Shown here piece by piece: positions 1 through 64,000 of a stretch of 64,000 bases of DNA. How positions within the stretch are numbered: position 1 is the stretch's first letter; each line of letters starts with the position of its first letter. Under the pieces are notes generated by a model, which did not search any database, was not told where the DNA came from, and saw only the letters and a list, made by a program, of their open reading frames with translations. Source of the DNA: Bacteroidia bacterium (lineage in GTDB: Bacteria > Bacteroidota > Bacteroidia > Chitinophagales > UBA2359). The position numbers and the translations under genes are program-made. The DNA lies in contig JAUHXA010000024.1 of the NCBI GenBank assembly GCA_030427245.1, positions 1-64,000 on the forward strand, written 5' to 3'.

Positions 1-3000
1 CGAGCAATTCAAGCCCTGTATCCATAAATGGCGGCAACGATGGCACAGCCCAAGTCACTGCAACAGGCGGCACACCAGCTTACAGCTACGAGTGGACAAC
101 AGGCGGCACAGACGCAACGATAAACAACCTAACAGCAGGCACTTACACCGTAACCGTAACAGATGCCAACGATTGCACCGACACAGCCGAAGCAACGGTA
201 ACCGAGCCAAACGCCCTAACCATCACCTTAGTCGGTCTTGACATCTTGTGTTTCGGAGAAAACACAGGTTCAATCACCAGCACGACCACTGGCGGTATAG
301 GCGGCAATGAATACGCATGGTCAAATGGCGCAACAACCGCTTCAATCAATACCCTTGTAGCTGGCACTTACACCGTCACGATAACAGACGACAACGGCGC
401 AACTGCAACGGATGAAGTAACGCTAAGCGAGCCAAGCGACATCACCCTAACAACCTCCAACACCTCCGTATCCATCAACGGCGGCAACGACGGCACAGCA
501 GGAGTAAGCGCAACAGGCGGCACACCGAACTACGATTACGCATGGAGCAACAATGGCACAACCGCCACCATCAGCAATTTAAGTTCTGGCACCTACACCG
601 TAACGGTCACCGATGCCAACGACTGTACCGACACCGCAGAAGCAACGGTAACCGAGCCAGGTCAATTACAAGTTGGTACAAGTGTAGTAGATGTATTGTG
701 TTTTGGAGAAAATACAGGAGTTGTGACGACTTCGGTAAATGGAGGTGTGAGTCCTTATTCTTATGTTTGGTCGAATGGCAATACCAACAATAGCATCTCG
801 AATGTAACCGCAGGAACTTATATTGTTACGATTACAGACCAAAATGGAGCGAGCAGCGTGACTCAAGGAACAGTAAACGAACCAACTGATTTGGTTTTGA
901 CTGCTTCTGGAACAGATGTGACAATCAACGGCAATAGTGATGGTACTGCAATGGCAAATGTGAGTGGTGGAACACCTATTTACACTTATATTTGGTCAAA
1001 CGGTAGCACAACTGCAAGCATCAACAATTTGCCAACAGGTTCTTATACTGTCACTGTAACCGATGCAAACAACTGCCAAGAAATTGACGGAGTTGCAATT
1101 GGCGAGCCTGATGCAGTAGTCGTTAATTTGATTGATGTCGATGTATTGTGTAATGGCGATGCAACAGGAAGTGCTACTTCTACGGTTAGCGGTGGCATTG
1201 GAGCTTACACCTACTCTTGGTCAAATGGCAATACCGATAGCAGTATTTCAAATGTAGTTGCAGGTACTTATACCGTAACTGTTAGCGATGATAATGGCGC
1301 AACTGCAACGGCAAGTACCCATATTACAGAACCAACTGTATTGACTGCTACTGTTTCTGATTATGACTCAGATTGTTTTGGAGATAGCACTGGCGAATTG
1401 GCAGCAGTAGCCAATGGTGGCACAACTGACTATACTTATACATGGTCAAATGGCGGAGCAACGGCTTCAATCTCTGGCTTAACTGCTGGCACATACACAG
1501 TAACAGTAACCGATGCGAATGATTGCAGCACAACAGCAATGGCAACTGTAACCGAACCAACAGAATTGACTGCAAGTATTTCTGACCACGACTTGGCATG
1601 TTTCGGAGACGATAACGGCGAATTGATGGCGACAGTAGCAGGTGGTACAACGGATTACAGCTACTCTTGGTCAAATGGCGGAGCAACGGCTTCAATTAGT
1701 GGCTTAACTGCTGGCACATACACAGTAACAGTAACCGATGCGAATGATTGCAGCACAACGGCAATGGCAACTGTAACCGAGCCAAGCGAATTGACGGCAA
1801 GTGTTTCTGACCACGATTTAGCTTGTTTCGGAGACGATAACGGCGAATTGATGGCAACAGTAGCAGGTGGCACAACGGATTACAGCTACACTTGGTCAAA
1901 TGGTGGAGCAACGGCTTCAATTAGTGGCTTAACTGCTGGCACTTACACAGTGACGGTAGCGGATGCCAACGATTGCAGCACAACCGCAACAGCAGCTGTT
2001 ACCGAACCAACAGAATTGACTGCCAATGTTGCTGACCACGATTTAGACTGCTTCGGAGACAATAACGGTGAACTTACTGCAACAGTAGCAGGTGGCACAA
2101 CGGATTACACTTATACATGGTCAAATGGCGGAGCAACGGCTTCAATTAGTGGCTTAACTGCTGGCACTTACACAGTGACAGTTACCGATGCCAACGATTG
2201 CAGCACAACAGCAACGGCAGCCGTAACAGAACCAAGCGAATTGACAGCAAGTGTTTCTGACCACGACTTAGCATGTTTCGGAGACGATAACGGAGAACTT
2301 TCTGCAATTGCAGTAGGTGGCACAACCGATTACAGCTACTCTTGGTCAAATGGCGGAGCAACTGTTTCTATCTCTGGCTTAACTGCTGGAACATATACTG
2401 TTACCGTAACCGATGCCAACGATTGCAGCACAACTGCAACAGCAGCAGTTACCGAACCAACTGAATTGACTGCAAGTGTTTCTGACCACGATTTAGATTG
2501 TTTCGGAGACGATAACGGTGAATTGATGGCGACAGTAGCAGGTGGCACAACGGATTACAGCTACTCTTGGTCAAATGGCGGAGCAACAGCTTCAATTAGT
2601 GACTTAACTGCTGGCACATACACAGTAACAGTTACTGATGCCAACGATTGCAGCACAACCGCAATGGCAACTGTAACCGAACCAACAGAATTGACTGCAA
2701 GTGTTTCTGACTACGATTTGGCTTGTTTCGGAGACGATAACGGTGAGCTTACTGCAATTGCAGCAGGTGGCACAACGGATTACAGCTATACTTGGTCAAA
2801 TGGCGGAGCAACAGTTTCCATTTCTGGCTTGACTGCTGGTACTTATACAGTGACAATAACAGATGCCAACGATTGCAGCACAACAGCAACGGCAGCCGTA
2901 ACAGAACCAAGCGAATTGACAGCAAGTGTTTCTGACCACGACTTAGCATGTTTCGGAGACGATAACGGAGAACTTTCTGCAATTGCAGTAGGTGGCACAA

Positions 3001-6000
3001 CCGATTACAGCTACTCTTGGTCAAATGGCGGAGCAACTGTTTCTATCTCTGGCTTAACTGCTGGAACATATACTGTTACCGTAACCGATGCCAACGATTG
3101 CAGCACAACTGCAACAGCAGCCGTAACCGAGCCAACAGAATTGACTGCAAGTGTTTCTGACCACGATTTGGCATGTTTCGGAGACGATAACGGTGAATTG
3201 ATGGCAGTAGCAAATGGCGGCACAACGGATTACAGCTACACTTGGTCAAATGGCGGAGCAACTGCTTCAATTAGTGGCTTGACTGCTGGAACATATACTG
3301 TTACCGTAACAGATGCCAACGATTGCAGCACAACAGCAACGGCAGCCGTAACAGAACCAAGCGAATTGACAGCAAGTGTATCTGACCACGACTTAGCATG
3401 TTTTGGAGATGTTAACGGTGAGCTTTCTGCAATAGCAGTAGGTGGCACAACCAATTACAGCTACTCTTGGTCAAATGGCGGAGCAACGGCTTCAATTAGC
3501 GGCTTAACTGCTGGAACATACACAGTGACGGTTACGGATGCCAACGATTGCAGCACAACCGCAACAGCAGCCGTAACCGAGCCAACAGAATTGACTGCTA
3601 CTGTTTCTGATTATGACTCAGATTGTTTTGGAGATAGCACTGGCGAATTGGCAGTAGTAGCCAATGGCGGCACAATGGATTACAACTACTCTTGGTCAAA
3701 TGGCGGAGCAACGGCTTCAATTAGTGGCTTGACTGCTGGTACTTATACAGTGACCGTAACGGATGCAAATGATTGCAGCACAACAGCAATGGCAACTGTA
3801 ACCGAGCCAAGCGAATTGACCGCAAGTATTTCTGACCACGATTTGGCTTGTTTCGGAGACGATAACGGAGAGCTTACTGCAATTGCAGTAGGTGGCACAA
3901 CGGATTACAGCTACTCTTGGTCAAATGGCGGAGCAACGGCTTCAATATCTGGCTTGACTGCTGGAACATATACAGTGACCGTAACAGATGCCAACGATTG
4001 CAGCACAACCGCAATGGCAACTGTAACCGAGCCAACCGAATTGACGGCAAGCGTTTCTGACCACGATTTAGATTGTTTCGGAGATGCTAACGGAGAACTT
4101 TCTGCAATAGCAGTAGGTGGCACAACCGATTACAGTTATACTTGGTCAAATGGCGGAGCAACGGCTTCAATTAGTGGCTTAACTGCTGGAACTTATACAG
4201 TGACAGTTACCGATGCCAACGATTGCAGCACAACAGCAACGGCAGCCGTAACAGAACCAACTCAATTGACAGCAAGTGTATCTGACCACGACTTAGCATG
4301 TTTCGGAGATGCTAACGGTGAACTTTCTGCAATTGCAGTAGGCGGCACAACGGATTATAGCTACTCTTGGTCAAATGGCGGAGCAACGGCTTCAATCTCT
4401 GGCTTAACTGCTGGCACTTACACAGTGACAGTTACCGATGCAAATGATTGCAGCACAACAGCAATGGCAGAAGTAACCGAGCCAACCCAATTGACTGCAA
4501 GTGTTTCTGACCACGATTTAGATTGTTTCGGAGACGATAACGGTGAATTGATGGCAACAGTAGCAGGTGGCACAACGGATTACAGCTACTCTTGGTCAAA
4601 TGGCGGAGCAATGGCTTCAATCTCTGGCTTAACTGCTGGCACATACACAGTGACTGTCACCGATGCGAATGATTGCAGCACAACAGCAATGGCAGAAGTA
4701 ACCGAGCCAAGCGAATTGACTGCAAGTGTTTCTGACCACGATTTAGATTGTTTCGGAGACGATAACGGCGAATTGATGGCGACAGTAGCAGGTGGTACAA
4801 CGGATTACAGCTACACTTGGTCAAATGGCGGAGCAACAGCTTCAATTAGTGGCTTAACTGCTGGAACATACACTGTTACCGTAACCGATGCCAACGATTG
4901 CAGCACAACCGCAACGGCAGAAGTAACCGAGCCAAGCGAATTGACTGCAAGTGTTTCTGACCACGATTTAGATTGTTTCGGAGACGATAACGGCGAATTG
5001 ATGGCGACAGTAGCAGGTGGTACAACGGATTACAGCTACACTTGGTCAAATGGCGGAGCAACAGCTTCAATTAGTGGCTTAACTGCTGGAACATACACTG
5101 TTACCGTAACCGATGCCAACGATTGCAGCACAACCGCAACGGCAGAAGTAACCGAGCCAACAGAATTGACTGCAAGTATTTCCGACCACGATTTAGCTTG
5201 TTTCGGAGATGCTAACGGTGAACTTTCTGCAATTGCAGTAGGTGGTACAACCGATTACACTTATACTTGGTCAAATGGCGGAGCAACAGTTTCCATTTCT
5301 GGCTTGACTGCTGGTACTTATACAGTGACAATAACAGATGCCAACGATTGCAGCACAACAGCAATGGCAGAAGTAACCGAGCCAACCCAATTGACTGCAA
5401 GTGTTTCTGACCACGATTTAGATTGTTTCGGAGACGATAACGGAGAGCTTACTGCAATTGCAGCAGGTGGCACAACGGATTACAGCTATACTTGGTCAAA
5501 TGGCGGAGCAACAGTTTCCATTTCTGGCTTGACTGCTGGCACATACACAGTGACGGTTACGGATGCCAACGATTGCAGCACAACAGCAACAGCAGCCGTA
5601 ACCGAGCCAACCCAATTGACGGCAAGCGTTTCTGACCACGACTTAGCATGTTTCGGAGACGATAACGGTGAATTGATGGCAACAGTAGTAGGAGGCACAA
5701 CGGATTACAGCTACTCTTGGTCAAATGGCGGAGCAACGGCTTCAATATCTGGCTTGACTGCTGGAACATATACAGTGACCGTAACAGATGCCAACGATTG
5801 CAGCACAACCGCAATGGCAACTGTAACCGAGCCAACCGAATTGACGGCAAGCGTTTCTGACCACGATTTAGATTGTTTCGGAGATGCTAACGGAGAACTT
5901 TCTGCAATAGCAGTAGGTGGCACAACCGATTACAGTTATACTTGGTCAAATGGCGGAGCAACGGCTTCAATTAGTGGCTTAACTGCTGGAACATACACAG

Positions 6001-9000
6001 TGACCGTAACGGATGCTAACGATTGCAGCACAACTGCAACGGCAGCTGTAAGCGAACCAACAGAATTGACAGCCAATGTTTCTGACCACGCTTTGGCTTG
6101 TTTCGGAGATGCTAATGGTGAACTTTCTGCAATTGCAGCAGGTGGCACAACGGATTACAACTACTCTTGGTCAAATGGTGAAGCAACGGCTTCAATTAGT
6201 GGCTTAACTGCTGGCACATACACAGTGACTGTCACCGATGCGAATGATTGCAGCACAACCGCAACGGCAGAAGTAACCGAGCCAACAGAATTGACTGCAA
6301 GTATTTCTGACCACGATTTAGATTGTTTCGGAGACGATAACGGAGAACTTTCTGCAATTGCAGCAGGTGGTACAACCGATTACACTTACACTTGGTCAAA
6401 TGGCGGAGCAACAGCTTCTATCTCTGGCTTAACTGCTGGAACTTATACAGTAACAATTACCGATGCCAACGATTGCAGCACAACCGCAATGGCAACTGTA
6501 ACCGAACCAACTGAATTAACAGCAAGTATTTCTGACCACGATTTAGCTTGTTTCGGAGACGATAACGGCGAATTGATGGCGACAGTAGCAGGTGGCACAA
6601 CAGATTACAGCTACTCTTGGTCAAATGGCGGAGCAACTGCTTCAATTAGTGGCTTAACTGCTGGAACATACACAGTGACGGTAACCGATGCTAACGATTG
6701 CAGCACAACCGCAACGGCAGTAGTTACACAACCAGAAGGAATTGACATGAATGTTGCCGCAACACATTTGGATTGCAGCAATGACACAGACGGAACGGCA
6801 GAAGTGACGGCAACAGGTGGCACAGGTTCTTTGACTTACACTTGGTCAAATGGCGAAACAACGGCTACTATTGACGGATTGGCGTTGGGAACTTACACAG
6901 TGACGGTAACAGACGAAAACGACTGTATGGCTACGGATGAAGTGGCAATTACTGCGGTTTCTGATTGTTCTTCATTGGGAGATTTCGTTTGGTTGGACAT
7001 GAATGGCGACGGTATTCAAGACGATGTTGAAGAAGGAATTGAAGGGGTAACGGTGACCTTATACTTGGCTGACGGAACATTTGTGGCAGACACTAAAACA
7101 GATGAAAATGGTTTCTACTTGTTCGATGACCTTCAATCTGGTAGCTACTATGTTGTATTTACTGCTCCCGATGGTTTGACCGTTTCGGCTGCAAATCAAG
7201 GAGACGATGCCAACGACAGCAATCCGAATGAAGACGGAAAAACAGACATCATTACCTTGGGCATAGGTGAGTTCAACGAAACAATTGACGCAGGCTACTA
7301 TGAGCCTGTAAACTTGGGTGATTTTGTTTGGATGGATTTGAACAGCGATGGCGTTCAAGATGAAGGCGAGCCAGGCATTGAAGGGATCCCATTGAAACTG
7401 TACGATGAAAATGGGGAATTGATTGCTACGACTACCACAGACGAAAACGGTTTCTATGCTTTTGACAACTTACCTCCAGGTACTTACACAGTGAGTGTTC
7501 CAACTTTCGGTCCTGATGGTGAAGAATTGACCACATTGAACAACCAAACAACGACCTTGCTTTCGGGCGAAGAAGATTTGACACTTGACTTCGGTTATGG
7601 TGCAATTGTAAACGCTTTGGGTGATTTCGTATGGTTGGATACAAATGGCAATGGTTCGCAAGGTGGAAATGAAGACGGTATTGCAGGAGTCAATGTGACA
7701 CTTTACAATGCAGATACCAACGAAGAATTGACTTCAACAACAACGGACGAAGACGGTTTCTACTTGTTCACAGGCTTACCAGACGGTAACTACTATGTCG
7801 TGTTTGGCGATGTAGAAAACATGGTCAGAACCGAAAGAGACGCAGGTGGAAACGACAGCAAAGACAGTGATGCAGACGAAAACGGCAAATCTCATACTGT
7901 GAAATTGAGCGGTGGCGAAGAAAACTTGAGCATTGACGCAGGTTACTTGCCGTTGGCACGATTGGGAGATTTCGTTTGGTTGGATTTGGACAAAGACGGA
8001 AATCAAGACGATGGCGAGCCGGGTATTGAAGGAATCACCGTTATTTTGTTGGACGAAAATGGCGATGAAATCGCAACAACGACGACTGACGAAAACGGTT
8101 TATACAGCTTTGACGGCTTGTTGCCAGGCACTTACACTGTATTTGTTCCTTCAACGGGCGCAAATGGCGAAACGCCAACAACAGGCACATCTCAAACAAC
8201 AACGCTTGCAGCAGGCGAACAAGACTTGACGCTTGACTTCGGTTATGCGCCATTGTTGAACAGCTTGGGAGATTTCGTTTGGTTGGATGAAAACAAAAAC
8301 GGTTCGCAAGGTGGCAACGAAGAAGGAATTGAAGGAGTGAGTGTAACGCTTTACAATGCAGACACCAACGAAGAATTGACCAGCACTTCAACGGATGAAA
8401 ACGGTTTCTACTTATTCACCGAATTGGAAGATGGAAACTACTATGTAGTATTTGGCGATGTGGACGGAATGAGCAGAAGCGAAGCGAACAGTAGCGGCAA
8501 CAACGACAAAGACAGTGACGCAGACGAAAATGGTCAGTCTCACACAGTCACTTTAGCGGGTGGCGACAACGATTTGAGCATTGACGCAGGTTACTACTTC
8601 GTGACAAGTTTGGGAGATTTCGTTTGGTTGGATGACGATAGAGACGGTGTTCAAGACGAGGACGAAAACGGTATTGAAGGAGTTGAAGTAACGCTTTACG
8701 ACGCAACAACGAATCAGCCGCTTGACATAACGACTACGGACGAAAATGGTTTCTACTTATTTGAAGACTTAGACGCAGGTAACTACTATGTTGTCTTTGG
8801 CGATGTAGAAGGACACTCATTCAGCCCTGCAAACGAAGGCGGTGACGATGCAAATGACAGTGACGCTGACGAAAACGGTCAGTCACACACTGTTACCTTA
8901 GCATTGGGCGACAACGATTTGACAATTGACGCTGGATTCTTCCCTGTTTGTACTTTGACAATCGCACCACAAGTAAGCGACTGTATTTTTGAAGATGGCG

Positions 9001-12000
9001 AAAGCAAAGCGACTGTTACGGTAACTGTATCTTGGACAAATGCACTGTTTGGCGACAATGTAGTGGTAAGCATTGGAAACGATAGCCGCACAATGCCGAC
9101 AGGCGACGGAAGCGGAAGCATGGACTTCAACTTTGAAGTGGCTGCAAATGGCAACTTCGGAAACATCACCGCTGCAATTGGCGACTTCTGCTCCGAAAGC
9201 ATGGCTTTTGAAGCACCAGAACCTTGTGCAATCGTGAACAGCCTCGGAGATTTCGTTTGGTTGGACGACAACGGAAATGGCGTTCAAGACAATGGCGAAA
9301 CAGGTATTGAAGATATACAAGTAACCTTGTTCAATGCAGACACCAACGGTTCGATTACTTCAACGACTACGGACGAAAACGGATTCTACTTATTCGACAA
9401 CTTGCCTGACGGAAACTACTTTGTAGTGTTTGGCGATGTAGAAGACTTCAATAGAACTTCTGCAAATGAGGGAGGAAACGACGCAACAGATAGTGATGCT
9501 GGCGAAAATGGTCAAACTGCAGGTGTTACCTTAGCAGGTGGCGAAAGCAACTTGACTTTTGATGCGGGCTATTATGCACCTGTCACGATTGGCGATTATG
9601 TATGGTTGGATTTGGACGGCGACGGCGTTCAAGACAATGAAGAAAACGGCATAGGTGGAATCACCGTAACGCTTTTGGATGAAAACGGAAATGTAGTAGC
9701 GACAACGACCACAAACGGCAATGGAAACTATACTTTCAACAACTTGCCTCCTGGTACTTACACTGTGAGCGTTCCTGCAATCGGCAGCAATGGCGAAACT
9801 CCAAGTACTCCAACAACGATTACCCACACTTTGACATCTGGCGAAACGAACTTGACCTACGACTTTGGCTACACACCATTGTTGAACGGTTTGGGAGATT
9901 TCGTATGGTTGGACGACAACGGCAACGGAATCCAAGACAATGGCGAAAGAGGTATCGAAAATGTAATCGTGACCCTTTACAATGCAGACACTGACCAAGA
10001 ATTGGCAAGCACTTCAACCGATGAAAACGGAGGCTATTTCTTCAATGACTTGGTGGACGGCAGCTACTATGTAGTATTTGGCGATGTAAACGGATTCGGT
10101 AGAAGCGAAGCCAACGAAGGCGGTAATGAGGCAACAGATAGTGATGCAGATGCAAACGGACAATCTCACACCCTTGATTTGGCGGGTGGCGAATTTGATA
10201 GAGATGTGGACGCAGGGTACTACGAGCCTGTGACGATTGGCGACTATGTTTGGTTGGATGAAAACGGCAACGGAAATCAAGGCGGCAACGAAGAAGGGTT
10301 GGAAGGCGTGACCTTGACCCTCTTGGATGGAGACGGAAATGTAGTAGCGACCACTGTTTCGGATGAAAACGGTTTCTACGCTTTCACCGACTTGGCTCCA
10401 GGTACTTACACCGTCACTGTTTCGGTCTTGGGACCAAATGGCGAAAACATCACCACCGAAAGCAGTATGACAACGACCTTGACTTCTGGTGAATCTGATT
10501 TGGACTTAGACTTTGGCTACCAAACGGAAGACAATGTATTGGGAGCGATTGGAGATTTTGTTTGGATTGACCAAAACGGCAATGGCATTCAAGACCTCGG
10601 AGATACAGGAATTGCAGGTATTGAAGTAGAATTATTCAACGCTGATACAGGAGCTTCAATGGGAACTACAACGACTGGAACGCTTGGTGACTATTTGTTC
10701 ACAGGTTTAGAAGCGGGCAATTACTTTGTACAGTTCAACTTACCAACAGGCTACCAAACTTCTCCACAGTTTGCGACAGCAGACTTTAGAGCAGACAGCA
10801 ACGCCGACGAAAACGGAACAAGTGACACCATCACATTGGGCGAAGGCGAGCAGAATTTGACCATTGACGCAGGTATTTACGAGCCTGTTGCGATTGGGGA
10901 TTTTGTTTGGAATGATGAAAATGGCGATGGCATTCAAGATGATGGCGAAGTAGGCATTGAAGGAATCACCGTAGTCTTATTGGACGAAAACGGCAATGTG
11001 TTGGCAACGACCGATACGGACGAAAACGGTTTCTATTTGTTCGACAACTTGGCACCAGGTACATACAGCACACTTGTACCACCTGTACTGCCGACAGGTG
11101 AAGAACCAACGACTTTCATCCAAATAGAAACAACTTTGGCTTCTGGTGAATCAGACCTTGATTTGGACTTTGGCTACTGGATTCCTCCAGTAAACGCATT
11201 GGGAGATTACGTATGGTTGGATGAAAATGCCAATGGTATTCAAGATGAAGGCGAACCTGGTTTGGAAGACATCGTAGTAAATATTTACGATGCAACTACT
11301 GGCGAATTGGTGAACAGCACATTGACAGACGAAGATGGTTTCTACTGGTTCGACGGCTTGGCAAATGGTAGCTACTACATTCAGTTGGATAAAATAGAAG
11401 GTACGCTGGAAGTAACCGACCAAAACGAAGGTGATAACGAAACCAACGACAGTGACATTAATGGAGATTTGATTTCAGATGTTGTGACCTTAGAAGGAGG
11501 AATTGACTATCCTGACTTGGATGCAGGTTTGTTTGAAGTAGCGGGATTGGGAGATTTTGTATGGTTGGACTTGAATGGTGATGGCATACAAAACTTGAAC
11601 GAGCCAGGCATTGCAGGCGTACCTGTTACGCTTTTGGATGTCAATGGCGAAATTATTGGAACAACGACAACCAATCTTGAGGGCAACTATTCCTTCAATG
11701 GACTAACGCCTGGTGAATACACCGTAATGGTACCTGTTCTTGGGCCGAATGGTGAAACATTGACCACGTCAATGGAAATGAGTACGGTTTTGTTCTCAGG
11801 CGATTATGTAAACACTTTGGATTTTGGCTACGAGCCAACAGAAGGCATCAGTAGCTTGGGTGGCGTGACTTGGTTGGATGAAGATGGCGATGGCGTGAGA
11901 GATCCGAATGAAGATATTTTGGGTGGAATCTTAGTCATTTTGTACGATGGCGAAGGAAACACAGTCGCTGCAACGTTTACGAACCCCGATGGAACATACC

Positions 12001-14525
12001 TCTTTGCAGGATTAGACCCTGGCAATTACAGCGTTGAAGCTGAAACGACCGGACCAAACGGCGAAACCATAACGACACCGATTGTATTGATAACAGAATT
12101 GGGCTACAATGAACACATTGACGGATTGGACTTTGGCTATCAGCCTTCCGATGGATTGGGTTCTATTGGTGACTTGGTTTGGTACGATACAGATGGTGAT
12201 GGAGTGAAAGACCCATCAGAAGTAGGTATTGAAGGAGTAATTGTCACCTTGACTTTGCCTGATGGCACAACGATTACGGCTATAACCACTTCAACTGGTT
12301 TCTACTTGTTTGACGATTTGGAAGCGGGCAATTATGTCGTGACTGTGGGAGCAGGACCTGATGGCACAACGATTACGACTGTAAACAGCTTCAATGTGAA
12401 CTTGGGCGAAGGCGACCAATTCTTGATTGCTGACTTCGGCTTCATGCCAGAAGAAGAGCTTTTGGGAGCGATTGGTGACTTGGTGTGGTTTGACATTGAC
12501 GGAGACGGAGATTTGGATTCGTTTGAGATTGGACTTGGAGGCATTACGGTTACGATTTACAACGCAGAAGGTGAACCGATTCGCACCGTTGTTACAGAAT
12601 CAGACGGATACTACTTATTTGACAATTTACCAGAAGGTGAATACACGATTGCAGTAGATGAAACAACGGCTCCTGATGGTTTGGTTCCTTCAACGCCTAC
12701 AACGATTACCTACAATTTGACTTCGGGCGAAATCTATTTGGATGCCGACTTTGGCTTTACCATTGACGGTGGCGGTTCTCCATTTGAATTCTGTACAGGA
12801 GAATTGACTACTGTTGAGTTGTGTGTAGATTTGGAAGCGGGCGAAACTTTGATGACCGATGGAACACAAGCCAACTCCAATGGTGCTATCGTAGCTTCGG
12901 CTGAAAACTGTGTGGAATATACGCCAGAATTTGGATTTGAAGGAAACGAAATTGTGACACTGACCATTTGTGACGAAAACGATTTGACCGATTGTCGTCA
13001 AGAAGTATTCTTGCTTGCAGTAGGTTGTCTGCCTCCAAATGCAGTAAACGATGAGGCTTCCATCAATCCTACTTCAACGAGCATCAACGGCAGCATAACC
13101 AATACAACTGCGGGCTACAATGGCATCGAAGTCAATGTATTCAACAACGACTACGATATGTGCTACGAAAACTGGACAACTACCATCACCGACCAACCTG
13201 CAAATGGTACGGCTACGATTAGCACAACAGGTGTGATTGACTATGTGCCGAATGAAGGATTTGAAGGTGTGGACGAAGTGACCTACGAAATCTGCAATGA
13301 ATGTGGTTCTTGTAACTCTGCTATCTTGTCGATTGATGTGACACTTCCCGAAACGGATTGTGAAACGGAAGACTTCAATATCTGTGTCGCTCCAATCACT
13401 CCAATCGAAATTTGTCCTGACTTCTGCTTAGACGGTGATTATGAAATCACCTCTGCTTCAACGACCTACAATTGTAGCATTGCCGTTGCAGACCATTGCA
13501 TCACTTACACTGCTTTGCCACTCTTTGCAGGCAACGATGTGGTCGAAATCATCGCTTGTACTTTGGACGGAACGGTTTGTGATACAAGCTATGTGTACAT
13601 CACCGTTTCTACCGATTGCAGCGAAACCAACTCAGTGATTGCAGTAGATGACAGCGCAGTTTCGCCTCTCGGCAATACGATTGCGATTGATGTAATGGAC
13701 AATGATTCTGACCCAGAGGGAGATACCTTCACCATTACAGCCTTTACCGAACCTGCATCGGGTGTGCTTATCTTAAATGGCAACTTGTTGGAATATACAC
13801 CACTTCCTGGCTATGTGGGCGAAGATTCGTTTACTTACCAAATTTGCGACTCAAACGGTGCGTGTGACGAGGCTACGGTAACGATTGAAGTGACTGGTAA
13901 ATCTTGCAAAGATACCTTGTACTTGTGTGCCGAACCTTTGGAGCCTTTGGTAATTTGTCCTGAGTTCTGTGACTTGCCCGATAGCGACAATGTCACCATT
14001 ACAAATGCACACACGACTTACAGTTGTAGCTTGGCAATGTTGGACGATGGCTGTATTCAATACACCGCCTTGCCACTCTTTGCTGGCGAAGAAACGATTA
14101 CCATCGTTGGCTGCAATGCCTTCGGTCAGTGTGATACTTCTTATGCGGTGATTCAGGTGACGGGCTGCAATGAGGATGGACCGGGTAAAGCGCAACCCAC
14201 CCCTGCCCTCCCGAGTTCTCGGGACAGGCTCTCCGAGGAGGGGAATGATTCCGACCTTTTGTTGGAGGATGTGGAATTGACGCTCAACAGTATCTTACCT
14301 GTTCCTGCAAAGGATTTTGTGACCATCAACTTCACGATGATGCCAGGTGATGCTGTCGTTAGAGTGTTTGATTTGACAGGGAAGGAAATGTCTATCAGCG
14401 AGCTTTCTTCTACTCAAACGCAAAATATGCTCCGACTGGATGTCATGGATTATCCTGTGGGGATTTATGTAGTGAGTATTCAAGCGGGAGGCGAGGTGAT
14501 TTCGAGTAAGTTTATCAAGAGGTAA
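1..14525 (+). CDS. Giant SprB/SdrD-repeat surface adhesin with T9SS sorting domain (5' partial)
   Basis: The reading frame (codons starting at position 3) is open across the left edge, so the true start is outside the window; at least 4,840 residues are visible. Order: about five diverged SprB-like units (to ~1328), 24 near-identical 75-residue SprB-like units (1329-6728), 17 SdrD-B-like modules (6975-12770) with the hallmark LGDFVWLDxNGDGxQD and Ca-binding Asp/Asn runs, one Cys-containing spacer domain between modules 6 and 7 (~8948-9240), then Big/cadherin-like domains with Cys pairs (~12780-14160), a short linker, and a type A T9SS C-terminal domain ending in SSKFIKR. Each SprB unit has two Cys (ANDCST and CFGDDNG). 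By family knowledge such proteins are exported by T9SS and act as cell-surface adhesins, SprB itself in gliding. The adhesive role is inferred; the architecture is directly visible. The linker contains an in-frame palindromic insertion (14192-14245). Two hairpins follow the stop. Confidence 0.93.
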   Translation, partial: SNSSPVSINGGNDGTAQVTATGGTPAYSYEWTTGGTDATINNLTAGTYTVTVTDANDCTDTAEATVTEPNALTITLVGLDILCFGENTGSITSTTTGGIGGNEYAWSNGATTASINTLVAGTYTVTITDDNGATATDEVTLSEPSDITLTTSNTSVSINGGNDGTAGVSATGGTPNYDYAWSNNGTTATISNLSSGTYTVTVTDANDCTDTAEATVTEPGQLQVGTSVVDVLCFGENTGVVTTSVNGGVSPYSYVWSNGNTNNSISNVTAGTYIVTITDQNGASSVTQGTVNEPTDLVLTASGTDVTINGNSDGTAMANVSGGTPIYTYIWSNGSTTASINNLPTGSYTVTVTDANNCQEIDGVAIGEPDAVVVNLIDVDVLCNGDATGSATSTVSGGIGAYTYSWSNGNTDSSISNVVAGTYTVTVSDDNGATATASTHITEPTVLTATVSDYDSDCFGDSTGELAAVANGGTTDYTYTWSNGGATASISGLTAGTYTVTVTDANDCSTTAMATVTEPTELTASISDHDLACFGDDNGELMATVAGGTTDYSYSWSNGGATASISGLTAGTYTVTVTDANDCSTTAMATVTEPSELTASVSDHDLACFGDDNGELMATVAGGTTDYSYTWSNGGATASISGLTAGTYTVTVADANDCSTTATAAVTEPTELTANVADHDLDCFGDNNGELTATVAGGTTDYTYTWSNGGATASISGLTAGTYTVTVTDANDCSTTATAAVTEPSELTASVSDHDLACFGDDNGELSAIAVGGTTDYSYSWSNGGATVSISGLTAGTYTVTVTDANDCSTTATAAVTEPTELTASVSDHDLDCFGDDNGELMATVAGGTTDYSYSWSNGGATASISDLTAGTYTVTVTDANDCSTTAMATVTEPTELTASVSDYDLACFGDDNGELTAIAAGGTTDYSYTWSNGGATVSISGLTAGTYTVTITDANDCSTTATAAVTEPSELTASVSDHDLACFGDDNGELSAIAVGGTTDYSYSWSNGGATVSISGLTAGTYTVTVTDANDCSTTATAAVTEPTELTASVSDHDLACFGDDNGELMAVANGGTTDYSYTWSNGGATASISGLTAGTYTVTVTDANDCSTTATAAVTEPSELTASVSDHDLACFGDVNGELSAIAVGGTTNYSYSWSNGGATASISGLTAGTYTVTVTDANDCSTTATAAVTEPTELTATVSDYDSDCFGDSTGELAVVANGGTMDYNYSWSNGGATASISGLTAGTYTVTVTDANDCSTTAMATVTEPSELTASISDHDLACFGDDNGELTAIAVGGTTDYSYSWSNGGATASISGLTAGTYTVTVTDANDCSTTAMATVTEPTELTASVSDHDLDCFGDANGELSAIAVGGTTDYSYTWSNGGATASISGLTAGTYTVTVTDANDCSTTATAAVTEPTQLTASVSDHDLACFGDANGELSAIAVGGTTDYSYSWSNGGATASISGLTAGTYTVTVTDANDCSTTAMAEVTEPTQLTASVSDHDLDCFGDDNGELMATVAGGTTDYSYSWSNGGAMASISGLTAGTYTVTVTDANDCSTTAMAEVTEPSELTASVSDHDLDCFGDDNGELMATVAGGTTDYSYTWSNGGATASISGLTAGTYTVTVTDANDCSTTATAEVTEPSELTASVSDHDLDCFGDDNGELMATVAGGTTDYSYTWSNGGATASISGLTAGTYTVTVTDANDCSTTATAEVTEPTELTASISDHDLACFGDANGELSAIAVGGTTDYTYTWSNGGATVSISGLTAGTYTVTITDANDCSTTAMAEVTEPTQLTASVSDHDLDCFGDDNGELTAIAAGGTTDYSYTWSNGGATVSISGLTAGTYTVTVTDANDCSTTATAAVTEPTQLTASVSDHDLACFGDDNGELMATVVGGTTDYSYSWSNGGATASISGLTAGTYTVTVTDANDCSTTAMATVTEPTELTASVSDHDLDCFGDANGELSAIAVGGTTDYSYTWSNGGATASISGLTAGTYTVTVTDANDCSTTATAAVSEPTELTANVSDHALACFGDANGELSAIAAGGTTDYNYSWSNGEATASISGLTAGTYTVTVTDANDCSTTATAEVTEPTELTASISDHDLDCFGDDNGELSAIAAGGTTDYTYTWSNGGATASISGLTAGTYTVTITDANDCSTTAMATVTEPTELTASISDHDLACFGDDNGELMATVAGGTTDYSYSWSNGGATASISGLTAGTYTVTVTDANDCSTTATAVVTQPEGIDMNVAATHLDCSNDTDGTAEVTATGGTGSLTYTWSNGETTATIDGLALGTYTVTVTDENDCMATDEVAITAVSDCSSLGDFVWLDMNGDGIQDDVEEGIEGVTVTLYLADGTFVADTKTDENGFYLFDDLQSGSYYVVFTAPDGLTVSAANQGDDANDSNPNEDGKTDIITLGIGEFNETIDAGYYEPVNLGDFVWMDLNSDGVQDEGEPGIEGIPLKLYDENGELIATTTTDENGFYAFDNLPPGTYTVSVPTFGPDGEELTTLNNQTTTLLSGEEDLTLDFGYGAIVNALGDFVWLDTNGNGSQGGNEDGIAGVNVTLYNADTNEELTSTTTDEDGFYLFTGLPDGNYYVVFGDVENMVRTERDAGGNDSKDSDADENGKSHTVKLSGGEENLSIDAGYLPLARLGDFVWLDLDKDGNQDDGEPGIEGITVILLDENGDEIATTTTDENGLYSFDGLLPGTYTVFVPSTGANGETPTTGTSQTTTLAAGEQDLTLDFGYAPLLNSLGDFVWLDENKNGSQGGNEEGIEGVSVTLYNADTNEELTSTSTDENGFYLFTELEDGNYYVVFGDVDGMSRSEANSSGNNDKDSDADENGQSHTVTLAGGDNDLSIDAGYYFVTSLGDFVWLDDDRDGVQDEDENGIEGVEVTLYDATTNQPLDITTTDENGFYLFEDLDAGNYYVVFGDVEGHSFSPANEGGDDANDSDADENGQSHTVTLALGDNDLTIDAGFFPVCTLTIAPQVSDCIFEDGESKATVTVTVSWTNALFGDNVVVSIGNDSRTMPTGDGSGSMDFNFEVAANGNFGNITAAIGDFCSESMAFEAPEPCAIVNSLGDFVWLDDNGNGVQDNGETGIEDIQVTLFNADTNGSITSTTTDENGFYLFDNLPDGNYFVVFGDVEDFNRTSANEGGNDATDSDAGENGQTAGVTLAGGESNLTFDAGYYAPVTIGDYVWLDLDGDGVQDNEENGIGGITVTLLDENGNVVATTTTNGNGNYTFNNLPPGTYTVSVPAIGSNGETPSTPTTITHTLTSGETNLTYDFGYTPLLNGLGDFVWLDDNGNGIQDNGERGIENVIVTLYNADTDQELASTSTDENGGYFFNDLVDGSYYVVFGDVNGFGRSEANEGGNEATDSDADANGQSHTLDLAGGEFDRDVDAGYYEPVTIGDYVWLDENGNGNQGGNEEGLEGVTLTLLDGDGNVVATTVSDENGFYAFTDLAPGTYTVTVSVLGPNGENITTESSMTTTLTSGESDLDLDFGYQTEDNVLGAIGDFVWIDQNGNGIQDLGDTGIAGIEVELFNADTGASMGTTTTGTLGDYLFTGLEAGNYFVQFNLPTGYQTSPQFATADFRADSNADENGTSDTITLGEGEQNLTIDAGIYEPVAIGDFVWNDENGDGIQDDGEVGIEGITVVLLDENGNVLATTDTDENGFYLFDNLAPGTYSTLVPPVLPTGEEPTTFIQIETTLASGESDLDLDFGYWIPPVNALGDYVWLDENANGIQDEGEPGLEDIVVNIYDATTGELVNSTLTDEDGFYWFDGLANGSYYIQLDKIEGTLEVTDQNEGDNETNDSDINGDLISDVVTLEGGIDYPDLDAGLFEVAGLGDFVWLDLNGDGIQNLNEPGIAGVPVTLLDVNGEIIGTTTTNLEGNYSFNGLTPGEYTVMVPVLGPNGETLTTSMEMSTVLFSGDYVNTLDFGYEPTEGISSLGGVTWLDEDGDGVRDPNEDILGGILVILYDGEGNTVAATFTNPDGTYLFAGLDPGNYSVEAETTGPNGETITTPIVLITELGYNEHIDGLDFGYQPSDGLGSIGDLVWYDTDGDGVKDPSEVGIEGVIVTLTLPDGTTITAITTSTGFYLFDDLEAGNYVVTVGAGPDGTTITTVNSFNVNLGEGDQFLIADFGFMPEEELLGAIGDLVWFDIDGDGDLDSFEIGLGGITVTIYNAEGEPIRTVVTESDGYYLFDNLPEGEYTIAVDETTAPDGLVPSTPTTITYNLTSGEIYLDADFGFTIDGGGSPFEFCTGELTTVELCVDLEAGETLMTDGTQANSNGAIVASAENCVEYTPEFGFEGNEIVTLTICDENDLTDCRQEVFLLAVGCLPPNAVNDEASINPTSTSINGSITNTTAGYNGIEVNVFNNDYDMCYENWTTTITDQPANGTATISTTGVIDYVPNEGFEGVDEVTYEICNECGSCNSAILSIDVTLPETDCETEDFNICVAPITPIEICPDFCLDGDYEITSASTTYNCSIAVADHCITYTALPLFAGNDVVEIIACTLDGTVCDTSYVYITVSTDCSETNSVIAVDDSAVSPLGNTIAIDVMDNDSDPEGDTFTITAFTEPASGVLILNGNLLEYTPLPGYVGEDSFTYQICDSNGACDEATVTIEVTGKSCKDTLYLCAEPLEPLVICPEFCDLPDSDNVTITNAHTTYSCSLAMLDDGCIQYTALPLFAGEETITIVGCNAFGQCDTSYAVIQVTGCNEDGPGKAQPTPALPSSRDRLSEEGNDSDLLLEDVELTLNSILPVPAKDFVTINFTMMPGDAVVRVFDLTGKEMSISELSSTQTQNMLRLDVMDYPVGIYVVSIQAGGEVISSKFIKR
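1329..6728 (+). repeat. 24 tandem 225-bp SprB-like repeat units
   Basis: The motif gattgcagca recurs every 225 bp without exception from 1521 to 6696, giving 24 units with no indel. Each unit encodes 75 residues of the form ELTAxVSDHDLxCFGDDNG ... GGTTDYSYxWSNGGATxSI ... TAGTYTVTVTDANDCST. Units differ by scattered, often synonymous changes, and identical variants recur in non-adjacent units (for example 3911-4123 and 5711-5923), which points to unequal exchange or gene conversion. Long identical stretches make the copy number vulnerable to assembly collapse. Confidence 0.95.
6975..12770 (+). repeat. 17 SdrD-B-like modules in alternating A/B subtypes
   Basis: Seventeen occurrences of the GDxVWxDxNGDGxQD-type opening divide this part of the adhesin into modules. 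Subtype A ends in a DAGYY-like strand after a GNYYVVFGDV segment. Subtype B has PPGTYTVSVP, a TTTLxSGE stretch and ends in LDFGY. The order is A B A B A A, a spacer domain, A B A B A B A B, then three more B-like modules. The Asp/Asn-rich openings match Ca2+-binding loops of SdrD B domains (PF17210), which rigidify stalks. Confidence 0.85.
14192..14245 (+). repeat. Palindromic element inserted in frame in the adhesin linker
   Basis: The perfect inverted repeat CCCGAG-TT-CTCGGG (14210-14223) sits inside outer arms ccctcc/ggagggg. It is read in frame as a Pro/Ser/Arg/Glu-rich linker between the last extracellular domain and the sorting domain, with a composition unlike the surrounding protein. 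The core and right flank (CGAGTTCTCGG plus CAGGCTCT) recur in reverse orientation at 14880-14901 in non-coding DNA, so this looks like a small interspersed repeat that landed in a coding sequence. Confidence 0.7.
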
Positions 14526-14530
14526 TTTAG

Positions 14531-14589
14531 ATTTTTTTGAGCTACCCTCTTTTTTGCTTTGCTGCAAAAGAGGATAGTCTCAAAAAAAT
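14531..14589 (+). terminator. Hairpin just after the adhesin stop codon
   Basis: A long imperfect stem begins 6 bases after the stop: ttttttgag and ctaccctctttt pair with aaaagaggatag and ctcaaaaaaa, flanked by A- and T-runs, so it could act in both directions. It is the natural terminator for the 14.5-kb gene. Confidence 0.7.
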
Positions 14590-14614
14590 CTTTTCAGAAA
14601 ATGAATTAATTAAC

Positions 14615-14659
14615 AAAAAAAAACGGCTTTTCTCTGATGTAGAGAAAGCCGTTTTTTTG
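14615..14659 (+). terminator. Second strong intrinsic terminator
   Basis: AAAAAACGGCTTTTCTCT and AGAGAAAGCCGTTTTTTT form a nearly perfect stem around a GATGT loop, followed by a T-run. It is a textbook rho-independent terminator and, having A-runs on the left, may work in both directions. Confidence 0.8.
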
Positions 14660-14672
14660 TTTGCCGCTTCAA

Positions 14673-14764
14673 TGTCGCCAAGTCTTTCAGACGTTCGCGA
14701 ATTTTCGCTCGTTTTGGGTAGAATTGGAGAGAAAACTTGGCGACACCCGAAGGGTTCGCAAACG
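14673..14764. repeat. Two interleaved inverted repeats (A B A' B')
   Basis: tgtcgccaagt (14673-14683) is the exact reverse complement of acttggcgaca (14735-14745). acgttcgcgaa (14691-14701) pairs 10/11 with ttcgcaaacgt (14754-14764). The arms alternate rather than nest, which is the topology of an H-type pseudoknot if transcribed. No convincing coding sequence overlaps it. Confidence 0.6.
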
Positions 14765-14792
14765 TTTGAACGGTATATGGCAACAAGAATTT

Positions 14793-14965
14793 ATGGATTC
14801 GGAAGAATTTTCTTGTATGGATTTTGGCTCTGTATGGGTTATGGTGCTGTATGGGTAATGGTTATGGGTGTATGTGAACAGAGCCTGCTCCGAGAACTCG
14901 GAGAATGTATGGATTCGGAAGAATTTTCTTGTATGGGTTTTGGTGCTGTATGGGTAATGAGGCAT
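14793..14965. repeat. Direct repeat pair around a palindrome
   Basis: A ~60-bp stretch starting tatggattcggaagaatttt is present near 14793 and again near 14909, each followed by a variant of tttggtgctgtatgggtaatg. Between the two copies lies the palindrome CTCCGAG-AA-CTCGGAG (14887-14902), which shares its core with the element inside the adhesin gene. No gene is supported here. Confidence 0.65.
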
Positions 14966-14978
14966 GTGTACTACTAAC

Positions 14979-15119
14979 GAGCAAAAATTCCTCCGAAACC
15001 CCAATTCCTGTTCCTCCTACGCCCAATTGAGCAAAATTCCTCCGAAACCCCAATTCCTGTTCCTCCTACGCCCAATTGAGCAAAAATTCCTCCGAAACCC
15101 CCAATTCTTGTTCCCGTTT
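14979..15119. repeat. ~50-bp tandem repeat, three copies
   Basis: Units start with gagcaaaa at 14979, 15029 and 15078 and contain cctccgaaaccc and ccaattcctgttcctcc. The first two copies are almost identical (50 and 49 bp). The third breaks off at the end of the KilA-N/LytTR gene, whose stop lies at 15118 on the other strand. Function unknown. Confidence 0.8.
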
Positions 15120-16368
15120 ACCCCTCCTGCAATTTCTTGATATGCTTCAAAAAAGCAGGCTGTTGTCGGCGAGCAATCGGGACTTGCCATTGCCATTTGC
15201 GGTGGAGATAGACGATTTTCTCACGGCTATCTATGGTGGTGATGTACCGAAGATGTACGATGTATTTGTGGTGTGGACGCACAAATAAATAGGTGGGCAA
15301 TTCCTTCTCAAGTACATTGAGTGGAAACAATACGGTGTGTTGTTTGCCATCTTGGGTGTGAATGATGGAGTGGTCACCTGCTCCTTCAATGAAAACGATG
15401 TCGAGATGAGCGATTTTGTGAAACAAATGGCGGTCTTTATAGTAGAAAAAATTGGGTTGCTCTTGTAGGGAAGTAGGGGAGTGCGTATTGGAGGAATGGG
15501 CCGAAAGTCGTTTTTTGGCTTTCAAATCTGCTTCCAATTGACGCACTTTTTCTTCACGTTTCAAGAGTTTGTAACACTCTTTCTGCAAATCTCCAACTTG
15601 ACTCGTTAGGTTGTCAATCAGCTTGTCTTTGTCCTCCAAATGCTTCTGCAAAAGTTGGATTTTTTCCTCCAATTGTGCTAAGTTTTGGTGGTAAGCGGCA
15701 TTTTTATGTCGTTTCATCAATGGCAATTCTGTTACCAAATTGTCAATGAAGTGCTGCAATTCTTTGGTCAATTCAAACCATTCACCGTGCAAGCGAAGAT
15801 GTGGAAAAAGTGCGTGGACATCGGAATCAGATTGATAGACTTCATTGACCCTTACAATCTTCAACAACTCCAATTCATCTGGACCATCCGTTTTCAAGCC
15901 TTCCATGCGTCGCTTCAAATTGTTGGTCATACCGATTTTCACCCGATTCAAGAGTTTTGCCTTTACAAAATAAATCACGCGAAAATCGGTAGCAGGTTCT
16001 AAAGTCGTGAATCCATCTACCAACAACTCTTCAATTTTTTCATCTACCCAAATCGCAAAAAATGGGTCGAGCCATTGGGCTAAACGGATGCCGATTAACT
16101 TGTGAACCCAAGTGCCTTGAAGGGCTGGATTACCTCCTTGATGCGTATATATTAAATCTTTTTCCGTAGCGGGGATTCCCGCTACGGATTTATTCAGATG
16201 TATAAGTAACGCTTTAACATACTCTTTGGTAGATTTTAGGCGTAAAAAATCATTGGCTTTTTTACCAAATACCTTTGCCATCTGTAGAGCATTGATTATT
16301 TTGTGCTCTTTGGAGAAATCAAAAGTGATTTCATAATCATTGTAATTAAAAACGTGTAAATTTGTCAT
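15118..16368 (-). CDS. KilA-N / T5orf172 (GIY-YIG-like) / coiled-coil / LytTR fusion protein
   Basis: The protein has 416 residues. Residues ~10-118 are a KilA-N domain (ALQMAKVFGKKANDFLRL, GGNPALQGTWVHKLIG, LAQWLDP), a DNA-binding fold of phage antirepressors. Residues ~128-212 match the T5orf172/MUG113 branch of GIY-YIG (VIYFVKA, VKIGMTNNLKRRM, GEWFEL). Residues ~224-287 are a charged coiled coil. Residues ~308-412 are a LytTR DNA-binding domain (IVFIEGAGDHSIIHT, FVRPHHKYIVHL). No receiver domain is present, so it is not an ordinary LytTR response regulator. The domains are recognised by eye; whether the GIY-YIG part is catalytic is not decided. Residues 61-69 are encoded by a perfect palindrome. 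An XRE gene lies ~120 bp upstream on the same strand. Probable role: DNA-binding regulator of phage or mobile-element ancestry. Confidence 0.85.
   Translation of the reverse strand: MTNLHVFNYNDYEITFDFSKEHKIINALQMAKVFGKKANDFLRLKSTKEYVKALLIHLNKSVAGIPATEKDLIYTHQGGNPALQGTWVHKLIGIRLAQWLDPFFAIWVDEKIEELLVDGFTTLEPATDFRVIYFVKAKLLNRVKIGMTNNLKRRMEGLKTDGPDELELLKIVRVNEVYQSDSDVHALFPHLRLHGEWFELTKELQHFIDNLVTELPLMKRHKNAAYHQNLAQLEEKIQLLQKHLEDKDKLIDNLTSQVGDLQKECYKLLKREEKVRQLEADLKAKKRLSAHSSNTHSPTSLQEQPNFFYYKDRHLFHKIAHLDIVFIEGAGDHSIIHTQDGKQHTVLFPLNVLEKELPTYLFVRPHHKYIVHLRYITTIDSREKIVYLHRKWQWQVPIARRQQPAFLKHIKKLQEG
16164..16187. repeat. Perfect palindrome inside the KilA-N coding region
   Basis: CCGTAGCGGG and CCCGCTACGG form a perfect 10-bp stem with a GATT loop. 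It is read in frame as residues 61-69 (SVAGIPATE) of the KilA-N domain, at a point between two conserved blocks where related domains usually have a short linker. Confidence 0.85.
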
Positions 16369-16398
16369 TCTTCAATTATTTTGAAGGTTAGAAAATAG

Positions 16399-16435
16399 AG
16401 GCACTGTTTAACTTTCGCAGGTTAGGGCAGTGCCT
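16399..16435. promoter_or_regulatory. Inverted repeat in the leader of the KilA-N/LytTR gene
   Basis: AGGCACTG (16399-16406) and CAGTGCCT (16428-16435) form an 8-bp perfect inverted repeat with a 21-nt loop. It lies 31-67 bases upstream of the KilA-N/LytTR start and downstream of the XRE stop. It could be an operator, an attenuator or the XRE terminator; nothing in the sequence decides between these. Confidence 0.4.
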
Positions 16436-16488
16436 TGTTTGTTTTTACAAAGATAAGGAAAAATATAATAAATGCAATATTGTGCGTT

Positions 16489-16698
16489 TTATTTTCTTGT
16501 TCTTGAAATGATTATTTCTATGTCGTACCCCAATGCTTCCACTACTTTCTTCAATGTATCCCAATAAGCTTGTCTTTCTGCTTCAATGTATTGGATGGTT
16601 CTTTTGGAGACTTCTGAAAGGTCTGCTAATTCTTGTTGGGTAAGATGAAGTTTTTTTCGCTCTTGTTTGATGAATTGTGCGAGTTCTTGGTAGGTCAT
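16489..16698 (-). CDS. XRE-family helix-turn-helix regulator (69 aa)
   Basis: This is a single compact HTH_3 domain: LTQQELADLSEVSKRTIQYIE is the classic helix-turn-helix, and TLKKVVEALGYDIEI closes the fold. The length is typical of HipB-like or phage Cro/CI-like small repressors. No HipA-type toxin lies downstream; the next gene on the strand is the KilA-N/LytTR fusion about 120 bp away. Repressor plus KilA-N protein resembles a phage repressor/antirepressor pair, which is an inference. The recognition-helix segment after IEAE has Gln-Ala-Tyr-Trp in place of the Gly-rich turn common in the family. Confidence 0.85.
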   Translation of the reverse strand: MTYQELAQFIKQERKKLHLTQQELADLSEVSKRTIQYIEAERQAYWDTLKKVVEALGYDIEIIISRTRK

Positions 16699-17094
16699 GG
16701 ATTTGGTTTGTGTGAAAAAGGAATTGAAGGGGTGAATTTACGGAGAATTGGGGAGAGTTTTTGAGCATAGCCTGTTCCGAGTATTGACGTTCAAAAATTA
16801 ATCAGGTAATTTTAGTGTTGTGTTTTTTATTAGGTTTTATACATTAAATACAATTTATTGATATGTTCTCACAAGATATTTACAATATGACACGCTCCCA
16901 TTTGTCATTCTGTTAAGAATCCTGTGAGTAGATTAGATGAAATTTGAAACAGGCAAAACGTTTTAAATGTATCGATTAATTCCAAATTAATAAATTTGTA
17001 CTCTATCATAAGGAGTAAAGCAATTTTTAGATATACAAAATACTCATTTATTTTTTGTATCATAACGAAATCCACCGCTAGTGAGCAAAATGCT

Positions 17095-17262
17095 TTATTG
17101 CAGACTCTTTAGCCATCCACCATTCATGCGCCCAATTTCGTTGAGTTTTTGGCTGATGTACTTATATTTGCCCGAGCCATAATAGCCTATTTCGTAGCAC
17201 AAACGCACATAATAACGCAGTTTTTCCAACAATATGTTTACTCTCTGCAAGCGTGTTTTTTT
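17095..17262 (-). pseudogene. C-terminal fragment of an Avd/S23-like four-helix-bundle protein
   Basis: Reading the minus strand from an in-frame stop at about 17263 gives 55 residues that include NILLEKLRYYVRLCYEIGYY, then KYKYISQKLNEIGRMNGG and WLKSLQ, ending in a stop at 17095. The pattern LRYYxRLxYE-GY, followed by a helix with LNEIGRMxGGWLKS, is characteristic of four-helix-bundle proteins related to S23/Avd (Avd is the accessory protein of diversity-generating retroelements; S23 relatives are also encoded in rRNA intervening sequences). The first two helices and a start codon are missing, so it is a remnant. No reverse transcriptase or variable repeat is visible nearby. Confidence 0.6.
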
Positions 17263-17353
17263 TCATTGCCCTTACCCGCAGATTTCGCCAACATTTAAAG
17301 CAGATGAGAATTTAACCCCCCGTCCATTGAACAATTGAAGTCTTCATCTTTAG

Positions 17354-17440
17354 TAACGGTAAAAAAATAACTCCCCGTTTTCTTTTGCTAACATACCCCC
17401 CCTTTCAAAAGGGGAATATCGGTCGGGAAGTTATTTTTTC
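17354..17440. repeat. Inverted repeat with terminator-like ends
   Basis: aaaaaataactccccg at the left pairs with cgggaagttatttttt at the right (one-base bulge) around a ~50-nt loop that itself contains a C-run facing aaaagggg. It may be a bidirectional terminator or the ends of a small non-autonomous element. No target-site duplication was identified. Confidence 0.4.
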
Positions 17441-17978
17441 TTTTTTACTTAGCTATAAAACCAACTAAATACGATTAATAGCCAAAAAGGTTACAAATAG
17501 AAGGGATTATTTTTGATTTTGATTATTTAAGTAGTAGTTGAGGGGTGATATTTTGTAAATAATTGACAATCTATTGTTTTTGTTGCGACAATACAAAATT
17601 GAAGCTTGAAATGAGCTTGAAAAACACCCTAAATATAGTCAAGGTAATGTAATTTTTTTTAGCTTATAAGACCAAATGAATTTCATTTAATTAATTTTGC
17701 GGCGAGAAAAAGAGGCACTGCTTATTATTATGATGCGACAGAAAGCTTGTTGGATGATTGATAAGCCTGAAAAGAATTTTGATACACTATGCACAAGGAA
17801 TAAAAACGAGGTTATGAAAACTTAAAACAATTTTGGATGAAAGAAGAGAGAAGCTGTAAGTTAGAGATAAAAAATTGACAATCAATTAGCATCTCGCTTC
17901 TGATGTCTCTGCTCCTTCATTCAAAATCTAAAGCGAATAGAATCACACACTTAATACATAAACAAATACTATCAACTC

Positions 17979-18737
17979 ATGTATTTCTTACTAAAACCAA
18001 AAAGTAAGCAGAATACAATGTTCGTTTCTCGAACCTTCGTTCTCATTGTTCTGCTACTCACAATTTTCAAGGCAGGTATTTTTTTATCTACTTCCTTGAA
18101 CAAAGCTACTCAAATCCCCCCTCAAATAACTCCTGCTGAAAAGCTCTATCTCATTGATAAAGCTGGACTTTTCGTTAGCGATATTTCTTCTTTTGAAGCT
18201 AAAATTCGCACGATTAGTGAGCAACTTCAAATAGCTCCTGAATGGCTCATGGCAGTCATTCACACGGAGTCCAAATTCGACCGATGTGCTTCTAATCAAG
18301 CGGGTAGCAAGGCAACAGGCTTATTGCAGTGGATGCCCCGAACAATTAAAGAATATGGCATTGGCACAACAGAATTGGAAGAATACTCTCACCTCGAACA
18401 GTTGGATTATGTCTATCGGTATTTCAACAAAATGAAGCGATTGGCAGGTACTTACAACAGCCTGACGGACTTGTATCTTGCCGTTTTGTATCCCAAAGCC
18501 CTCAAAAGGAGTGATAACAAAAATTACGCTTTGTATGAGTATCCTTCTAAGGCCTATGAGCTGAACGAAGGGTTGGACTTGAACCAAGATGGTAAGGTAA
18601 CAATTGGCGATATTGAAGAAAAGCTGTTGGGGTATTATCCCGAAGCTTTCAAAACGACCGATGTGGGACAAAAATGTGCTGCGGATGAACCTGAGCTTGC
18701 CTTTGAAGATTATCGCCTGAATTTGTTTGGGAGTTAG
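17979..18737 (+). CDS. Membrane-anchored lytic transglycosylase (SLT-like) with EF-hand-like loop
   Basis: The protein has 252 residues. Residues ~17-36 form a single hydrophobic N-terminal segment (signal anchor). Residues ~80-180 resemble the SLT/lysozyme-like fold: APEWLMAVIHTESKF places the likely catalytic Glu at 97, followed by ATGLLQWMPRTI, matching the conserved GLxQxxP segment. Enzymes of this type cleave the MurNAc-GlcNAc bond of peptidoglycan in the periplasm. Residues 200-211 (DLNQDGKVTIGD) fit the Ca2+-binding EF-hand/dockerin loop, an uncommon addition. An alternative start at Met14 (18018) would shorten the cytoplasmic tail. The gene stands alone with no operon partner. Confidence 0.8.
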   Translation: MYFLLKPKSKQNTMFVSRTFVLIVLLLTIFKAGIFLSTSLNKATQIPPQITPAEKLYLIDKAGLFVSDISSFEAKIRTISEQLQIAPEWLMAVIHTESKFDRCASNQAGSKATGLLQWMPRTIKEYGIGTTELEEYSHLEQLDYVYRYFNKMKRLAGTYNSLTDLYLAVLYPKALKRSDNKNYALYEYPSKAYELNEGLDLNQDGKVTIGDIEEKLLGYYPEAFKTTDVGQKCAADEPELAFEDYRLNLFGS

Positions 18738-18960
18738 GCAAACTAAAATATTAAATTAGGCATTTCTGCAATTTACTTTGCTCGCTTACAAAGTATTGTT
18801 TGAATTTGCATTTGAGTTTTTAATTTGAATTTGCCTTAGTAAGGCATATCCTGTTCCTTTTATGGCGATATTTGAAGTTGGAATTGTTGTGTGAAAAAAT
18901 CTATTGAAGCAAAAAAAAAATAGTATTTTGCATGGGAATCATCACTTTTGATTACAACTC

Positions 18961-19655
18961 ATGTCTAAAATAAGCCGAAAACAAGCTATTTGCTCCAATT
19001 GCAGCTATGCCTTTGCAGAAACTACTGTCGACAACTTTTGTCCAAATTGTGGACAAGAAAACTTAGACAAGAATGTTTCTTTTGGTGATTTGTTCAGCGA
19101 TTTCATCGGCAATTACCTCTCTTTAGACTCCAAGTTATTTCGCACCATTCCTCGGCTGATGTTTTTTCCAGGCTTTCTGACCAATGCCTTCAACAATGGG
19201 AAACGCATCTCCTATCTGACTCCTATACGCATTTATCTATTTATGAGCGTATTGTATTTTTCTTTTTTGCAGCCCAATTCAGTGGAGCAGAAGAAGACGC
19301 TTCAAACAATACTCCACAAGAACGTATAGACAGTATTTTTCACCTTACCGACAGCACCTCAAATCGGTCGTTGAGAGAGGAGGCAAACAATAAGGACAGC
19401 ATTATCATAGAAAAAGATACCATCCATGGTACCGTACTAACGGTATTGTTGTGGACGAGTGATTATCTTTCAGGAGGTTACATAGCCTTGTTATTGATGG
19501 CTATTTTTGCTTATTTTCTAATAGCTCTCAAAAAAGTATATCAACAGAGTTGGACGAAAAGTATATTGAAGGGAGTTATCTTTGGTTTGTTCTACCCAAT
19601 TTGTTTGGGAATTGCAGTTAGCTTTACAGGAGTAGCAGCTTTCTTGATGTTTTAG
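18961..19655 (+). pseudogene. DUF3667-like membrane protein split by a -1 frameshift
   Basis: Frame one (18961-19329) begins with a zinc ribbon (C11-x2-C14 ... C27-x2-C30) and a DUF3667-like body (FGDLFSDFIGNYLSLDSK, TPIRIYLFMSVLYFSF). At ~19263 the homology moves to the -1 frame, where the sequence continues through the T-run as FFAAQFSGAEED and on to two hydrophobic segments ending at 19655. Together about 231 residues result, a plausible full length. The switch occurs at T-TTT-TTG, which matches the X-XXY-YYZ slippery heptamer in the zero frame. It may therefore be a true mutation, a homopolymer sequencing error, or programmed frameshifting; a mutation or error is the simplest reading. Confidence 0.7.
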
Positions 19656-20060
19656 AGGAGAAAAAAATCCTACGATTGTAGGCATAAAGAAGGGGACAAC
19701 CTTTCCCTGATCGTCCCCATAAAAACTAAGGCCATGAAAAAAACTATCGTAAATTTATGCAAAAAAATTATATTATAAAAGTGAAAAAACGATGCTGTTT
19801 TTGATAAGTCATTTGTTTTTTAAAAATCTATACGTTTAATACTTTGTTATACAAGTTGTAAGCGTTATTTAAAGCTTGACTATTTCAAAAAACAATATAG
19901 TAAAAAATAATTATTTTTACGCTTGTATGACATTGCTTTCTATTCACTATCTTGAAGAACTATTCTTAAGAACTTACATACTTATGTACGATATAGGCCC
20001 AGAAAGGTTACAAGTCAAACCCCATGAAATTGTACTTTTGCCTCGAATATTTTAGCCATT
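19656..20060. other. Intergenic region with small hairpins
   Basis: Two short hairpins follow the DUF3667 gene: CCTAC-GATT-GTAGG (19669-19682) and GGGGAC/GTCCCC (19692-19718). A 14-codon reading frame, MKKTIVNLCKKIIL, starts at about 19735; it may be a relic or a leader and has no further support. The remainder is AT-rich without recognisable features. Confidence 0.4.
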
Positions 20061-21392
20061 TTAGACGGTTACTTTTTTCCACTTTCCAGACTTCAGATAA
20101 GCGACTCCAATAACGACCAATAACAACCAATAGACAAACTCCGAGCCCCAAACAAATGACAGGCTTAAATGCAGCGCATTGACAATGATATACGCATACC
20201 CTAAATAAACAAACATAGAAAAAGTCTCGGTCACCAATGAAAAGAAAGTCGCTCCTGTGCCCATAATGCCATTGAAGATTACATTAGAAATGGAACAAGC
20301 CAAAATCACCATAATCAGCACCAAAATCACCGATTTAGCACCTTCAATCACTGCAATGTCTTTGGTGAAAACGGATAGGATAAGTTCGGGAAAAAAGACC
20401 AAGGTTGCACAAGGAACAACGGTCGTCACAAAACTCAAAATGGTGGAACGGTTGATAGCGACCAACACTTGCTTGTATTTTCGTTGTCCGATGATGTTGC
20501 TCACAATAGAATTAGCAGCCGAAGCAAAGCCCCATGCAGGTGCACTATAGAAGGTATAGATGATTTTGAGGACCACCGAAATAGCCAATGCACGCTCTCC
20601 CATTTTTTCAATCAAGGATAAAAAGACAAACCAACCTCCCATGCCAATCAGATACTGAACCATCAAAGGGGAAGAAATGACGGTGATGTGCCGAATCAGC
20701 CGAAACTGCGGCTTTCTAAACTTAAAAATATTGTACTTCTTGATGTGTTTATCGGTGAGCATATAGGCCAAGGCAAAAAACGTAGCCACTATTTCTGCAA
20801 TAGTCGAAGCCAAACCCGCTCCCGCAATTCCCATTTCAGGAAAGCCAAAGGCTCCAAAAATCAAGGCATAATCCAAAAATACATTCACAATACAAGAAAT
20901 ACCCATCACCCACGCAATGATATAGGTACGCCCAATTCCCATATACAAAGCCATCGCTACAAATGCAAAAAAGCTAAAAGGTAGCCCATATACTCGATAT
21001 TCTAAGTAAACCAAACTTGCATCGTAAATCGCCTGAGAACTGATAAAAATGTAGAGAATATAGGGAGTAAATAAGGTCACAACCACAAAGAGAGCCAATG
21101 CACCCATTATTTCCATAAACAACAAGTTGCTGGTAACAATGCCAATGCGTTCATCCCTTTGCTCTCCAGCACGTCGTGCAATCAATATTTGCGCTCCTCT
21201 CGAAAGCCCCAAACCCAACATCACAGGCACTAAATAATACAAAGAAATCAAACCACAGGCCCCTTGTTCTATTTCACCCACACGTCCCAAAAAAATCGTA
21301 TCCATCAAACCAATCACATTCGGAGCCAAACTACCCAATATGATAGGGTAGGCGATGTTCCAAATACTTCCGTAAGTTGCTTTTAACTGCAT
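20061..21392 (-). CDS. MATE-family multidrug/organic cation exporter
   Basis: The protein has 443 residues with about twelve hydrophobic segments in two halves, the normal MATE length. The N-terminus contains IWNIAYPIILGSLAPNVIGL and DTIFLGRVGE, matching the conserved first helices of NorM/DinF-type transporters, and LGLGLSRGAQILIARRAGE corresponds to the family's GxGxGxxxLxARxxGA-type loop. Members exchange H+ or Na+ for drugs and metabolites across the inner membrane; the substrate cannot be told. It lies 136 bp downstream of the aminotransferase gene on the same strand. A CAAAAGTA (TACTTTTG on the minus strand) at 21514-21521 could be its own -7 promoter element. Confidence 0.9.
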   Translation of the reverse strand: MQLKATYGSIWNIAYPIILGSLAPNVIGLMDTIFLGRVGEIEQGACGLISLYYLVPVMLGLGLSRGAQILIARRAGEQRDERIGIVTSNLLFMEIMGALALFVVVTLFTPYILYIFISSQAIYDASLVYLEYRVYGLPFSFFAFVAMALYMGIGRTYIIAWVMGISCIVNVFLDYALIFGAFGFPEMGIAGAGLASTIAEIVATFFALAYMLTDKHIKKYNIFKFRKPQFRLIRHITVISSPLMVQYLIGMGGWFVFLSLIEKMGERALAISVVLKIIYTFYSAPAWGFASAANSIVSNIIGQRKYKQVLVAINRSTILSFVTTVVPCATLVFFPELILSVFTKDIAVIEGAKSVILVLIMVILACSISNVIFNGIMGTGATFFSLVTETFSMFVYLGYAYIIVNALHLSLSFVWGSEFVYWLLLVVIGVAYLKSGKWKKVTV

Positions 21393-21528
21393 GGCGTTTG
21401 TTTTTACCTAATTGAAATCTACTTTTTAGTGTACTAAGCTATATGTGATGGCATTAAAAAATACAACTACTATGGGAGGGAAATAGTTTATCTTCATGCG
21501 CTTATCATTGATACAAAAGTAGTTCTTT

Positions 21529-22662
21529 TCAGATACTTTTCTTAAATTGCTGCAAAAGGGCGCACAAGTCGTCTATCTCTTCAAAAGTATTGTAATAATG
21601 AGGACTGATTCGAATACCCTTGCCACGAAGAGAAACCACGACCTTATTTGACTTCAAAAACTCCCACATCACACGATCTCCTTCAATAATAGTGATAGCC
21701 GCCCGATTAAGAACAGGATAATCTGAGACAAGCCCGATTCCTATTTTCTGCAATTGCAACAATAAATAATATTGAAGTTCTGCAATGCGAACTTCAATAT
21801 TTGACACCCCAATCTGATTCATCTGGTCAATAGCAGTTCCCAAAATCAAGGTGCTTTTGTAATCGTAATTTCCCGTCTGAAAAGTATAACCCGAAAATTC
21901 AATATCCGAAATCTGTTCAATTTTCGCTGCAATGCCTTGACTCTCTGCTCCCATAACAGGCGGCTCATACACTTCAAAAAGCTTTTCTCGCACATACATC
22001 AACCCTGCTCCAAAACCCGCACAAGCCCACTTAAACACACTCGCCACCAAAATATCTACCTTCAATGTCTTCACATCCAACTCCATCGCTCCAAAAGCCT
22101 GCGTAGCATCCACCACCAACACCACACCATTTTCCCTGCAAAATGCTCCCAAATCCTTCAAATCAATCTTGAAGCCCGAACTAAACTGCACATAACTTAC
22201 CGCTACAATTTCAATTTTTTCTTCCAATATGGTCTGCTTCAATTCTTCCAAATCCACAGCCCCATTGAAGTGTTGAGCATATTCCACAATTTCAAAATGA
22301 TTCACCAACCACGGCATTTTCACCGAAGCATATTCTTCCTCCAATACCAAAACTTTCTTTCCTTGCTTTCGAGTCCGAAGCATCTGAGCCGCATAATTGA
22401 AGCCAATCGAACAATTGGGAAGTAAAGTGATTTCGTGCTTTTTCGCTCCAATGCTATCCGCTGCTTTTTGGCGTACTACTTTTATCTCTTCCTCCCAAAT
22501 TTGCCGCATTGCAGGACCTTTTTCTAAAAAGTCATGGTAGAATTCATGTCCTATTTCTGCGGTTTGCTTGGAGATGATGCCGCAACGGGCGGAATCGAAA
22601 TAGGTTTGGTTTTGAAGGGCAGGGTGGTTTTGGCGGATTTGTTGCCAGTTTGAGGTTTGCAT
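21529..22662 (-). CDS. Class V aminotransferase (cysteine desulfurase-like, PLP enzyme)
   Basis: The protein has 377 residues of fold type I PLP enzyme. VDATQAFGAMELD supplies the Asp185 and Gln188 that contact the cofactor ring, and SVFKWACAGFGAG places the Schiff-base lysine at K211. The N-terminal YFDSARCGIISK corresponds to the YLDxAxxG start of the class. The catalytic Cys loop of true NifS/SufS enzymes is not apparent, so it is better called an isopenicillin-N-epimerase/kynureninase-like class V aminotransferase of unknown substrate. It is followed by the MATE gene on the same strand. Confidence 0.87.
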   Translation of the reverse strand: MQTSNWQQIRQNHPALQNQTYFDSARCGIISKQTAEIGHEFYHDFLEKGPAMRQIWEEEIKVVRQKAADSIGAKKHEITLLPNCSIGFNYAAQMLRTRKQGKKVLVLEEEYASVKMPWLVNHFEIVEYAQHFNGAVDLEELKQTILEEKIEIVAVSYVQFSSGFKIDLKDLGAFCRENGVVLVVDATQAFGAMELDVKTLKVDILVASVFKWACAGFGAGLMYVREKLFEVYEPPVMGAESQGIAAKIEQISDIEFSGYTFQTGNYDYKSTLILGTAIDQMNQIGVSNIEVRIAELQYYLLLQLQKIGIGLVSDYPVLNRAAITIIEGDRVMWEFLKSNKVVVSLRGKGIRISPHYYNTFEEIDDLCALLQQFKKSI

Positions 22663-23082
22663 ATTATTTAGATTGTCGTTTTTTTAAAAGTCAGGTGGAA
22701 CTTACCACAAATCAAAGCATCCTACATTTCGCAGTTTTAAACATAAAGGTCTGATAAACAAAAGTTTGAGATTTTACACTTTCATATTTTAGCTATCCAA
22801 AATATTGTTTATCAGCGACATCTGAAATATCTGCAAAATCTGTGATCATCATTCCTTTTTGGGTTTTAAATAACGATTTAATCATGGACGTTTCATTTCT
22901 TTTGAAGGAGACTTTTGAAGCTTAGAATTTATGATAGCTTTCACCTATTGCTACAAGGTAAATATTTTGAAGAACCAAACTTCAAAAATCTTAGAGATAA
23001 TTTAAAAAACAATGTAAGTATGGAACTGTTTAAGAGTCAAATTTGAATTACTTTTGCAGTTTTTTAATCAAATAACCTCAAT
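22663..23082. other. Divergent intergenic region
   Basis: The region between the divergently transcribed aminotransferase and ABC exporter genes is AT-rich. It contains three ATCTG motifs at 9-bp spacing (22820-22842) and a good -7 box for the exporter at 23049. No gene seen. Confidence 0.5.
23049..23056 (+). promoter_or_regulatory. Bacteroidota -7 element (TACTTTTG)
   Basis: This is an exact match to TAnnTTTG, 26 bases before the ABC exporter start codon. No clear -33 TTG lies at the usual distance, so the call rests on the -7 box alone. Confidence 0.45.
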
Positions 23083-24900
23083 ATGAGTCGTGGACGTGGA
23101 CGAAACAAAGTGACCGAAGATTTACCAAAAAAAAGCATCAGCAAAGAAGGGTTTAATCACCTGCTGGGTATCTTTCGTTATACACTTCCCTACAAATTTG
23201 TATTTGGGATTGGATTGATTTTCTTGATTTTATCAACTGCTACCTCTCTTGCTTTTCCTTATATTGCCAGTATGTTGGCCGATGCTTCTTTAGGCACTGA
23301 CAATGGGGCTGCGCTTTGGAGTATCAATCAGATCGCCTTAGGACTTTTGGTGGTCTTGATAGCACAAGGTATTTTCTCCTATTTTCGGATAGTCTTATTT
23401 GCCATTGTCAGCGAAAAAGCGATGGCAGACATCCGCAAAGACCTGTATTCCAAACTCATATCACTAAATATTCCTTTTTTTGAAAATCGAAGAGTTGGGG
23501 AATTGACCAGTCGAATGACTGCCGATGTCACCCAACTTCAAAACACGCTTTCTATTTACCTCGCCGAATTTTTGCGGCAAATAGCCACCCTCATTATTGG
23601 TATAGGCATCATTGCTATGACCTCTATCAAGCTGACTCTTTGGATGTTGTCGACTTTTCCTGTCGCTATTTTAGCTGCCATGTTTTTTGGAGGTTATATC
23701 CGCAAATTGTCTCGTCAAACGCAGGATGCGCTAGCAGACTCCAATGTAGTCGTTGAGGAATCTTTGCAGGCTATCAGCGTGGTGAAAGCTTTTACCAACG
23801 AATGGTTTGAAGAAATTCGCTACAACAAGTCTATAGACAAAGTGGTGAGTTTGGCATTGAAGACAGCAAAATATAGGGGTGCATTTGTTTCCTTTTTGAT
23901 TTCAGCCGTTTTTGGGGGCATCATCATTGTGCTTTGGCAAGGAGCCTTATTGGTCGAAGCAGGGGCAATGACAATTGGTGAATTGGTGCGTTTCGTGTTG
24001 TATACCTTCTTCATCGGTGCTGCAATGGGAGGCATGGGTGACTTATACGGCAACATTCAAAAATCCATTGGTTCATCCGAGCGCATTTCAGACATATTGA
24101 AGGAAGAGTCTGAAGTGACGATTCGTCCTCCACAAACTGCGCTGATTACCTCACCTCGACGAACCATTGAAGGGGATATTCGTTTTGAAAATGTAAAGTT
24201 CCACTACCCTACTCGCAAAGACATCCGAGTGCTGAAAAATATTTCGCTTCACATTCCGCAAGGCTCAAAAATCGCTTTGGTGGGACACAGTGGCGCAGGA
24301 AAATCTACCATTATTCAGCTTCTTCTTCGATTTTATGAGGTGGATAGTGGGCGCATTTTGGTGGATGGAAAGAATGTCGAATCATACGAAATGAGTCATT
24401 TTCGCCAAAACATCGGAATGGTACCGCAAGAGGTAATGCTGTTTGGCGGAACGATTCGGGACAATATCGCCTATGGCAATCCTGCTGCAAGTGAAGATGC
24501 TATTTACCAAGCTGCAAAAAAAGCCAATGCCCTCGAATTCATCGAGAGTTTCCCCGAAACCTTCAATACCATGGTAGGCGAAAGAGGCGTAAAACTCTCT
24601 GGAGGTCAGCGTCAAAGAATCGCCATTGCTCGTGCAATTCTCAAAGACCCCTCCATTTTGATTTTGGATGAAGCTACGAGTTCTCTGGATACCGAATCTG
24701 AAAGTTTGGTACAGGCGGCCCTCAATGAATTGATGAAAAACCGTACAACCATCATCATTGCTCACCGCCTTACTACGATTCGAGAAGTCGACTGCATCTA
24801 TGTCTTAGAAGGTGGCGAAATCGTTGAGCAAGGATCTCACGAGGAATTGGCTATTTTGGAGGATGGGATGTATCGGCAATTAAGTGAGGCGAATTTGTAG
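23083..24900 (+). CDS. MsbA-like ABC exporter (fused permease and ATPase)
   Basis: The protein has 605 residues in the usual half-transporter layout: a six-helix ABC_membrane domain (~35-330) and a nucleotide-binding domain (~355-600). Visible motifs are Walker A GHSGAGKST (~400), Q-loop GMVPQEVMLF, signature LSGGQRQR (~505), Walker B ILILDEATSSLD (~524) and the H-loop IIAHR. It should work as a homodimer in the inner membrane. Similar Bacteroidota proteins are annotated as MsbA-like lipid A or multidrug exporters; the substrate is not evident. A propeller-protein gene begins 64 bases after the stop but has its own promoter candidate. Confidence 0.93.
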   Translation: MSRGRGRNKVTEDLPKKSISKEGFNHLLGIFRYTLPYKFVFGIGLIFLILSTATSLAFPYIASMLADASLGTDNGAALWSINQIALGLLVVLIAQGIFSYFRIVLFAIVSEKAMADIRKDLYSKLISLNIPFFENRRVGELTSRMTADVTQLQNTLSIYLAEFLRQIATLIIGIGIIAMTSIKLTLWMLSTFPVAILAAMFFGGYIRKLSRQTQDALADSNVVVEESLQAISVVKAFTNEWFEEIRYNKSIDKVVSLALKTAKYRGAFVSFLISAVFGGIIIVLWQGALLVEAGAMTIGELVRFVLYTFFIGAAMGGMGDLYGNIQKSIGSSERISDILKEESEVTIRPPQTALITSPRRTIEGDIRFENVKFHYPTRKDIRVLKNISLHIPQGSKIALVGHSGAGKSTIIQLLLRFYEVDSGRILVDGKNVESYEMSHFRQNIGMVPQEVMLFGGTIRDNIAYGNPAASEDAIYQAAKKANALEFIESFPETFNTMVGERGVKLSGGQRQRIAIARAILKDPSILILDEATSSLDTESESLVQAALNELMKNRTTIIIAHRLTTIREVDCIYVLEGGEIVEQGSHEELAILEDGMYRQLSEANL

Positions 24901-24921
24901 ATTTGAATCAAGTTACTTTTG
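24894..24921 (+). promoter_or_regulatory. Bacteroidota promoter (TTTG-16-TACTTTTG)
   Basis: TTTG at 24894-24897 and TACTTTTG at 24914-24921 have close to the accepted spacing. They lie 43 bases before the ATG at 24965, which supports that start for the propeller gene over an upstream ATG overlapping the ABC gene. Confidence 0.5.
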
Positions 24922-24964
24922 TATAAGTTCTTTTCTTGATTTCTCATCAAAAACTTTTAGAAAA

Positions 24965-26350
24965 ATGAGCAATAAAAAAGGTTCTACAAGCAGTGCATTG
25001 TTGTTGTTGAGTTTGGTCATTTTGATGGGCTTGATTTTTTATGGGCAGTTGTTTCAGGGCAATGGCTTGTTGGTCAAAGGCAAACCCGATAAATGTGAAG
25101 GTTACTTGCAAGAGGCGGATAGTTTGTTTGCATTGAAGCTATACGAAAAAGCCCTCAACTCCTATCAAAATGTACTGGACTGCAAACCGAATGACCGATA
25201 TGTGAATGCCCAAATCAGAGAGTGTACCGAAAACATAGATGATACTTTTCAGCGCACCTTTGGAGGCACGGAACGTGACGAAGGACGCAGCATTGTAGCA
25301 GCTCACGATGGTGGTTATGTCATTGCGGCAAATGTTGAAAGTTTTGGCAATGGCGGCAGCGATGTGCATGTCATGAAACTCGACCGATTGGGTCATTTGG
25401 ATTGGCGGCGAAACTATGGAGGTGTTCGAGACGAAAAGGCAAACGACATCATTCGCACTCCTGATGGTGGTTATTTTGTGTTGGGTTCTACTCAAACTTA
25501 TGGGCGAGGGGAAGAGGATATTTGGCTATTGAAGCTCAACAGCAGTGGGCGAAAGTCTTGGGAGAAAACCTATGGTGACAGCAAACAGGATGTGGGTTTG
25601 CGAATTACCCATTTGAAGGACGGAAACTATGCGATTGTGGGCTTGACCCAATCCAAAGGCAATGGAAAGGGCGATGTTTGGCTACTGAAAATCACTAGCG
25701 ATGGCGGGGTGATATGGGAACAAACACGAGGCGGTTCGGAATGGGATGTGGGAATGGATGTGGCTGAAACGGAGGATGGAAATTTGATGCTTGTGGGTTA
25801 TTCTCAGTCCTTCAATCCGAGCAAAGTATCGGATGGCTGGGTAATGAAGATTGAAGGGACAGTAGGTGACAGCACTTTGTGGACTCAAACTTTTGGAGGC
25901 GAACAAACCGACTTGTTTACAGGCATTCTGGCCTCCAAAGACGGAAATTTTATTTTGACAGGCAATACCAAATCTTTCGGCAATGGCGCAGAGGATGTTT
26001 GGATGTTGAAAATCCATACGGATGGTCAGAAAATTTGGCAAAAAACCGTTGGCGGCAAAGGCAAAGACCTTGCTTCTAATATTTTGCAGACTTCAAAGGG
26101 AAATTATACGATAGTTGGTCAAACTACTTCGGCAGGTGCAGGCGCAGAGGATGCTTGGCTGGTGAGTTTGGACGCAAGTGGTGGCTTTTTGTGGAAAAAC
26201 GAATTGGGCACGCAAAAAATGGACATTGGAACTGCGATTGTCGAAACGGCTGACAAGGGATATGTGATGACGGGTTCAACTACTACTGATAAAGGAGATT
26301 TAGATATTTGGGTGCTGCATTTGAATGAGCGAGGGAAAGAGGAGCATTGA
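24965..26350 (+). CDS. Membrane-anchored seven-repeat beta-propeller-like protein
   Basis: The start at 24965 gives 461 residues with an N-terminal hydrophobic anchor (ALLLLSLVILMGLIF); an ATG at 24884 overlaps the preceding gene and is less likely. After a short TPR-like helical pair (EADSLFALKLYEKALNSYQN) come seven ~52-residue repeats of the form YGGxxxDxAxxIxxTxDGGY-(V/I)xxGxTxSxGxGxxDxWxxKxDxxGxxxW. Seven repeats suggest a closed propeller. Such repeats are frequent in Bacteroidota exported proteins, but this one has no T9SS sorting domain and is probably held in the inner membrane facing the periplasm. Function unknown; a sensor or scaffold role is a guess. Confidence 0.75.
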   Translation: MSNKKGSTSSALLLLSLVILMGLIFYGQLFQGNGLLVKGKPDKCEGYLQEADSLFALKLYEKALNSYQNVLDCKPNDRYVNAQIRECTENIDDTFQRTFGGTERDEGRSIVAAHDGGYVIAANVESFGNGGSDVHVMKLDRLGHLDWRRNYGGVRDEKANDIIRTPDGGYFVLGSTQTYGRGEEDIWLLKLNSSGRKSWEKTYGDSKQDVGLRITHLKDGNYAIVGLTQSKGNGKGDVWLLKITSDGGVIWEQTRGGSEWDVGMDVAETEDGNLMLVGYSQSFNPSKVSDGWVMKIEGTVGDSTLWTQTFGGEQTDLFTGILASKDGNFILTGNTKSFGNGAEDVWMLKIHTDGQKIWQKTVGGKGKDLASNILQTSKGNYTIVGQTTSAGAGAEDAWLVSLDASGGFLWKNELGTQKMDIGTAIVETADKGYVMTGSTTTDKGDLDIWVLHLNERGKEEH

Positions 26351-26450
26351 AAAACTCAAATTCAAGGTGCAAATTCAAACTCAATATTTTGTATTGAAGA
26401 AAAACTCAAATTCAAGGTGCAAATTCAAACTCAACACTTTGCATTGGAAG
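26351..26450. repeat. Tandem duplication of ~50 bp after the propeller gene
   Basis: Two adjacent copies starting aaaaactcaaattcaaggtg differ at only a few bases. They begin directly at the stop codon of the propeller gene and fill the convergent gap before the AAA ATPase gene. Confidence 0.75.
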
Positions 26451-26473
26451 GAAAATCAGATATAAGTTCAAAC

Positions 26474-27898
26474 TCACTCAAATAAGTCATCCATCGTTAT
26501 TTCATTCTGTACCAAAGAGGTAGAATGTTTGTTACGTTCCAAGCCATAGGTCGTTATCATGGTCAGAAAAATGGCTTTTCGAGTTTTCGTTTCACTGCGA
26601 AAAGTGCCTATTTTATTCCTCAGATTATCGCTGTATGCCTTGGTTATCAAGTAGGGATTAATCGAATATTTCACCTCACAAAGATTCACTACTTGGTCTC
26701 TCCTATCAATCACCAAATCAATTTGCGCTCCTTTCAAAGATTTGGTACTTTTCCAAGACGAGGCATAACTAATGACTCCACTGATTCCCAATGCTTTTTT
26801 GATTTGCGGAATGTGTGCCAAGCATATTTGCTCAAAAGCATAACCTGCCCATGCTCTCTGTCTGGGATTGTCAATCGCATTTATCCAAATTCCCTCATCG
26901 TAGTGAGTGTTATTTTTGATGAACTTCAAATAGAACAAACTGTAAAAATCAGACAATCGGTATAATACACTCTTTGATTTTTTGTTAAACAAGGTATAAG
27001 GAGTGATAAAACCACTCTCCTCCAACTCGTTCAATCGCTTGGTTAAACTCCCTCCCGTTTTCAAACCTGTCACCTCAGTCAATTCTTTTCGGGTCATTCC
27101 TTTCGCTTTTGTGGCCAAACCTGCAATAATCATTTCGTAATTTTCAGGTTTTTTGAACAAAGAAGCAAATAAGTTTTGAAATTCTGATTCCAACAATGCT
27201 CCTTTCCGAAAACACAGTTCTTCAATATTTTGTGCAGCACTTTTCTCAGGAGAAACGGCATCCAAATAATAGGGAATCCCACCCATGACCATATACAATT
27301 GAAGGATTTGATACCTGTCCAATACATTGTTTTTGGACTGCAACATCCGTTCTGTTTCTTGCAGAGTGAAAGGATGAATTTTGATGCGTTCTGTCACTCG
27401 ATTGTGCAAACCACCATGATTGCTAATGAGTTCGTTAATCATCCATGAAGCCGCAGAACCACAAGTTACCAAAATAATATCTTTACGATTCGTTGCCCAA
27501 CTGTTCCAAAAATGCTCCAATGCCATCAGAAAATCCGAATTGCGGGTGTCAAACCACGGCAATTCATCCCAAAAAATCACCTTCTTTCGATTTTCTTCAA
27601 TCGTTTCTAAATGGTCAATCAATCGCTGAAAAGCTTCCAACCAATTTTCTGGTTTTTCATCAAAGGAAATTTTTGCTTGTCTTTGAAGTCCAAGATGAAA
27701 ATTGGTCAATTGTTGCGTTGTATTTGCATTTGCCAATCCTGTCAATTGAAAATCAAATTGGTATTGAAAATATTCTCGCACCAAAAAAGTCTTTCCTACT
27801 CGTCGTCGCCCATATAGAGCTACAAATTCCGATTTGTGGCTTTCTTTTACCTTGTCCAGTTGCTTGATTTCTTTCTCTCTTCCGATGATGTCGTTCAT
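26474..27898 (-). CDS. AAA ATPase with DUF234/PD-(D/E)XK-like C-terminus
   Basis: The protein has 474 residues. Walker A is GRRRVGKT (30-37) and Walker B KVIFWDELPW. In the middle lies a winged-helix segment (GMTRKELTEVTGL ... LNELEESGFI), and the C-terminus has GAQIDLVIDRR ... NLCEVKYS, which fits the D ... ExK pattern of the PD-(D/E)XK-like fold in DUF234 proteins. The family (archaeal-type STAND-like ATPases) is common and patchily distributed in Bacteroidota, and its cellular role is not established; defence or mobile-element functions have been suggested. The gene stands alone, with four copies of a TTTGGCTGAAT-type motif just upstream. Confidence 0.87.
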   Translation of the reverse strand: MNDIIGREKEIKQLDKVKESHKSEFVALYGRRRVGKTFLVREYFQYQFDFQLTGLANANTTQQLTNFHLGLQRQAKISFDEKPENWLEAFQRLIDHLETIEENRKKVIFWDELPWFDTRNSDFLMALEHFWNSWATNRKDIILVTCGSAASWMINELISNHGGLHNRVTERIKIHPFTLQETERMLQSKNNVLDRYQILQLYMVMGGIPYYLDAVSPEKSAAQNIEELCFRKGALLESEFQNLFASLFKKPENYEMIIAGLATKAKGMTRKELTEVTGLKTGGSLTKRLNELEESGFITPYTLFNKKSKSVLYRLSDFYSLFYLKFIKNNTHYDEGIWINAIDNPRQRAWAGYAFEQICLAHIPQIKKALGISGVISYASSWKSTKSLKGAQIDLVIDRRDQVVNLCEVKYSINPYLITKAYSDNLRNKIGTFRSETKTRKAIFLTMITTYGLERNKHSTSLVQNEITMDDLFE

Positions 27899-27912
27899 AG
27901 AGTTTGGTGTTT

Positions 27913-28011
27913 ATTCAGCCAAATCTAATCAAAAAATATCAAATTTGGCTGAATTGAAGAGCTAAAACAGCCAAATTCACCTAAAAAAACACAGTTTTGG
28001 CTGAATTGAAG
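27913..28011. promoter_or_regulatory. Fourfold operator-like repeat upstream of the AAA ATPase
   Basis: ATTCAGCCAAAT (27913-27924) and ATTTGGCTGAAT (27943-27954) are perfect 12-bp inverted partners with 18 bases between. A second pair, cagccaaatt (27968-27977) and ttttggctgaattgaag (27995-28011), repeats the arrangement. The cluster sits 15-115 bases upstream of the ATPase start and looks like a binding-site array. Confidence 0.6.
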
Positions 28012-28031
28012 TCTAACGCCTGTCACCTTCT

Positions 28032-29855
28032 TCAAAAAGCATATCCACCTTTCTCCACCACAAAATCTGCAATATTCCTCCGCAACTCTTTCGGATTCAC
28101 ATCATAATCAGGCAACAACAAACGCAACATGTGATTCAAGTTCTTTTTTTGCCGCCCTTCTGCAAAACTCGCTACGGCTTCTTTTGACACCTTTTGCACA
28201 TTAGCCAAAGACTCATAAAAGTACAATTGCATCATTTGGGTTTGAATCGGGAGTTTTGATTTATCCGCATCTGCTTTTTGCTGCAATTTCAGCACCTTCA
28301 ATAAGACCGACTCACACACATAGACTTCCGCCAAAATATCCGACAAATTCAAAATGATTTCCTGTTCGTCCACCATTTTCTTACGCAATTTTTTACCCGC
28401 CGTTCCCAACACCAATAAAAAAGCATTTTTCATGCTTTGCACCATGCGTTTTTCCACTGCAAACGCTCCTTTTCCTTTGACAGGATTCAACTGCTTCAAT
28501 AAGTATTTCGGTATTTTTTTACCCGCCATTATCAGGTCAATCTCTTTTGTTTGCAGGCTACGCTTGGAAAGCTCTGCAATCGTCAATAGGCGGTTCACCT
28601 CATTTGTGCCTTCATATATCTTGGTAATTCGAGCATCTCGATAGCCCATTTCGATACCCGTTTCTACGGCATAGCCCATCCCTCCATGAATTTGCAACAC
28701 TTCATCCGTAGCATAACAAGCCAAATCCGACCCCTTCACTTTGATAATCGAACATTCAATGGCAAACTCTCTAACCGACTGAATTTTGGCTTCTCCTGAG
28801 GACATTCCTGCGGCTTCAAATTCGGCTGCTTTCAGGTCAATATTTCGGGCAGTGCGGTAAATAGCCGCATCCATCGCAAAGGTTTTCATGGTGATGTCGC
28901 CGATTTTGTATTGAATTGCTCCAAATTCTGCAATCGCTTTGCCAAACTGTTTGCGAGTTGTGGCGTATTCTACGGCTTTGTCGAGTAAAAATTTGCAGCC
29001 TCCAACACCGCCTGTACCTGCTTTCATTCGCCCTGAGTTCAAAATATTCAGTGCCATTTTGAAGCCGCCTTCTCTTTCTCCCAACAAGTTTTCACCAGGA
29101 ATTTTGCAATTGTCAAAATACAACTGAACCGTTGAAGAACCTTTGATGCCCATTTTCTTTTCTTCTGGTCCGATGGTCAATCCTTCAAAATTGCGTTCAA
29201 CGATAAAGGCAGACAAGGTTTTGTCTTGGTCGATTTTGGCGAAAACGATGAATACATCCGCAATACCGCCATTGGTAATCCACACTTTCTGCCCATTCAA
29301 AGCATAAGAATCGTCGGCTATCGAATGAATGGCTTTGCTTCTACCCGAGTTGGCATCTGAGCCAGCTTCGGGTTCGGTCAGTGCATAGGCTGCAATCCAT
29401 TCACCTGTTGCTATTTTGGGTAAGTATTTCTTTTTTTGGGCTTCGGTGCCGTAATAGACGATGGGCAGTGAACCAATTGAAGTTTGTGCGCCAATCGTTG
29501 TAGCAAAGGAATAAGCACCAGATATTTTCTCGGAGAAGATGGTATTAGAGGTAAAATCCAAGCCCATGCCGCCATACTCTTCGGGTATGCCGATGCCACA
29601 CAAGCCCAATTCTGCCGCTTTCCGAAATACTTCCAAAATCTCTGGTCGGTCTTCTTCCTTGCTGATTTCCAATTCTCTTCCTCGCTTGAAGAAAGGTTCT
29701 TGGATTTCTTTGACACAAAAATCTGTCACCATTTCTGCAATCATTTGCTGCTCTTCGCTCCATTCTTCGGAGATAAAAACGTCATTTGGATTGGTTTCTT
29801 CAATTAGGAAATGTCCGCCTTTGCAGGTGGAGTTTGTTTGAGTTGTTATTGTCAT
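28032..29855 (-). CDS. Acyl-CoA dehydrogenase (FadE-like, long form)
   Basis: The protein has 607 residues, longer than the ~380 of short-chain enzymes and matching the long-form family seen in Bacteroidota, with an extra C-terminal helical domain like that of VLCAD/ACAD9. Visible are the FAD-binding TALTEPEAGSDA and WITNGG segments, the substrate-side GIKGSSTVQLYFDN and LGEREGGFKMAL, and KIYEGTNEVNR, which holds the catalytic Glu. It performs the first step of fatty-acid beta-oxidation, using FAD to form trans-2-enoyl-CoA. An enoyl-CoA hydratase lies about 3.6 kb away but is not in an operon with it. Confidence 0.93.
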   Translation of the reverse strand: MTITTQTNSTCKGGHFLIEETNPNDVFISEEWSEEQQMIAEMVTDFCVKEIQEPFFKRGRELEISKEEDRPEILEVFRKAAELGLCGIGIPEEYGGMGLDFTSNTIFSEKISGAYSFATTIGAQTSIGSLPIVYYGTEAQKKKYLPKIATGEWIAAYALTEPEAGSDANSGRSKAIHSIADDSYALNGQKVWITNGGIADVFIVFAKIDQDKTLSAFIVERNFEGLTIGPEEKKMGIKGSSTVQLYFDNCKIPGENLLGEREGGFKMALNILNSGRMKAGTGGVGGCKFLLDKAVEYATTRKQFGKAIAEFGAIQYKIGDITMKTFAMDAAIYRTARNIDLKAAEFEAAGMSSGEAKIQSVREFAIECSIIKVKGSDLACYATDEVLQIHGGMGYAVETGIEMGYRDARITKIYEGTNEVNRLLTIAELSKRSLQTKEIDLIMAGKKIPKYLLKQLNPVKGKGAFAVEKRMVQSMKNAFLLVLGTAGKKLRKKMVDEQEIILNLSDILAEVYVCESVLLKVLKLQQKADADKSKLPIQTQMMQLYFYESLANVQKVSKEAVASFAEGRQKKNLNHMLRLLLPDYDVNPKELRRNIADFVVEKGGYAF

Positions 29856-30115
29856 TGGATTAGAGGTTGTGTTGAAGTACTTTTTTTTGTAAATATACGC
29901 TATTATTTTTCTGTGTGTAAATCAAAAAAGAGCAACAGGTTCTAAACCTTGTGCAATGTCGACCAAAGGCATTGAAAAGGTCAAAAATCGCTTCAACAAC
30001 AAAGGACTTTTTTGGGAAATGAAAACACTGCCCGACAAAACGAAAAGTTGAAATGTCACTTTTGTTAAAGAAGGTTGTGAAGGCGTTGTTTAAGGCACCT
30101 TAAATCAGTCTCTCC

Positions 30116-32833
30116 CTAAATCCTTCCGCTTCTCTCCAACATCCCCTTAAAGTGTTCTCCAAATTCCTTGTTCTCCATCAATTCTTCCATCGTCAAGTGC
30201 ATTCGATAACGCCAATAATGTGGAATCACATCAGGCTGATTGATGCGTTCTTTTTCAGGATTTGGATGTTGCAGTTCTTCGCTCATACCCAACAAATCCG
30301 ACAGCGGAAATACTGCCCACATACTCGGAAAATCCAAATGTTGCTGAACAATTTGCTGTGACAGATCCGTAGAACAGGTAGCTGGAGCTTGTCCGCTACG
30401 CTGCAATTCATTGTTGTAAAACCGCTGAATGTAATCCCTCTTACTCTCTTTCCACCACAGGCGAATCGGCTGACTGTCATGCGTTGATGGGCTGCAAACC
30501 GATAGATATGGCACATCGGCGGCTTGTAAAAATTCTGTATTTGGATTTTTGGACATACTCTGAATTTCGAGGGTTAACAAGTCCAAATCCTTCAATACTT
30601 GCGGCACACAAGCGGGAATCATACCCAAATCTTCGGCACAAATCAGCATATCCGTTGCCGCCTTGATAGAAGGCAGTTTGGTCATTGCAGATTCCGTCCA
30701 AAGTTCTTCTTGACGGTTAAAGAAATAATCTTGATACAAGGCTTGCAGGTTGCCTTGAACATGGGAAGGAAAATACCGAAAAGAACGGGTATTTTGAAGT
30801 CCAAAACGGGGGTGAAAAGCTTGTTTTTCAGAACCGCTTTCTTCAATAAACAAGACTTCACCATGCAGTTTCAACAATCCATGCTTCAAATGAATCTGTC
30901 CCTCATTTGCGTTTGATTTGAAATAATCGTCCACCTTGCGTTGGGTGTCAAAATCCGCTTGAAAAGCAAAACGATTGCCGACCGAAGGCTGCAAAAAAGT
31001 GTGCATCACGTAATCTGCTTGATCGCCGAAAAGTTCGAGTAGGTGTTCGTGGGTGATGAAGGGTTTGCAGAGTCTATCGTAGTCAAAGCCGATTCCTCTT
31101 TGATAAAATTCACTGACTGTCACTGGAATAGCGGGGTAGAAATAACCCAGTTTGGCTTGTGTGGAATGGTAAGGGACTTGCCAAATTCGGAAAAAGCCCA
31201 AAATGTGGTCAATCCGAAAGGCATCAAAATACCTCGAAAGTATCTTCAATCGGTTTTGCCACCACGCATAGCCATCTCGTGCCATTACATTCCAATTGTA
31301 GGTCGGGAAGCCCCAATTTTGTCCTTCGTCAGAAAACTGATCGGGTGGCGCACCCGCTTGTGCATCCATGTGATAGAGGTGTGGCTGTGTCCAAGCATCA
31401 ACGCTGTGTCGGTAAATCCCTATCGGAATGTCTCCTTTCAAAACAATGTTGTGTTTTCGGGCGTATTCGCTGACTTCATGCAGTTGTTTGTCCAAATAAA
31501 ATTGAAGAAAATAGTAAAAGGCAATGTCGTCAAAGCTTTCACTTTTTTCACTGCAAGCCTGTTCCATCCTTTCCTCCGAGAAAGTGCTGTTTTCGCCCCA
31601 TTCATTGAAGTTGGCAGTACCATGTTGGTCTCTCAATACGCAGAAAAAGGCGTAGGATTTGAGCCAATGTTTGCTGCCTTCAAAGAAAGTTTTGAAGGCT
31701 TTGCTTTTGAGAAACTTGCCTTTGGTCGCTTCAAAAATTTGTCGGGCAAATCGAAGTTTGTTTTGATTGACCAATTCATAATCAACGGTTTCCAAAGCGT
31801 TGAGTTGCAATTGAAGGTCTTGGTATTCTTTTTTATCAATTACTTTTTTGAATCCGTCTATCGCTTCAATGTTCAAATACATCGGATGTAAGGCAAAAAC
31901 GGAAATGGCAGCGTAGGGATAGGAGTCAATCCAAGTACCTGTGGCCGAAGTGTCGTTGATAGGCAGGATTTGTGCCATTTTCATACCAACTTGTGCCGCC
32001 CAATCCACAAACAATTTGATGTCGGTAAATTCACCAATTCCCAAACCGTTTTTTGTTCGAAGCGAAAAAACGGGAATCGCCATGCCTGTACCTTTCCAGT
32101 CGCCTTTCGGATGCTTGAAATAGTGATCATAAACGATGTTGAGGTGATGATCTTTGATTTGGTGAGACGGCAAAACTCGATTCTCACCGTCTTCCCAATA
32201 GACGACTTCTTTTGTTTTGGTATCGTAAATGCCGTATTTGTATTCGATGTTCATCCCTGCCACAAAGGACACACTGCCCGACCAAAGCGGATAGTCTTCG
32301 TTCCCCAACAAAAGTGGCTTGCCTGTTCCCCAATTGCCCAATGCGGGAATATTGCCCAATACGCAAAGTCTTTGGTGCTGTTCGACTCTCGGCACATTGA
32401 TTTGAAAGCGAATAATGGGATGGGCTACCGATTTTTTGGCTTTGGGAAAAGGGGATTTGTATTTTTTGGGATGGAAAATCACCTTCAAAAATGCGGAATT
32501 GTACAGCGCATTTTCGGGATGATACTTCGCCCGCCAAGCATCCTTCAAGGCAATGTTTTCACTCTGTTCCTCCTGTTCGTTCGTCAAAGAAAAAGTCCGA
32601 TAGTCTCCCCATTCTCGCTTGAGTTCTTGATCTTCTTCATTGACCAAGACATATTGATACTCAAATGAAGGAACATCTACTTCAATGCTCTCTTCCCAAT
32701 TCCCATCACCTTTGTGACTTAGTTTTAAGGCGGCAGACAAGTCGCCCTTGCCCAGTTCTGCAAGGTTTCCTGTCACTACGAGGCGTTCGCCCCATTGGGT
32801 GTGGTAGTTGGTTTTGAAGGTTATTTTTGGCAT
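30116..32833 (-). CDS. malQ: 4-alpha-glucanotransferase, DPE2-like (two CBM20 + GH77)
   Basis: The protein has 905 residues. Two starch-binding CBM20 modules (~1-95, with WGERLVVTGNLAELG, and ~133-235, with LCVLGNIPALGNWG) precede a GH77 domain. The catalytic triad is visible: nucleophile D542 in AFRIDHILGFF, acid/base E734 in CAEDLGM, and D786 in STHDSQPIR. Bacterial MalQ is ~500-690 residues and lacks CBM20, so this has the layout of plant DPE2 and related bacterial amylomaltases, which move glucose from maltose to a branched glucan. No signal peptide, so cytosolic. A CAAAATTA (TAATTTTG on the minus strand) at 32869-32876 is a likely -7 box. Confidence 0.93.
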   Translation of the reverse strand: MPKITFKTNYHTQWGERLVVTGNLAELGKGDLSAALKLSHKGDGNWEESIEVDVPSFEYQYVLVNEEDQELKREWGDYRTFSLTNEQEEQSENIALKDAWRAKYHPENALYNSAFLKVIFHPKKYKSPFPKAKKSVAHPIIRFQINVPRVEQHQRLCVLGNIPALGNWGTGKPLLLGNEDYPLWSGSVSFVAGMNIEYKYGIYDTKTKEVVYWEDGENRVLPSHQIKDHHLNIVYDHYFKHPKGDWKGTGMAIPVFSLRTKNGLGIGEFTDIKLFVDWAAQVGMKMAQILPINDTSATGTWIDSYPYAAISVFALHPMYLNIEAIDGFKKVIDKKEYQDLQLQLNALETVDYELVNQNKLRFARQIFEATKGKFLKSKAFKTFFEGSKHWLKSYAFFCVLRDQHGTANFNEWGENSTFSEERMEQACSEKSESFDDIAFYYFLQFYLDKQLHEVSEYARKHNIVLKGDIPIGIYRHSVDAWTQPHLYHMDAQAGAPPDQFSDEGQNWGFPTYNWNVMARDGYAWWQNRLKILSRYFDAFRIDHILGFFRIWQVPYHSTQAKLGYFYPAIPVTVSEFYQRGIGFDYDRLCKPFITHEHLLELFGDQADYVMHTFLQPSVGNRFAFQADFDTQRKVDDYFKSNANEGQIHLKHGLLKLHGEVLFIEESGSEKQAFHPRFGLQNTRSFRYFPSHVQGNLQALYQDYFFNRQEELWTESAMTKLPSIKAATDMLICAEDLGMIPACVPQVLKDLDLLTLEIQSMSKNPNTEFLQAADVPYLSVCSPSTHDSQPIRLWWKESKRDYIQRFYNNELQRSGQAPATCSTDLSQQIVQQHLDFPSMWAVFPLSDLLGMSEELQHPNPEKERINQPDVIPHYWRYRMHLTMEELMENKEFGEHFKGMLERSGRI

Positions 32834-32868
32834 GACTGTTAGTTGTTTTGATTTTTCTTGTATTAAGG

Positions 32869-32876
32869 CAAAATTA
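32869..32876 (-). promoter_or_regulatory. -7 element of the glucanotransferase gene (TAATTTTG)
   Basis: This is an exact TAnnTTTG match on the minus strand, 35 bases before the malQ start codon. No convincing -33 element was seen. Confidence 0.4.
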
Positions 32877-32932
32877 GGAAATAAAGCGTTTTGAAGAGGG
32901 TTTTAGAGAATTGTTTTTTTGTTTGGTGGGAA

Positions 32933-33354
32933 ATGGATATATTTAAGGGGATTATCCATCAAGTTGAAGGCGGCCATGTATTGGCAGGCTATAACTATTT
33001 TCCTATAAATATGGTTGGATGGTGACGATTGATGAAGAAGGTAATTTTTGTGAGGAATTGGGTTGTGTGGAGACGATTGTAAATATTGAGAACACAGAGG
33101 CACAGGAACACAGAGGTTTTTTGCAGATTGGTCCGAATCCTGTGAGAGATAGGGCTAAAATCAACTACCAAATTCCCAAAGATGGACTTTTACAAGTATA
33201 TGATTTGCAGGGTAAATTAATGGAGAGTTGGGAATTGAAAATGGAGGATGAAGCATTGGATTTGGATATTGAAGCTTGGGAGAGTGGATTGTATTTGTAT
33301 AAAGTCAGCATTGAAGGAAGAGAAGTGAGTAGTGGGAAATTGGTGGTTGAATAA
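32933..33354 (+). pseudogene. 3' remnant of a T9SS-sorted propeller-type protein
   Basis: An ATG at 32933 opens a frame containing VEGGHVLAGYNYFP, the centre of a DGGY-type propeller repeat, and stops at 33025. The continuation (KYGWMVTIDEEGNF, the end of the same repeat) is in another frame from ~33005. That frame runs to 33354 and contains a full type A T9SS C-terminal domain (IGPNPVRDRAKINYQI, LQVYDLQGKLM, GLYLYKVSIEG). A frameshift and loss of the 5' part are the simplest explanation. A short expressed protein from 33019 (111 aa) cannot be excluded but would lack a signal peptide. Confidence 0.7.
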
Positions 33355-33381
33355 CCATTGAAGTAGAAAAGCCAACACCAA

Positions 33382-33425
33382 AATGAATGAAAAGAGAAGG
33401 ATTTATTCCCTCCTTTTCATTCATT
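33382..33425. terminator. Bidirectional terminator overlapping the hydratase stop codon
   Basis: AATGAATGAAAAG (33382-33394) and CTTTTCATTCATT (33413-33425) form a perfect 13-bp stem between convergent transcription units. The right arm reaches into the stop codon of the enoyl-CoA hydratase gene. Confidence 0.7.
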
Positions 33426-34296
33426 ACTCCCACCAAGGATAAAACCTTGGCATTTCCGAAGCCTTCTGCGTAAAATTCGGCTTGCGCTTCTCCAAAAAAG
33501 AAGCAACTCCTTCCTTGCCATCCGCTAAACTCGCATAATAAATCGCCAGAGAATCCACCTTGTGTGCCTCAATCGGATGCGCTGTTGCGGCATTTCGATA
33601 CATCATTTGTCGGGTCAAGGCAATCGCAACGGGGCTGTGTGCTGCGATTTTTCGAGCGATTTTGTAGGCTTCTTCAAGGAGTTCATCGGCGGGGTAAATG
33701 CCCTTCACATAACCCGCCGCCAAAGCCGCTTCAGGTTTCAGAATTTCGCCCGTATAAGTCCACTCCAAAGCCGTAGAGATGCCCACAATTCGGGGCAAAA
33801 ACCAAGTCGAACAAGCTTCGGGTGTGATGCCGATTTTGTTGAAGACAAAGCCAATTCGTGCATATTCCGAAGCCAAGCGAATGTCCATTGCACAGGTCAT
33901 CGTTGCGCCAATGCCAACAGCCGCCCCATTGATAGCCGCAATCACGGGCTTTTTGCAGTCGTAAATCGCCAAAGTCACTCGTCCTCCCGTATCCCTCACG
34001 CCTTCAATCATTTCGGGTTCATCCAAACGATTTTCCATGTCTTCCATTGTAGGGTGAAAATCTTCGTCCAAACCAAAGACATTGCCCACTACGGACAAGT
34101 CCATTCCCGCACAAAAAGCACGTCCTGCCCCCGTCACAACAATCACTCGAATGTTGTCGTCTTCACTTGCTTTATTGAAAACATCCACCAACTCATTTGC
34201 CATTTCCACCGTAAAAGCATTCATTTTGTCGGGGCGATTCAAAGTAAGCGTTAAAATATAATCTTTGACTTCTAATTTTAGTGTGTTGTATTTCAT
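33424..34296 (-). CDS. Enoyl-CoA hydratase/isomerase family protein (crotonase fold)
   Basis: The protein has 290 residues. LNRPDKMNAFT and GAGRAFCAGMDLS carry the first oxyanion-hole segment, INGAAVGIGATM the second, and GITPEACSTW places the likely catalytic Glu at 160. A second catalytic Glu at the position equivalent to Glu144 of rat hydratase is not obvious, so hydratase versus isomerase or another crotonase activity is open. The natural reaction would be hydration of 2-enoyl-CoA in beta-oxidation, which agrees with the nearby acyl-CoA dehydrogenase. The start leaves 75 bases to the helicase gene upstream of it on the same strand. Confidence 0.9.
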   Translation of the reverse strand: MKYNTLKLEVKDYILTLTLNRPDKMNAFTVEMANELVDVFNKASEDDNIRVIVVTGAGRAFCAGMDLSVVGNVFGLDEDFHPTMEDMENRLDEPEMIEGVRDTGGRVTLAIYDCKKPVIAAINGAAVGIGATMTCAMDIRLASEYARIGFVFNKIGITPEACSTWFLPRIVGISTALEWTYTGEILKPEAALAAGYVKGIYPADELLEEAYKIARKIAAHSPVAIALTRQMMYRNAATAHPIEAHKVDSLAIYYASLADGKEGVASFLEKRKPNFTQKASEMPRFYPWWE

Positions 34297-34371
34297 GAGT
34301 ATGAATAAAAGTAAAAATGAAAAAAATACACGAAGAACAGAAAATGCAGAATCTTATCTCCCAATATCCAA

Positions 34372-35526
34372 TCAGAATCCATGTAAATCAACTTCCTCTG
34401 TATAACTCAATTGAATCCATTTCCCCATTTTCTTTTGAATGATTTTGAAATGATGTAACTCTTCTTTTGTCACCAAAGAAATTGCATCACCCGAAGCCTC
34501 CGCTCGTCCCGTTCTACCAATTCGATGAATATAGTCCTTAGGCGATCGGGGCAATTCGTAGTTGATGACACAAGGTAAAAACTCTATGTCAATTCCACGA
34601 GAAAGTAAGTCCGTTGCGACCAAAATCCGCACCTCCCCCGCTTTGAATTTTGCCAAAGCCCTCGTTCTTGCCCCCTGTGATTTTTTGCCGTGAATCGCCA
34701 AAGCTTCTATTCCGTTTTTCTTCAATTTGAGAACCACATTGTCGACTTTTCGAGACGAAGAAGCAAAAATCAAAACCTGTTTCCAATCTTTTGTTTGGAG
34801 CAAGTAGCGCAAAAATGGCCCTTTTCTCTCCTCTGTCACCAAATAAGCAGATTGATTGATGAGTTCTATATCGGTTTCCTTGCTTTCGCTTTTCTCTTCA
34901 ATTTTTATAACCTCGGGATTCGTCAACAAAAGCGACTTGACTTCTTGCACCTCCTTGCTGAGTGTAGCCGAAAAGAGGAGATTTTGCCGCCTCTTGGGCA
35001 GCAATGCCAAAATTTCATTGATTTCTTCCTGAAAACTGCGGTTCAGCATTTTGTCAGCTTCGTCCAATACAAGCGTTTTCACATCAGATAGATGCACCGC
35101 TTTTGAAGCGACCAACTCCAATAGTCTCCCGGGTGTTGCAGTCAAAACATGCACATTTTGCAGGGCAATCATTTGAGGATTGATGGACACCCCTCCAAAA
35201 ACGGCTAAGGACTTGATGTGTTTGGGTAAAAGGTTTCCAAACTCCTGAAAAACTTCCTGAACTTGCATCGCCAATTCTCTTGTAGGCACCAAGACCAAGA
35301 CCTTTACATGCCTATTCTTCAAAGCTCGATCTACCTGCAATTTCATCAAAATAGGCAGCACAAAACTTGCCGTTTTTCCCGAACCCGTTTTCGCAATACC
35401 CAATACGTCCTTGCCCATCAAAACGTGGGGAATAGCAGCTTTTTGGATAGGCGTAGCTTGTTTGTAATCGAGCGAAGCCAAAGCTTCGATTAAGGAAGAG
35501 GGTAAACCCAAGTTGTTGAAAGACAT
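34372..35526 (-). CDS. DEAD-box RNA helicase (RhlE-like, short form)
   Basis: The protein has 384 residues, almost exactly the two RecA-like domains with no C-terminal extension. Motifs: Q-motif ATPIQKAAIPHV, motif I AKTGSGKT, Ia PTRELAMQV, TPGRLLEL, II LDEADKML, III FSATLSKEV, and VI HRIGRTGRA. These enzymes unwind RNA duplexes with ATP in ribosome assembly, RNA decay or cold adaptation. The lack of a basic C-terminal tail, present in most RhlE proteins, means target binding must come from the core or a partner. Confidence 0.93.
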   Translation of the reverse strand: MSFNNLGLPSSLIEALASLDYKQATPIQKAAIPHVLMGKDVLGIAKTGSGKTASFVLPILMKLQVDRALKNRHVKVLVLVPTRELAMQVQEVFQEFGNLLPKHIKSLAVFGGVSINPQMIALQNVHVLTATPGRLLELVASKAVHLSDVKTLVLDEADKMLNRSFQEEINEILALLPKRRQNLLFSATLSKEVQEVKSLLLTNPEVIKIEEKSESKETDIELINQSAYLVTEERKGPFLRYLLQTKDWKQVLIFASSSRKVDNVVLKLKKNGIEALAIHGKKSQGARTRALAKFKAGEVRILVATDLLSRGIDIEFLPCVINYELPRSPKDYIHRIGRTGRAEASGDAISLVTKEELHHFKIIQKKMGKWIQLSYTEEVDLHGF

Positions 35527-35552
35527 TTTTTGTTTTTGATGTAGAAAATAAA

Positions 35553-35593
35553 AATTAAAAAAGTGTCAGAAATATAGGAATCTCTGACACTTT
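35553..35593 (-). terminator. Intrinsic terminator of the thioredoxin-like gene
   Basis: Read on the minus strand, CAAAGTGTCAGA pairs with TCTGACACTT and is followed by TTTTTTAATTTT. It lies about 45 bases after the thioredoxin-like gene stop and just upstream of the helicase start, so it separates the two units. Confidence 0.75.
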
Positions 35594-35637
35594 GTAGATA
35601 GGATTTTGTGATGAAATGCTGTTTCATCCAAAAAAAA

Positions 35638-36666
35638 TTAAGCCCCGAAAAGCTCTTCCAATTTTTTCTCCAATCGTTCACCACGTAGGTTTTTGGCGAT
35701 GATTTTACCTTCTGCATCCAAAAGGAAAGTTTGAGGAATTGATTTGACGCTATACAGCGCAGCCGCCGAAGATTTCCAGCCACCCAAATCACTTACGTGA
35801 CCAGGCCACACCAAGTTATCTTGCTCAATCGCTTGAACCCATTTATCTTTGGTACGATCCAATGAAACGCTATACACTTCAAATCCTTTGTCTTTGTATT
35901 TCTCATAAATACGCACTACATTGGGATTTTCACGACGACAAGGACGACACCAACTAGCCCAAAAGTCCACCAATACTACTTTCCCCTTCAACGAAGACAA
36001 ATTGATGTTGGCACCTTCAGGAGAAGGCAATTCAATGTCGGGAGCTACTTGTCCAACAGCCGTATTCAAGACCGACTGAAGAGATTGCAGGTAAGCCGTA
36101 TATTCTTGGTAAGTTTTCGTATTCGGCATTTCTTTTTCAAGACGTTCTTTTACTCTGTCAAAAGAAGCCTTGTGTGATTCGATGTTCAAAGAACCCACTG
36201 CAATGCGAGCCAAAAGAGGACTTTTCACAGTGTCAATGAAGTTCACCAAGTACTGTTCGTTCACCTTGCGGCTGCGAATACCTTTGATCAACTCGTGCAA
36301 CTGCGCTGTCTCAGAAGAACCTTTGAAGGTCGCATTTTGAAGGTCTTTGTAATCTGCATTCACCTCCATTTTTTGATTGTCTAAAATCACCATAACTTGA
36401 TTTTGACCAGGGCCAAATCTCAACATTCCCATGCCTTTTTCTGCCACTTGTCCTTTCATCTCAAACGTGCCATCTTCTGCCACAACCGCTGTGTCTATTA
36501 CAGAAAAACGATTGTTGGCTACCTCACCCAAAAACACTTTGGCTTTGGGCATAAAATTGTCTATTTTTCCTTTGATGATATAACCATCGTGATTGGAATC
36601 GGAGTCTTTCGTACAGCCTGCAAACATGGCAGTGAGTACAATAAACGTTATCAGTATTCGCTTCAT
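35638..36666 (-). CDS. TlpA-like thioredoxin lipoprotein with DUF4369 domain
   Basis: The protein has 342 residues. The N-terminus MKRILITFIVLTAMFAGC has a lipobox with the acylated Cys at 18. Residues ~28-125 form a beta-rich DUF4369-type domain (GYIIKGKIDNFMPKAKVFL), then a helical linker, then an AhpC/TSA-thioredoxin domain (~200-342) with the redox motif WASWCRPC. This layout is typical of Bacteroidota periplasmic disulfide reductases. It probably keeps periplasmic or cytochrome Cys residues reduced, taking electrons from a DsbD-like membrane protein that is not in this window. It is transcribed singly, with a strong terminator after it. Confidence 0.92.
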   Translation of the reverse strand: MKRILITFIVLTAMFAGCTKDSDSNHDGYIIKGKIDNFMPKAKVFLGEVANNRFSVIDTAVVAEDGTFEMKGQVAEKGMGMLRFGPGQNQVMVILDNQKMEVNADYKDLQNATFKGSSETAQLHELIKGIRSRKVNEQYLVNFIDTVKSPLLARIAVGSLNIESHKASFDRVKERLEKEMPNTKTYQEYTAYLQSLQSVLNTAVGQVAPDIELPSPEGANINLSSLKGKVVLVDFWASWCRPCRRENPNVVRIYEKYKDKGFEVYSVSLDRTKDKWVQAIEQDNLVWPGHVSDLGGWKSSAAALYSVKSIPQTFLLDAEGKIIAKNLRGERLEKKLEELFGA

Positions 36667-36724
36667 TTTTTACTGAATTTTTGTTTTTTTGGAATTGTTT
36701 ATCTGAAATATAAATAGTTGAAAA

Positions 36725-38176
36725 TTAATTGACTTCCTTCAATTTTTTTGCCAACAATTTGTTGGTCAATTTTGGATCTGCCTTGCCTTTTGAAGCCTTC
36801 ATGATTTGTCCCATAAAAAAACCTGTCATGCCTTTCCTGCCTTTTTGATACGCTTTCACCTTATCGGGAAATTGCTGCAATACCCGTTCTATGACTTCTT
36901 CAATGAAATCATCATCCGACTCCATCAGCAAGTTGAGACTTTTCGCCAAATTCAAAGCAGACATTTGGGGCTGTTCTATCCATTCAGGCAACAGTTTTTG
37001 AGCAGCCACCGAAAAACTTAACTGACCGTCTTTTATCAAATGAATTAGCTCGACCAATTGTTTCGGCAACAGCGCAAAGTTACCAATATCTGCATTATTT
37101 TTATTGAGATATTCTTTGACAGGCCCCATTAACCAGTTTACAACAGCCTTGTAATCATCTGTATGTTTAATTGCTTCACAAAAATACGCTGCCATTTCCT
37201 TTTCATCTGTCAACACCCCTGCATCATAGGCAGAAAGTCCCAGTTTTTGGGTAAATTCATCCTGCAATGCTTTGGGTAAAGTAGGCATTTCGGCTTCAAT
37301 AGCTGCAATGTATTCTTCGCTTACATACATCTGCGGTAAATCTGGCTCGGGAAAATAGCGGTAATCGTGTGCTAACTCTTTGTCACGAAGCGAAAATGTC
37401 GTTCCATTTGACGCATCAAAACTTCGTGTTTGACGCTCTACTTGAACGCCTTTTTCCACCAATTTGATTTGTCTTTTGGTTTCAAATTCAATCGCCCGCT
37501 TCACATTCCGCAAAGAGTTGATGTTCTTCACCTCTACTCTTTCGCCGTATTCTTTCGCTCCCTTCAACATCACTGAAATATTCACATCACAGCGCAGATT
37601 TCCCTTTTCCATATCTGCATCGCTGATGCCCAAATACCGCACAATTCGACGCATATCTGACACATACTGATAGGCTTCATCAGCCGAACGAATGTCGGGT
37701 TCGGATACAATTTCTACCAACGGTGTCCCTGCTCGATTGAGGTCAATCAACGAATAATTAGGGTCTTGATCGTGCGTACTTTTGCCTGCATCTTCTTCCA
37801 AATGAATTCGGGTGATACCTATCTTCTTGACCTCTCCATTTACTTCAATCGGCAAATAGCCATCGTAACAAATTGGGGTCAAATTTTGGGTGATTTGGTA
37901 GCCTTTCGGCAGGTCGGCATAAAAATAATTTTTTCGTGCAAAGCGATTGTGCCGTTCGATTTTGCAGTTGGTCGCCAAGCCAATTTTCACTGCATATTCC
38001 ATAATGCGTTCATTCGCAAAAGGAAGCGTACCAGGATGCCCTAAGGTAATATAACTGATATTTGTATTAGGTTCTGCCCCAAAGCTGTTGGTGTCGGGCG
38101 CAAAAATCTTGCTGTTGGTCTGCAATTGAACATGGATTTCCAGTCCAATGACCGTTTCGTATTTTGAGATGTCCAA
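36725..38176 (-). CDS. gatB: Aspartyl/glutamyl-tRNA amidotransferase subunit B
   Basis: The protein has 483 residues, the normal length. It begins YETVIGLEIHVQLQT and continues with FARKNYFYADLPKGYQI, IHLEEDAGKS, DLNRAGTPLVEIVSEPD and ADMEKGNLRCDVN, all conserved GatB segments, and ends with the GatB/YqeY tail domain (FFMGQIMKASKGKADP). With GatA and GatC it converts misacylated Glu-tRNA(Gln) or Asp-tRNA(Asn) to the amidated forms. The gatA and gatC genes are not in the window, which is usual where gat genes are dispersed. A CAAAGATA (TATCTTTG on the minus strand) at 38209-38216 is a plausible -7 box. Confidence 0.97.
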   Translation of the reverse strand: MDISKYETVIGLEIHVQLQTNSKIFAPDTNSFGAEPNTNISYITLGHPGTLPFANERIMEYAVKIGLATNCKIERHNRFARKNYFYADLPKGYQITQNLTPICYDGYLPIEVNGEVKKIGITRIHLEEDAGKSTHDQDPNYSLIDLNRAGTPLVEIVSEPDIRSADEAYQYVSDMRRIVRYLGISDADMEKGNLRCDVNISVMLKGAKEYGERVEVKNINSLRNVKRAIEFETKRQIKLVEKGVQVERQTRSFDASNGTTFSLRDKELAHDYRYFPEPDLPQMYVSEEYIAAIEAEMPTLPKALQDEFTQKLGLSAYDAGVLTDEKEMAAYFCEAIKHTDDYKAVVNWLMGPVKEYLNKNNADIGNFALLPKQLVELIHLIKDGQLSFSVAAQKLLPEWIEQPQMSALNLAKSLNLLMESDDDFIEEVIERVLQQFPDKVKAYQKGRKGMTGFFMGQIMKASKGKADPKLTNKLLAKKLKEVN

Positions 38177-38208
38177 ATTCTGAATTTCTTGTTTGAAGGT
38201 TTTAATTG

Positions 38209-38216
38209 CAAAGATA
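38209..38216 (-). promoter_or_regulatory. -7 element of gatB (TATCTTTG)
   Basis: This is an exact TAnnTTTG match on the minus strand, 32 bases before the gatB start codon and downstream of the SDR gene stop. It suggests gatB is transcribed on its own. Confidence 0.4.
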
Positions 38217-38305
38217 CGATTCTATCTGCAAGTTTTAGTGTTATCAACCCAAACGCAATTATCAACCCAAACACAACTATCCACTTAAACACCCAAACAT
38301 CTTTT

Positions 38306-39079
38306 TTACTCAGGCGTAACATAAGCCGCCCGAATCCCGCCATCCACCAAAAACTCCGTTCCTGTCGTATAAGAAGAATCATCCGAAGCTAAGTACAAGA
38401 CAGCTTTCGCCATTTCCTCTGCTTCTCCAAAACGTCCCATCGGCACATGCACCAAACGCCTTTGTTTTTTTTCTTCGGTGTTCAAAAAATCCATTAATAG
38501 TTTGGTTCTCAAAGGACCAGGACACAAGGCATTGACTCGAATATTCTCACGGGCATGAATCACCGCCAATTCGCGAGTCATAGACAAAACTGCCCCCTTA
38601 CTTGCAGTATAGGCAATTTGTGGAGTCGCCGCTCCAAGCAACGCTACAAAAGAAGCTGTATTGATAATCGAACCACCTCCAGCTCTTTGCAGGGCAGGAA
38701 TACCGTATTTGCAGCCAAAGAAAACGCCTTTCACATTGATGTTCATGGTCAAATCCCAAACTTTTTCGTCCGTTGACATCGCATTTCCATCATCCGAGTG
38801 CATGATGCCCGCATTGTTGAACAAGACATTGAGTTTGCCATAAGTTTTTTCTGCAAAAGCAATCATCTGCTCACAATCAACAGCCTTCGACACATCCGCA
38901 TGAATATAAGAAGCTTCATTTCCAGCTTCTTCAATCATTGCCAATGTTTCCCGACCACCTTCATCGTTCACATCCACCAAAACTACTTTTGCACCTTCTT
39001 TAGCGAATAGTATTGCAGTAGCTCGTCCAATGCCGCTGCTTGAGCCTGTTATTAAGGCAACTTTATTTTTTAATCGCAT
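38306..39079 (-). CDS. Short-chain dehydrogenase/reductase (classical SDR)
   Basis: The protein has 257 residues. TGSSSGIGRA is the Rossmann glycine motif, Asp36 at the end of beta-2 (VVLVDVND) favours NAD(H), NNAG is at 88-91, and the catalytic set is S143, Y157 and K161 (YTASK). The C-terminal YTTGTEFLVDGG is the standard substrate-loop ending. The substrate cannot be predicted; it resembles the 3-oxoacyl-ACP reductase/glucose 1-dehydrogenase group. gatB follows 129 bases downstream on the same strand but has its own promoter candidate. Confidence 0.92.
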   Translation of the reverse strand: MRLKNKVALITGSSSGIGRATAILFAKEGAKVVLVDVNDEGGRETLAMIEEAGNEASYIHADVSKAVDCEQMIAFAEKTYGKLNVLFNNAGIMHSDDGNAMSTDEKVWDLTMNINVKGVFFGCKYGIPALQRAGGGSIINTASFVALLGAATPQIAYTASKGAVLSMTRELAVIHARENIRVNALCPGPLRTKLLMDFLNTEEKKQRRLVHVPMGRFGEAEEMAKAVLYLASDDSSYTTGTEFLVDGGIRAAYVTPE

Positions 39080-39401
39080 GATTATTCATGTTTTAATTTG
39101 CATTAAAAAAACTCCAATGCTTTTCCATTAAAAAAATCAAAATTTTGGAAGTAGGCAGTAATAATAGCAGAAAAAATGGCATAAACAAGAAGTTCTATGA
39201 GCCAAGATAAGTTTTTTTTGAGAACTAAATCAGCAGCTCAAAATAATTGATTTATGACAAGTTTCGATTTTTCCTAAAAATCGTATTGAAGGGGAACTTT
39301 ATAAAGATATATTGATGTTATAATGGCATAAATCAAACTTAAACTATCAATTGTGTATGCAACAAAGTTACATTTAACTAACCTATTAAATCATTAAAAC
39401 T
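39080..39401. other. Divergent intergenic region
   Basis: This region separates the SDR and SPFH genes. It contains the small perfect hairpin CGATTTTT-CCT-AAAAATCG (39266-39284). It is otherwise AT-rich, with no gene and no clear TAnnTTTG box. Confidence 0.4.
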
Positions 39402-40619
39402 ATGCAAAAATTACGGCAGTATTCTGCAATCATCATGGTTATTTTTGGAGCTTTGTTCTTGTTCTCCTTGTCTGGCAGATTGGTCGAAACGGTAGAGGCA
39501 GATGAAGTCGTGGTCATTCAGGATCCGATTGATGGTGAATTGCACTTTCACTTTACTCCAGGTATGAAATGGCAAGGCTTTGGTTCTGTGACTAAATACA
39601 AAAAAGAAAGCCAATATTGGTTCTCTGCTTTGAAAGATCAAGGAGGCGTGGAAGATAGAAGTATTCCGATTCGCTTCAATGATGGCGGCTCAGCTCGAAT
39701 GTCTGGTTCGGTTCGCTGGAAATTGCCTGTGGATGAGGTAAGCATGAAAAAGGTGCATACTTTGTATGGTACTCAGAGGGCTGTTGAGCAACAATTGATT
39801 CGGACAGTCATGGAAAAATCGGTCTATATGACAGGTCCTTTGATGTCTTCTAAAGAATCATATGCTGAAAGACGAAACGATTTGTTGTCTTTTATTGACG
39901 ATCAAGCATCGAGAGGCGTTTACCATACGACTACCAAAGAGGTAAAAGGTGCTGACCCTTTATCGGGTAAGGAAAAAACCTTTACGATTGTAGAAATTGA
40001 TTTGGACGAAAATGGAGGCTTCAAACGTCAAGAAAAATCTCCTTTGCAGGAATACGGGGTATTCATTTCCAACTTGGCTTTGAATAAAATCCAGTACAAT
40101 GAAACCGTAGAAAAGCAAATTGCTCAACAGCAAAATGCGATTATGGAAGTGCAAACGGCTATCGCAAAAGCGAAGGAAGCGGAACAAGATGCGATTCGTG
40201 CGGAAAAAGAAGGTCAAGCGCAGTCTGCAAGGGCTAAGTGGAAACAAGAAGTCATCAAGGCGCAGGCAGTGACGGAAGCAGAACAGCAAAAAGAAGTCGC
40301 TAAATTGGCGATGGAATCAGCGGAGTACTTCAAGAAGGAACAAATCTTGAAAGGAGAAGGGGAAGCAGCTCGTAAGAAGTTGGTCATGAATGCGGATGGT
40401 GCTTTGGACAAGAAATTGGAGGCTTGGGTAACGGTGAATCAACAATATGCAGATGCCATGAAAAACTATCAAGGTGATTGGGTACCAAGTGTAATCATGG
40501 GTGGCAATGGCAGTCAGGGTGGTGCAAACAATGGCGCACAGGATTTTATCAACTTGATGATGATGAAAACTGCTCAGGATTTGTCTTTGGACGTGAGCGT
40601 TCCGAGAGGAAATCAATAA
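39402..40619 (+). CDS. SPFH/band-7 (stomatin/prohibitin-like) membrane protein
   Basis: The protein has 405 residues. A single N-terminal hydrophobic segment (~9-27) is followed by a band-7 domain (EADEVVVIQDPIDGELHFHF ... RMSGSVRWKLPVDE) and a long Ala/Glu/Lys-rich helix (~240-330: EVQTAIAKAKEAEQDAIRAE) that should form the coiled-coil stalk typical of SPFH proteins. Such proteins assemble large ring-like cages on membranes and organise proteases or lipid domains. No NfeD or FtsH partner is adjacent. Two terminators follow directly. Confidence 0.87.
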   Translation: MQKLRQYSAIIMVIFGALFLFSLSGRLVETVEADEVVVIQDPIDGELHFHFTPGMKWQGFGSVTKYKKESQYWFSALKDQGGVEDRSIPIRFNDGGSARMSGSVRWKLPVDEVSMKKVHTLYGTQRAVEQQLIRTVMEKSVYMTGPLMSSKESYAERRNDLLSFIDDQASRGVYHTTTKEVKGADPLSGKEKTFTIVEIDLDENGGFKRQEKSPLQEYGVFISNLALNKIQYNETVEKQIAQQQNAIMEVQTAIAKAKEAEQDAIRAEKEGQAQSARAKWKQEVIKAQAVTEAEQQKEVAKLAMESAEYFKKEQILKGEGEAARKKLVMNADGALDKKLEAWVTVNQQYADAMKNYQGDWVPSVIMGGNGSQGGANNGAQDFINLMMMKTAQDLSLDVSVPRGNQ

Positions 40620-40640
40620 AATTGTAAAACTTCAAGCATA

Positions 40641-40682
40641 AACTCAAAGTTCAAATGCAAGTTTGACTTTGAGTTTTTTTTT
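40641..40682 (+). terminator. Intrinsic terminator after the SPFH gene
   Basis: AACTCAAAG-t-TCAAA pairs with TTTGA-CTTTGAGTT (14 bp, one bulge) and is followed by a run of T. It begins 22 bases after the stop codon. Confidence 0.85.
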
Positions 40683-40722
40683 AAAGCCTTCAAAGGATTT
40701 CAAGACCTTTGGAGGCTTTTTT
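40683..40722 (+). terminator. Second terminator in tandem
   Basis: AAAGCCTTCAAAGG pairs with CCTTTGGAGGCTTT around a ~9-nt loop, ending in TTTTTT. It follows the first terminator immediately; the pair gives tight insulation from the convergent oxidoreductase gene. Confidence 0.75.
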
Positions 40723-40793
40723 GGTTTATGGAAACTTTTGAGATAGGTTCTTTTGAAGAGGTCTTTTTGAAGTGGATTTGAAGCATATAAAAA

Positions 40794-41480
40794 TCAATTT
40801 ACCATCCCTTCAATCACATCCGATTCATACACAAAAGTTCCTCTTTTTTCACTATTTGCAGCCTTCACCATCGCCTCCGCCACTGTTTTCCCCTCAATCG
40901 AGCGGTACTTTTTCAAAGGTCCATGTAGCAAAAGATTCAAAGCTTTGAAGCTATACACTGCCATTTTTTCACCCATCCGAAATTCCTTTCTATCACCTGT
41001 CAAAAGCGAAGGTTGAAAAATATGAAGTGAGGGATAATCCAAATCTTTAAGAGCCTCTTCAATTTCGCCTTTCACCTGATTGTAGAAAAAAGGAGATTTT
41101 TGGTCTGCACCCATTGCAGTGACAATAAGGTACTGTTTTGCCCCTTGCTGCAAAGCGATTTTAGCTACTTGAAGCGGATATTCATAGTCCACTTTCTTGA
41201 ACTTTTCTTTGCTTCGAGCCTTTTTGATGGTCGTTCCCATACAGCAAAATACATCATCAACTTTCATCAAATGGCTGTACTGCTCCAACTTGTCAAAGTC
41301 AATCATTTGCTCGTCCAGATTAGGGTGTTTTGCGCCGCTCAAATGACGAACCAAAGTAGTCACCTTATCGTATTGCTCACTTTGAAGCAATGTTACCACA
41401 CATTGGCGACCAATCAAACCTGTTGCGCCAATCACCAATGCTGTTTTTTTAGTAGAAAAATTCATATTTTTGGAAATCAT
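40794..41480 (-). CDS. NAD(P)-binding atypical SDR (TIP30/HTATIP2-like)
   Basis: The protein has 228 residues. ALVIGATGLIGRQCV is an atypical-SDR Rossmann motif, VFCCMGTTIKKA and YLIVTAMGAD are typical of the HTATIP2/YwnB-like group, and FNLLHGPLKKYRSIEGKTVA-type wording near the end matches the usual LxxLxxxRxIxxxxVA segment. These proteins bind NAD(P)H; their substrates are mostly unknown, and some act in stress or lipid metabolism. A start at the second Met (41465, MNFSTKK) is equally possible. Confidence 0.85.
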   Translation of the reverse strand: MISKNMNFSTKKTALVIGATGLIGRQCVVTLLQSEQYDKVTTLVRHLSGAKHPNLDEQMIDFDKLEQYSHLMKVDDVFCCMGTTIKKARSKEKFKKVDYEYPLQVAKIALQQGAKQYLIVTAMGADQKSPFFYNQVKGEIEEALKDLDYPSLHIFQPSLLTGDRKEFRMGEKMAVYSFKALNLLLHGPLKKYRSIEGKTVAEAMVKAANSEKRGTFVYESDVIEGMVN

Positions 41481-41619
41481 TTATAATATCACTAACTTCA
41501 TTTTCAATAAATTGGTTCAATGAAATGTCCATGAATAAATCATTATTAAGACACAAAGAGAAATGATTATTTCATTCATGGTAAGTTCCATCTGACCTTC
41601 AAAAAACGAAAATAACCAG

Positions 41620-42102
41620 ATGAAATACCTACTCTTTTTAGCGATGCTTTCTTTGTGGCTGCAATGTGCGGACACTCATGAACAAACATCACAAACCCAA
41701 CAATCAACGACAAAAATGGACAAAGATAAAGACGTGAATCAAGAGCAAATAGACACAAAAAAAAGTGAAAAACCAAACTTTCGCTATGTTGATGGCAATA
41801 ACAATACCTACTTGATTACCCCTACAAGTCTGGACTATCAACCGATTGACCAAATGATGAGTTCGAGCGGTAATTATGATGGTGGTGAACCCGTCACCAA
41901 AGAAATTGACGAGACTCAATATGCTGCAATTCAGACTGCAATAGAGGCTGCTATCAAGAATACTGCCGCCCATATTGAAAAACGAGAAATGGGGTCGGGC
42001 TGGATAAGTGTAAAAGGTGGTGGTTCGTATAAGATTGCTTATCGAGCGAAGGAAAAAGCAGAGATAGAAAAGACTTTGAAGGGAATCATTGAAGCGGAGT
42101 GA
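41620..42102 (+). CDS. Small predicted lipoprotein, unknown function
   Basis: The protein has 160 residues. MKYLLFLAMLSLWLQC is a signal peptide with an acceptable lipobox (Cys16). It is followed by a Gln/Thr/Lys-rich flexible stretch and a C-terminal alpha/beta part (~55-160) including DETQYAAIQTAIEAAIKN and GSGWISVKGGGSYKIAYRAK. No family was recognised. The stop overlaps the region just before the DUF2279 gene (23 bases to its likely start), so the two are probably co-transcribed. Confidence 0.7.
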   Translation: MKYLLFLAMLSLWLQCADTHEQTSQTQQSTTKMDKDKDVNQEQIDTKKSEKPNFRYVDGNNNTYLITPTSLDYQPIDQMMSSSGNYDGGEPVTKEIDETQYAAIQTAIEAAIKNTAAHIEKREMGSGWISVKGGGSYKIAYRAKEKAEIEKTLKGIIEAE

Positions 42103-42124
42103 CTCAAAAGATAAGATATTAAAA

Positions 42125-43135
42125 ATGAAAAACTTACGATTATTCCAGAGAGTTGGGGCTCTCTATTTCTCAATCTTTTTTTTGTTGTTACTAAGCTTCC
42201 ATGTTTCTGCTCAAAACATAGACGAGGAAAACAAAACGGAAAAGTTGCGTTTGGGTGTCTTAGACATTGCCCCATCTCCTCACAAAGGGCGCATTATTGG
42301 CTTGACAGCGTGGAGTTTGGGGAGTTATACGGCAACGATGATTTCACTCAACAATGCTTGGTATTCACAATACGAGAGAAGTAAATTTCACTTTTTCAAC
42401 GACAATGCCGAATGGCTGCAAATGGACAAAGTAGGTCATGCTTGGACGGCTTATTCCGAAGGTTTGTATGGAGTTGCTTTGTACCGTTGGGCGGGATTGA
42501 AGGACAAAAAGGCGATTTGGATTGGCGGAATGGCGGGTACTTTTTTTCAAGCAGGGATTGAAGTCTTGGATGGTTTTTCGGCGAGATGGGGCGCAAGTTT
42601 GGGCGATTTAATAGCCAATTCGACGGGTTCAGCTTTGGTTATTTTTCAGGAATTGGCTTGGGAAGAACAGCGATTTAGATTGAAGTTTTCGGCACATCGT
42701 CCTGACTACAAAGATTTTGACACACCTTTGCAGCTTAGAGCCGTAGATTTGTATGGTACAAGCATTGCAGAGCAATTGTTGAAGGACTACAATGGACAAA
42801 CTTACTGGCTGACAGTGAATCCTTCAACTTTTATCAAAAATCCTGATTCTAAGTTTCCGAAATGGTTGAGCATTGCAGTGGGTTATGGAGGAGAGGGAAT
42901 TTTTGGAGGTCACTTCAATCAATGGACGGACGATGAGGGCGTTTACCATGATTATGAATCCAATATTCCTCGCACTCGACAATACTACCTATCTCTTGAC
43001 GTGGATTTAGATCGCATTCCAACGAATAGCAAACTGTTGAAGGTTGTTTTGGGAGCGGTGAATGTATTGAAGTTTCCTGCGCCCGCTTTGGAGTTTGGAA
43101 AAGGAGGAACTAAGTTTCATGGGATTTATTATTGA
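42125..43135 (+). CDS. DUF2279 (YfiM-like) predicted envelope protein
   Basis: The start at 42125 gives 336 residues beginning with a clear signal peptide (ALYFSIFFLLLLSFHVSAQ); an ATG at 42089 lies inside the preceding gene and would spoil it. The body matches DUF2279: NAEWLQMDKVGHAWTAY, ALYRWAGLKDKKAIWIGG, and GFSARWGASLGDLIANSTG. The conserved His and Asp residues in these segments hint at a membrane-embedded fold of periplasmic side. The C-terminal half contains PKWLSIAVGYGGEGIFGG. The function of the family is not known. It forms a probable operon with the small lipoprotein upstream and the next two genes. Confidence 0.82.
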   Translation: MKNLRLFQRVGALYFSIFFLLLLSFHVSAQNIDEENKTEKLRLGVLDIAPSPHKGRIIGLTAWSLGSYTATMISLNNAWYSQYERSKFHFFNDNAEWLQMDKVGHAWTAYSEGLYGVALYRWAGLKDKKAIWIGGMAGTFFQAGIEVLDGFSARWGASLGDLIANSTGSALVIFQELAWEEQRFRLKFSAHRPDYKDFDTPLQLRAVDLYGTSIAEQLLKDYNGQTYWLTVNPSTFIKNPDSKFPKWLSIAVGYGGEGIFGGHFNQWTDDEGVYHDYESNIPRTRQYYLSLDVDLDRIPTNSKLLKVVLGAVNVLKFPAPALEFGKGGTKFHGIYY

Positions 43136-43175
43136 AGTGGTCTTACATCTAAAAGTCTAAATGTAAAAATGTAGT

Positions 43176-43664
43176 ATGAGTACGTTGATTAAATCATTGG
43201 TAAACAATAGGGAAGTGGTTTTCGACAGCGGTAGATTTGATGATTGGTGTGTGTATGTCGTTGAAGCAAATGGGGCAAAGAAAGCTCCTTTTGACACCGA
43301 GTATTTTTCTGATTTGAAAACGATTGACAGTCATTATTCGGGTGACAAGGTTTACAATGACTTTGTTCTCATTTATGATAAAACGAGAAAAACCATTGAT
43401 TCTTCCGTTTTGGAGTTGATAGATGAAATTGTTTCTACTTATCAAGACGAACACAAAATATTGGTTGAACAATGGTTTGCGGTCATTTATGCAGGCATGA
43501 TAGCAGAAGAAAACAAGCAGTTTGCCATTTTGAAGAAGCGCATTAAAAGATTGGGAATGCACCAAACGCTAATATTGGACTATGAGCCCAAAGTCGCCGC
43601 TAATTTCAGTAGGGGAAAAAAGTGGAGAGAATTGGATGCGATTATGCGACCTTTGGGGTTTTAA
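43176..43664 (+). CDS. Conserved hypothetical protein (162 aa)
   Basis: This is a soluble alpha/beta protein without signal or membrane segments. Notable parts are VVFDSGRFDDWCVYVVE, DKVYNDFVLIYD, EQWFAVIYAGMIAEENK and RIKRLGMHQTL, ending in NFSRGKKWRELDAIM. The well-ordered composition and the 40-base gap to the upstream gene argue that it is real. No characterised family was recognised, so no function is offered. Confidence 0.72.
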   Translation: MSTLIKSLVNNREVVFDSGRFDDWCVYVVEANGAKKAPFDTEYFSDLKTIDSHYSGDKVYNDFVLIYDKTRKTIDSSVLELIDEIVSTYQDEHKILVEQWFAVIYAGMIAEENKQFAILKKRIKRLGMHQTLILDYEPKVAANFSRGKKWRELDAIMRPLGF

Positions 43665-43724
43665 ACTTTGCTGGACAAGGGAAACAAGATACAGCAACAC
43701 GATAAACTAAAACAACTATTCCCT

Positions 43725-44387
43725 ATGAGCCTGAGCTATCAAATAACTCCCTTCAATGTAGTGGCTTTTCTCGCCATTGTTTTTGCGATATACAGTTACC
43801 GTCCCAACATTCAAGGAGATGGATATGTTAATTTTGGTGTTTTTGTGTTGATCATCGTGAGTGTGATTGTCCTTTTGGGGGATTTTCTATTTCAACGATT
43901 TACAGACAATTATGCTTTGCTTGTCAAAGTAGAGGCGGTTATCGTCTTTTTGCTTTTTCTCATTCCCACACTTTCTTCTCGAATGAAAACCTTGGTTCTT
44001 CCACAAGGTTTCTCCAATCAATATGTTGTAACGATTTATGGAGTTGAAGGTGCGCCACAATTCTGCTCCAAATGGACTCGCTCTTACAAAAAACAAGTCC
44101 CTCCAAACGGTATTCTACTTACTTCTACCCTCTTTGAAAACGACATTTCCAATACCAATATCAAATACCATTCGGGAGAAAATCTGAATACAAATGAATC
44201 TATGACCAGATGGTTGCCTTTTGATGAAAACACCCTTGACTGCAATGGCAAAACCTACCGCTACCAAAGCTGGAAAATTGACAATCCGACAGAAGTATAT
44301 AAGCGTACAGAAGAGGCGATAAAGGCATTGAAGGAATCTTTAGAAAAGCAGTGTAAGGTGGTTTTAGAAATAGAACGGAAGCTTTAG
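43725..44387 (+). CDS. Predicted inner-membrane protein, unknown function
   Basis: The start at ATG 43725 gives 220 residues; a TTG at 43668, only 3 bases after the previous stop, would add 19 residues and could reflect translational coupling. Three hydrophobic segments lie at the N-terminal side (ITPFNVVAFLAIVFAIYSY; VFVLIIVSVIVLLG; VEAVIVFLLFLIPTL). A soluble domain of ~130 residues follows, with VVTIYGVEGAPQF and GKTYRYQSWKIDN, and a Lys/Glu-rich helix at the end. No family was recognised. Confidence 0.65.
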   Translation: MSLSYQITPFNVVAFLAIVFAIYSYRPNIQGDGYVNFGVFVLIIVSVIVLLGDFLFQRFTDNYALLVKVEAVIVFLLFLIPTLSSRMKTLVLPQGFSNQYVVTIYGVEGAPQFCSKWTRSYKKQVPPNGILLTSTLFENDISNTNIKYHSGENLNTNESMTRWLPFDENTLDCNGKTYRYQSWKIDNPTEVYKRTEEAIKALKESLEKQCKVVLEIERKL

Positions 44388-44408
44388 ACAAATTCAAAAA
44401 TGTAAAAA

Positions 44409-45812
44409 ATGAACAAACTACTTCTCATTTTGGTGATGCTTGCTTCAAATGTCTATGGAAAAACTCATCAGGTCGGTTCTACTCAAACTTATACTTCCCC
44501 ACATGAACTGTACTTGGCGAATGTGGTCCAAGAAGGAGACACCATTGAAATAGCTGCGGAAATTTATACAGGAACAGCAGCTTTGGCTGTATGGCAGCCC
44601 AACAATCTCGTTATCAAAGGAGTAGGAGGAAGACCACATTTGATAGCCAATGGTCAGTATATTTGGGGAAAGGGAATTTGGGTATTGGCGGGCAATGATA
44701 TCACCGTTGAAAATATGGAGTTTTCGGGAGCTGCTGTTCCCGACCGCAATGGGGCGGGAATTCGATTGGACGGAATAGGGTTGACGGTTCGACATTGCTT
44801 TTTTCACGACAATGAGAACGGTATTTTAACCTCCAACCCCTACGAAGGCGACGTTTTGATAGAGTTTTCCGAATTTGCCAACAATGGGTATGGAGATGGG
44901 TTCAGTCACAATTTATACATTGGACACATCCACAAACTCACCTTTCGCTTCAACTATTCTCACCATGCAAAAATTGGACACAATCTAAAATCGAGAGCAG
45001 ATGAAAACTACATTCTTCACAACCGAATTATGGATGAAGAAACGGGCAATTCCAGCAGGTTGATTGACCTTTCCAATGGAGGCTTCGCAATTTTGATGGG
45101 AAATCTCTTGATGCAAGGACTTAATGCCGAAAACAACAATTTAGTAGGTTATGGTAAAGAAGGCTTGTCCAATGTTGCACCGCATGAACTTTATTTTGTG
45201 AACAATACATTGGTCAATAAAAGAACCGCTTCTTGTATCTTTTTGGACATCGCCAATAACACCAATACTGCGGTCGTTTCCAACAATATTTTTGCAGGAA
45301 CGGGAACAACGATTAGGGGCATTACCACCTCTTTGCAAAATAATCTTGTAGAAGAAACCCTTCCAGATTTGCTTTTTGAGGATGAACCCAATTACGATTA
45401 TCGTTTGACTACCAATTCTCCTGCAATTGATTATGGTGAAAATCTCCCATCTGTCAATGGTTTTTCGCTGATTCCAGAGGTAAGTTACGAACATCCTACC
45501 AATTTTGTACCTCGAATAATCTTTAATGATATAGATGTTGGAGCTTATGAATTCCATCCCAGCCTGTCTATTTTTGAGCCGACTTCCGCTTCTCTATCCA
45601 TCTACCCAAATCCGACTACCGACATCTTGAATGTGGATATGGGAACAAAAAAGATTGACCGCATTGAAGTTTACAATGCTTTCGGACAGAGGGTTTTATC
45701 TGTTTTTGACTGCAATAAAATTCAAGTAAGTAGTTTAGTTGAAGGACTTTACTTTGTAAGAATTGAAGCAAGTGAAGGAAGATACGGTAGCACACGATTT
45801 ATTAAGAAATAA
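44409..45812 (+). CDS. Secreted right-handed beta-helix protein with T9SS sorting domain
   Basis: The protein has 467 residues. The signal peptide is MNKLLLILVMLASNVYG. A parallel beta-helix follows (~45-350), with short repeating rungs such as NDITVENMEFSGA, GIGLTVRHCFFHDNENGI and HKLTFRFNYSHHAKIGHNL. The end is a type A T9SS domain (~390-467: LSIYPNPTTDILNV, DRIEVYNAFGQRVL, GLYFVRIEASEG). Beta-helix proteins of this kind are often polysaccharide lyases or hydrolases. No catalytic set could be assigned, so the enzymatic role is open. It is exported across the outer membrane by T9SS. Confidence 0.85.
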   Translation: MNKLLLILVMLASNVYGKTHQVGSTQTYTSPHELYLANVVQEGDTIEIAAEIYTGTAALAVWQPNNLVIKGVGGRPHLIANGQYIWGKGIWVLAGNDITVENMEFSGAAVPDRNGAGIRLDGIGLTVRHCFFHDNENGILTSNPYEGDVLIEFSEFANNGYGDGFSHNLYIGHIHKLTFRFNYSHHAKIGHNLKSRADENYILHNRIMDEETGNSSRLIDLSNGGFAILMGNLLMQGLNAENNNLVGYGKEGLSNVAPHELYFVNNTLVNKRTASCIFLDIANNTNTAVVSNNIFAGTGTTIRGITTSLQNNLVEETLPDLLFEDEPNYDYRLTTNSPAIDYGENLPSVNGFSLIPEVSYEHPTNFVPRIIFNDIDVGAYEFHPSLSIFEPTSASLSIYPNPTTDILNVDMGTKKIDRIEVYNAFGQRVLSVFDCNKIQVSSLVEGLYFVRIEASEGRYGSTRFIKK

Positions 45813-45864
45813 CCAGCAAAGATGCGCTATAAAACACTGAATATTAAAAACTTAAATTCAAAAA

Positions 45865-46461
45865 ATGACCCGACACCGCCATTTCATTCTCCACAAACCC
45901 TACGGCTTCATGAGTCAATTCGTCTTACCAACCAATCAAAAACGCAAATTATTGGGTGAACTCTACGATTTTCCAGAAGGAACAATGGCGATTGGTCGCT
46001 TGGACAAAACAACAGAAGGTTTGCTATTGCTCACCACAGATGGCAAAATGAGTGAAGCAGTCCGAAGTAAAAAGGTGGAAAAAGAATACTATGCACAAGT
46101 AGATGGAATCGTGGACGAAGCCGCAATTGAAGTGATGAAAAAAGGTGTAGAAATTGGCTTCAAAGGCATCAAATACCTCACCAAACCCTGCAAAGCTTCT
46201 CTCCTATCTCCTCCTCCTGATTTCCCTCCACGCATCAAAAAAATTCGGGGAGACCACCATGGCCCAACGAGTTGGGTATCCATCATTTTGACAGAAGGCA
46301 AATTCAAACAAGTTCGCAAAATGACTGCGGCAGTTGGATTTCCAACCTTGCGCTTGTTCAGAGTTCGCATTGGTGATATTTGGTTGGGCGAATTGAAGGC
46401 GGGAGAAGTGAGGGAGGTCAGTACAGACTTTCTTATGGAAAAAGCGACAGTCACAGACTGA
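45865..46461 (+). CDS. rluE: Pseudouridine synthase, RluE-like
   Basis: The protein has 198 residues without an S4 domain. It contains FILHKPYGFMSQF, then GRLDKTTEGLLLLTTDG with the catalytic Asp at 47, and KFKQVRKMTAAVGFPTLRLFRVRIG, the RsuA-family signature. The short length and the Q(F/V)xLxxxxKRKLLGEL-type insertion after the first strand fit RluE, which modifies U2457 of 23S rRNA (E. coli numbering). It stands 53 bases after the beta-helix gene and is convergent with the next gene. Confidence 0.9.
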   Translation: MTRHRHFILHKPYGFMSQFVLPTNQKRKLLGELYDFPEGTMAIGRLDKTTEGLLLLTTDGKMSEAVRSKKVEKEYYAQVDGIVDEAAIEVMKKGVEIGFKGIKYLTKPCKASLLSPPPDFPPRIKKIRGDHHGPTSWVSIILTEGKFKQVRKMTAAVGFPTLRLFRVRIGDIWLGELKAGEVREVSTDFLMEKATVTD

Positions 46462-46503
46462 GAACATTGGATTACCCGCTCTATATGACAGCCTCACCTG
46501 TCA

Positions 46504-48063
46504 CTAAACAGCCTTCAAATCCAGTTTATCCAAATGCTCAAAATCTATTGAAGGAAAATGAAACTTGGCTTCTCGCACCGTTTTCAGAAACAACGCATCT
46601 TGTCTCAGTTGATAATAGCACAAAGCTTGATTGTAATAGACATCTGAAGTATAACCAAACAAGTCAATGGAAAACTTGAAATAAGTCAATGCTTCTTTGT
46701 AATACCCCAATTGATAGAAAATACCCGCCATTTCAAAAGCAAGATCGTTGGGTTCATTGATGTAAAAATACATGTTCCATGTTTGGTGCATCGTTTGTGC
46801 CAAGCGAGTTCGTTCTTTTGGGGTAATCTCCTCACACGCTTGCTTCAAACGAGGAAGAATTCTGATAAATAGAGCTGCGTCATAAGCTCCCAAACGCAAC
46901 ATACCTATCATATCGGGCATACTCATATTTGCAATATACCTATAGCTGAATTTTTTGAAGGTATTGAAGTCATCAGGGCCATATTCATTCACCACACGAT
47001 GATAGGCAGCTTGGGTTTCCGTATATTTTTCCGCATCAGGCAACAAGAATAGAGTTCCCAACTCCAAGTGAAAATTAGAAAATGCAGGGAACATTGTTTT
47101 GCCACCTTGTTTTTCGCAGTACAAACCATAAGCGTGGTAATTGACCCAAAAAGACATACTTCCATGAACAACCATCTCAGGTGTATCCACATCTTCTATC
47201 TCCTCCAGTTCATGAAAACCCTTGTCCATTGAAATCAACATCAATCCTTGTTGAGACAGTTCTCTCAAATTTTCTAAACATTGAAGTCCTTTGTGAGGAA
47301 AAAAAAGATAACTGTCTTCCAACAAGTCTCTATAGTCTTCCAACACTTCATTCAAAACTGCTTTTTCGTAGAAAGGAACTGTTATCGGACGGAGATCATA
47401 TACAGTTTCTATTTTTTTGAGTAAGTCCACAGTACTCATTTCCTTTGGGTCTTCCTTGATTTGAAGTGTCAACAAACATTCCGATATTTCTTTGTCTTTG
47501 ACCAAAAAGAGGTCTTTGGGGATGGAGTCGAAAAAATAATTGGCAATAACCAATAGGGGCTGTGTCAATTCTTTTGAAGAAATCATAAGATTGGAGCGGC
47601 GTAGTAAGATTTGATTGCTTTCGATAGCATCAAAATAAGCAATGTCCAATATTCCTTTGTCAAAATAAGGCTGAAACTGTGGATGTTTATCAAAAAACTG
47701 GAGGTTGTCTTCTACAATGTCGCTCAACACATAACAGTAAGAAGGCAGATTCAAGCCCAACTGCATAGTCAATCGTTCGAGGTGTTTGAGAATGTGAAAT
47801 GCAAAACGTCCATGCCCTGCGCCCAATTCTAAGATATAGACTTTTTCTTGTGTTTGCCCTTTGCGGGATAGGTCTTTCAAAAAAGCAAAAATCAATTCAG
47901 CGTAGGTTCTCCCGACCAATGAATTGCTGGTAAGATGGTGGGGCACAGTTCCTTCACTCCAAGCTTCAATGCCTTCGTTTTGGTAGTAGTCTCGATTAAG
48001 TTGCCAAATAAGGCTTTCAGAAAAAGGCTTTTTAGCCTCAATCTCATAAGTCTGATGATTCAT
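46504..48063 (-). CDS. SAM-dependent methyltransferase-like protein with TPR C-terminus
   Basis: The protein has 519 residues. VYILELGAGHGRFAFHILKHL is a clear class I methyltransferase motif I, with YCYVLSDIVEDNL as the beta-2/motif II region and LVIANYFFDSIPKDLF as a motif IV-like strand. The wording resembles the MidA/NDUFAF7-like SAM-MT superfamily. The C-terminal third (~400-510) is built of TPR-like helix pairs (AFEMAGIFYQLGYYKEALTY and DVYYNQALCYYQLRQDALF). The substrate is unknown; the TPR part suggests a protein target. It is transcribed singly. A TATCTTTG -7 match on the minus strand lies at 48165-48172. Confidence 0.75.
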   Translation of the reverse strand: MNHQTYEIEAKKPFSESLIWQLNRDYYQNEGIEAWSEGTVPHHLTSNSLVGRTYAELIFAFLKDLSRKGQTQEKVYILELGAGHGRFAFHILKHLERLTMQLGLNLPSYCYVLSDIVEDNLQFFDKHPQFQPYFDKGILDIAYFDAIESNQILLRRSNLMISSKELTQPLLVIANYFFDSIPKDLFLVKDKEISECLLTLQIKEDPKEMSTVDLLKKIETVYDLRPITVPFYEKAVLNEVLEDYRDLLEDSYLFFPHKGLQCLENLRELSQQGLMLISMDKGFHELEEIEDVDTPEMVVHGSMSFWVNYHAYGLYCEKQGGKTMFPAFSNFHLELGTLFLLPDAEKYTETQAAYHRVVNEYGPDDFNTFKKFSYRYIANMSMPDMIGMLRLGAYDAALFIRILPRLKQACEEITPKERTRLAQTMHQTWNMYFYINEPNDLAFEMAGIFYQLGYYKEALTYFKFSIDLFGYTSDVYYNQALCYYQLRQDALFLKTVREAKFHFPSIDFEHLDKLDLKAV

Positions 48064-48216
48064 AGTATAAGCTATTCAAGTGGTGACAAGTGCATCCTAA
48101 ACTTGGTCAGCCGATACTAAAGGGGAAATATTTAGTAGAAACAAACGAAGAATGAAACGTGCTTCAAAGATACAACTAGCCTTTTAAAATCCATCTAATC
48201 ATTCCTTTTCTAATGA

Positions 48217-51200
48217 CTACTTCATGTAGCTATCCCTAAAAAACTCCATGTAGGCATTCGCATCTTTGTTTTTGAAATATTGGGTAAAGTTCGATTTAGA
48301 AATCACAAACAACTGGTAGCCAATGTCTGCGCCTTGCATCACTTCTACTTCTTTTTCCTTAGCAGTTGTGTAGTAAATCATTGCTTTATCTGCATTTTCA
48401 AACTGCTTGATTAACACCACTTGATGTTCGGAATCCAAAAGCATTTGCTGTACTTTGAGGCGGTCGCTATTGAAATTGCCCTTATTGAAGTCGGAGAAAT
48501 TGTTAATAATCGAATTGATTTTCGAAGTATACCCTTCCAATGCCACCAAAAAATAGTGCCGGCTATTGGGATTGTAGCTATAAATACTTGATGCAGCTGT
48601 TTTCCCACTCGCTTCAGAAGTTTGTCCCTGAAGGTACTTCAATATTTCCGTTGCTTTGTCTTTCACCTCATCTTCTGGATGTTTCGAAACCACTTCTTCC
48701 AAAGCAGCAATGTACTGCTCCTTGTCCTGCGAATGTCCTACCACCATTGCCGCTAAAAGGTCAAATTTTGGTTGAAAGGTATTTTCTTCAAATTTTTCAT
48801 TGACCTCTTTCATTCGTTGGGTTACTTCTTCAAATTGTTCCTGTTTGAAGAGTTGGTAGGTTTTTTCGTAGTAAGCCTGCAATTCTTTGCCCTGCTTATT
48901 CATTTCATCGAAATAGTTGGGCGACTCAACGATTTTAGCATATTTTCCATCGGCGTGTTGAGCCAGCAATTGCTTTTTGTATTTTTCAGCATCAGCAGTC
49001 AGCCCCAACTTCTTCGAAATCAGGTAGAGACTATACAATACCTCCTCGGCATATTTACTATCGGGATAGCGGCGTTGAAGTTCTTCGTATATTCCTTTTG
49101 CCTTTTCGGGATTCTCCAGTTTGTCGTTGTAAATCTTGCCCATACCATAGAGTCCATCCTTTATTTTTTGGTCAGACTCATCCATTTTGGTATCCGTCAG
49201 AGGAAGAATAGCCATGATTTGTTCACGAGTCAAGACTCCTCCATCGGCAGCATTTTGTGCTTGTAATTCTGCTTCGTCCAAACCACTTGTAACGGGATTT
49301 GCCGCATCAGTGGAAGAAGTCAGGTAATCTCCACTCGAAATCTTACTCGCTATCCGCCAGTTGTTGGCACGAGGACGATCGCCCCACAATACCTTAAACT
49401 CTGTTTTACCTCTTTCGACAAGAGCGGGATTGTAAAACATCCAAGTATCGCTTTTTTTGTCCTTCTTATCCAATTTCGCTTCCAAAGCTGCCAATTGGGC
49501 CTGCTTTTTTCGCTCGGCTTCTTCTGCAAAAAATTCAATCAGTTCTTCAATACGTTCACTCCTTGCAACATTCGGCAACTTGGCTATTTGCTGCAAACTA
49601 TCCTGCAATTCGACTGCTTGTGAAAAAGCTACCAAATCCGAAAGCACTTCTTTTTTTCGAGAGATTTCGTCGTAGTTTTCGTATTCTTTGGTAAGGTAAA
49701 CAAGCGTGCTATCGTAGAAGATTCCTGCTTGTACAAAAGATTCTTTTTCAAAAAATATTTCTGCCAATCGCAAGAATGCCAATGCTTTTTGTTGGTCGTT
49801 TGCAGTGCTGACTTCCGCTGCTTTTTTGAAGTATTCGGTTGCCAGAGCGATGTCTCCCGCTTCAATGGCTACCTCCGCCATTGCGAAGTAAATCTGGTCT
49901 TGTAGGTCTTCGTTTTTATCGTCTTTGAGCATTTTTTCCAAAGCACTGATGGCATTGTCCGTACTATATACATCGTTTCTCATTTTGGAACGAATCACAT
50001 TGATACGAGCGTGAAATGCCATATCGTACACAACAGGCTTGCTCTTAATGGATTTTTTGAAGGCAGCAATAGCTTCCTCATAATTTTGGTCTTTTTCCTC
50101 CAATTGTCCCAACACAAAATACAATCTCGCTCTGCCTTCTTTTTTACTCACTTTTTTGACTGCTTCCTGCAATGCTTGTTTTGCCTGCCCTCTATTTCCT
50201 CGCTTCATAAAGTAGTGGGCTTTGAGAGTGCTGTATTCGCCCGCCAATCGCTTGGGAAAAGTATCATCTTCTTCCAATCGGTCTAAAATGGTCGCCGCTT
50301 GTCCATACTCTGCCATATCGATGTAAGTGCGAATCAGCCATATTTGAGCATCATAGTTTACCAAGTCGTGTGAAAACAAGCCATTGCTGACATATTTTTT
50401 AGAGGCTTTTCTTTCTAATTTTTTAAGTTCCTTATCCGTTGGCCCTTTATCCTCTTCAATGGTTTCTTCGATTTCAGCCGACATTTCTTCTGCTATTTCC
50501 TCTACTACTTCCTCCTCAATGGGCGGTTCCTCTATAGGTTCATCCTCTTTCTTCACTTCCTCCTTTGCAGCCTTGCTCTCTTTTTTGGAAGTCTCCTTTT
50601 CTTTCTCTGGAGCAGACTCTTTTTCTACTTTGGGTTTGGTATAAGAAGGAGTATAGGTTTTACCTTTCTTTTTAGCTTTTGCCCGTTTTTTCTTGTCTTT
50701 AGCTCTCTGTTTCTGCGCTTGTTCTTTTGCCTTGGTGCGTTCTTTTTTGGCCTTCGCCTTTTGTTTCGCTTCTGCTTTCTTTTCTTTCTCTCGTTCTTTT
50801 TTGGCAGCGGCTCGTTCCTTTAGCGTTTCCTTTTTGGTTTGTTCACGCTCTTTTTGGGTAGCCTCTCTTTCCTTTTGAGTTTCTTTTTTGGCTTTCGCTT
50901 TCTCTTTATCCTTTTCCTTCTTTGCCTTCTCTCTTTCTTTCTTCAAGGCTTCGGAATTCGATTGACGTTCTTTTTTTTCTGCCTTTCGGTCTTTTGCTCG
51001 TTTTTTGGTGCGTTTTTTCTTTGACACAACGGGAGGTTTTTTGCGAATTTCGCTGTTGTGTTGAGAGGTAATGTATTTAAAGGATTTCACCGCTTTGTCG
51101 TAGTCTCCCATCAAAAAACTGGCTTTGCCCAACAACAAATAAGAATCATCTACCCATTTACTATATGGGCGAATTTGAATCATGGCAGAAGTTTTGTCAA

Positions 51201-51555
51201 TGACTGCACTCATTTCGGTGCTTGCGCCCGTTCCTTCTCCTCCATTGAAGGGGTAAACCAACAAGACATCTTGATAGTTATCTACATTGTCTACAATGAG
51301 TTTGGTCGTTCCTTCCCAATACCTGATTGTGGCATTGAAGTAGCGATTGTAGCGTGCTACCATGTCTTGATAGCGAAGGTCAAATCCTGATAAGTCTTTG
51401 TCCTTTTTTTTCTTTTGAGTTTTGGTAGGAGGTGGTGTTTTCGTTTCAGTCGAGGTTTCAGTTTTGGGTTGAGTTCGGGATTGTGCGGACACATTCACGT
51501 GATTACCAAAAATGAGCAATGCGACAATAAGGAATATCTGAGCTACGTTTTTCAA
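48217..51555 (-). CDS. porW: PorW/SprE-like type IX secretion TPR protein with Lys/Glu-rich insert
   Basis: The protein has 1,112 residues. A signal peptide (1-25, ending VSAQ) is followed by the family's opening (RYQDMVARYNRYFNAT, DNYQDVLLVYPFNGG, YSKWVDDSYLLLGKASF). TPR arrays fill ~385-800 and ~850-1,112. PorW/SprE is required for T9SS secretion and gliding in Bacteroidota and links periplasmic and outer-membrane parts of the machine. Two departures are visible. No lipobox Cys is found, although known PorW is a lipoprotein. Residues ~171-385 are also an uninterrupted Lys/Glu/Ala/Arg stretch (basic, then acidic from ~330) that splits the first TPR block. Family assignment is by sequence pattern, not by search. 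Confidence 0.8.
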   Translation of the reverse strand: MKNVAQIFLIVALLIFGNHVNVSAQSRTQPKTETSTETKTPPPTKTQKKKKDKDLSGFDLRYQDMVARYNRYFNATIRYWEGTTKLIVDNVDNYQDVLLVYPFNGGEGTGASTEMSAVIDKTSAMIQIRPYSKWVDDSYLLLGKASFLMGDYDKAVKSFKYITSQHNSEIRKKPPVVSKKKRTKKRAKDRKAEKKERQSNSEALKKEREKAKKEKDKEKAKAKKETQKEREATQKEREQTKKETLKERAAAKKEREKEKKAEAKQKAKAKKERTKAKEQAQKQRAKDKKKRAKAKKKGKTYTPSYTKPKVEKESAPEKEKETSKKESKAAKEEVKKEDEPIEEPPIEEEVVEEIAEEMSAEIEETIEEDKGPTDKELKKLERKASKKYVSNGLFSHDLVNYDAQIWLIRTYIDMAEYGQAATILDRLEEDDTFPKRLAGEYSTLKAHYFMKRGNRGQAKQALQEAVKKVSKKEGRARLYFVLGQLEEKDQNYEEAIAAFKKSIKSKPVVYDMAFHARINVIRSKMRNDVYSTDNAISALEKMLKDDKNEDLQDQIYFAMAEVAIEAGDIALATEYFKKAAEVSTANDQQKALAFLRLAEIFFEKESFVQAGIFYDSTLVYLTKEYENYDEISRKKEVLSDLVAFSQAVELQDSLQQIAKLPNVARSERIEELIEFFAEEAERKKQAQLAALEAKLDKKDKKSDTWMFYNPALVERGKTEFKVLWGDRPRANNWRIASKISSGDYLTSSTDAANPVTSGLDEAELQAQNAADGGVLTREQIMAILPLTDTKMDESDQKIKDGLYGMGKIYNDKLENPEKAKGIYEELQRRYPDSKYAEEVLYSLYLISKKLGLTADAEKYKKQLLAQHADGKYAKIVESPNYFDEMNKQGKELQAYYEKTYQLFKQEQFEEVTQRMKEVNEKFEENTFQPKFDLLAAMVVGHSQDKEQYIAALEEVVSKHPEDEVKDKATEILKYLQGQTSEASGKTAASSIYSYNPNSRHYFLVALEGYTSKINSIINNFSDFNKGNFNSDRLKVQQMLLDSEHQVVLIKQFENADKAMIYYTTAKEKEVEVMQGADIGYQLFVISKSNFTQYFKNKDANAYMEFFRDSYMK

Positions 51556-51837
51556 GCTACTAATGCTTTTTAATTATTGTTAAATGATTGTATTGATAAA
51601 TGATTCAATGGTTTTGTTGTTTTTAGTAAAAAAACATTGCAGCCATCAATCACCTTACAATACGACAGTTTTCTATGTGATTAAACGTACAATCAATGGA
51701 ATATGTTATCATCATTGATGGAAGTTTGAACCAATAAAAGGGCAAATTTATTGCTTTCCCCTGATTTTTTAACTAATAAGCCATTTAAAGCCGCAATTTT
51801 CCGATATTTGCAGCCCTCGAAAACGAGTTTTTAGTTT

Positions 51838-52722
51838 ATGGAACGCAAAGATGAAAAACTGCTGGACAAATTGCAGCACAAGTATCGTATGGTGATTATG
51901 CAAGACGATACCTTGGAGGAAAAGTATTCTTTTCGGCTCTCCCAAATGAACTTGTATCTTTTTATCAGCACTGTTTTGATTATAGTGGTCATTTTGGTTT
52001 CTTCTGCCATTGTGCTGACTCCCCTCAAGTATTATATCAAAGGGTATGGCGACCCTGGTGTTCGCCGTAACATCGTAAACTTGACTTATACTTCTGATTC
52101 ACTGGAAGATGTGGTGAACAAGCAAGCTGCTTATATCGAAAACATCAAAATGGTTCTGCAAAACCGAGTAGAGGGCGAAGAGGATGTCCAACAAGCTTAC
52201 AATGAGGAAGACTATGAAGAAGAATCGGAGGACGATGGCAAATCGAGTAATCGGTCGGAGGAAGAATTGAGGTTGAGGCAGGAAATAGAACAAAATGAAA
52301 ATTTTGAATTGTTTGGAGAGGATTCGGACACATACGACGAGGGTTTGGTGAATGATTATTTTTTTCCGCCTATCAAGGGCAAGTTTACCGATGGATTTGA
52401 TGCTTCTGAAGAACATTTTGGAGTAGACATTGCAGCACCTCTCAACTCACCGGTCAAAACCATTGCAGATGGCATTGTTTTGTTGTCTTCTTGGACTTTG
52501 GAAACAGGCTATACGATAGCAATTCAACATGAGGATAACATGGTTTCTTTTTATAAACATAATTCGGTTTTATTAAAAAAAGTGGGTAACTTTGTCAAGG
52601 CAGGAGAGGCTGTTGCCATTATGGGCGGAACAGGAGAAAACAGCTCAGGGCCTCACCTACATTTTGAATTGTGGCACAACCAAAGACCCGTTGATCCTAC
52701 CGAGTACATCAATTTTAATTAA
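51838..52722 (+). CDS. M23-family peptidase, membrane anchored
   Basis: The protein has 294 residues. One transmembrane segment (~40-60) is followed by an acidic linker (~112-170) and a LytM/lysostaphin-like domain (~180-290). The zinc and catalytic residues are intact: H193 and D197 in HFGVDIAAP, H241 in FYKHNS, and H273/H275 in GPHLHFELW. Such enzymes cut peptidoglycan cross-links or control other hydrolases. It is followed 26 bases later by a bactofilin gene, a partnership known from other bacteria where the two shape the cell. Confidence 0.92.
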   Translation: MERKDEKLLDKLQHKYRMVIMQDDTLEEKYSFRLSQMNLYLFISTVLIIVVILVSSAIVLTPLKYYIKGYGDPGVRRNIVNLTYTSDSLEDVVNKQAAYIENIKMVLQNRVEGEEDVQQAYNEEDYEEESEDDGKSSNRSEEELRLRQEIEQNENFELFGEDSDTYDEGLVNDYFFPPIKGKFTDGFDASEEHFGVDIAAPLNSPVKTIADGIVLLSSWTLETGYTIAIQHEDNMVSFYKHNSVLLKKVGNFVKAGEAVAIMGGTGENSSGPHLHFELWHNQRPVDPTEYINFN

Positions 52723-52748
52723 TAACCACCTGAAAAATAACACGATAT

Positions 52749-53228
52749 ATGTTTGGCTCAAAAAAAAATGATCCACAAGAGACTTCCAAAACAACAAGTA
52801 GAATGCCTGCGGGTATGGCTAATCAAATCATGGAAGGAACGGAGATTGAAGGAAAAATCACTTGTATTGGCGACATCCGAATTGATGGTATTTTACATGG
52901 TTTGTTGGTCTCCAAAGCCAAAGTGATTGTTGGGCCTACGGGTTATATCAAAGGAGATGTTGTTTGTGCAAATGCCAATATTCAAGGAAAAATTGACGGC
53001 ACGATTAAGGTCAAAGAATTGTTGGATCTTAGAAGTTCTGCACAGATGTTTGGAGAGATTTTGTGCGGCAAATTAGCCGTTGAAGCTGGAGCGATTGTGA
53101 ATGGTACTTGCAAAATGCCTGAGGGTGATTTGGATATTGACCAAGCTCATTCAAAAGCATTAAATTTAAAATCAGGTAGTGATGCAAGAGAAAGAAACCA
53201 ACCAGGGAAAAAAGCGACTGTCAGCTGA
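52749..53228 (+). CDS. Bactofilin (polymer-forming cytoskeletal protein)
   Basis: The protein has 159 residues. The central beta-helix shows short repeating rungs (GTEIEGKITCIGDIRIDG, VIVGPTGYIKGDVVCAN, ANIQGKIDGTIKVKELLDL) flanked by unstructured tails, as in DUF583/bactofilins. It polymerises without nucleotide on the inner face of the membrane. Being next to an M23 peptidase, it probably localises that enzyme. Its 3' end overlaps the AtpZ gene by 47 bases. Confidence 0.92.
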   Translation: MFGSKKNDPQETSKTTSRMPAGMANQIMEGTEIEGKITCIGDIRIDGILHGLLVSKAKVIVGPTGYIKGDVVCANANIQGKIDGTIKVKELLDLRSSAQMFGEILCGKLAVEAGAIVNGTCKMPEGDLDIDQAHSKALNLKSGSDARERNQPGKKATVS

Positions 53229-53412
53229 TTATGGTAGATATACAGGCATTGCTTTTCAGATGATTGCAGTGTTGTTGATGGGTGGCTTTGGAGGTTTGAA
53301 AGCAGATGAATACTTTCAAACTTCTCCTATTTTGACTGTGGTACTGAGTTTGTTGGCGGTTTTGCTGGCGATGGTGATGGTTGTACGTGAGTTTGTTGGC
53401 AAGAAGAAGTAA
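53182..53412 (+). CDS. AtpZ/AtpI-family membrane protein
   Basis: The protein has 76 residues from the ATG at 53182 (a GTG one codon earlier is possible). It has a short charged head and two transmembrane helices (YTGIAFQMIAVLLMGGFGG and LTVVLSLLAVLLAMVMVV), the AtpZ/AtpI pattern. In many bacteria these assist assembly of the F-ATPase c-ring or carry divalent cations for it. It is overlapped by the bactofilin gene in another frame, which implies translational coupling. No ATP synthase structural gene follows in this window. Confidence 0.85.
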   Translation: MQEKETNQGKKRLSADYGRYTGIAFQMIAVLLMGGFGGLKADEYFQTSPILTVVLSLLAVLLAMVMVVREFVGKKK

Positions 53413-53495
53413 GATGTGACACGAGAGAGGTCAGAATAATGTTTCATTTAACAATACCCCCTCACATTCAGTATCTAATATCTAATATCTAAACA

Positions 53496-53876
53496 ATGCC
53501 TATTTCTTCTATTCTTAAAAATGTTGTTTTATTTGCTGCAATCGTTGGCTTGGGTTTGGGCGCATTGCAGTACCTTCAATTGTTGGGTGCACATCCAGAT
53601 TTTGCGTGGATATGCTTTGTGTTTTTCACCCTTCTTACCCTCCTCACTATTTACATTACTTCTATTTCGGCGAAGGCAAGCAATAAAGTAAAAGGAACGA
53701 CTATGATTTTGGGTGCGATGGGCATCAAATTTCTCTTTAGTATGTTCTTAATTTTGGGCTATATATTGGCTGTTCGTCCCGACAATGCTCGATTTATTCT
53801 TCCCTTTTTTGTGCTGTATATTTTGTTTACAGTAATCGAGACGAATTATTTATTGAAGATTACAAAAACACAATAG
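53496..53876 (+). CDS. Four-helix membrane protein, AtpI-like position
   Basis: The protein has 126 residues with four hydrophobic segments: NVVLFAAIVGLGLGALQYL; FAWICFVFFTLLTLLTIYI; ILGAMGIKFLFSMFLILGY; and ILPFFVLYILFTVIETNYLL. Bacteroidota often have such a gene between atpZ and atpB; it is thought to correspond to AtpI. Here it is the last gene of the M23-bactofilin-atpZ group and atpB does not follow. Sequence alone does not prove the AtpI assignment. Confidence 0.7.
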   Translation: MPISSILKNVVLFAAIVGLGLGALQYLQLLGAHPDFAWICFVFFTLLTLLTIYITSISAKASNKVKGTTMILGAMGIKFLFSMFLILGYILAVRPDNARFILPFFVLYILFTVIETNYLLKITKTQ

Positions 53877-53895
53877 CATAGGGTTTTGTTTGTTT

Positions 53896-53925
53896 TTTGA
53901 AGTTTTGAAGAATACTTTATTTTTG
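53896..53925 (+). promoter_or_regulatory. Bacteroidota promoter (TTTG-18-TATTTTTG)
   Basis: TTTG at 53896-53899 and TATTTTTG at 53918-53925 have the expected spacing. They lie 87 bases before the metalloprotease start and mark it as a separate transcription unit from the AtpI-like gene. Confidence 0.6.
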
Positions 53926-54012
53926 TGGTAAGTGACAAATTCTTAACGAGATAGTCCAAGCAAATTTTCAAAGTCTCCTTTTAATTTAGTTCAATCCTAA
54001 ACCCCCAAAACC

Positions 54013-56433
54013 ATGTTAAAAAAAGCTTTTTACCCTACCCTTGTATTTTTACTGATCCAATGTTTCCCCTCTACTTCAAAAGCACAAAACAATCAATGGT
54101 TGAGTACCAAATGGGAAGTGTTTTGTGCGGGAGATATGAAACAAACTCTTACCGACACTACCGACTACAATTTTGAATGTAACCAAGACAATATTTCAGG
54201 TGCTGCCGCCAATGCCCGTTATGACTTACAAGAAGCTAGTAAGTGGCTCAAAGGCTTGGGTTTTAGAGCGCCTATTATTACAATTATGCCTACTGTAAAC
54301 GTCAACGGAGAAGGCGAAACCATCAAAGACCCAACAAATGGTTCTGAAGTCAACAATGTTACCAATGTAAAATACGTCGCTTATATCTCAGACAAGAAAA
54401 ACGAAGATACAGATGGTACGAAATCCTATGGTTTGTACAATACAGACCATATTCTGTATTTGAGTAGCAACACCTACTTTACTTTGAAAGGCAAAAAGAA
54501 CAGTCCAGATAAAATCGGTACTTCTGTTCATGAACTGTTTCACGCTGTCGAAAATGCGTATATGGGTGACGAACAATTCAAAGGTGGCAATAAATACGAT
54601 TGGATGACAGAGGGCATGGCGGATGCGGTGATTTTGGCATACCTCGATAAAATGCACCCAGGACAAGTCGCTGATGGAGTAGGTGTTCAATATGCTAAAA
54701 CTGACCGCTATTACGACTATCCCTTACACGAACCCAAAGATGTAAAAGACAATAGCTGTGGAGAGTGCTACAATACACGTTCGTTTTGGTTTACACTCGG
54801 AGGAATATTGAAGTCAGATGGACGCATTGGTTATTTACACGATGTCTTATCGGAGGATATGAAGCCCAATGCAGGTATTGATGCGACCCACAAAGCACTG
54901 ACCAAATACCACGAACAGGGATTGTATCACTACTACCCTGAATTTATCCGCAAACGCAGCAATAAAAATCTGATAACAATCATGTATGACAATCCCATAG
55001 GTAAAAAATATACTTTTGGTGACAAAGCCCAAAAAGATATTCATACAGGCAAGGCGAAAAAGATAGCCACCAATGCTTATGGTTTTACTGTCAATATGCC
55101 ACCTAATAAAGTAGCAGGTGTGAAAATTTCGTTCGAAACCGACCATCCTGATTTACACTTGATTGTAGATGATGAAAGACTTGATTTACCTAGCGAAATA
55201 GATTTAACAGAAGACCGCAATATTTTCCGAACTTCCATTGAAAAAACAGACACCTTCTTTGTGAGAGTGGCCAATATCGCTCCCAAACCTGGGGAGAGCA
55301 TAGATAGAGATTACAAATTGGTGGTCGAAATTACACCTATTGAGCCTTGCAGTGGGGAAGTGATGTTGTCTGCAATTCACCCAAGCCTGTTAGAAGCTAC
55401 TAAAGCGGCGGAGCGAATGAGTGACCAACTTGCTCCTTTTATTGCACTTCAAACTGGAGGGCAAATGACAGGCTTTCAAAATGTTATTAAACCTGCAAAA
55501 GAGTTTGAAAGAGAATTTGAACCTGTGACCGGGATGCATCCCAGTATCGGAGAACTGCAATTTAGTGGATTGGTCAATGACAAAGGCAATGCTTGTGTGG
55601 ATCATATCGGTACAAATCCTATGCTAGACTTAGCAGGTGAAGGAGAGGAAATAAATGAAGCAGAAATGGAGGCGAGGCTGCAAGAAATGTTTAAAAATAT
55701 GCAAAATATGTCGCCCGAGGAAATGGAAAAAATGATGCAGGAAACTACCAATATTGCCGACCAAATGGGAAAAGGTCATACAAAAACCCCCGACAAAACT
55801 ATGCTGGGCGAAATGCTCGAAACTGCTGCGGGCACCGAGGGCAGTACACTTTTGAAGATATATTCCCCCAATGCACTTTCTTGGCAATGGGATGTGATTG
55901 GAGAAGGACGAAACTACAAGCACAGTGGCATTGGTGGTTGGACATCCAACTCTGCTGCCCAGATTTTTATCAAATTAAAAGGTATTACGCCCAGTCAATT
56001 GCAGGAAAACAAAGAGTATGAAGTAGAAATGGTCACTCAATCTGTTGACGACAGCGCCGAACTCCCTGCCTATGTTTCTTGGGTAGGACGAGAACATCCT
56101 TTACCAAAGGAGGAAGGAGATTTGGTACAAACGCTTGCTTTTGAAGGAACGACTCAATCCGTTGCCCTAACCCGCATTACAGGCAAAGTCAAAATTACCA
56201 AAATCACAGGTGCAGACGTACAAGGCACACTCAACTTGGTGGGCACAGGCTACAAGGAGGTTGAGAAATACAATTTTACCTATGATGATAAAAACCGCAT
56301 TGATGGAGATGAAATCAAAGATTCCGATACCGTTCAAGGGCAATTGAAGATTACAGGCAGCTTCAAAGCTCCTGCAATAGCAGAGGTAACGAGGATTGGG
56401 AAGATGATTTCAAATACGAAGAAGGTGAAATGA
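54013..56433 (+). CDS. Secreted gluzincin-type zinc metalloprotease-like protein
   Basis: The protein has 806 residues. The signal peptide is ~1-24 (FLLIQCFPSTSKAQ). HELFH at 173-177 and WMTEGMADA with E200 form the HExxH ... E zinc site with the WxxEGxA pattern of gluzincins. Downstream come beta-rich segments (NKVAGVKISFETDHPDLHL; EEMEKMMQETTNIADQ is a Met/Glu-rich helix at ~565-600) and a C-terminal beta domain (GKVKITKITGADVQGTLNL). No T9SS sorting domain, so it is likely periplasmic or surface-bound by other means. The specific protease family is not recognised beyond the active site. Confidence 0.75.
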   Translation: MLKKAFYPTLVFLLIQCFPSTSKAQNNQWLSTKWEVFCAGDMKQTLTDTTDYNFECNQDNISGAAANARYDLQEASKWLKGLGFRAPIITIMPTVNVNGEGETIKDPTNGSEVNNVTNVKYVAYISDKKNEDTDGTKSYGLYNTDHILYLSSNTYFTLKGKKNSPDKIGTSVHELFHAVENAYMGDEQFKGGNKYDWMTEGMADAVILAYLDKMHPGQVADGVGVQYAKTDRYYDYPLHEPKDVKDNSCGECYNTRSFWFTLGGILKSDGRIGYLHDVLSEDMKPNAGIDATHKALTKYHEQGLYHYYPEFIRKRSNKNLITIMYDNPIGKKYTFGDKAQKDIHTGKAKKIATNAYGFTVNMPPNKVAGVKISFETDHPDLHLIVDDERLDLPSEIDLTEDRNIFRTSIEKTDTFFVRVANIAPKPGESIDRDYKLVVEITPIEPCSGEVMLSAIHPSLLEATKAAERMSDQLAPFIALQTGGQMTGFQNVIKPAKEFEREFEPVTGMHPSIGELQFSGLVNDKGNACVDHIGTNPMLDLAGEGEEINEAEMEARLQEMFKNMQNMSPEEMEKMMQETTNIADQMGKGHTKTPDKTMLGEMLETAAGTEGSTLLKIYSPNALSWQWDVIGEGRNYKHSGIGGWTSNSAAQIFIKLKGITPSQLQENKEYEVEMVTQSVDDSAELPAYVSWVGREHPLPKEEGDLVQTLAFEGTTQSVALTRITGKVKITKITGADVQGTLNLVGTGYKEVEKYNFTYDDKNRIDGDEIKDSDTVQGQLKITGSFKAPAIAEVTRIGKMISNTKKVK

Positions 56434-56493
56434 TGATTCACTAGGTCTCATTCTTTCGGATTATATAGTTCATTGATATTACTATTTAGCAAG

Positions 56494-56650
56494 CCTTGAG
56501 GTGACATCATTCAAAAATCAAAAGTATTTGATTATCAACAATACGCCAAGAAAAGGTGTCATCTCAAGGCAACCGCATCAAGATTACACCTTTTTCTAAG
56601 TACTTGGTTTACAACATGTTTTTTTTCAAGATAGAAAAAGATGTCACCTT
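56494..56650. repeat. Three copies of an AGGTGACATC-type motif in a convergent gap
   Basis: CCTTGAGGTGACAT (56494-56507) and GTGTCATCTCAAGG (56556-56569) pair at 12 of 14 positions, and a third copy, GATGTCACCTT, lies at 56640-56650. The first pair may be a terminator between the convergent metalloprotease and AlkD-like genes, though it lacks a T-run. Confidence 0.45.
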
Positions 56651-56686
56651 AATGCTGAATAGTAACTCAATTTATTATACCCGATT

Positions 56687-57796
56687 CTACAACAACTCAA
56701 ACGCTACTTTCTCTTTCTCCTCCCCATTCACTACAATCGCCATAGAATGTTGCCCTGCATAATGCTTGCGAGTCGTTAAGTTTTTGAAGTGTTGTTTGCG
56801 TTTGAAGGAGGCCATTTCATTGGGTTGATACATTCGTTCACTGATTTGAAAAATTTTACGAGAAGGTTTCCCATTCGATTTCATATAGTCAATACCATAC
56901 TCCAATCGAATTTTTGCCGCTTTGGAACTGTTGTTTTTCAAGTCAAAAGAAAAATAGGTGTGTTCTCCAATGGGAATCGCATCGTTTTCCATCATCAAAT
57001 TAGAAATTTCTACTTTTTCGGGATTCCCAAAACCAAACAAACGCAAGGCTTTGGTATTCCCTCGCTTCAACAAACCCCTCAAAGCGTGTTTCACAATCCA
57101 ATCCGTAATCGGGTTTCGTGCTTGTAGCCACCTTTCCCCTATTTCTAAAGCCAATTCGGGATGGTCTTTGGAGATGTCGTTGAGATTGTTCGCTACACTT
57201 CTTTGCACATATCTTTCGGGGTCGGTTTTGAGGGCTTCAAGGATGGGAAGGATAGGCGTTGCGTCTTTTTTGAAGGCAGTCAGCGCCATTCCCCAAGGCA
57301 GCCGAGAACGACAACCTTCACTTGCCAAACGCCGAATGTGGTGGTTCTCGTGTTTTGTCCATTCGAGCATCGTGTCCATCATTCGCTTGGGATACCGCAC
57401 AATGAAAGGACGCACTCCAAACTCGGAACTTGCCAACTGGGTGAAATGCGCCAATGCGGGAATCGAAATATCGGGATACTCTACTCCAAATACGGCTACA
57501 AAATCAGGAAAAATAGTATTCGAATAATCCTCTCCTTTCTGGCTTTTGGGAAGCCAATTGCTGGCTGTTTGCTTCAATACTTCAAGGGCATCAGGGTACG
57601 TTGAAGGTAAAAAATCCTTCAATGTCAGTGTGATGTGTCGTGTTCTTTGCTTCAATGAACGGTTGTCCCATGCTTCGTCAAATATTTTTTGGGTGAAGCC
57701 CTTGGAGTCGAAGGAAGGATGTACTTCTTGGATAAAGTCACAAAGACGTTGGTTGTATTGAGGATTGTAAAAGAGGGTTTTGAGTTCGTAGGACAT
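56687..57796 (-). CDS. DNA alkylation repair protein (AlkD-like, HEAT repeats)
   Basis: The protein has 369 residues. Helical HEAT-like repeats run from ~20 to 270: DAWD/EAWDNRSLKQRTRHITLTLK, SEFGVRPFIVRYPKRMMDTM, HHIRRLASEGCRSRLPWG, and DPERYVQRSVANNLNDISKD. The last two match the AlkC/AlkD-type surface that holds damaged DNA. A beta-rich C-terminal extension (~290-369: GEHTYFSFDLKNNSSKAAKI) is like that of AlkC-type members. These glycosylases remove alkylated purines. It is transcribed singly. Confidence 0.87.
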   Translation of the reverse strand: MSYELKTLFYNPQYNQRLCDFIQEVHPSFDSKGFTQKIFDEAWDNRSLKQRTRHITLTLKDFLPSTYPDALEVLKQTASNWLPKSQKGEDYSNTIFPDFVAVFGVEYPDISIPALAHFTQLASSEFGVRPFIVRYPKRMMDTMLEWTKHENHHIRRLASEGCRSRLPWGMALTAFKKDATPILPILEALKTDPERYVQRSVANNLNDISKDHPELALEIGERWLQARNPITDWIVKHALRGLLKRGNTKALRLFGFGNPEKVEISNLMMENDAIPIGEHTYFSFDLKNNSSKAAKIRLEYGIDYMKSNGKPSRKIFQISERMYQPNEMASFKRKQHFKNLTTRKHYAGQHSMAIVVNGEEKEKVAFELL

Positions 57797-57805
57797 AATT
57801 ATTAA

Positions 57806-57833
57806 TTGAAATCAAAATGAAATGGTAGTTTTG
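57806..57833 (+). promoter_or_regulatory. Bacteroidota promoter (TTG-17-TAGTTTTG)
   Basis: TTG at 57806-57808 and TAGTTTTG at 57826-57833 have ideal spacing. The element lies about 150 bases upstream of the polyketide synthase start, leaving a long A/C-rich leader with little predicted structure. Confidence 0.5.
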
Positions 57834-57984
57834 CAGACGCATAACCAACAAATTTAAACAAATTGTGGACTTCATACATTACAGTGTGGTTGGTTAAGGA
57901 AATAAAACATAAGCATATCAACACACCTAACCCCATTATCACCCCAAACACATAAACACAACTCCCAACTTAAACAAATTATAA

Positions 57985-59040
57985 ATGCAACCAAAAGTAT
58001 TGGCTACCGCCATCGAATTGCCGTTATATACCAAGACCACCGATGAAATCGTGCAAGATTTTGAACGACATTTGGCGGATCAGCCAGAACGGTTGAGACG
58101 AAAAGTATTGCGGATTTTTAAGTATGCACAAGTCGACAGGCGTTATTCTATTATGGATGCAGATCGAGTTTTGGGTTCACTTTCATTTGAAGAAAAAAAC
58201 GATTATTACGCCAAACACGCTACTGACCTCTCCGAAAAAGTACTGCGAAAAGCCTTGAATAACGCCAACTTACAGCCCACCGATATTGACTACATCATCA
58301 CCACGAGTTGTACGGGTTTTATGATACCCTCGGTAGATGCCTATTTAATCAACCGATTGAAGATGCGGCAAGACATTGTGCGACTTCCTGTTACAGAAAT
58401 GGGCTGCGCTGCAGGTGTTTCTGCTACGATTTACGCCAACAATTTTTTGAAGGCAAACCCTGGTAAGAAGGCAGCAATCATTGCAGTAGAATCTCCCATG
58501 AGCACCTTTCAATGGGATGATTTTTCGATGACCAACATGGTCAGTGCAGCGATTTTTGGAGATGGAGCAGCCTGTGTGATTTTGGGCAGCGACGATTCCA
58601 AACTTGCCCCTGCAATTGTGGATACGAATATGTATCACTTTTTTGACGAAACGGATATGATGGGTTTTGATCTCAAAAATTCGGGCTTCAAAATGGTTTT
58701 AGACCCCAAAGTACCGAATCGAATTGAAGAGCATTTTCACGACATCTTGTTTCCTTTTGTAGAGCGAAATGGCTGGACGATGGAAGAGATTGACCACCTT
58801 ATTTTTCATCCGGGCGGCAAAAAAATCATTCAAATAGCGGAGCAACTCTTCAATGAGATGGGCAAAAACCTCGATGCCACCAAACATATCCTACGCGAAT
58901 ACGGCAATATGTCGAGTGCTACGGTGCTGTATGTGTTGGATTATATTTTGAAGGATGAAATTGAAGCAGGTAAAAAAGGATTGATGCTGAGTTTTGGACC
59001 TGGTTTTTCGGCACAGGCGGTGTTATTGGAATGGAAGTAA
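57985..59040 (+). CDS. Type III polyketide synthase (chalcone/stilbene synthase family)
   Basis: The protein has 351 residues, the usual length. The catalytic triad is complete: C141 in EMGCAAGV, H275 in FHPGGKK and N308 in YGNMSSAT. TTSCTGFMIPSVDA and FGPGFSAQAVLLEW are further family marks. It condenses malonyl-CoA onto a CoA-bound starter and cyclises the product to a pyrone or phenol. The usual partners in bacterial clusters (methyltransferase, oxidase, prenyltransferase) are not adjacent, so the product cannot be guessed. Confidence 0.94.
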   Translation: MQPKVLATAIELPLYTKTTDEIVQDFERHLADQPERLRRKVLRIFKYAQVDRRYSIMDADRVLGSLSFEEKNDYYAKHATDLSEKVLRKALNNANLQPTDIDYIITTSCTGFMIPSVDAYLINRLKMRQDIVRLPVTEMGCAAGVSATIYANNFLKANPGKKAAIIAVESPMSTFQWDDFSMTNMVSAAIFGDGAACVILGSDDSKLAPAIVDTNMYHFFDETDMMGFDLKNSGFKMVLDPKVPNRIEEHFHDILFPFVERNGWTMEEIDHLIFHPGGKKIIQIAEQLFNEMGKNLDATKHILREYGNMSSATVLYVLDYILKDEIEAGKKGLMLSFGPGFSAQAVLLEWK

Positions 59041-59043
59041 ACG

Positions 59044-59078
59044 GTATTTCGGAAGAGAGATTTTCTATTCCGAAATAC
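59044..59078. terminator. Hairpin between convergent PKS and DUF1992 genes
   Basis: GTATTTCGGAA (59044-59054) and TTCCGAAATAC (59068-59078) form a perfect 11-bp stem starting 4 bases after the PKS stop. It lacks a long T-run, so it may act weakly or in both directions. Confidence 0.6.
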
Positions 59079-59089
59079 AATCCTCCTAC

Positions 59090-59419
59090 TCACAAACTCG
59101 ATTGAATACCTTTACGCTCCATCAAAATATTATAACGGGTAGATTTGTCCAAAATCTTCTTCAAAACGGCTTTTCGCTCCAAAGGATCTTTGATTTCCTT
59201 CAATTTTTGGCGCAAACCAAATACCTCTTTGCGAATCTCCAATTCTTCGGGAAGTACATTGGCATTTTTCATTATAGTCGTGGCAATGCGAATGTGGGCA
59301 GGTTGGTTCATAAACTCCAAATCGAGAGGTTTTCCGAAACCTGGCAAGTTTTTGAATTCACCCTTTTCGATTGCCTCTTTGATTTTGCTTTCTACCATAA
59401 AATCAAATCGTAAAGTCAT
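59090..59419 (-). CDS. DUF1992 (DnaJ-subfamily C member 28-like) protein
   Basis: The protein has 109 residues. The core VESKIKEAIEKGEFKNLPG and FGKPLDLEFM is the hallmark of DUF1992, followed by helices containing LEIRKEVFGLRQKL. The family is found alone in bacteria and fused to a J-domain in eukaryotes; its function is not established. A start at the second Met (59398) is possible, since the domain begins there. Confidence 0.9.
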   Translation of the reverse strand: MTLRFDFMVESKIKEAIEKGEFKNLPGFGKPLDLEFMNQPAHIRIATTIMKNANVLPEELEIRKEVFGLRQKLKEIKDPLERKAVLKKILDKSTRYNILMERKGIQSSL

Positions 59420-59536
59420 AGTCTTCGTTTCTTTTGAAGGTGAAGAATAAGGTCACTTTTCAAACAAAATCTGCTGCAAAAAGATTCCCAAAAAGCAGAG
59501 AAATACTCACTCCTAACACCTCTTCCCTCACTCCTC

Positions 59537-61786
59537 TTAGTGATGATGATGCTGATGTTCTCCGTCTGCCTTCAATACCAACTTTTGAAGTGGTATAACT
59601 TCAATACTCGAATTTCCTTCAATAATTTTGACCTTTTGATTCATTTCCAATGCCCCATAGGCGATTGCAGCAGACGAGCCATTCGCCCAAATCACCTCCA
59701 CATTGTCAATACTTGCTGCATCACCCAGTCCCATTTCTTGCTGTAAACTATTGCAGCCAAAACTCGCACCATCCGAAACGGTGTTGTAAATCTTTCGTTT
59801 TTCGCCTTTTGAAGTAGTCACAGAAAGTATGATTTTAGAGCCAATAGCCGAGCGATTTGTTTTGGTACCTTCAAGCTGAATCGTAACCCATTTATTCTCA
59901 TTTCCTGGGTTTTCAAAAAGTGCATTTTGGGCATTATCACCCGAAAAAGAACCGCCCATGACCACATATACATCTTGGTCGCCATCGTTATCCAAATCTG
60001 CAAAAGCCACACCATGCCCTTTCTGAATATGTCCAAAATTCCCAGCAATGGTCACATCCTCAAAAGCCTTTCCCTCTCGATTCCGAAACATTCGATTTGG
60101 CACAATCGCCCGATAATCAGGGGCTCCCGTTGCCAAATAAAAATCCAAGAAACCATCATTATCCAAATCTCCATAATTGCAGCCCATCGTGTGTAGGACT
60201 TTCTCCAAACCCATTTCTTTGGTGACATTGGTAAACGTTTCATCCCCATTGTTTTGATAGACAGCAGGTAACTCAGACTTAAAAGCCATTCCCATATAAT
60301 CTAATCCTACCTCTCCTCCTTGATTTTTGTACGCATTGATGCCAAATGGAAATACAAAAATATCTTCCCTACCATCGTTATTGAAGTCATAAAACCACGA
60401 AGGGAAACTGTGAATAGGATTTTGAACACCTGCTTTTGCACCAATCTCTTCAAATCGCCAATCCTCCAAACTGCTGCCGCCTCTATTGACGTACAGTTGA
60501 TTAGCACTCGTAAGCGAGGAAATATAAATGTCAGGCAAACCATCCTTGTTGATATCTGCGCTACTGACTCCTTTGGAATAAATCACCACGTCCATCCCTA
60601 TTTTGGGTGCAATGTCGGTGAAAGTGCCATCTCCATTGTTGGCAAACAATTCACAAGGGAAACGACTTTTTCCTTCAATGGATTCATTTCCGACAAACAA
60701 GTCCAACCAACCATCGGCATTGAAGTCTAGCCAAACGGCTGTTTTGCAAGGACGTTCACTATACATTCCTGCTGCAATAGTGACATCTGTAAACGTTCCA
60801 TTACCATTGTTTTGAATCAAAGAATTGGGTAAAATGCCCCACTCTGTACGGTATTTCCATCCACCTCGCAAGATGGCAAAATCCACAAAACCATCATTGT
60901 TGAAGTCACCCTGTGTGAGATTCAGTCCTCCAGTAATCCCAACTAAACCAGACGATTCCGTTTGGTCAGAAAAAGTTCCATCGCCTTTGTTTTTGAAAAA
61001 ACGAATTTGATCCAACATTCCCCAAGAGGACACCATGAGGTCAATAAACCCATCGTTGTCAAAATCCTCTGCAATCACTCCACCCGCCAATGCGTCTATA
61101 TCCAACCCCAAGCCCATCGCCACATTCCGAAAGGATGGGAATGTAGCACTTTCTTTTGAAGCCAAACCAGGAATAAGCCATTTTTTAGGTACTTCCTCAG
61201 GGTATTTGCCCAAGGTCATATAAGCGATATTGAGTAACCAACGGCTTTGAAGGTCGCTGGGGTAATTTTCTAAGATTGTCTCATAGGTTTCAATAGCCTT
61301 CGTGGAGCCATCTTTTTTGATGTGTACCCCTTTTCCTTGAATGGGTAGAATACAGGATTCTTCTGAGTGATTTTCAATACAATTCTCTTGTTCGGCTTTT
61401 CTTAAGAAAGTTATAGCCAACATTTCGTAAAGTTCTCTATTCTCATCATGGATATTTTCTGAATTGGGTAGAGATTTTATGAACTGCAATATAGAAGCTA
61501 TGGCTTTCTCTGTTTTACCTGCATTTAACAGAGTTTGAACGTATTCAAATACTTGTCTACGATTTAATCCGCCTCCCAATTCTTTGATTTCTTTTTCTAT
61601 CAAAACCAGCTTTTTGGCTGACTCATACGGATGCTGCCGAAAGTCGGTTCGTGCATAAATCGCCTGAATACTGTCTTGCATTTGTTGTGTGGGAGAAGGG
61701 GTAGAAAGGTTGTTTTTTTGTTCTTCGATGGGTTGACAGGCATAGCATATCCCCGCCAATAGGAAGGCAATCGTCCATTTAAGCAT
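59537..61786 (-). CDS. CRTAC1-like lipoprotein with TPR, FG-GAP/VCBS repeats and ASPIC/UnbV domain
   Basis: The protein has 749 residues. The signal peptide has a lipobox (ICYAC, Cys17), and a TPR-like helical part follows (~40-200). Then at least six FG-GAP/VCBS repeats carry Ca-binding loops such as DFDNDGFIDLMVS, DLDNDGFLDFYLA and DLDNDGDQDVYVVM. The ASPIC/UnbV domain comes next (~630-720: NRSAIGSKIILSV, DGASFGCNSLQQEMGLG, VIWANGS). The protein ends in HQHHHH, an apparently native histidine run. Such proteins are outer-surface beta-propellers common in Bacteroidota and are often linked to adhesion or carbohydrate contact. It is transcribed singly. Confidence 0.9.
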   Translation of the reverse strand: MLKWTIAFLLAGICYACQPIEEQKNNLSTPSPTQQMQDSIQAIYARTDFRQHPYESAKKLVLIEKEIKELGGGLNRRQVFEYVQTLLNAGKTEKAIASILQFIKSLPNSENIHDENRELYEMLAITFLRKAEQENCIENHSEESCILPIQGKGVHIKKDGSTKAIETYETILENYPSDLQSRWLLNIAYMTLGKYPEEVPKKWLIPGLASKESATFPSFRNVAMGLGLDIDALAGGVIAEDFDNDGFIDLMVSSWGMLDQIRFFKNKGDGTFSDQTESSGLVGITGGLNLTQGDFNNDGFVDFAILRGGWKYRTEWGILPNSLIQNNGNGTFTDVTIAAGMYSERPCKTAVWLDFNADGWLDLFVGNESIEGKSRFPCELFANNGDGTFTDIAPKIGMDVVIYSKGVSSADINKDGLPDIYISSLTSANQLYVNRGGSSLEDWRFEEIGAKAGVQNPIHSFPSWFYDFNNDGREDIFVFPFGINAYKNQGGEVGLDYMGMAFKSELPAVYQNNGDETFTNVTKEMGLEKVLHTMGCNYGDLDNDGFLDFYLATGAPDYRAIVPNRMFRNREGKAFEDVTIAGNFGHIQKGHGVAFADLDNDGDQDVYVVMGGSFSGDNAQNALFENPGNENKWVTIQLEGTKTNRSAIGSKIILSVTTSKGEKRKIYNTVSDGASFGCNSLQQEMGLGDAASIDNVEVIWANGSSAAIAYGALEMNQKVKIIEGNSSIEVIPLQKLVLKADGEHQHHHH

Positions 61787-62146
61787 TCTGTTTATTGTTG
61801 TAGGTTAAAAAATAAGTCGCCTAAATGTCGTAAAAAATAATGCAACCGCAAACCATTAACATTATTTAACACCCATTACATTGGTATTCTATCTTTAAAA
61901 TAAGACCTTAGTAACGTGAATCTTGCATAAATAATATCAGAATTGAATTCATCATTTCGGAAAGAAAAATATATTAGGCATGGAATCTTTTACGACACTT
62001 TTCCGTTATCCATTTAATTTTACGGTACTTGGTGTTGCATAGTACCTTAATCAAAAATCAATAAGGTTTGTAACTTTGAAGCGTTGTCAAACGACTAACA
62101 CAATACCAAAACCTATTTTCCATCAATCAACCACCACTACTAAAAC
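61787..62146. other. Divergent intergenic region upstream of the MacB-type transporter
   Basis: This AT-rich region separates the CRTAC1-like and ABC transporter genes. TAACTTTG at 62071-62078 is an exact -7 match 68 bases before the ABC ATPase start, with no clear -33 box. No gene or other repeat seen. Confidence 0.4.
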
Positions 62147-62818
62147 ATGATTGAACTCAAAAAAATCAGCAAGTCCTATCAAATTGGTCAAAACAAGCTG
62201 GAAGTCCTCAAAAGTTTAGACCTTAGCATCGCACAAGGAGAGTTTGTTTCTATCATGGGACCTTCGGGGTCGGGTAAATCTACTTTGCTGAATATCATGG
62301 GTATTTTGGATGATTATGATGCGGGAGAATACATTCTATCAGATACTTTGATTAAAAACCTCAGTCAAAAAAAAGCTGCCTATTACCGCAACCAATTCCT
62401 TGGTTTTGTCTTTCAGAGTTTCAACCTCTTGCACTTCAAAAACGCCATGGAAAATGTTGCCCTTCCCCTCTATTATCAAAAAGTCAATCGAAAAAAACGA
62501 AACGAAATCGCTCTCGAATACCTCGACCGAGTCGGCTTAAAGGATTGGGCAGAACATACCCCTTCCGAAATGTCGGGTGGTCAACAACAACGTGTGGCGA
62601 TTGCAAGGGCTTTGATTGGTAAACCCAAAGTAATTTTTGCGGATGAACCTACGGGTGCTTTGGATACTCAGACTTCAAATGAGGTGATGGACTTATTTAA
62701 GGAGGTAAACAAAGAAGGTATTACCATTATCATTGTGACGCACGAAGACGAAATTTCGGAAATGACGGATAGGGTGATTCGGTTGAGAGATGGGGTGATA
62801 GAGAGTTATGGATACTAA
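62147..62818 (+). CDS. ABC transporter ATP-binding protein (MacB/LolD type)
   Basis: The protein has 223 residues. Walker A GPSGSGKST (38-46), Q-loop FVFQSFNLL (88-96), signature MSGGQQQRVAIARAL (142-156), Walker B VIFADEPTGALD (162-173) and H-loop IIVTHEDE are all present. The wording is that of the type VII ABC group (MacB, LolD, FtsE), which uses ATP to drive mechanical work by a periplasmic-domain permease. The permease gene follows 174 bases later. The last codons contain TATGGATAC, the same motif that is amplified just after the stop. Confidence 0.94.
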   Translation: MIELKKISKSYQIGQNKLEVLKSLDLSIAQGEFVSIMGPSGSGKSTLLNIMGILDDYDAGEYILSDTLIKNLSQKKAAYYRNQFLGFVFQSFNLLHFKNAMENVALPLYYQKVNRKKRNEIALEYLDRVGLKDWAEHTPSEMSGGQQQRVAIARALIGKPKVIFADEPTGALDTQTSNEVMDLFKEVNKEGITIIIVTHEDEISEMTDRVIRLRDGVIESYGY

Positions 62819-62822
62819 TTCT

Positions 62823-62927
62823 ATGGATACTGTGGATACTGTGGATACTGTGGATACTGTGGATGCTGTGGATGCTGTGGATGCTGTGGATGCTGTGGAT
62901 GCTGTGGATGCTAAAAGCATACAATGA
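62823..62927 (+). repeat. 9-bp tandem repeat forming a 34-codon mini-ORF
   Basis: Ten units run from 62824 to 62913: four TGGATACTG then six TGGATGCTG (the last ends in A). An ATG at 62823, 4 bases after the ABC ATPase stop, reads through all units as (DTV)n(DAV)n and stops at 62925-62927. That stop overlaps, as ATGA, an in-frame upstream ATG of the permease (62924). Any change in unit number keeps this frame. Whether it is translated is unknown. Confidence 0.75.
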
Positions 62928-62992
62928 TTGAAAAACAAAAGTTTAAGAAAATACAAATAATCCATCAAGTATCTTTTAAGAATCAATTATAT

Positions 62993-64000
62993 ATGTTCGA
63001 CTTCGACAAATGGCAAGAAATCATTGAAACCATTCGCAGGCACAAATTGCGAACCGCCTTGACCGCTTTTGGTGTGTTTTGGGGAATATTCATGTTGGTA
63101 CTGCTATTAGGAGCAGGTAATGGCCTTCAAAATGGAGTCGAATACGATTTCCGAGACGATGCTATCAACAGTATTTGGATTCGACAAGGTAGAACAAGCA
63201 TTCCTTACAAAGGCATGAAACCTGGTCGTCAAATTCAGTTTAACAAAGAAGACTTCAATGCGGTGAATGCACAGATAGAAGGCATCGAACACAGTACGCC
63301 TAGAAATTATGTGCGAGGAGATTTTTCGGTAGTCTATAAAAACAAAGGATACAACTTCAATATTCGCTGCACTTATCCAGGACATCGGTATGTAGAAAAT
63401 TCAATTGTATCACAAGGGCGTTTTTTGAATGACAAAGATGTGTCTGATGCACGTAAAGTAGCTGCAATAGGGCATTTGGTAGCAGAAACAATTTATGAAA
63501 AAGGCGTAGACCCTTTGGGAACTTACATTCAAATCAAAGGGATTCCCTTCAAGGTGATTGGTGTCTTTAAGGACACAGGTGGACCAAACGAAATGAAAAA
63601 TATATACATTCCGTGGAGTACTGCAAACCAAGCTTATAACCACCAAAATAAAGTCCACCAGATGATGGTCACAACGGGTGATTTGCCCATTGAAGAAACC
63701 GAAAAAATGACCCGTCAAATCGAACAACTTTTTGCAGATCGTCACCGTTTTTCGATTGAAGACAAGCAGGCGATTCACATCTTCAACAACAATGAACGCT
63801 TTCAAAGCATTTTGAATCTTTTTGCTGGGATTAGAGGTTTGGTCGGTTTTGTAGGAATTGGTACTTTGCTGGCGGGAATCATTGGAGTAGGTAATATTAT
63901 GTTGATCATAGTGAGTGAACGCACCAAAGAAATTGGCTTGCGAAAGGCTTTGGGCGCAACGCCTAATTCGATTATCAGTATGGTCTTGATGGAGTCTATT
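62993..64000 (+). CDS. MacB-like ABC transporter permease (3' partial)
   Basis: The frame is open to the right edge (336 codons visible, stop outside). From ATG 62993 it begins MFDFDKWQEIIETIRRHKLR with the first transmembrane helix TAFGVFWGIFMLVLLLGAG. A MacB-type periplasmic core domain follows (~60-270), then the second helix (GFVGIGTLLAGIIGVGNIML) and the conserved cytoplasmic loop SERTKEIGLRKALGATPNSI of FtsX/MacB permeases. An in-frame ATG at 62924 could add 23 residues. With the ATPase before it, it forms a tripartite-type exporter or lipoprotein/peptide transporter; the substrate is unknown. Confidence 0.93.
   Translation, partial: MFDFDKWQEIIETIRRHKLRTALTAFGVFWGIFMLVLLLGAGNGLQNGVEYDFRDDAINSIWIRQGRTSIPYKGMKPGRQIQFNKEDFNAVNAQIEGIEHSTPRNYVRGDFSVVYKNKGYNFNIRCTYPGHRYVENSIVSQGRFLNDKDVSDARKVAAIGHLVAETIYEKGVDPLGTYIQIKGIPFKVIGVFKDTGGPNEMKNIYIPWSTANQAYNHQNKVHQMMVTTGDLPIEETEKMTRQIEQLFADRHRFSIEDKQAIHIFNNNERFQSILNLFAGIRGLVGFVGIGTLLAGIIGVGNIMLIIVSERTKEIGLRKALGATPNSIISMVLMESI

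Follow-up and report, generated by a model that had tools for sequence, protein, structure and literature searches.

A single gene in the window, by which we mean the whole 64,000-nucleotide stretch of Bacteroidia DNA that was analysed, encodes a protein in which a KilA-N domain, a T5orf172 domain, a coiled coil and a LytTR domain are joined. This protein, P0001, has two paralogs elsewhere in the genome, and the three genes share one element in their leaders. While every part is known, as are chimeric T5orf172 proteins, the novelty lies in the addition of LytTR and in a three-member family with a common leader element. The reading that we prefer, tentatively, is that P0001 is an intact chimeric regulator of mobile-element descent that would be autoregulated, dimeric and DNA-binding, with a nuclease that is probably weakened.

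Domain organisation of P0001

15118-16368, minus strand: gene of P0001, the KilA-N/T5orf172/coiled coil/LytTR protein; 416 residues, single open reading frame, two paralogs elsewhere in the genome
16024-16347, minus strand: KilA-N domain, residues 8-115; Pfam PF04383 (6e-18), predicted APSES-like DNA-binding fold
15760-15975, minus strand: T5orf172/MUG113 domain of the GIY-YIG superfamily, residues 132-203; Pfam PF10544/PF13455 (9e-11/4e-11)
15496-15699, minus strand: coiled coil, residues about 224-291; one long predicted helix
15139-15420, minus strand: LytTR DNA-binding domain, residues 317-410; Pfam PF04397 (7e-13)

The frame of P0001 runs from ATG to TAA over 416 codons with no internal stop. 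KilA-N scores 65 bits against a curated Pfam cut-off of 23.8, T5orf172 (132-203) 42.7 bits against 20, MUG113 (143-203) 43.8 bits against 22.3 and LytTR 49 bits against 22.6; the latter is also related by sequence to the LytTR structures of AgrA (E 0.002). These matches and the long predicted helix confirm the claim of a preliminary description of this DNA that one protein carries all four parts. They support a single polypeptide combining two different DNA-binding-type domains with a nuclease-fold domain. As had also been stated, there is no receiver domain: the Pfam scan matched none in P0001, which is therefore not a LytTR response regulator.

The same description had proposed a domesticated antirepressor that loops or marks DNA. 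In its narrow sense this does not stand, since it needs an ANT/KilAC part, and Pfam matched none in P0001 or in its two paralogs, which sets P0001 apart from the KilA-N/ANT antirepressors of phages. Looping or marking of DNA is not supported either.

Structure prediction, suggested at the outset as a check, agreed with the domain calls. The full-length AlphaFold model of P0001 is reliable for KilA-N and the coil only. The T5orf172 domain was predicted with a pLDDT of about 88-98 in its core blocks, and the top eleven chains by Z among the nearest solved folds were UPF0213 proteins, Slx1 and I-TevI, of the GIY-YIG type (Z 4.3-5.4, moderate); on this model the domain belongs to the GIY-YIG superfamily fold. 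KilA-N (pLDDT mostly >90) gave as its best Foldseek matches the fungal APSES domains of PCG2, a solved DNA complex (4ux5, E 0.004), and Mbp1 (1bm8, E 0.03), E-values at which an APSES-like DNA-binding fold is suggested by the model. The helix at 224-291, with a block-mean pLDDT of about 74-96, fits a coiled coil, which is likely a dimerisation element.

Within the KilA-N coding part lies a perfect 11-bp palindrome, TCCGTAGCGGG-GATT-CCCGCTACGGA, at 16163-16188. The stretch that bears it exceeds that of the paralogs in length, and the palindrome is unique in the 615 kb of the genome sampled.

Two paralogs and the origin of the C-terminal modules

A search of the genome (7.58 Mb, 187 contigs) revealed two further paralogs on other contigs, unlinked, and P0001, L002 and L003 are its only KilA-N proteins above cut-off. 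L002 (contig C148) has 391 residues in one frame, with KilA-N, T5orf172, coil and LytTR in the order of P0001 and its domains above the Pfam cut-offs. Because it repeats this domain order on another contig in one frame, P0001 is not an artefact. Thus, both outcomes that the preliminary description had named as grounds against itself are excluded: the profile matches leave no two of the three domains failing, and the same four parts elsewhere rule out a frameshift or an assembly join.

The other paralog, L003 (contig C71), has 438 residues, with KilA-N and T5orf172 above the Pfam cut-offs, a coil and a different C-terminus, in which Pfam matched nothing. This part resembles the end of the NCBIfam BT3442 family (E 3e-9, far under the model's whole-protein cut-off) and, by eye, may be LuxR-type helix-turn-helix-like. 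The genome's fourth T5orf172 protein (L055, 1489-2433) has leucine-rich repeats after the domain.

P0001 and L002 are 46% identical in KilA-N, 59% in T5orf172 and 21% in LytTR, and the LytTR of P0001 is closer in identity to 20 of the 20 compared host LytTR domains than to that of L002. In the LytTR tree the two do not group (AU p 0.0096); as the branch of L002 is very long, separate acquisition of LytTR by P0001 and L002 is only suggested. Furthermore, GC3 within P0001 rises from 0.35 (KilA-N) to 0.52 (LytTR), and is 0.33 in the neighbouring XRE gene. Taken together, the LytTR identities, the tree, this gradient and the other C-terminus of L003 suggest, without proving, that C-terminal modules were exchanged on a common KilA-N/T5orf172 core. 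Module exchange has been reported for phage T5orf172 endonucleases (PMC10448857).

A leader element common to the three genes

16400-16434, minus strand: leader inverted repeat GGCACTGCC...CAGTGCC, common to all three paralogous genes (from their alignment)
16448-16456, minus strand: Bacteroidota-type -7 box TTATCTTTG, with TTG at 16475-16477, 19 nt before TATCTTTG
16489-16698, minus strand: gene of a 69-residue XRE/HipB-like regulator, upstream of P0001 on the same strand (HTH_3, 1e-9)

The -7 box, called on the Bacteroidota promoter consensus, is conserved, the paralogs having TTATCTTTA and TTATATTTG. In all three genes the order is -7 box, inverted repeat and start codon, the motif lying between box and ATG. 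Its core, AAAGTTN{1,4}CAGTGCCT, has three sites in the 7.58 Mb, one before each paralog, against about 0.25 expected from base composition by our estimate; the reversed control gave none. The shorter palindrome GGCACTN{12,30}AGTGCC was tried as a specific mark and rejected: it hits five genome sites, with one in the control, so that only the longer core motif is specific.

When the leaders were folded as RNA and compared with shuffles, z was -5.6 for the window gene and -2.5 and -2.7 for the paralogs. As the two arms pair incompletely in the paralogs and no compensatory changes were seen by eye, the folds do not divide an RNA from a DNA role: this could be an RNA element, or the leaders could be alike through the common descent of three related genes. 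Since L003 lacks LytTR and yet keeps the element, its natural reader would be the shared core, and it is likelier that this core, most likely KilA-N, reads the leader.

The T5orf172 active site

15826-15828, minus strand: codon for Asp181, which aligns with the catalytic Glu (Odn E180)

In Odn, this Glu is needed, and the E180A protein is inactive (PMC8263062). At the same position, both P0001 and L002 have Asp, and L003 has Glu. We compared 34 T5orf172 proteins: of 395 genomes of the class, 46 encode the domain, and the set covers most of the proteins found in them, with near-duplicates removed and a few added from other searches. Glu occupies the position in 27 of these 34 proteins; in a second alignment, mostly of viral sequences, the 52 other members all have it. 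Asp is also found in four other proteins of the 34, which are long and have T5orf172 at or near the N-terminus; ResIII is matched by four members of the set, probably the same four. Over the 34 proteins K144, G146, R154 and E196 are invariant and Y133 and H185 rarely vary, and P0001 has retained all of them. With Asp in place of the Glu that was tested in Odn, its set of catalytic residues is incomplete, which bears on activity and not on membership of the fold family. Asp181 need not mean inactivity, because four other T5orf172 proteins have Asp there; on a careful reading of the alignments, the nuclease of the LytTR copies may be reduced rather than lost.

Distribution and relation to known systems

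KilA-N and T5orf172 had been described as domains of viruses and phages that co-occur there. Their relationship to viral and mobile elements stands, but the co-occurrence was not seen in the prokaryotic viruses sampled: 37 of the 56 phage KilA-N proteins sampled end in ANT/KilAC and none in T5orf172 or LytTR, and among 50 phage T5orf172 proteins none has KilA-N, Rha, Bro-N, terminase small subunit, HTH_17 and GntR being matched once each. Viral scans with the core profile or with L002 gave no match, and with L003 T5orf172 matches only. The view of LytTR as a cellular domain agrees with the two weak matches found in 50,697 phage records.

At the level of the order, 398 genomes were searched and relatives of the core appeared in 17 besides the source. 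Most of them have KilA-N alone, in frames no longer than 281 residues; the longest frame (314 residues) is a T5orf172 match, and none of the 17 genomes has a relative as long as the three paralogs. In two draws from the phylum, the core and KilA-N occurred, at the cut-offs used, in the source genome only. Among the 34 T5orf172 proteins, three have KilA-N and two LytTR, all from the source genome, so that the survey of Bacteroidota proposed by the preliminary description found the same domain order in no other genome of this set. More generally, neither LytTR nor KilA-N was found joined to T5orf172 outside the source genome in the collections sampled, a non-exhaustive choice. A Chitinophaga T5orf172 protein (L009, 7920-8681) has, by eye, two HTH-looking repeats in its C-terminal half, where Pfam gives no confident match. 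In the literature searched, a single paper names KilA-N and LytTR together, apparently as a general census of transcription factors. The arrangement had been presented as undescribed; this holds for the sets searched, but a LytTR without a receiver is known in CoxC (MHYT-LytTR; PMC11347149).

Indeed, CoxC and RcoM resemble P0001 in having a C-terminal LytTR driven by a non-receiver N-terminus (PMC11347149), which is a gas sensor in them and a DNA-binding/nuclease-fold core in P0001. Odn (ICP1 gp88) likewise joins T5orf172 to a DNA-binding domain from elsewhere that sets the target (PMC8263062); it has an N-terminal RepA_N and Glu180, whereas P0001 has KilA-N, coil, LytTR and Asp, and belongs to three chromosomal paralogs. 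I-TevI shares the GIY-YIG fold, a separate DNA-binding part, an element at its own promoter and a leader RNA hairpin (PMC2988022). It differs in being intron-encoded, with an HTH and a zinc finger and without KilA-N or LytTR, and its autorepression is proven while we infer that of P0001. The phage KilA-N antirepressors, which have KilA-N at the N-terminus, are the closest phage relatives of residues 1-120 of P0001, and differ in the C-terminal ends counted above. Finally, phage Rha-T5orf172 and Bro-N-T5orf172 proteins (one each in the 50) also place a phage DNA-binding regulator domain before T5orf172, with Rha or Bro-N instead of KilA-N and no LytTR.

Genomic surroundings

One neighbour of the P0001 gene encodes a giant repeat protein; on the other side are ordinary genes of metabolism and transport. 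In the giant frame (246-14525, 4759 residues), a near-identical repeat (DCFGDDNGEL...TVTEP) recurs dozens of times and the C-terminus resembles a sorting signal; by eye, the product looks like an SprB-like surface protein. Three copies of a repeat, TTCCTCCGAAACCC, lie at 14985-15106; the repeat is also present near the C71 paralog. It was rejected as a mark of mobility, being dispersed, with 22 matches (at most one mismatch) in the 615 kb sampled.

Some 2 kb separate the C148 paralog from an island of type III restriction-modification and DndD/DndH-like genes, in which a type III methyltransferase, a restriction helicase, a DndD-like and a DndH-like protein are encoded in a row (L064, 7877-15929). 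The cassette of this paralog is flanked by an intact gene (L064, 3560-4513) and a decayed copy of that gene (L064, 6380-6663). The genes around L003 encode long proteins whose C-terminal ends are alike. No neighbourhood common to the three loci was found, and the surroundings point to no single function; a PADLOC search for defence systems gave weak, partial matches only.

Regulator or nuclease

We propose that a KilA-N/T5orf172 core from a mobile element has been joined, via the coiled coil, to host-type C-terminal domains, namely LytTR in two paralogs and a BT3442-like part in the third. The coil would most likely make a dimer and the C-terminal domain would choose the genomic target, while the core, most likely KilA-N, would bind the shared element in its own leader. 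Self-repression would follow from the recognition of this element in the leader of each gene: the paralogs would repress their own genes, and perhaps one another's, as I-TevI does at its operator, and the HipB-like XRE protein would be a likely second repressor. Because the catalytic Glu is replaced by Asp, the T5orf172 of the LytTR copies is probably weakened, and the protein may act chiefly by occupying DNA. I-TevI and Odn show that each mechanistic step is possible. Indeed, I-TevI binds and represses its own operator, which it cuts about 100-fold less than its homing site (PMC2988022), and in Odn, T5orf172 is joined to a borrowed DNA-binding domain and has proven to be a nuclease (PMC8263062). 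CoxC regulates transcription with a LytTR whose N-terminal partner is not a receiver (PMC11347149).

What speaks against a regulator is that all the other conserved T5orf172 residues are kept, which would be unexpected for a dispensable nuclease. Their retention in three diverged paralogs favours the main rival, which we regard as somewhat unlikely, namely a nuclease directed to a specific target: KilA-N and the C-terminus, be it LytTR or another, would bring an active T5orf172 to a site in invading DNA or in an empty allele, and the leader would keep expression low. Besides the nuclease of Odn, it is favoured by the wide spread of T5orf172 among homing endonucleases of phages, in which the DNA-binding domains are swapped (PMC10448857). 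The three copies are unlinked and each has a promoter box and a leader to itself, as would suit a mobile cassette, and the C148 copy lies close to the restriction island. However, Asp replaces the catalytic Glu in both LytTR copies, the window copy has no recognisable defence context, and the PADLOC matches are weak and partial. More doubtful still is the idea that the chromosome encodes a family of DNA-binding nucleases that control themselves, where a single KilA-N/T5orf172 chassis would carry interchangeable host C-termini (LytTR, diverged LytTR, BT3442-like) under a leader read by the chassis, with a HipB-like lock in two of them.

The HipB-like neighbour

In both LytTR loci an XRE gene of 69-71 residues lies directly upstream on the same strand; the two are 61% identical, and no other relative was found in the genome at E<=0.001, nor any XRE gene near L003. 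The best NCBIfam model of the window's XRE protein is TIGR03070 couple_hipB (7e-14, under its cut-off). This constant pairing and this match are what a toxin-antitoxin-like module has in its favour, with the XRE protein as antitoxin or repressor of a DNA-damaging KilA-N/T5orf172/LytTR effector. We consider such a module very unlikely: the -7 box of the KilA-N gene falls in the roughly 120 bp between the two genes, which makes their separate transcription likely from the sequence, and the XRE gene of the C148 locus is followed by a hairpin of its own. Moreover, L003 has no adjoining XRE gene, the HipB-like match stays under the cut-off, and the neighbour is a KilA-N protein rather than HipA, so that this is not a HipBA-type pair. 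Equally improbable is a functionless relic of a prophage or selfish gene, duplicated and drifting: the patchy distribution, the strongly diverged LytTR of L002 and the cassette between a gene and its decayed copy fit it, but three intact frames of 391-438 codons, T5orf172 residues kept at 32-59% identity and a conserved promoter box and leader suggest selection.

Significance

The paralogs, the leader element, the XRE partner and the Glu-to-Asp change carry most of the information, and were invisible to the preliminary description. Within one chromosome, a KilA-N and GIY-YIG-type core of viral or mobile origin is joined to bacterial domains in three variants. With the same leader and core and differing C-termini, these offer a testable case of such a core turning regulator, in which a natural Glu-to-Asp change sets the LytTR copies apart from the third paralog.
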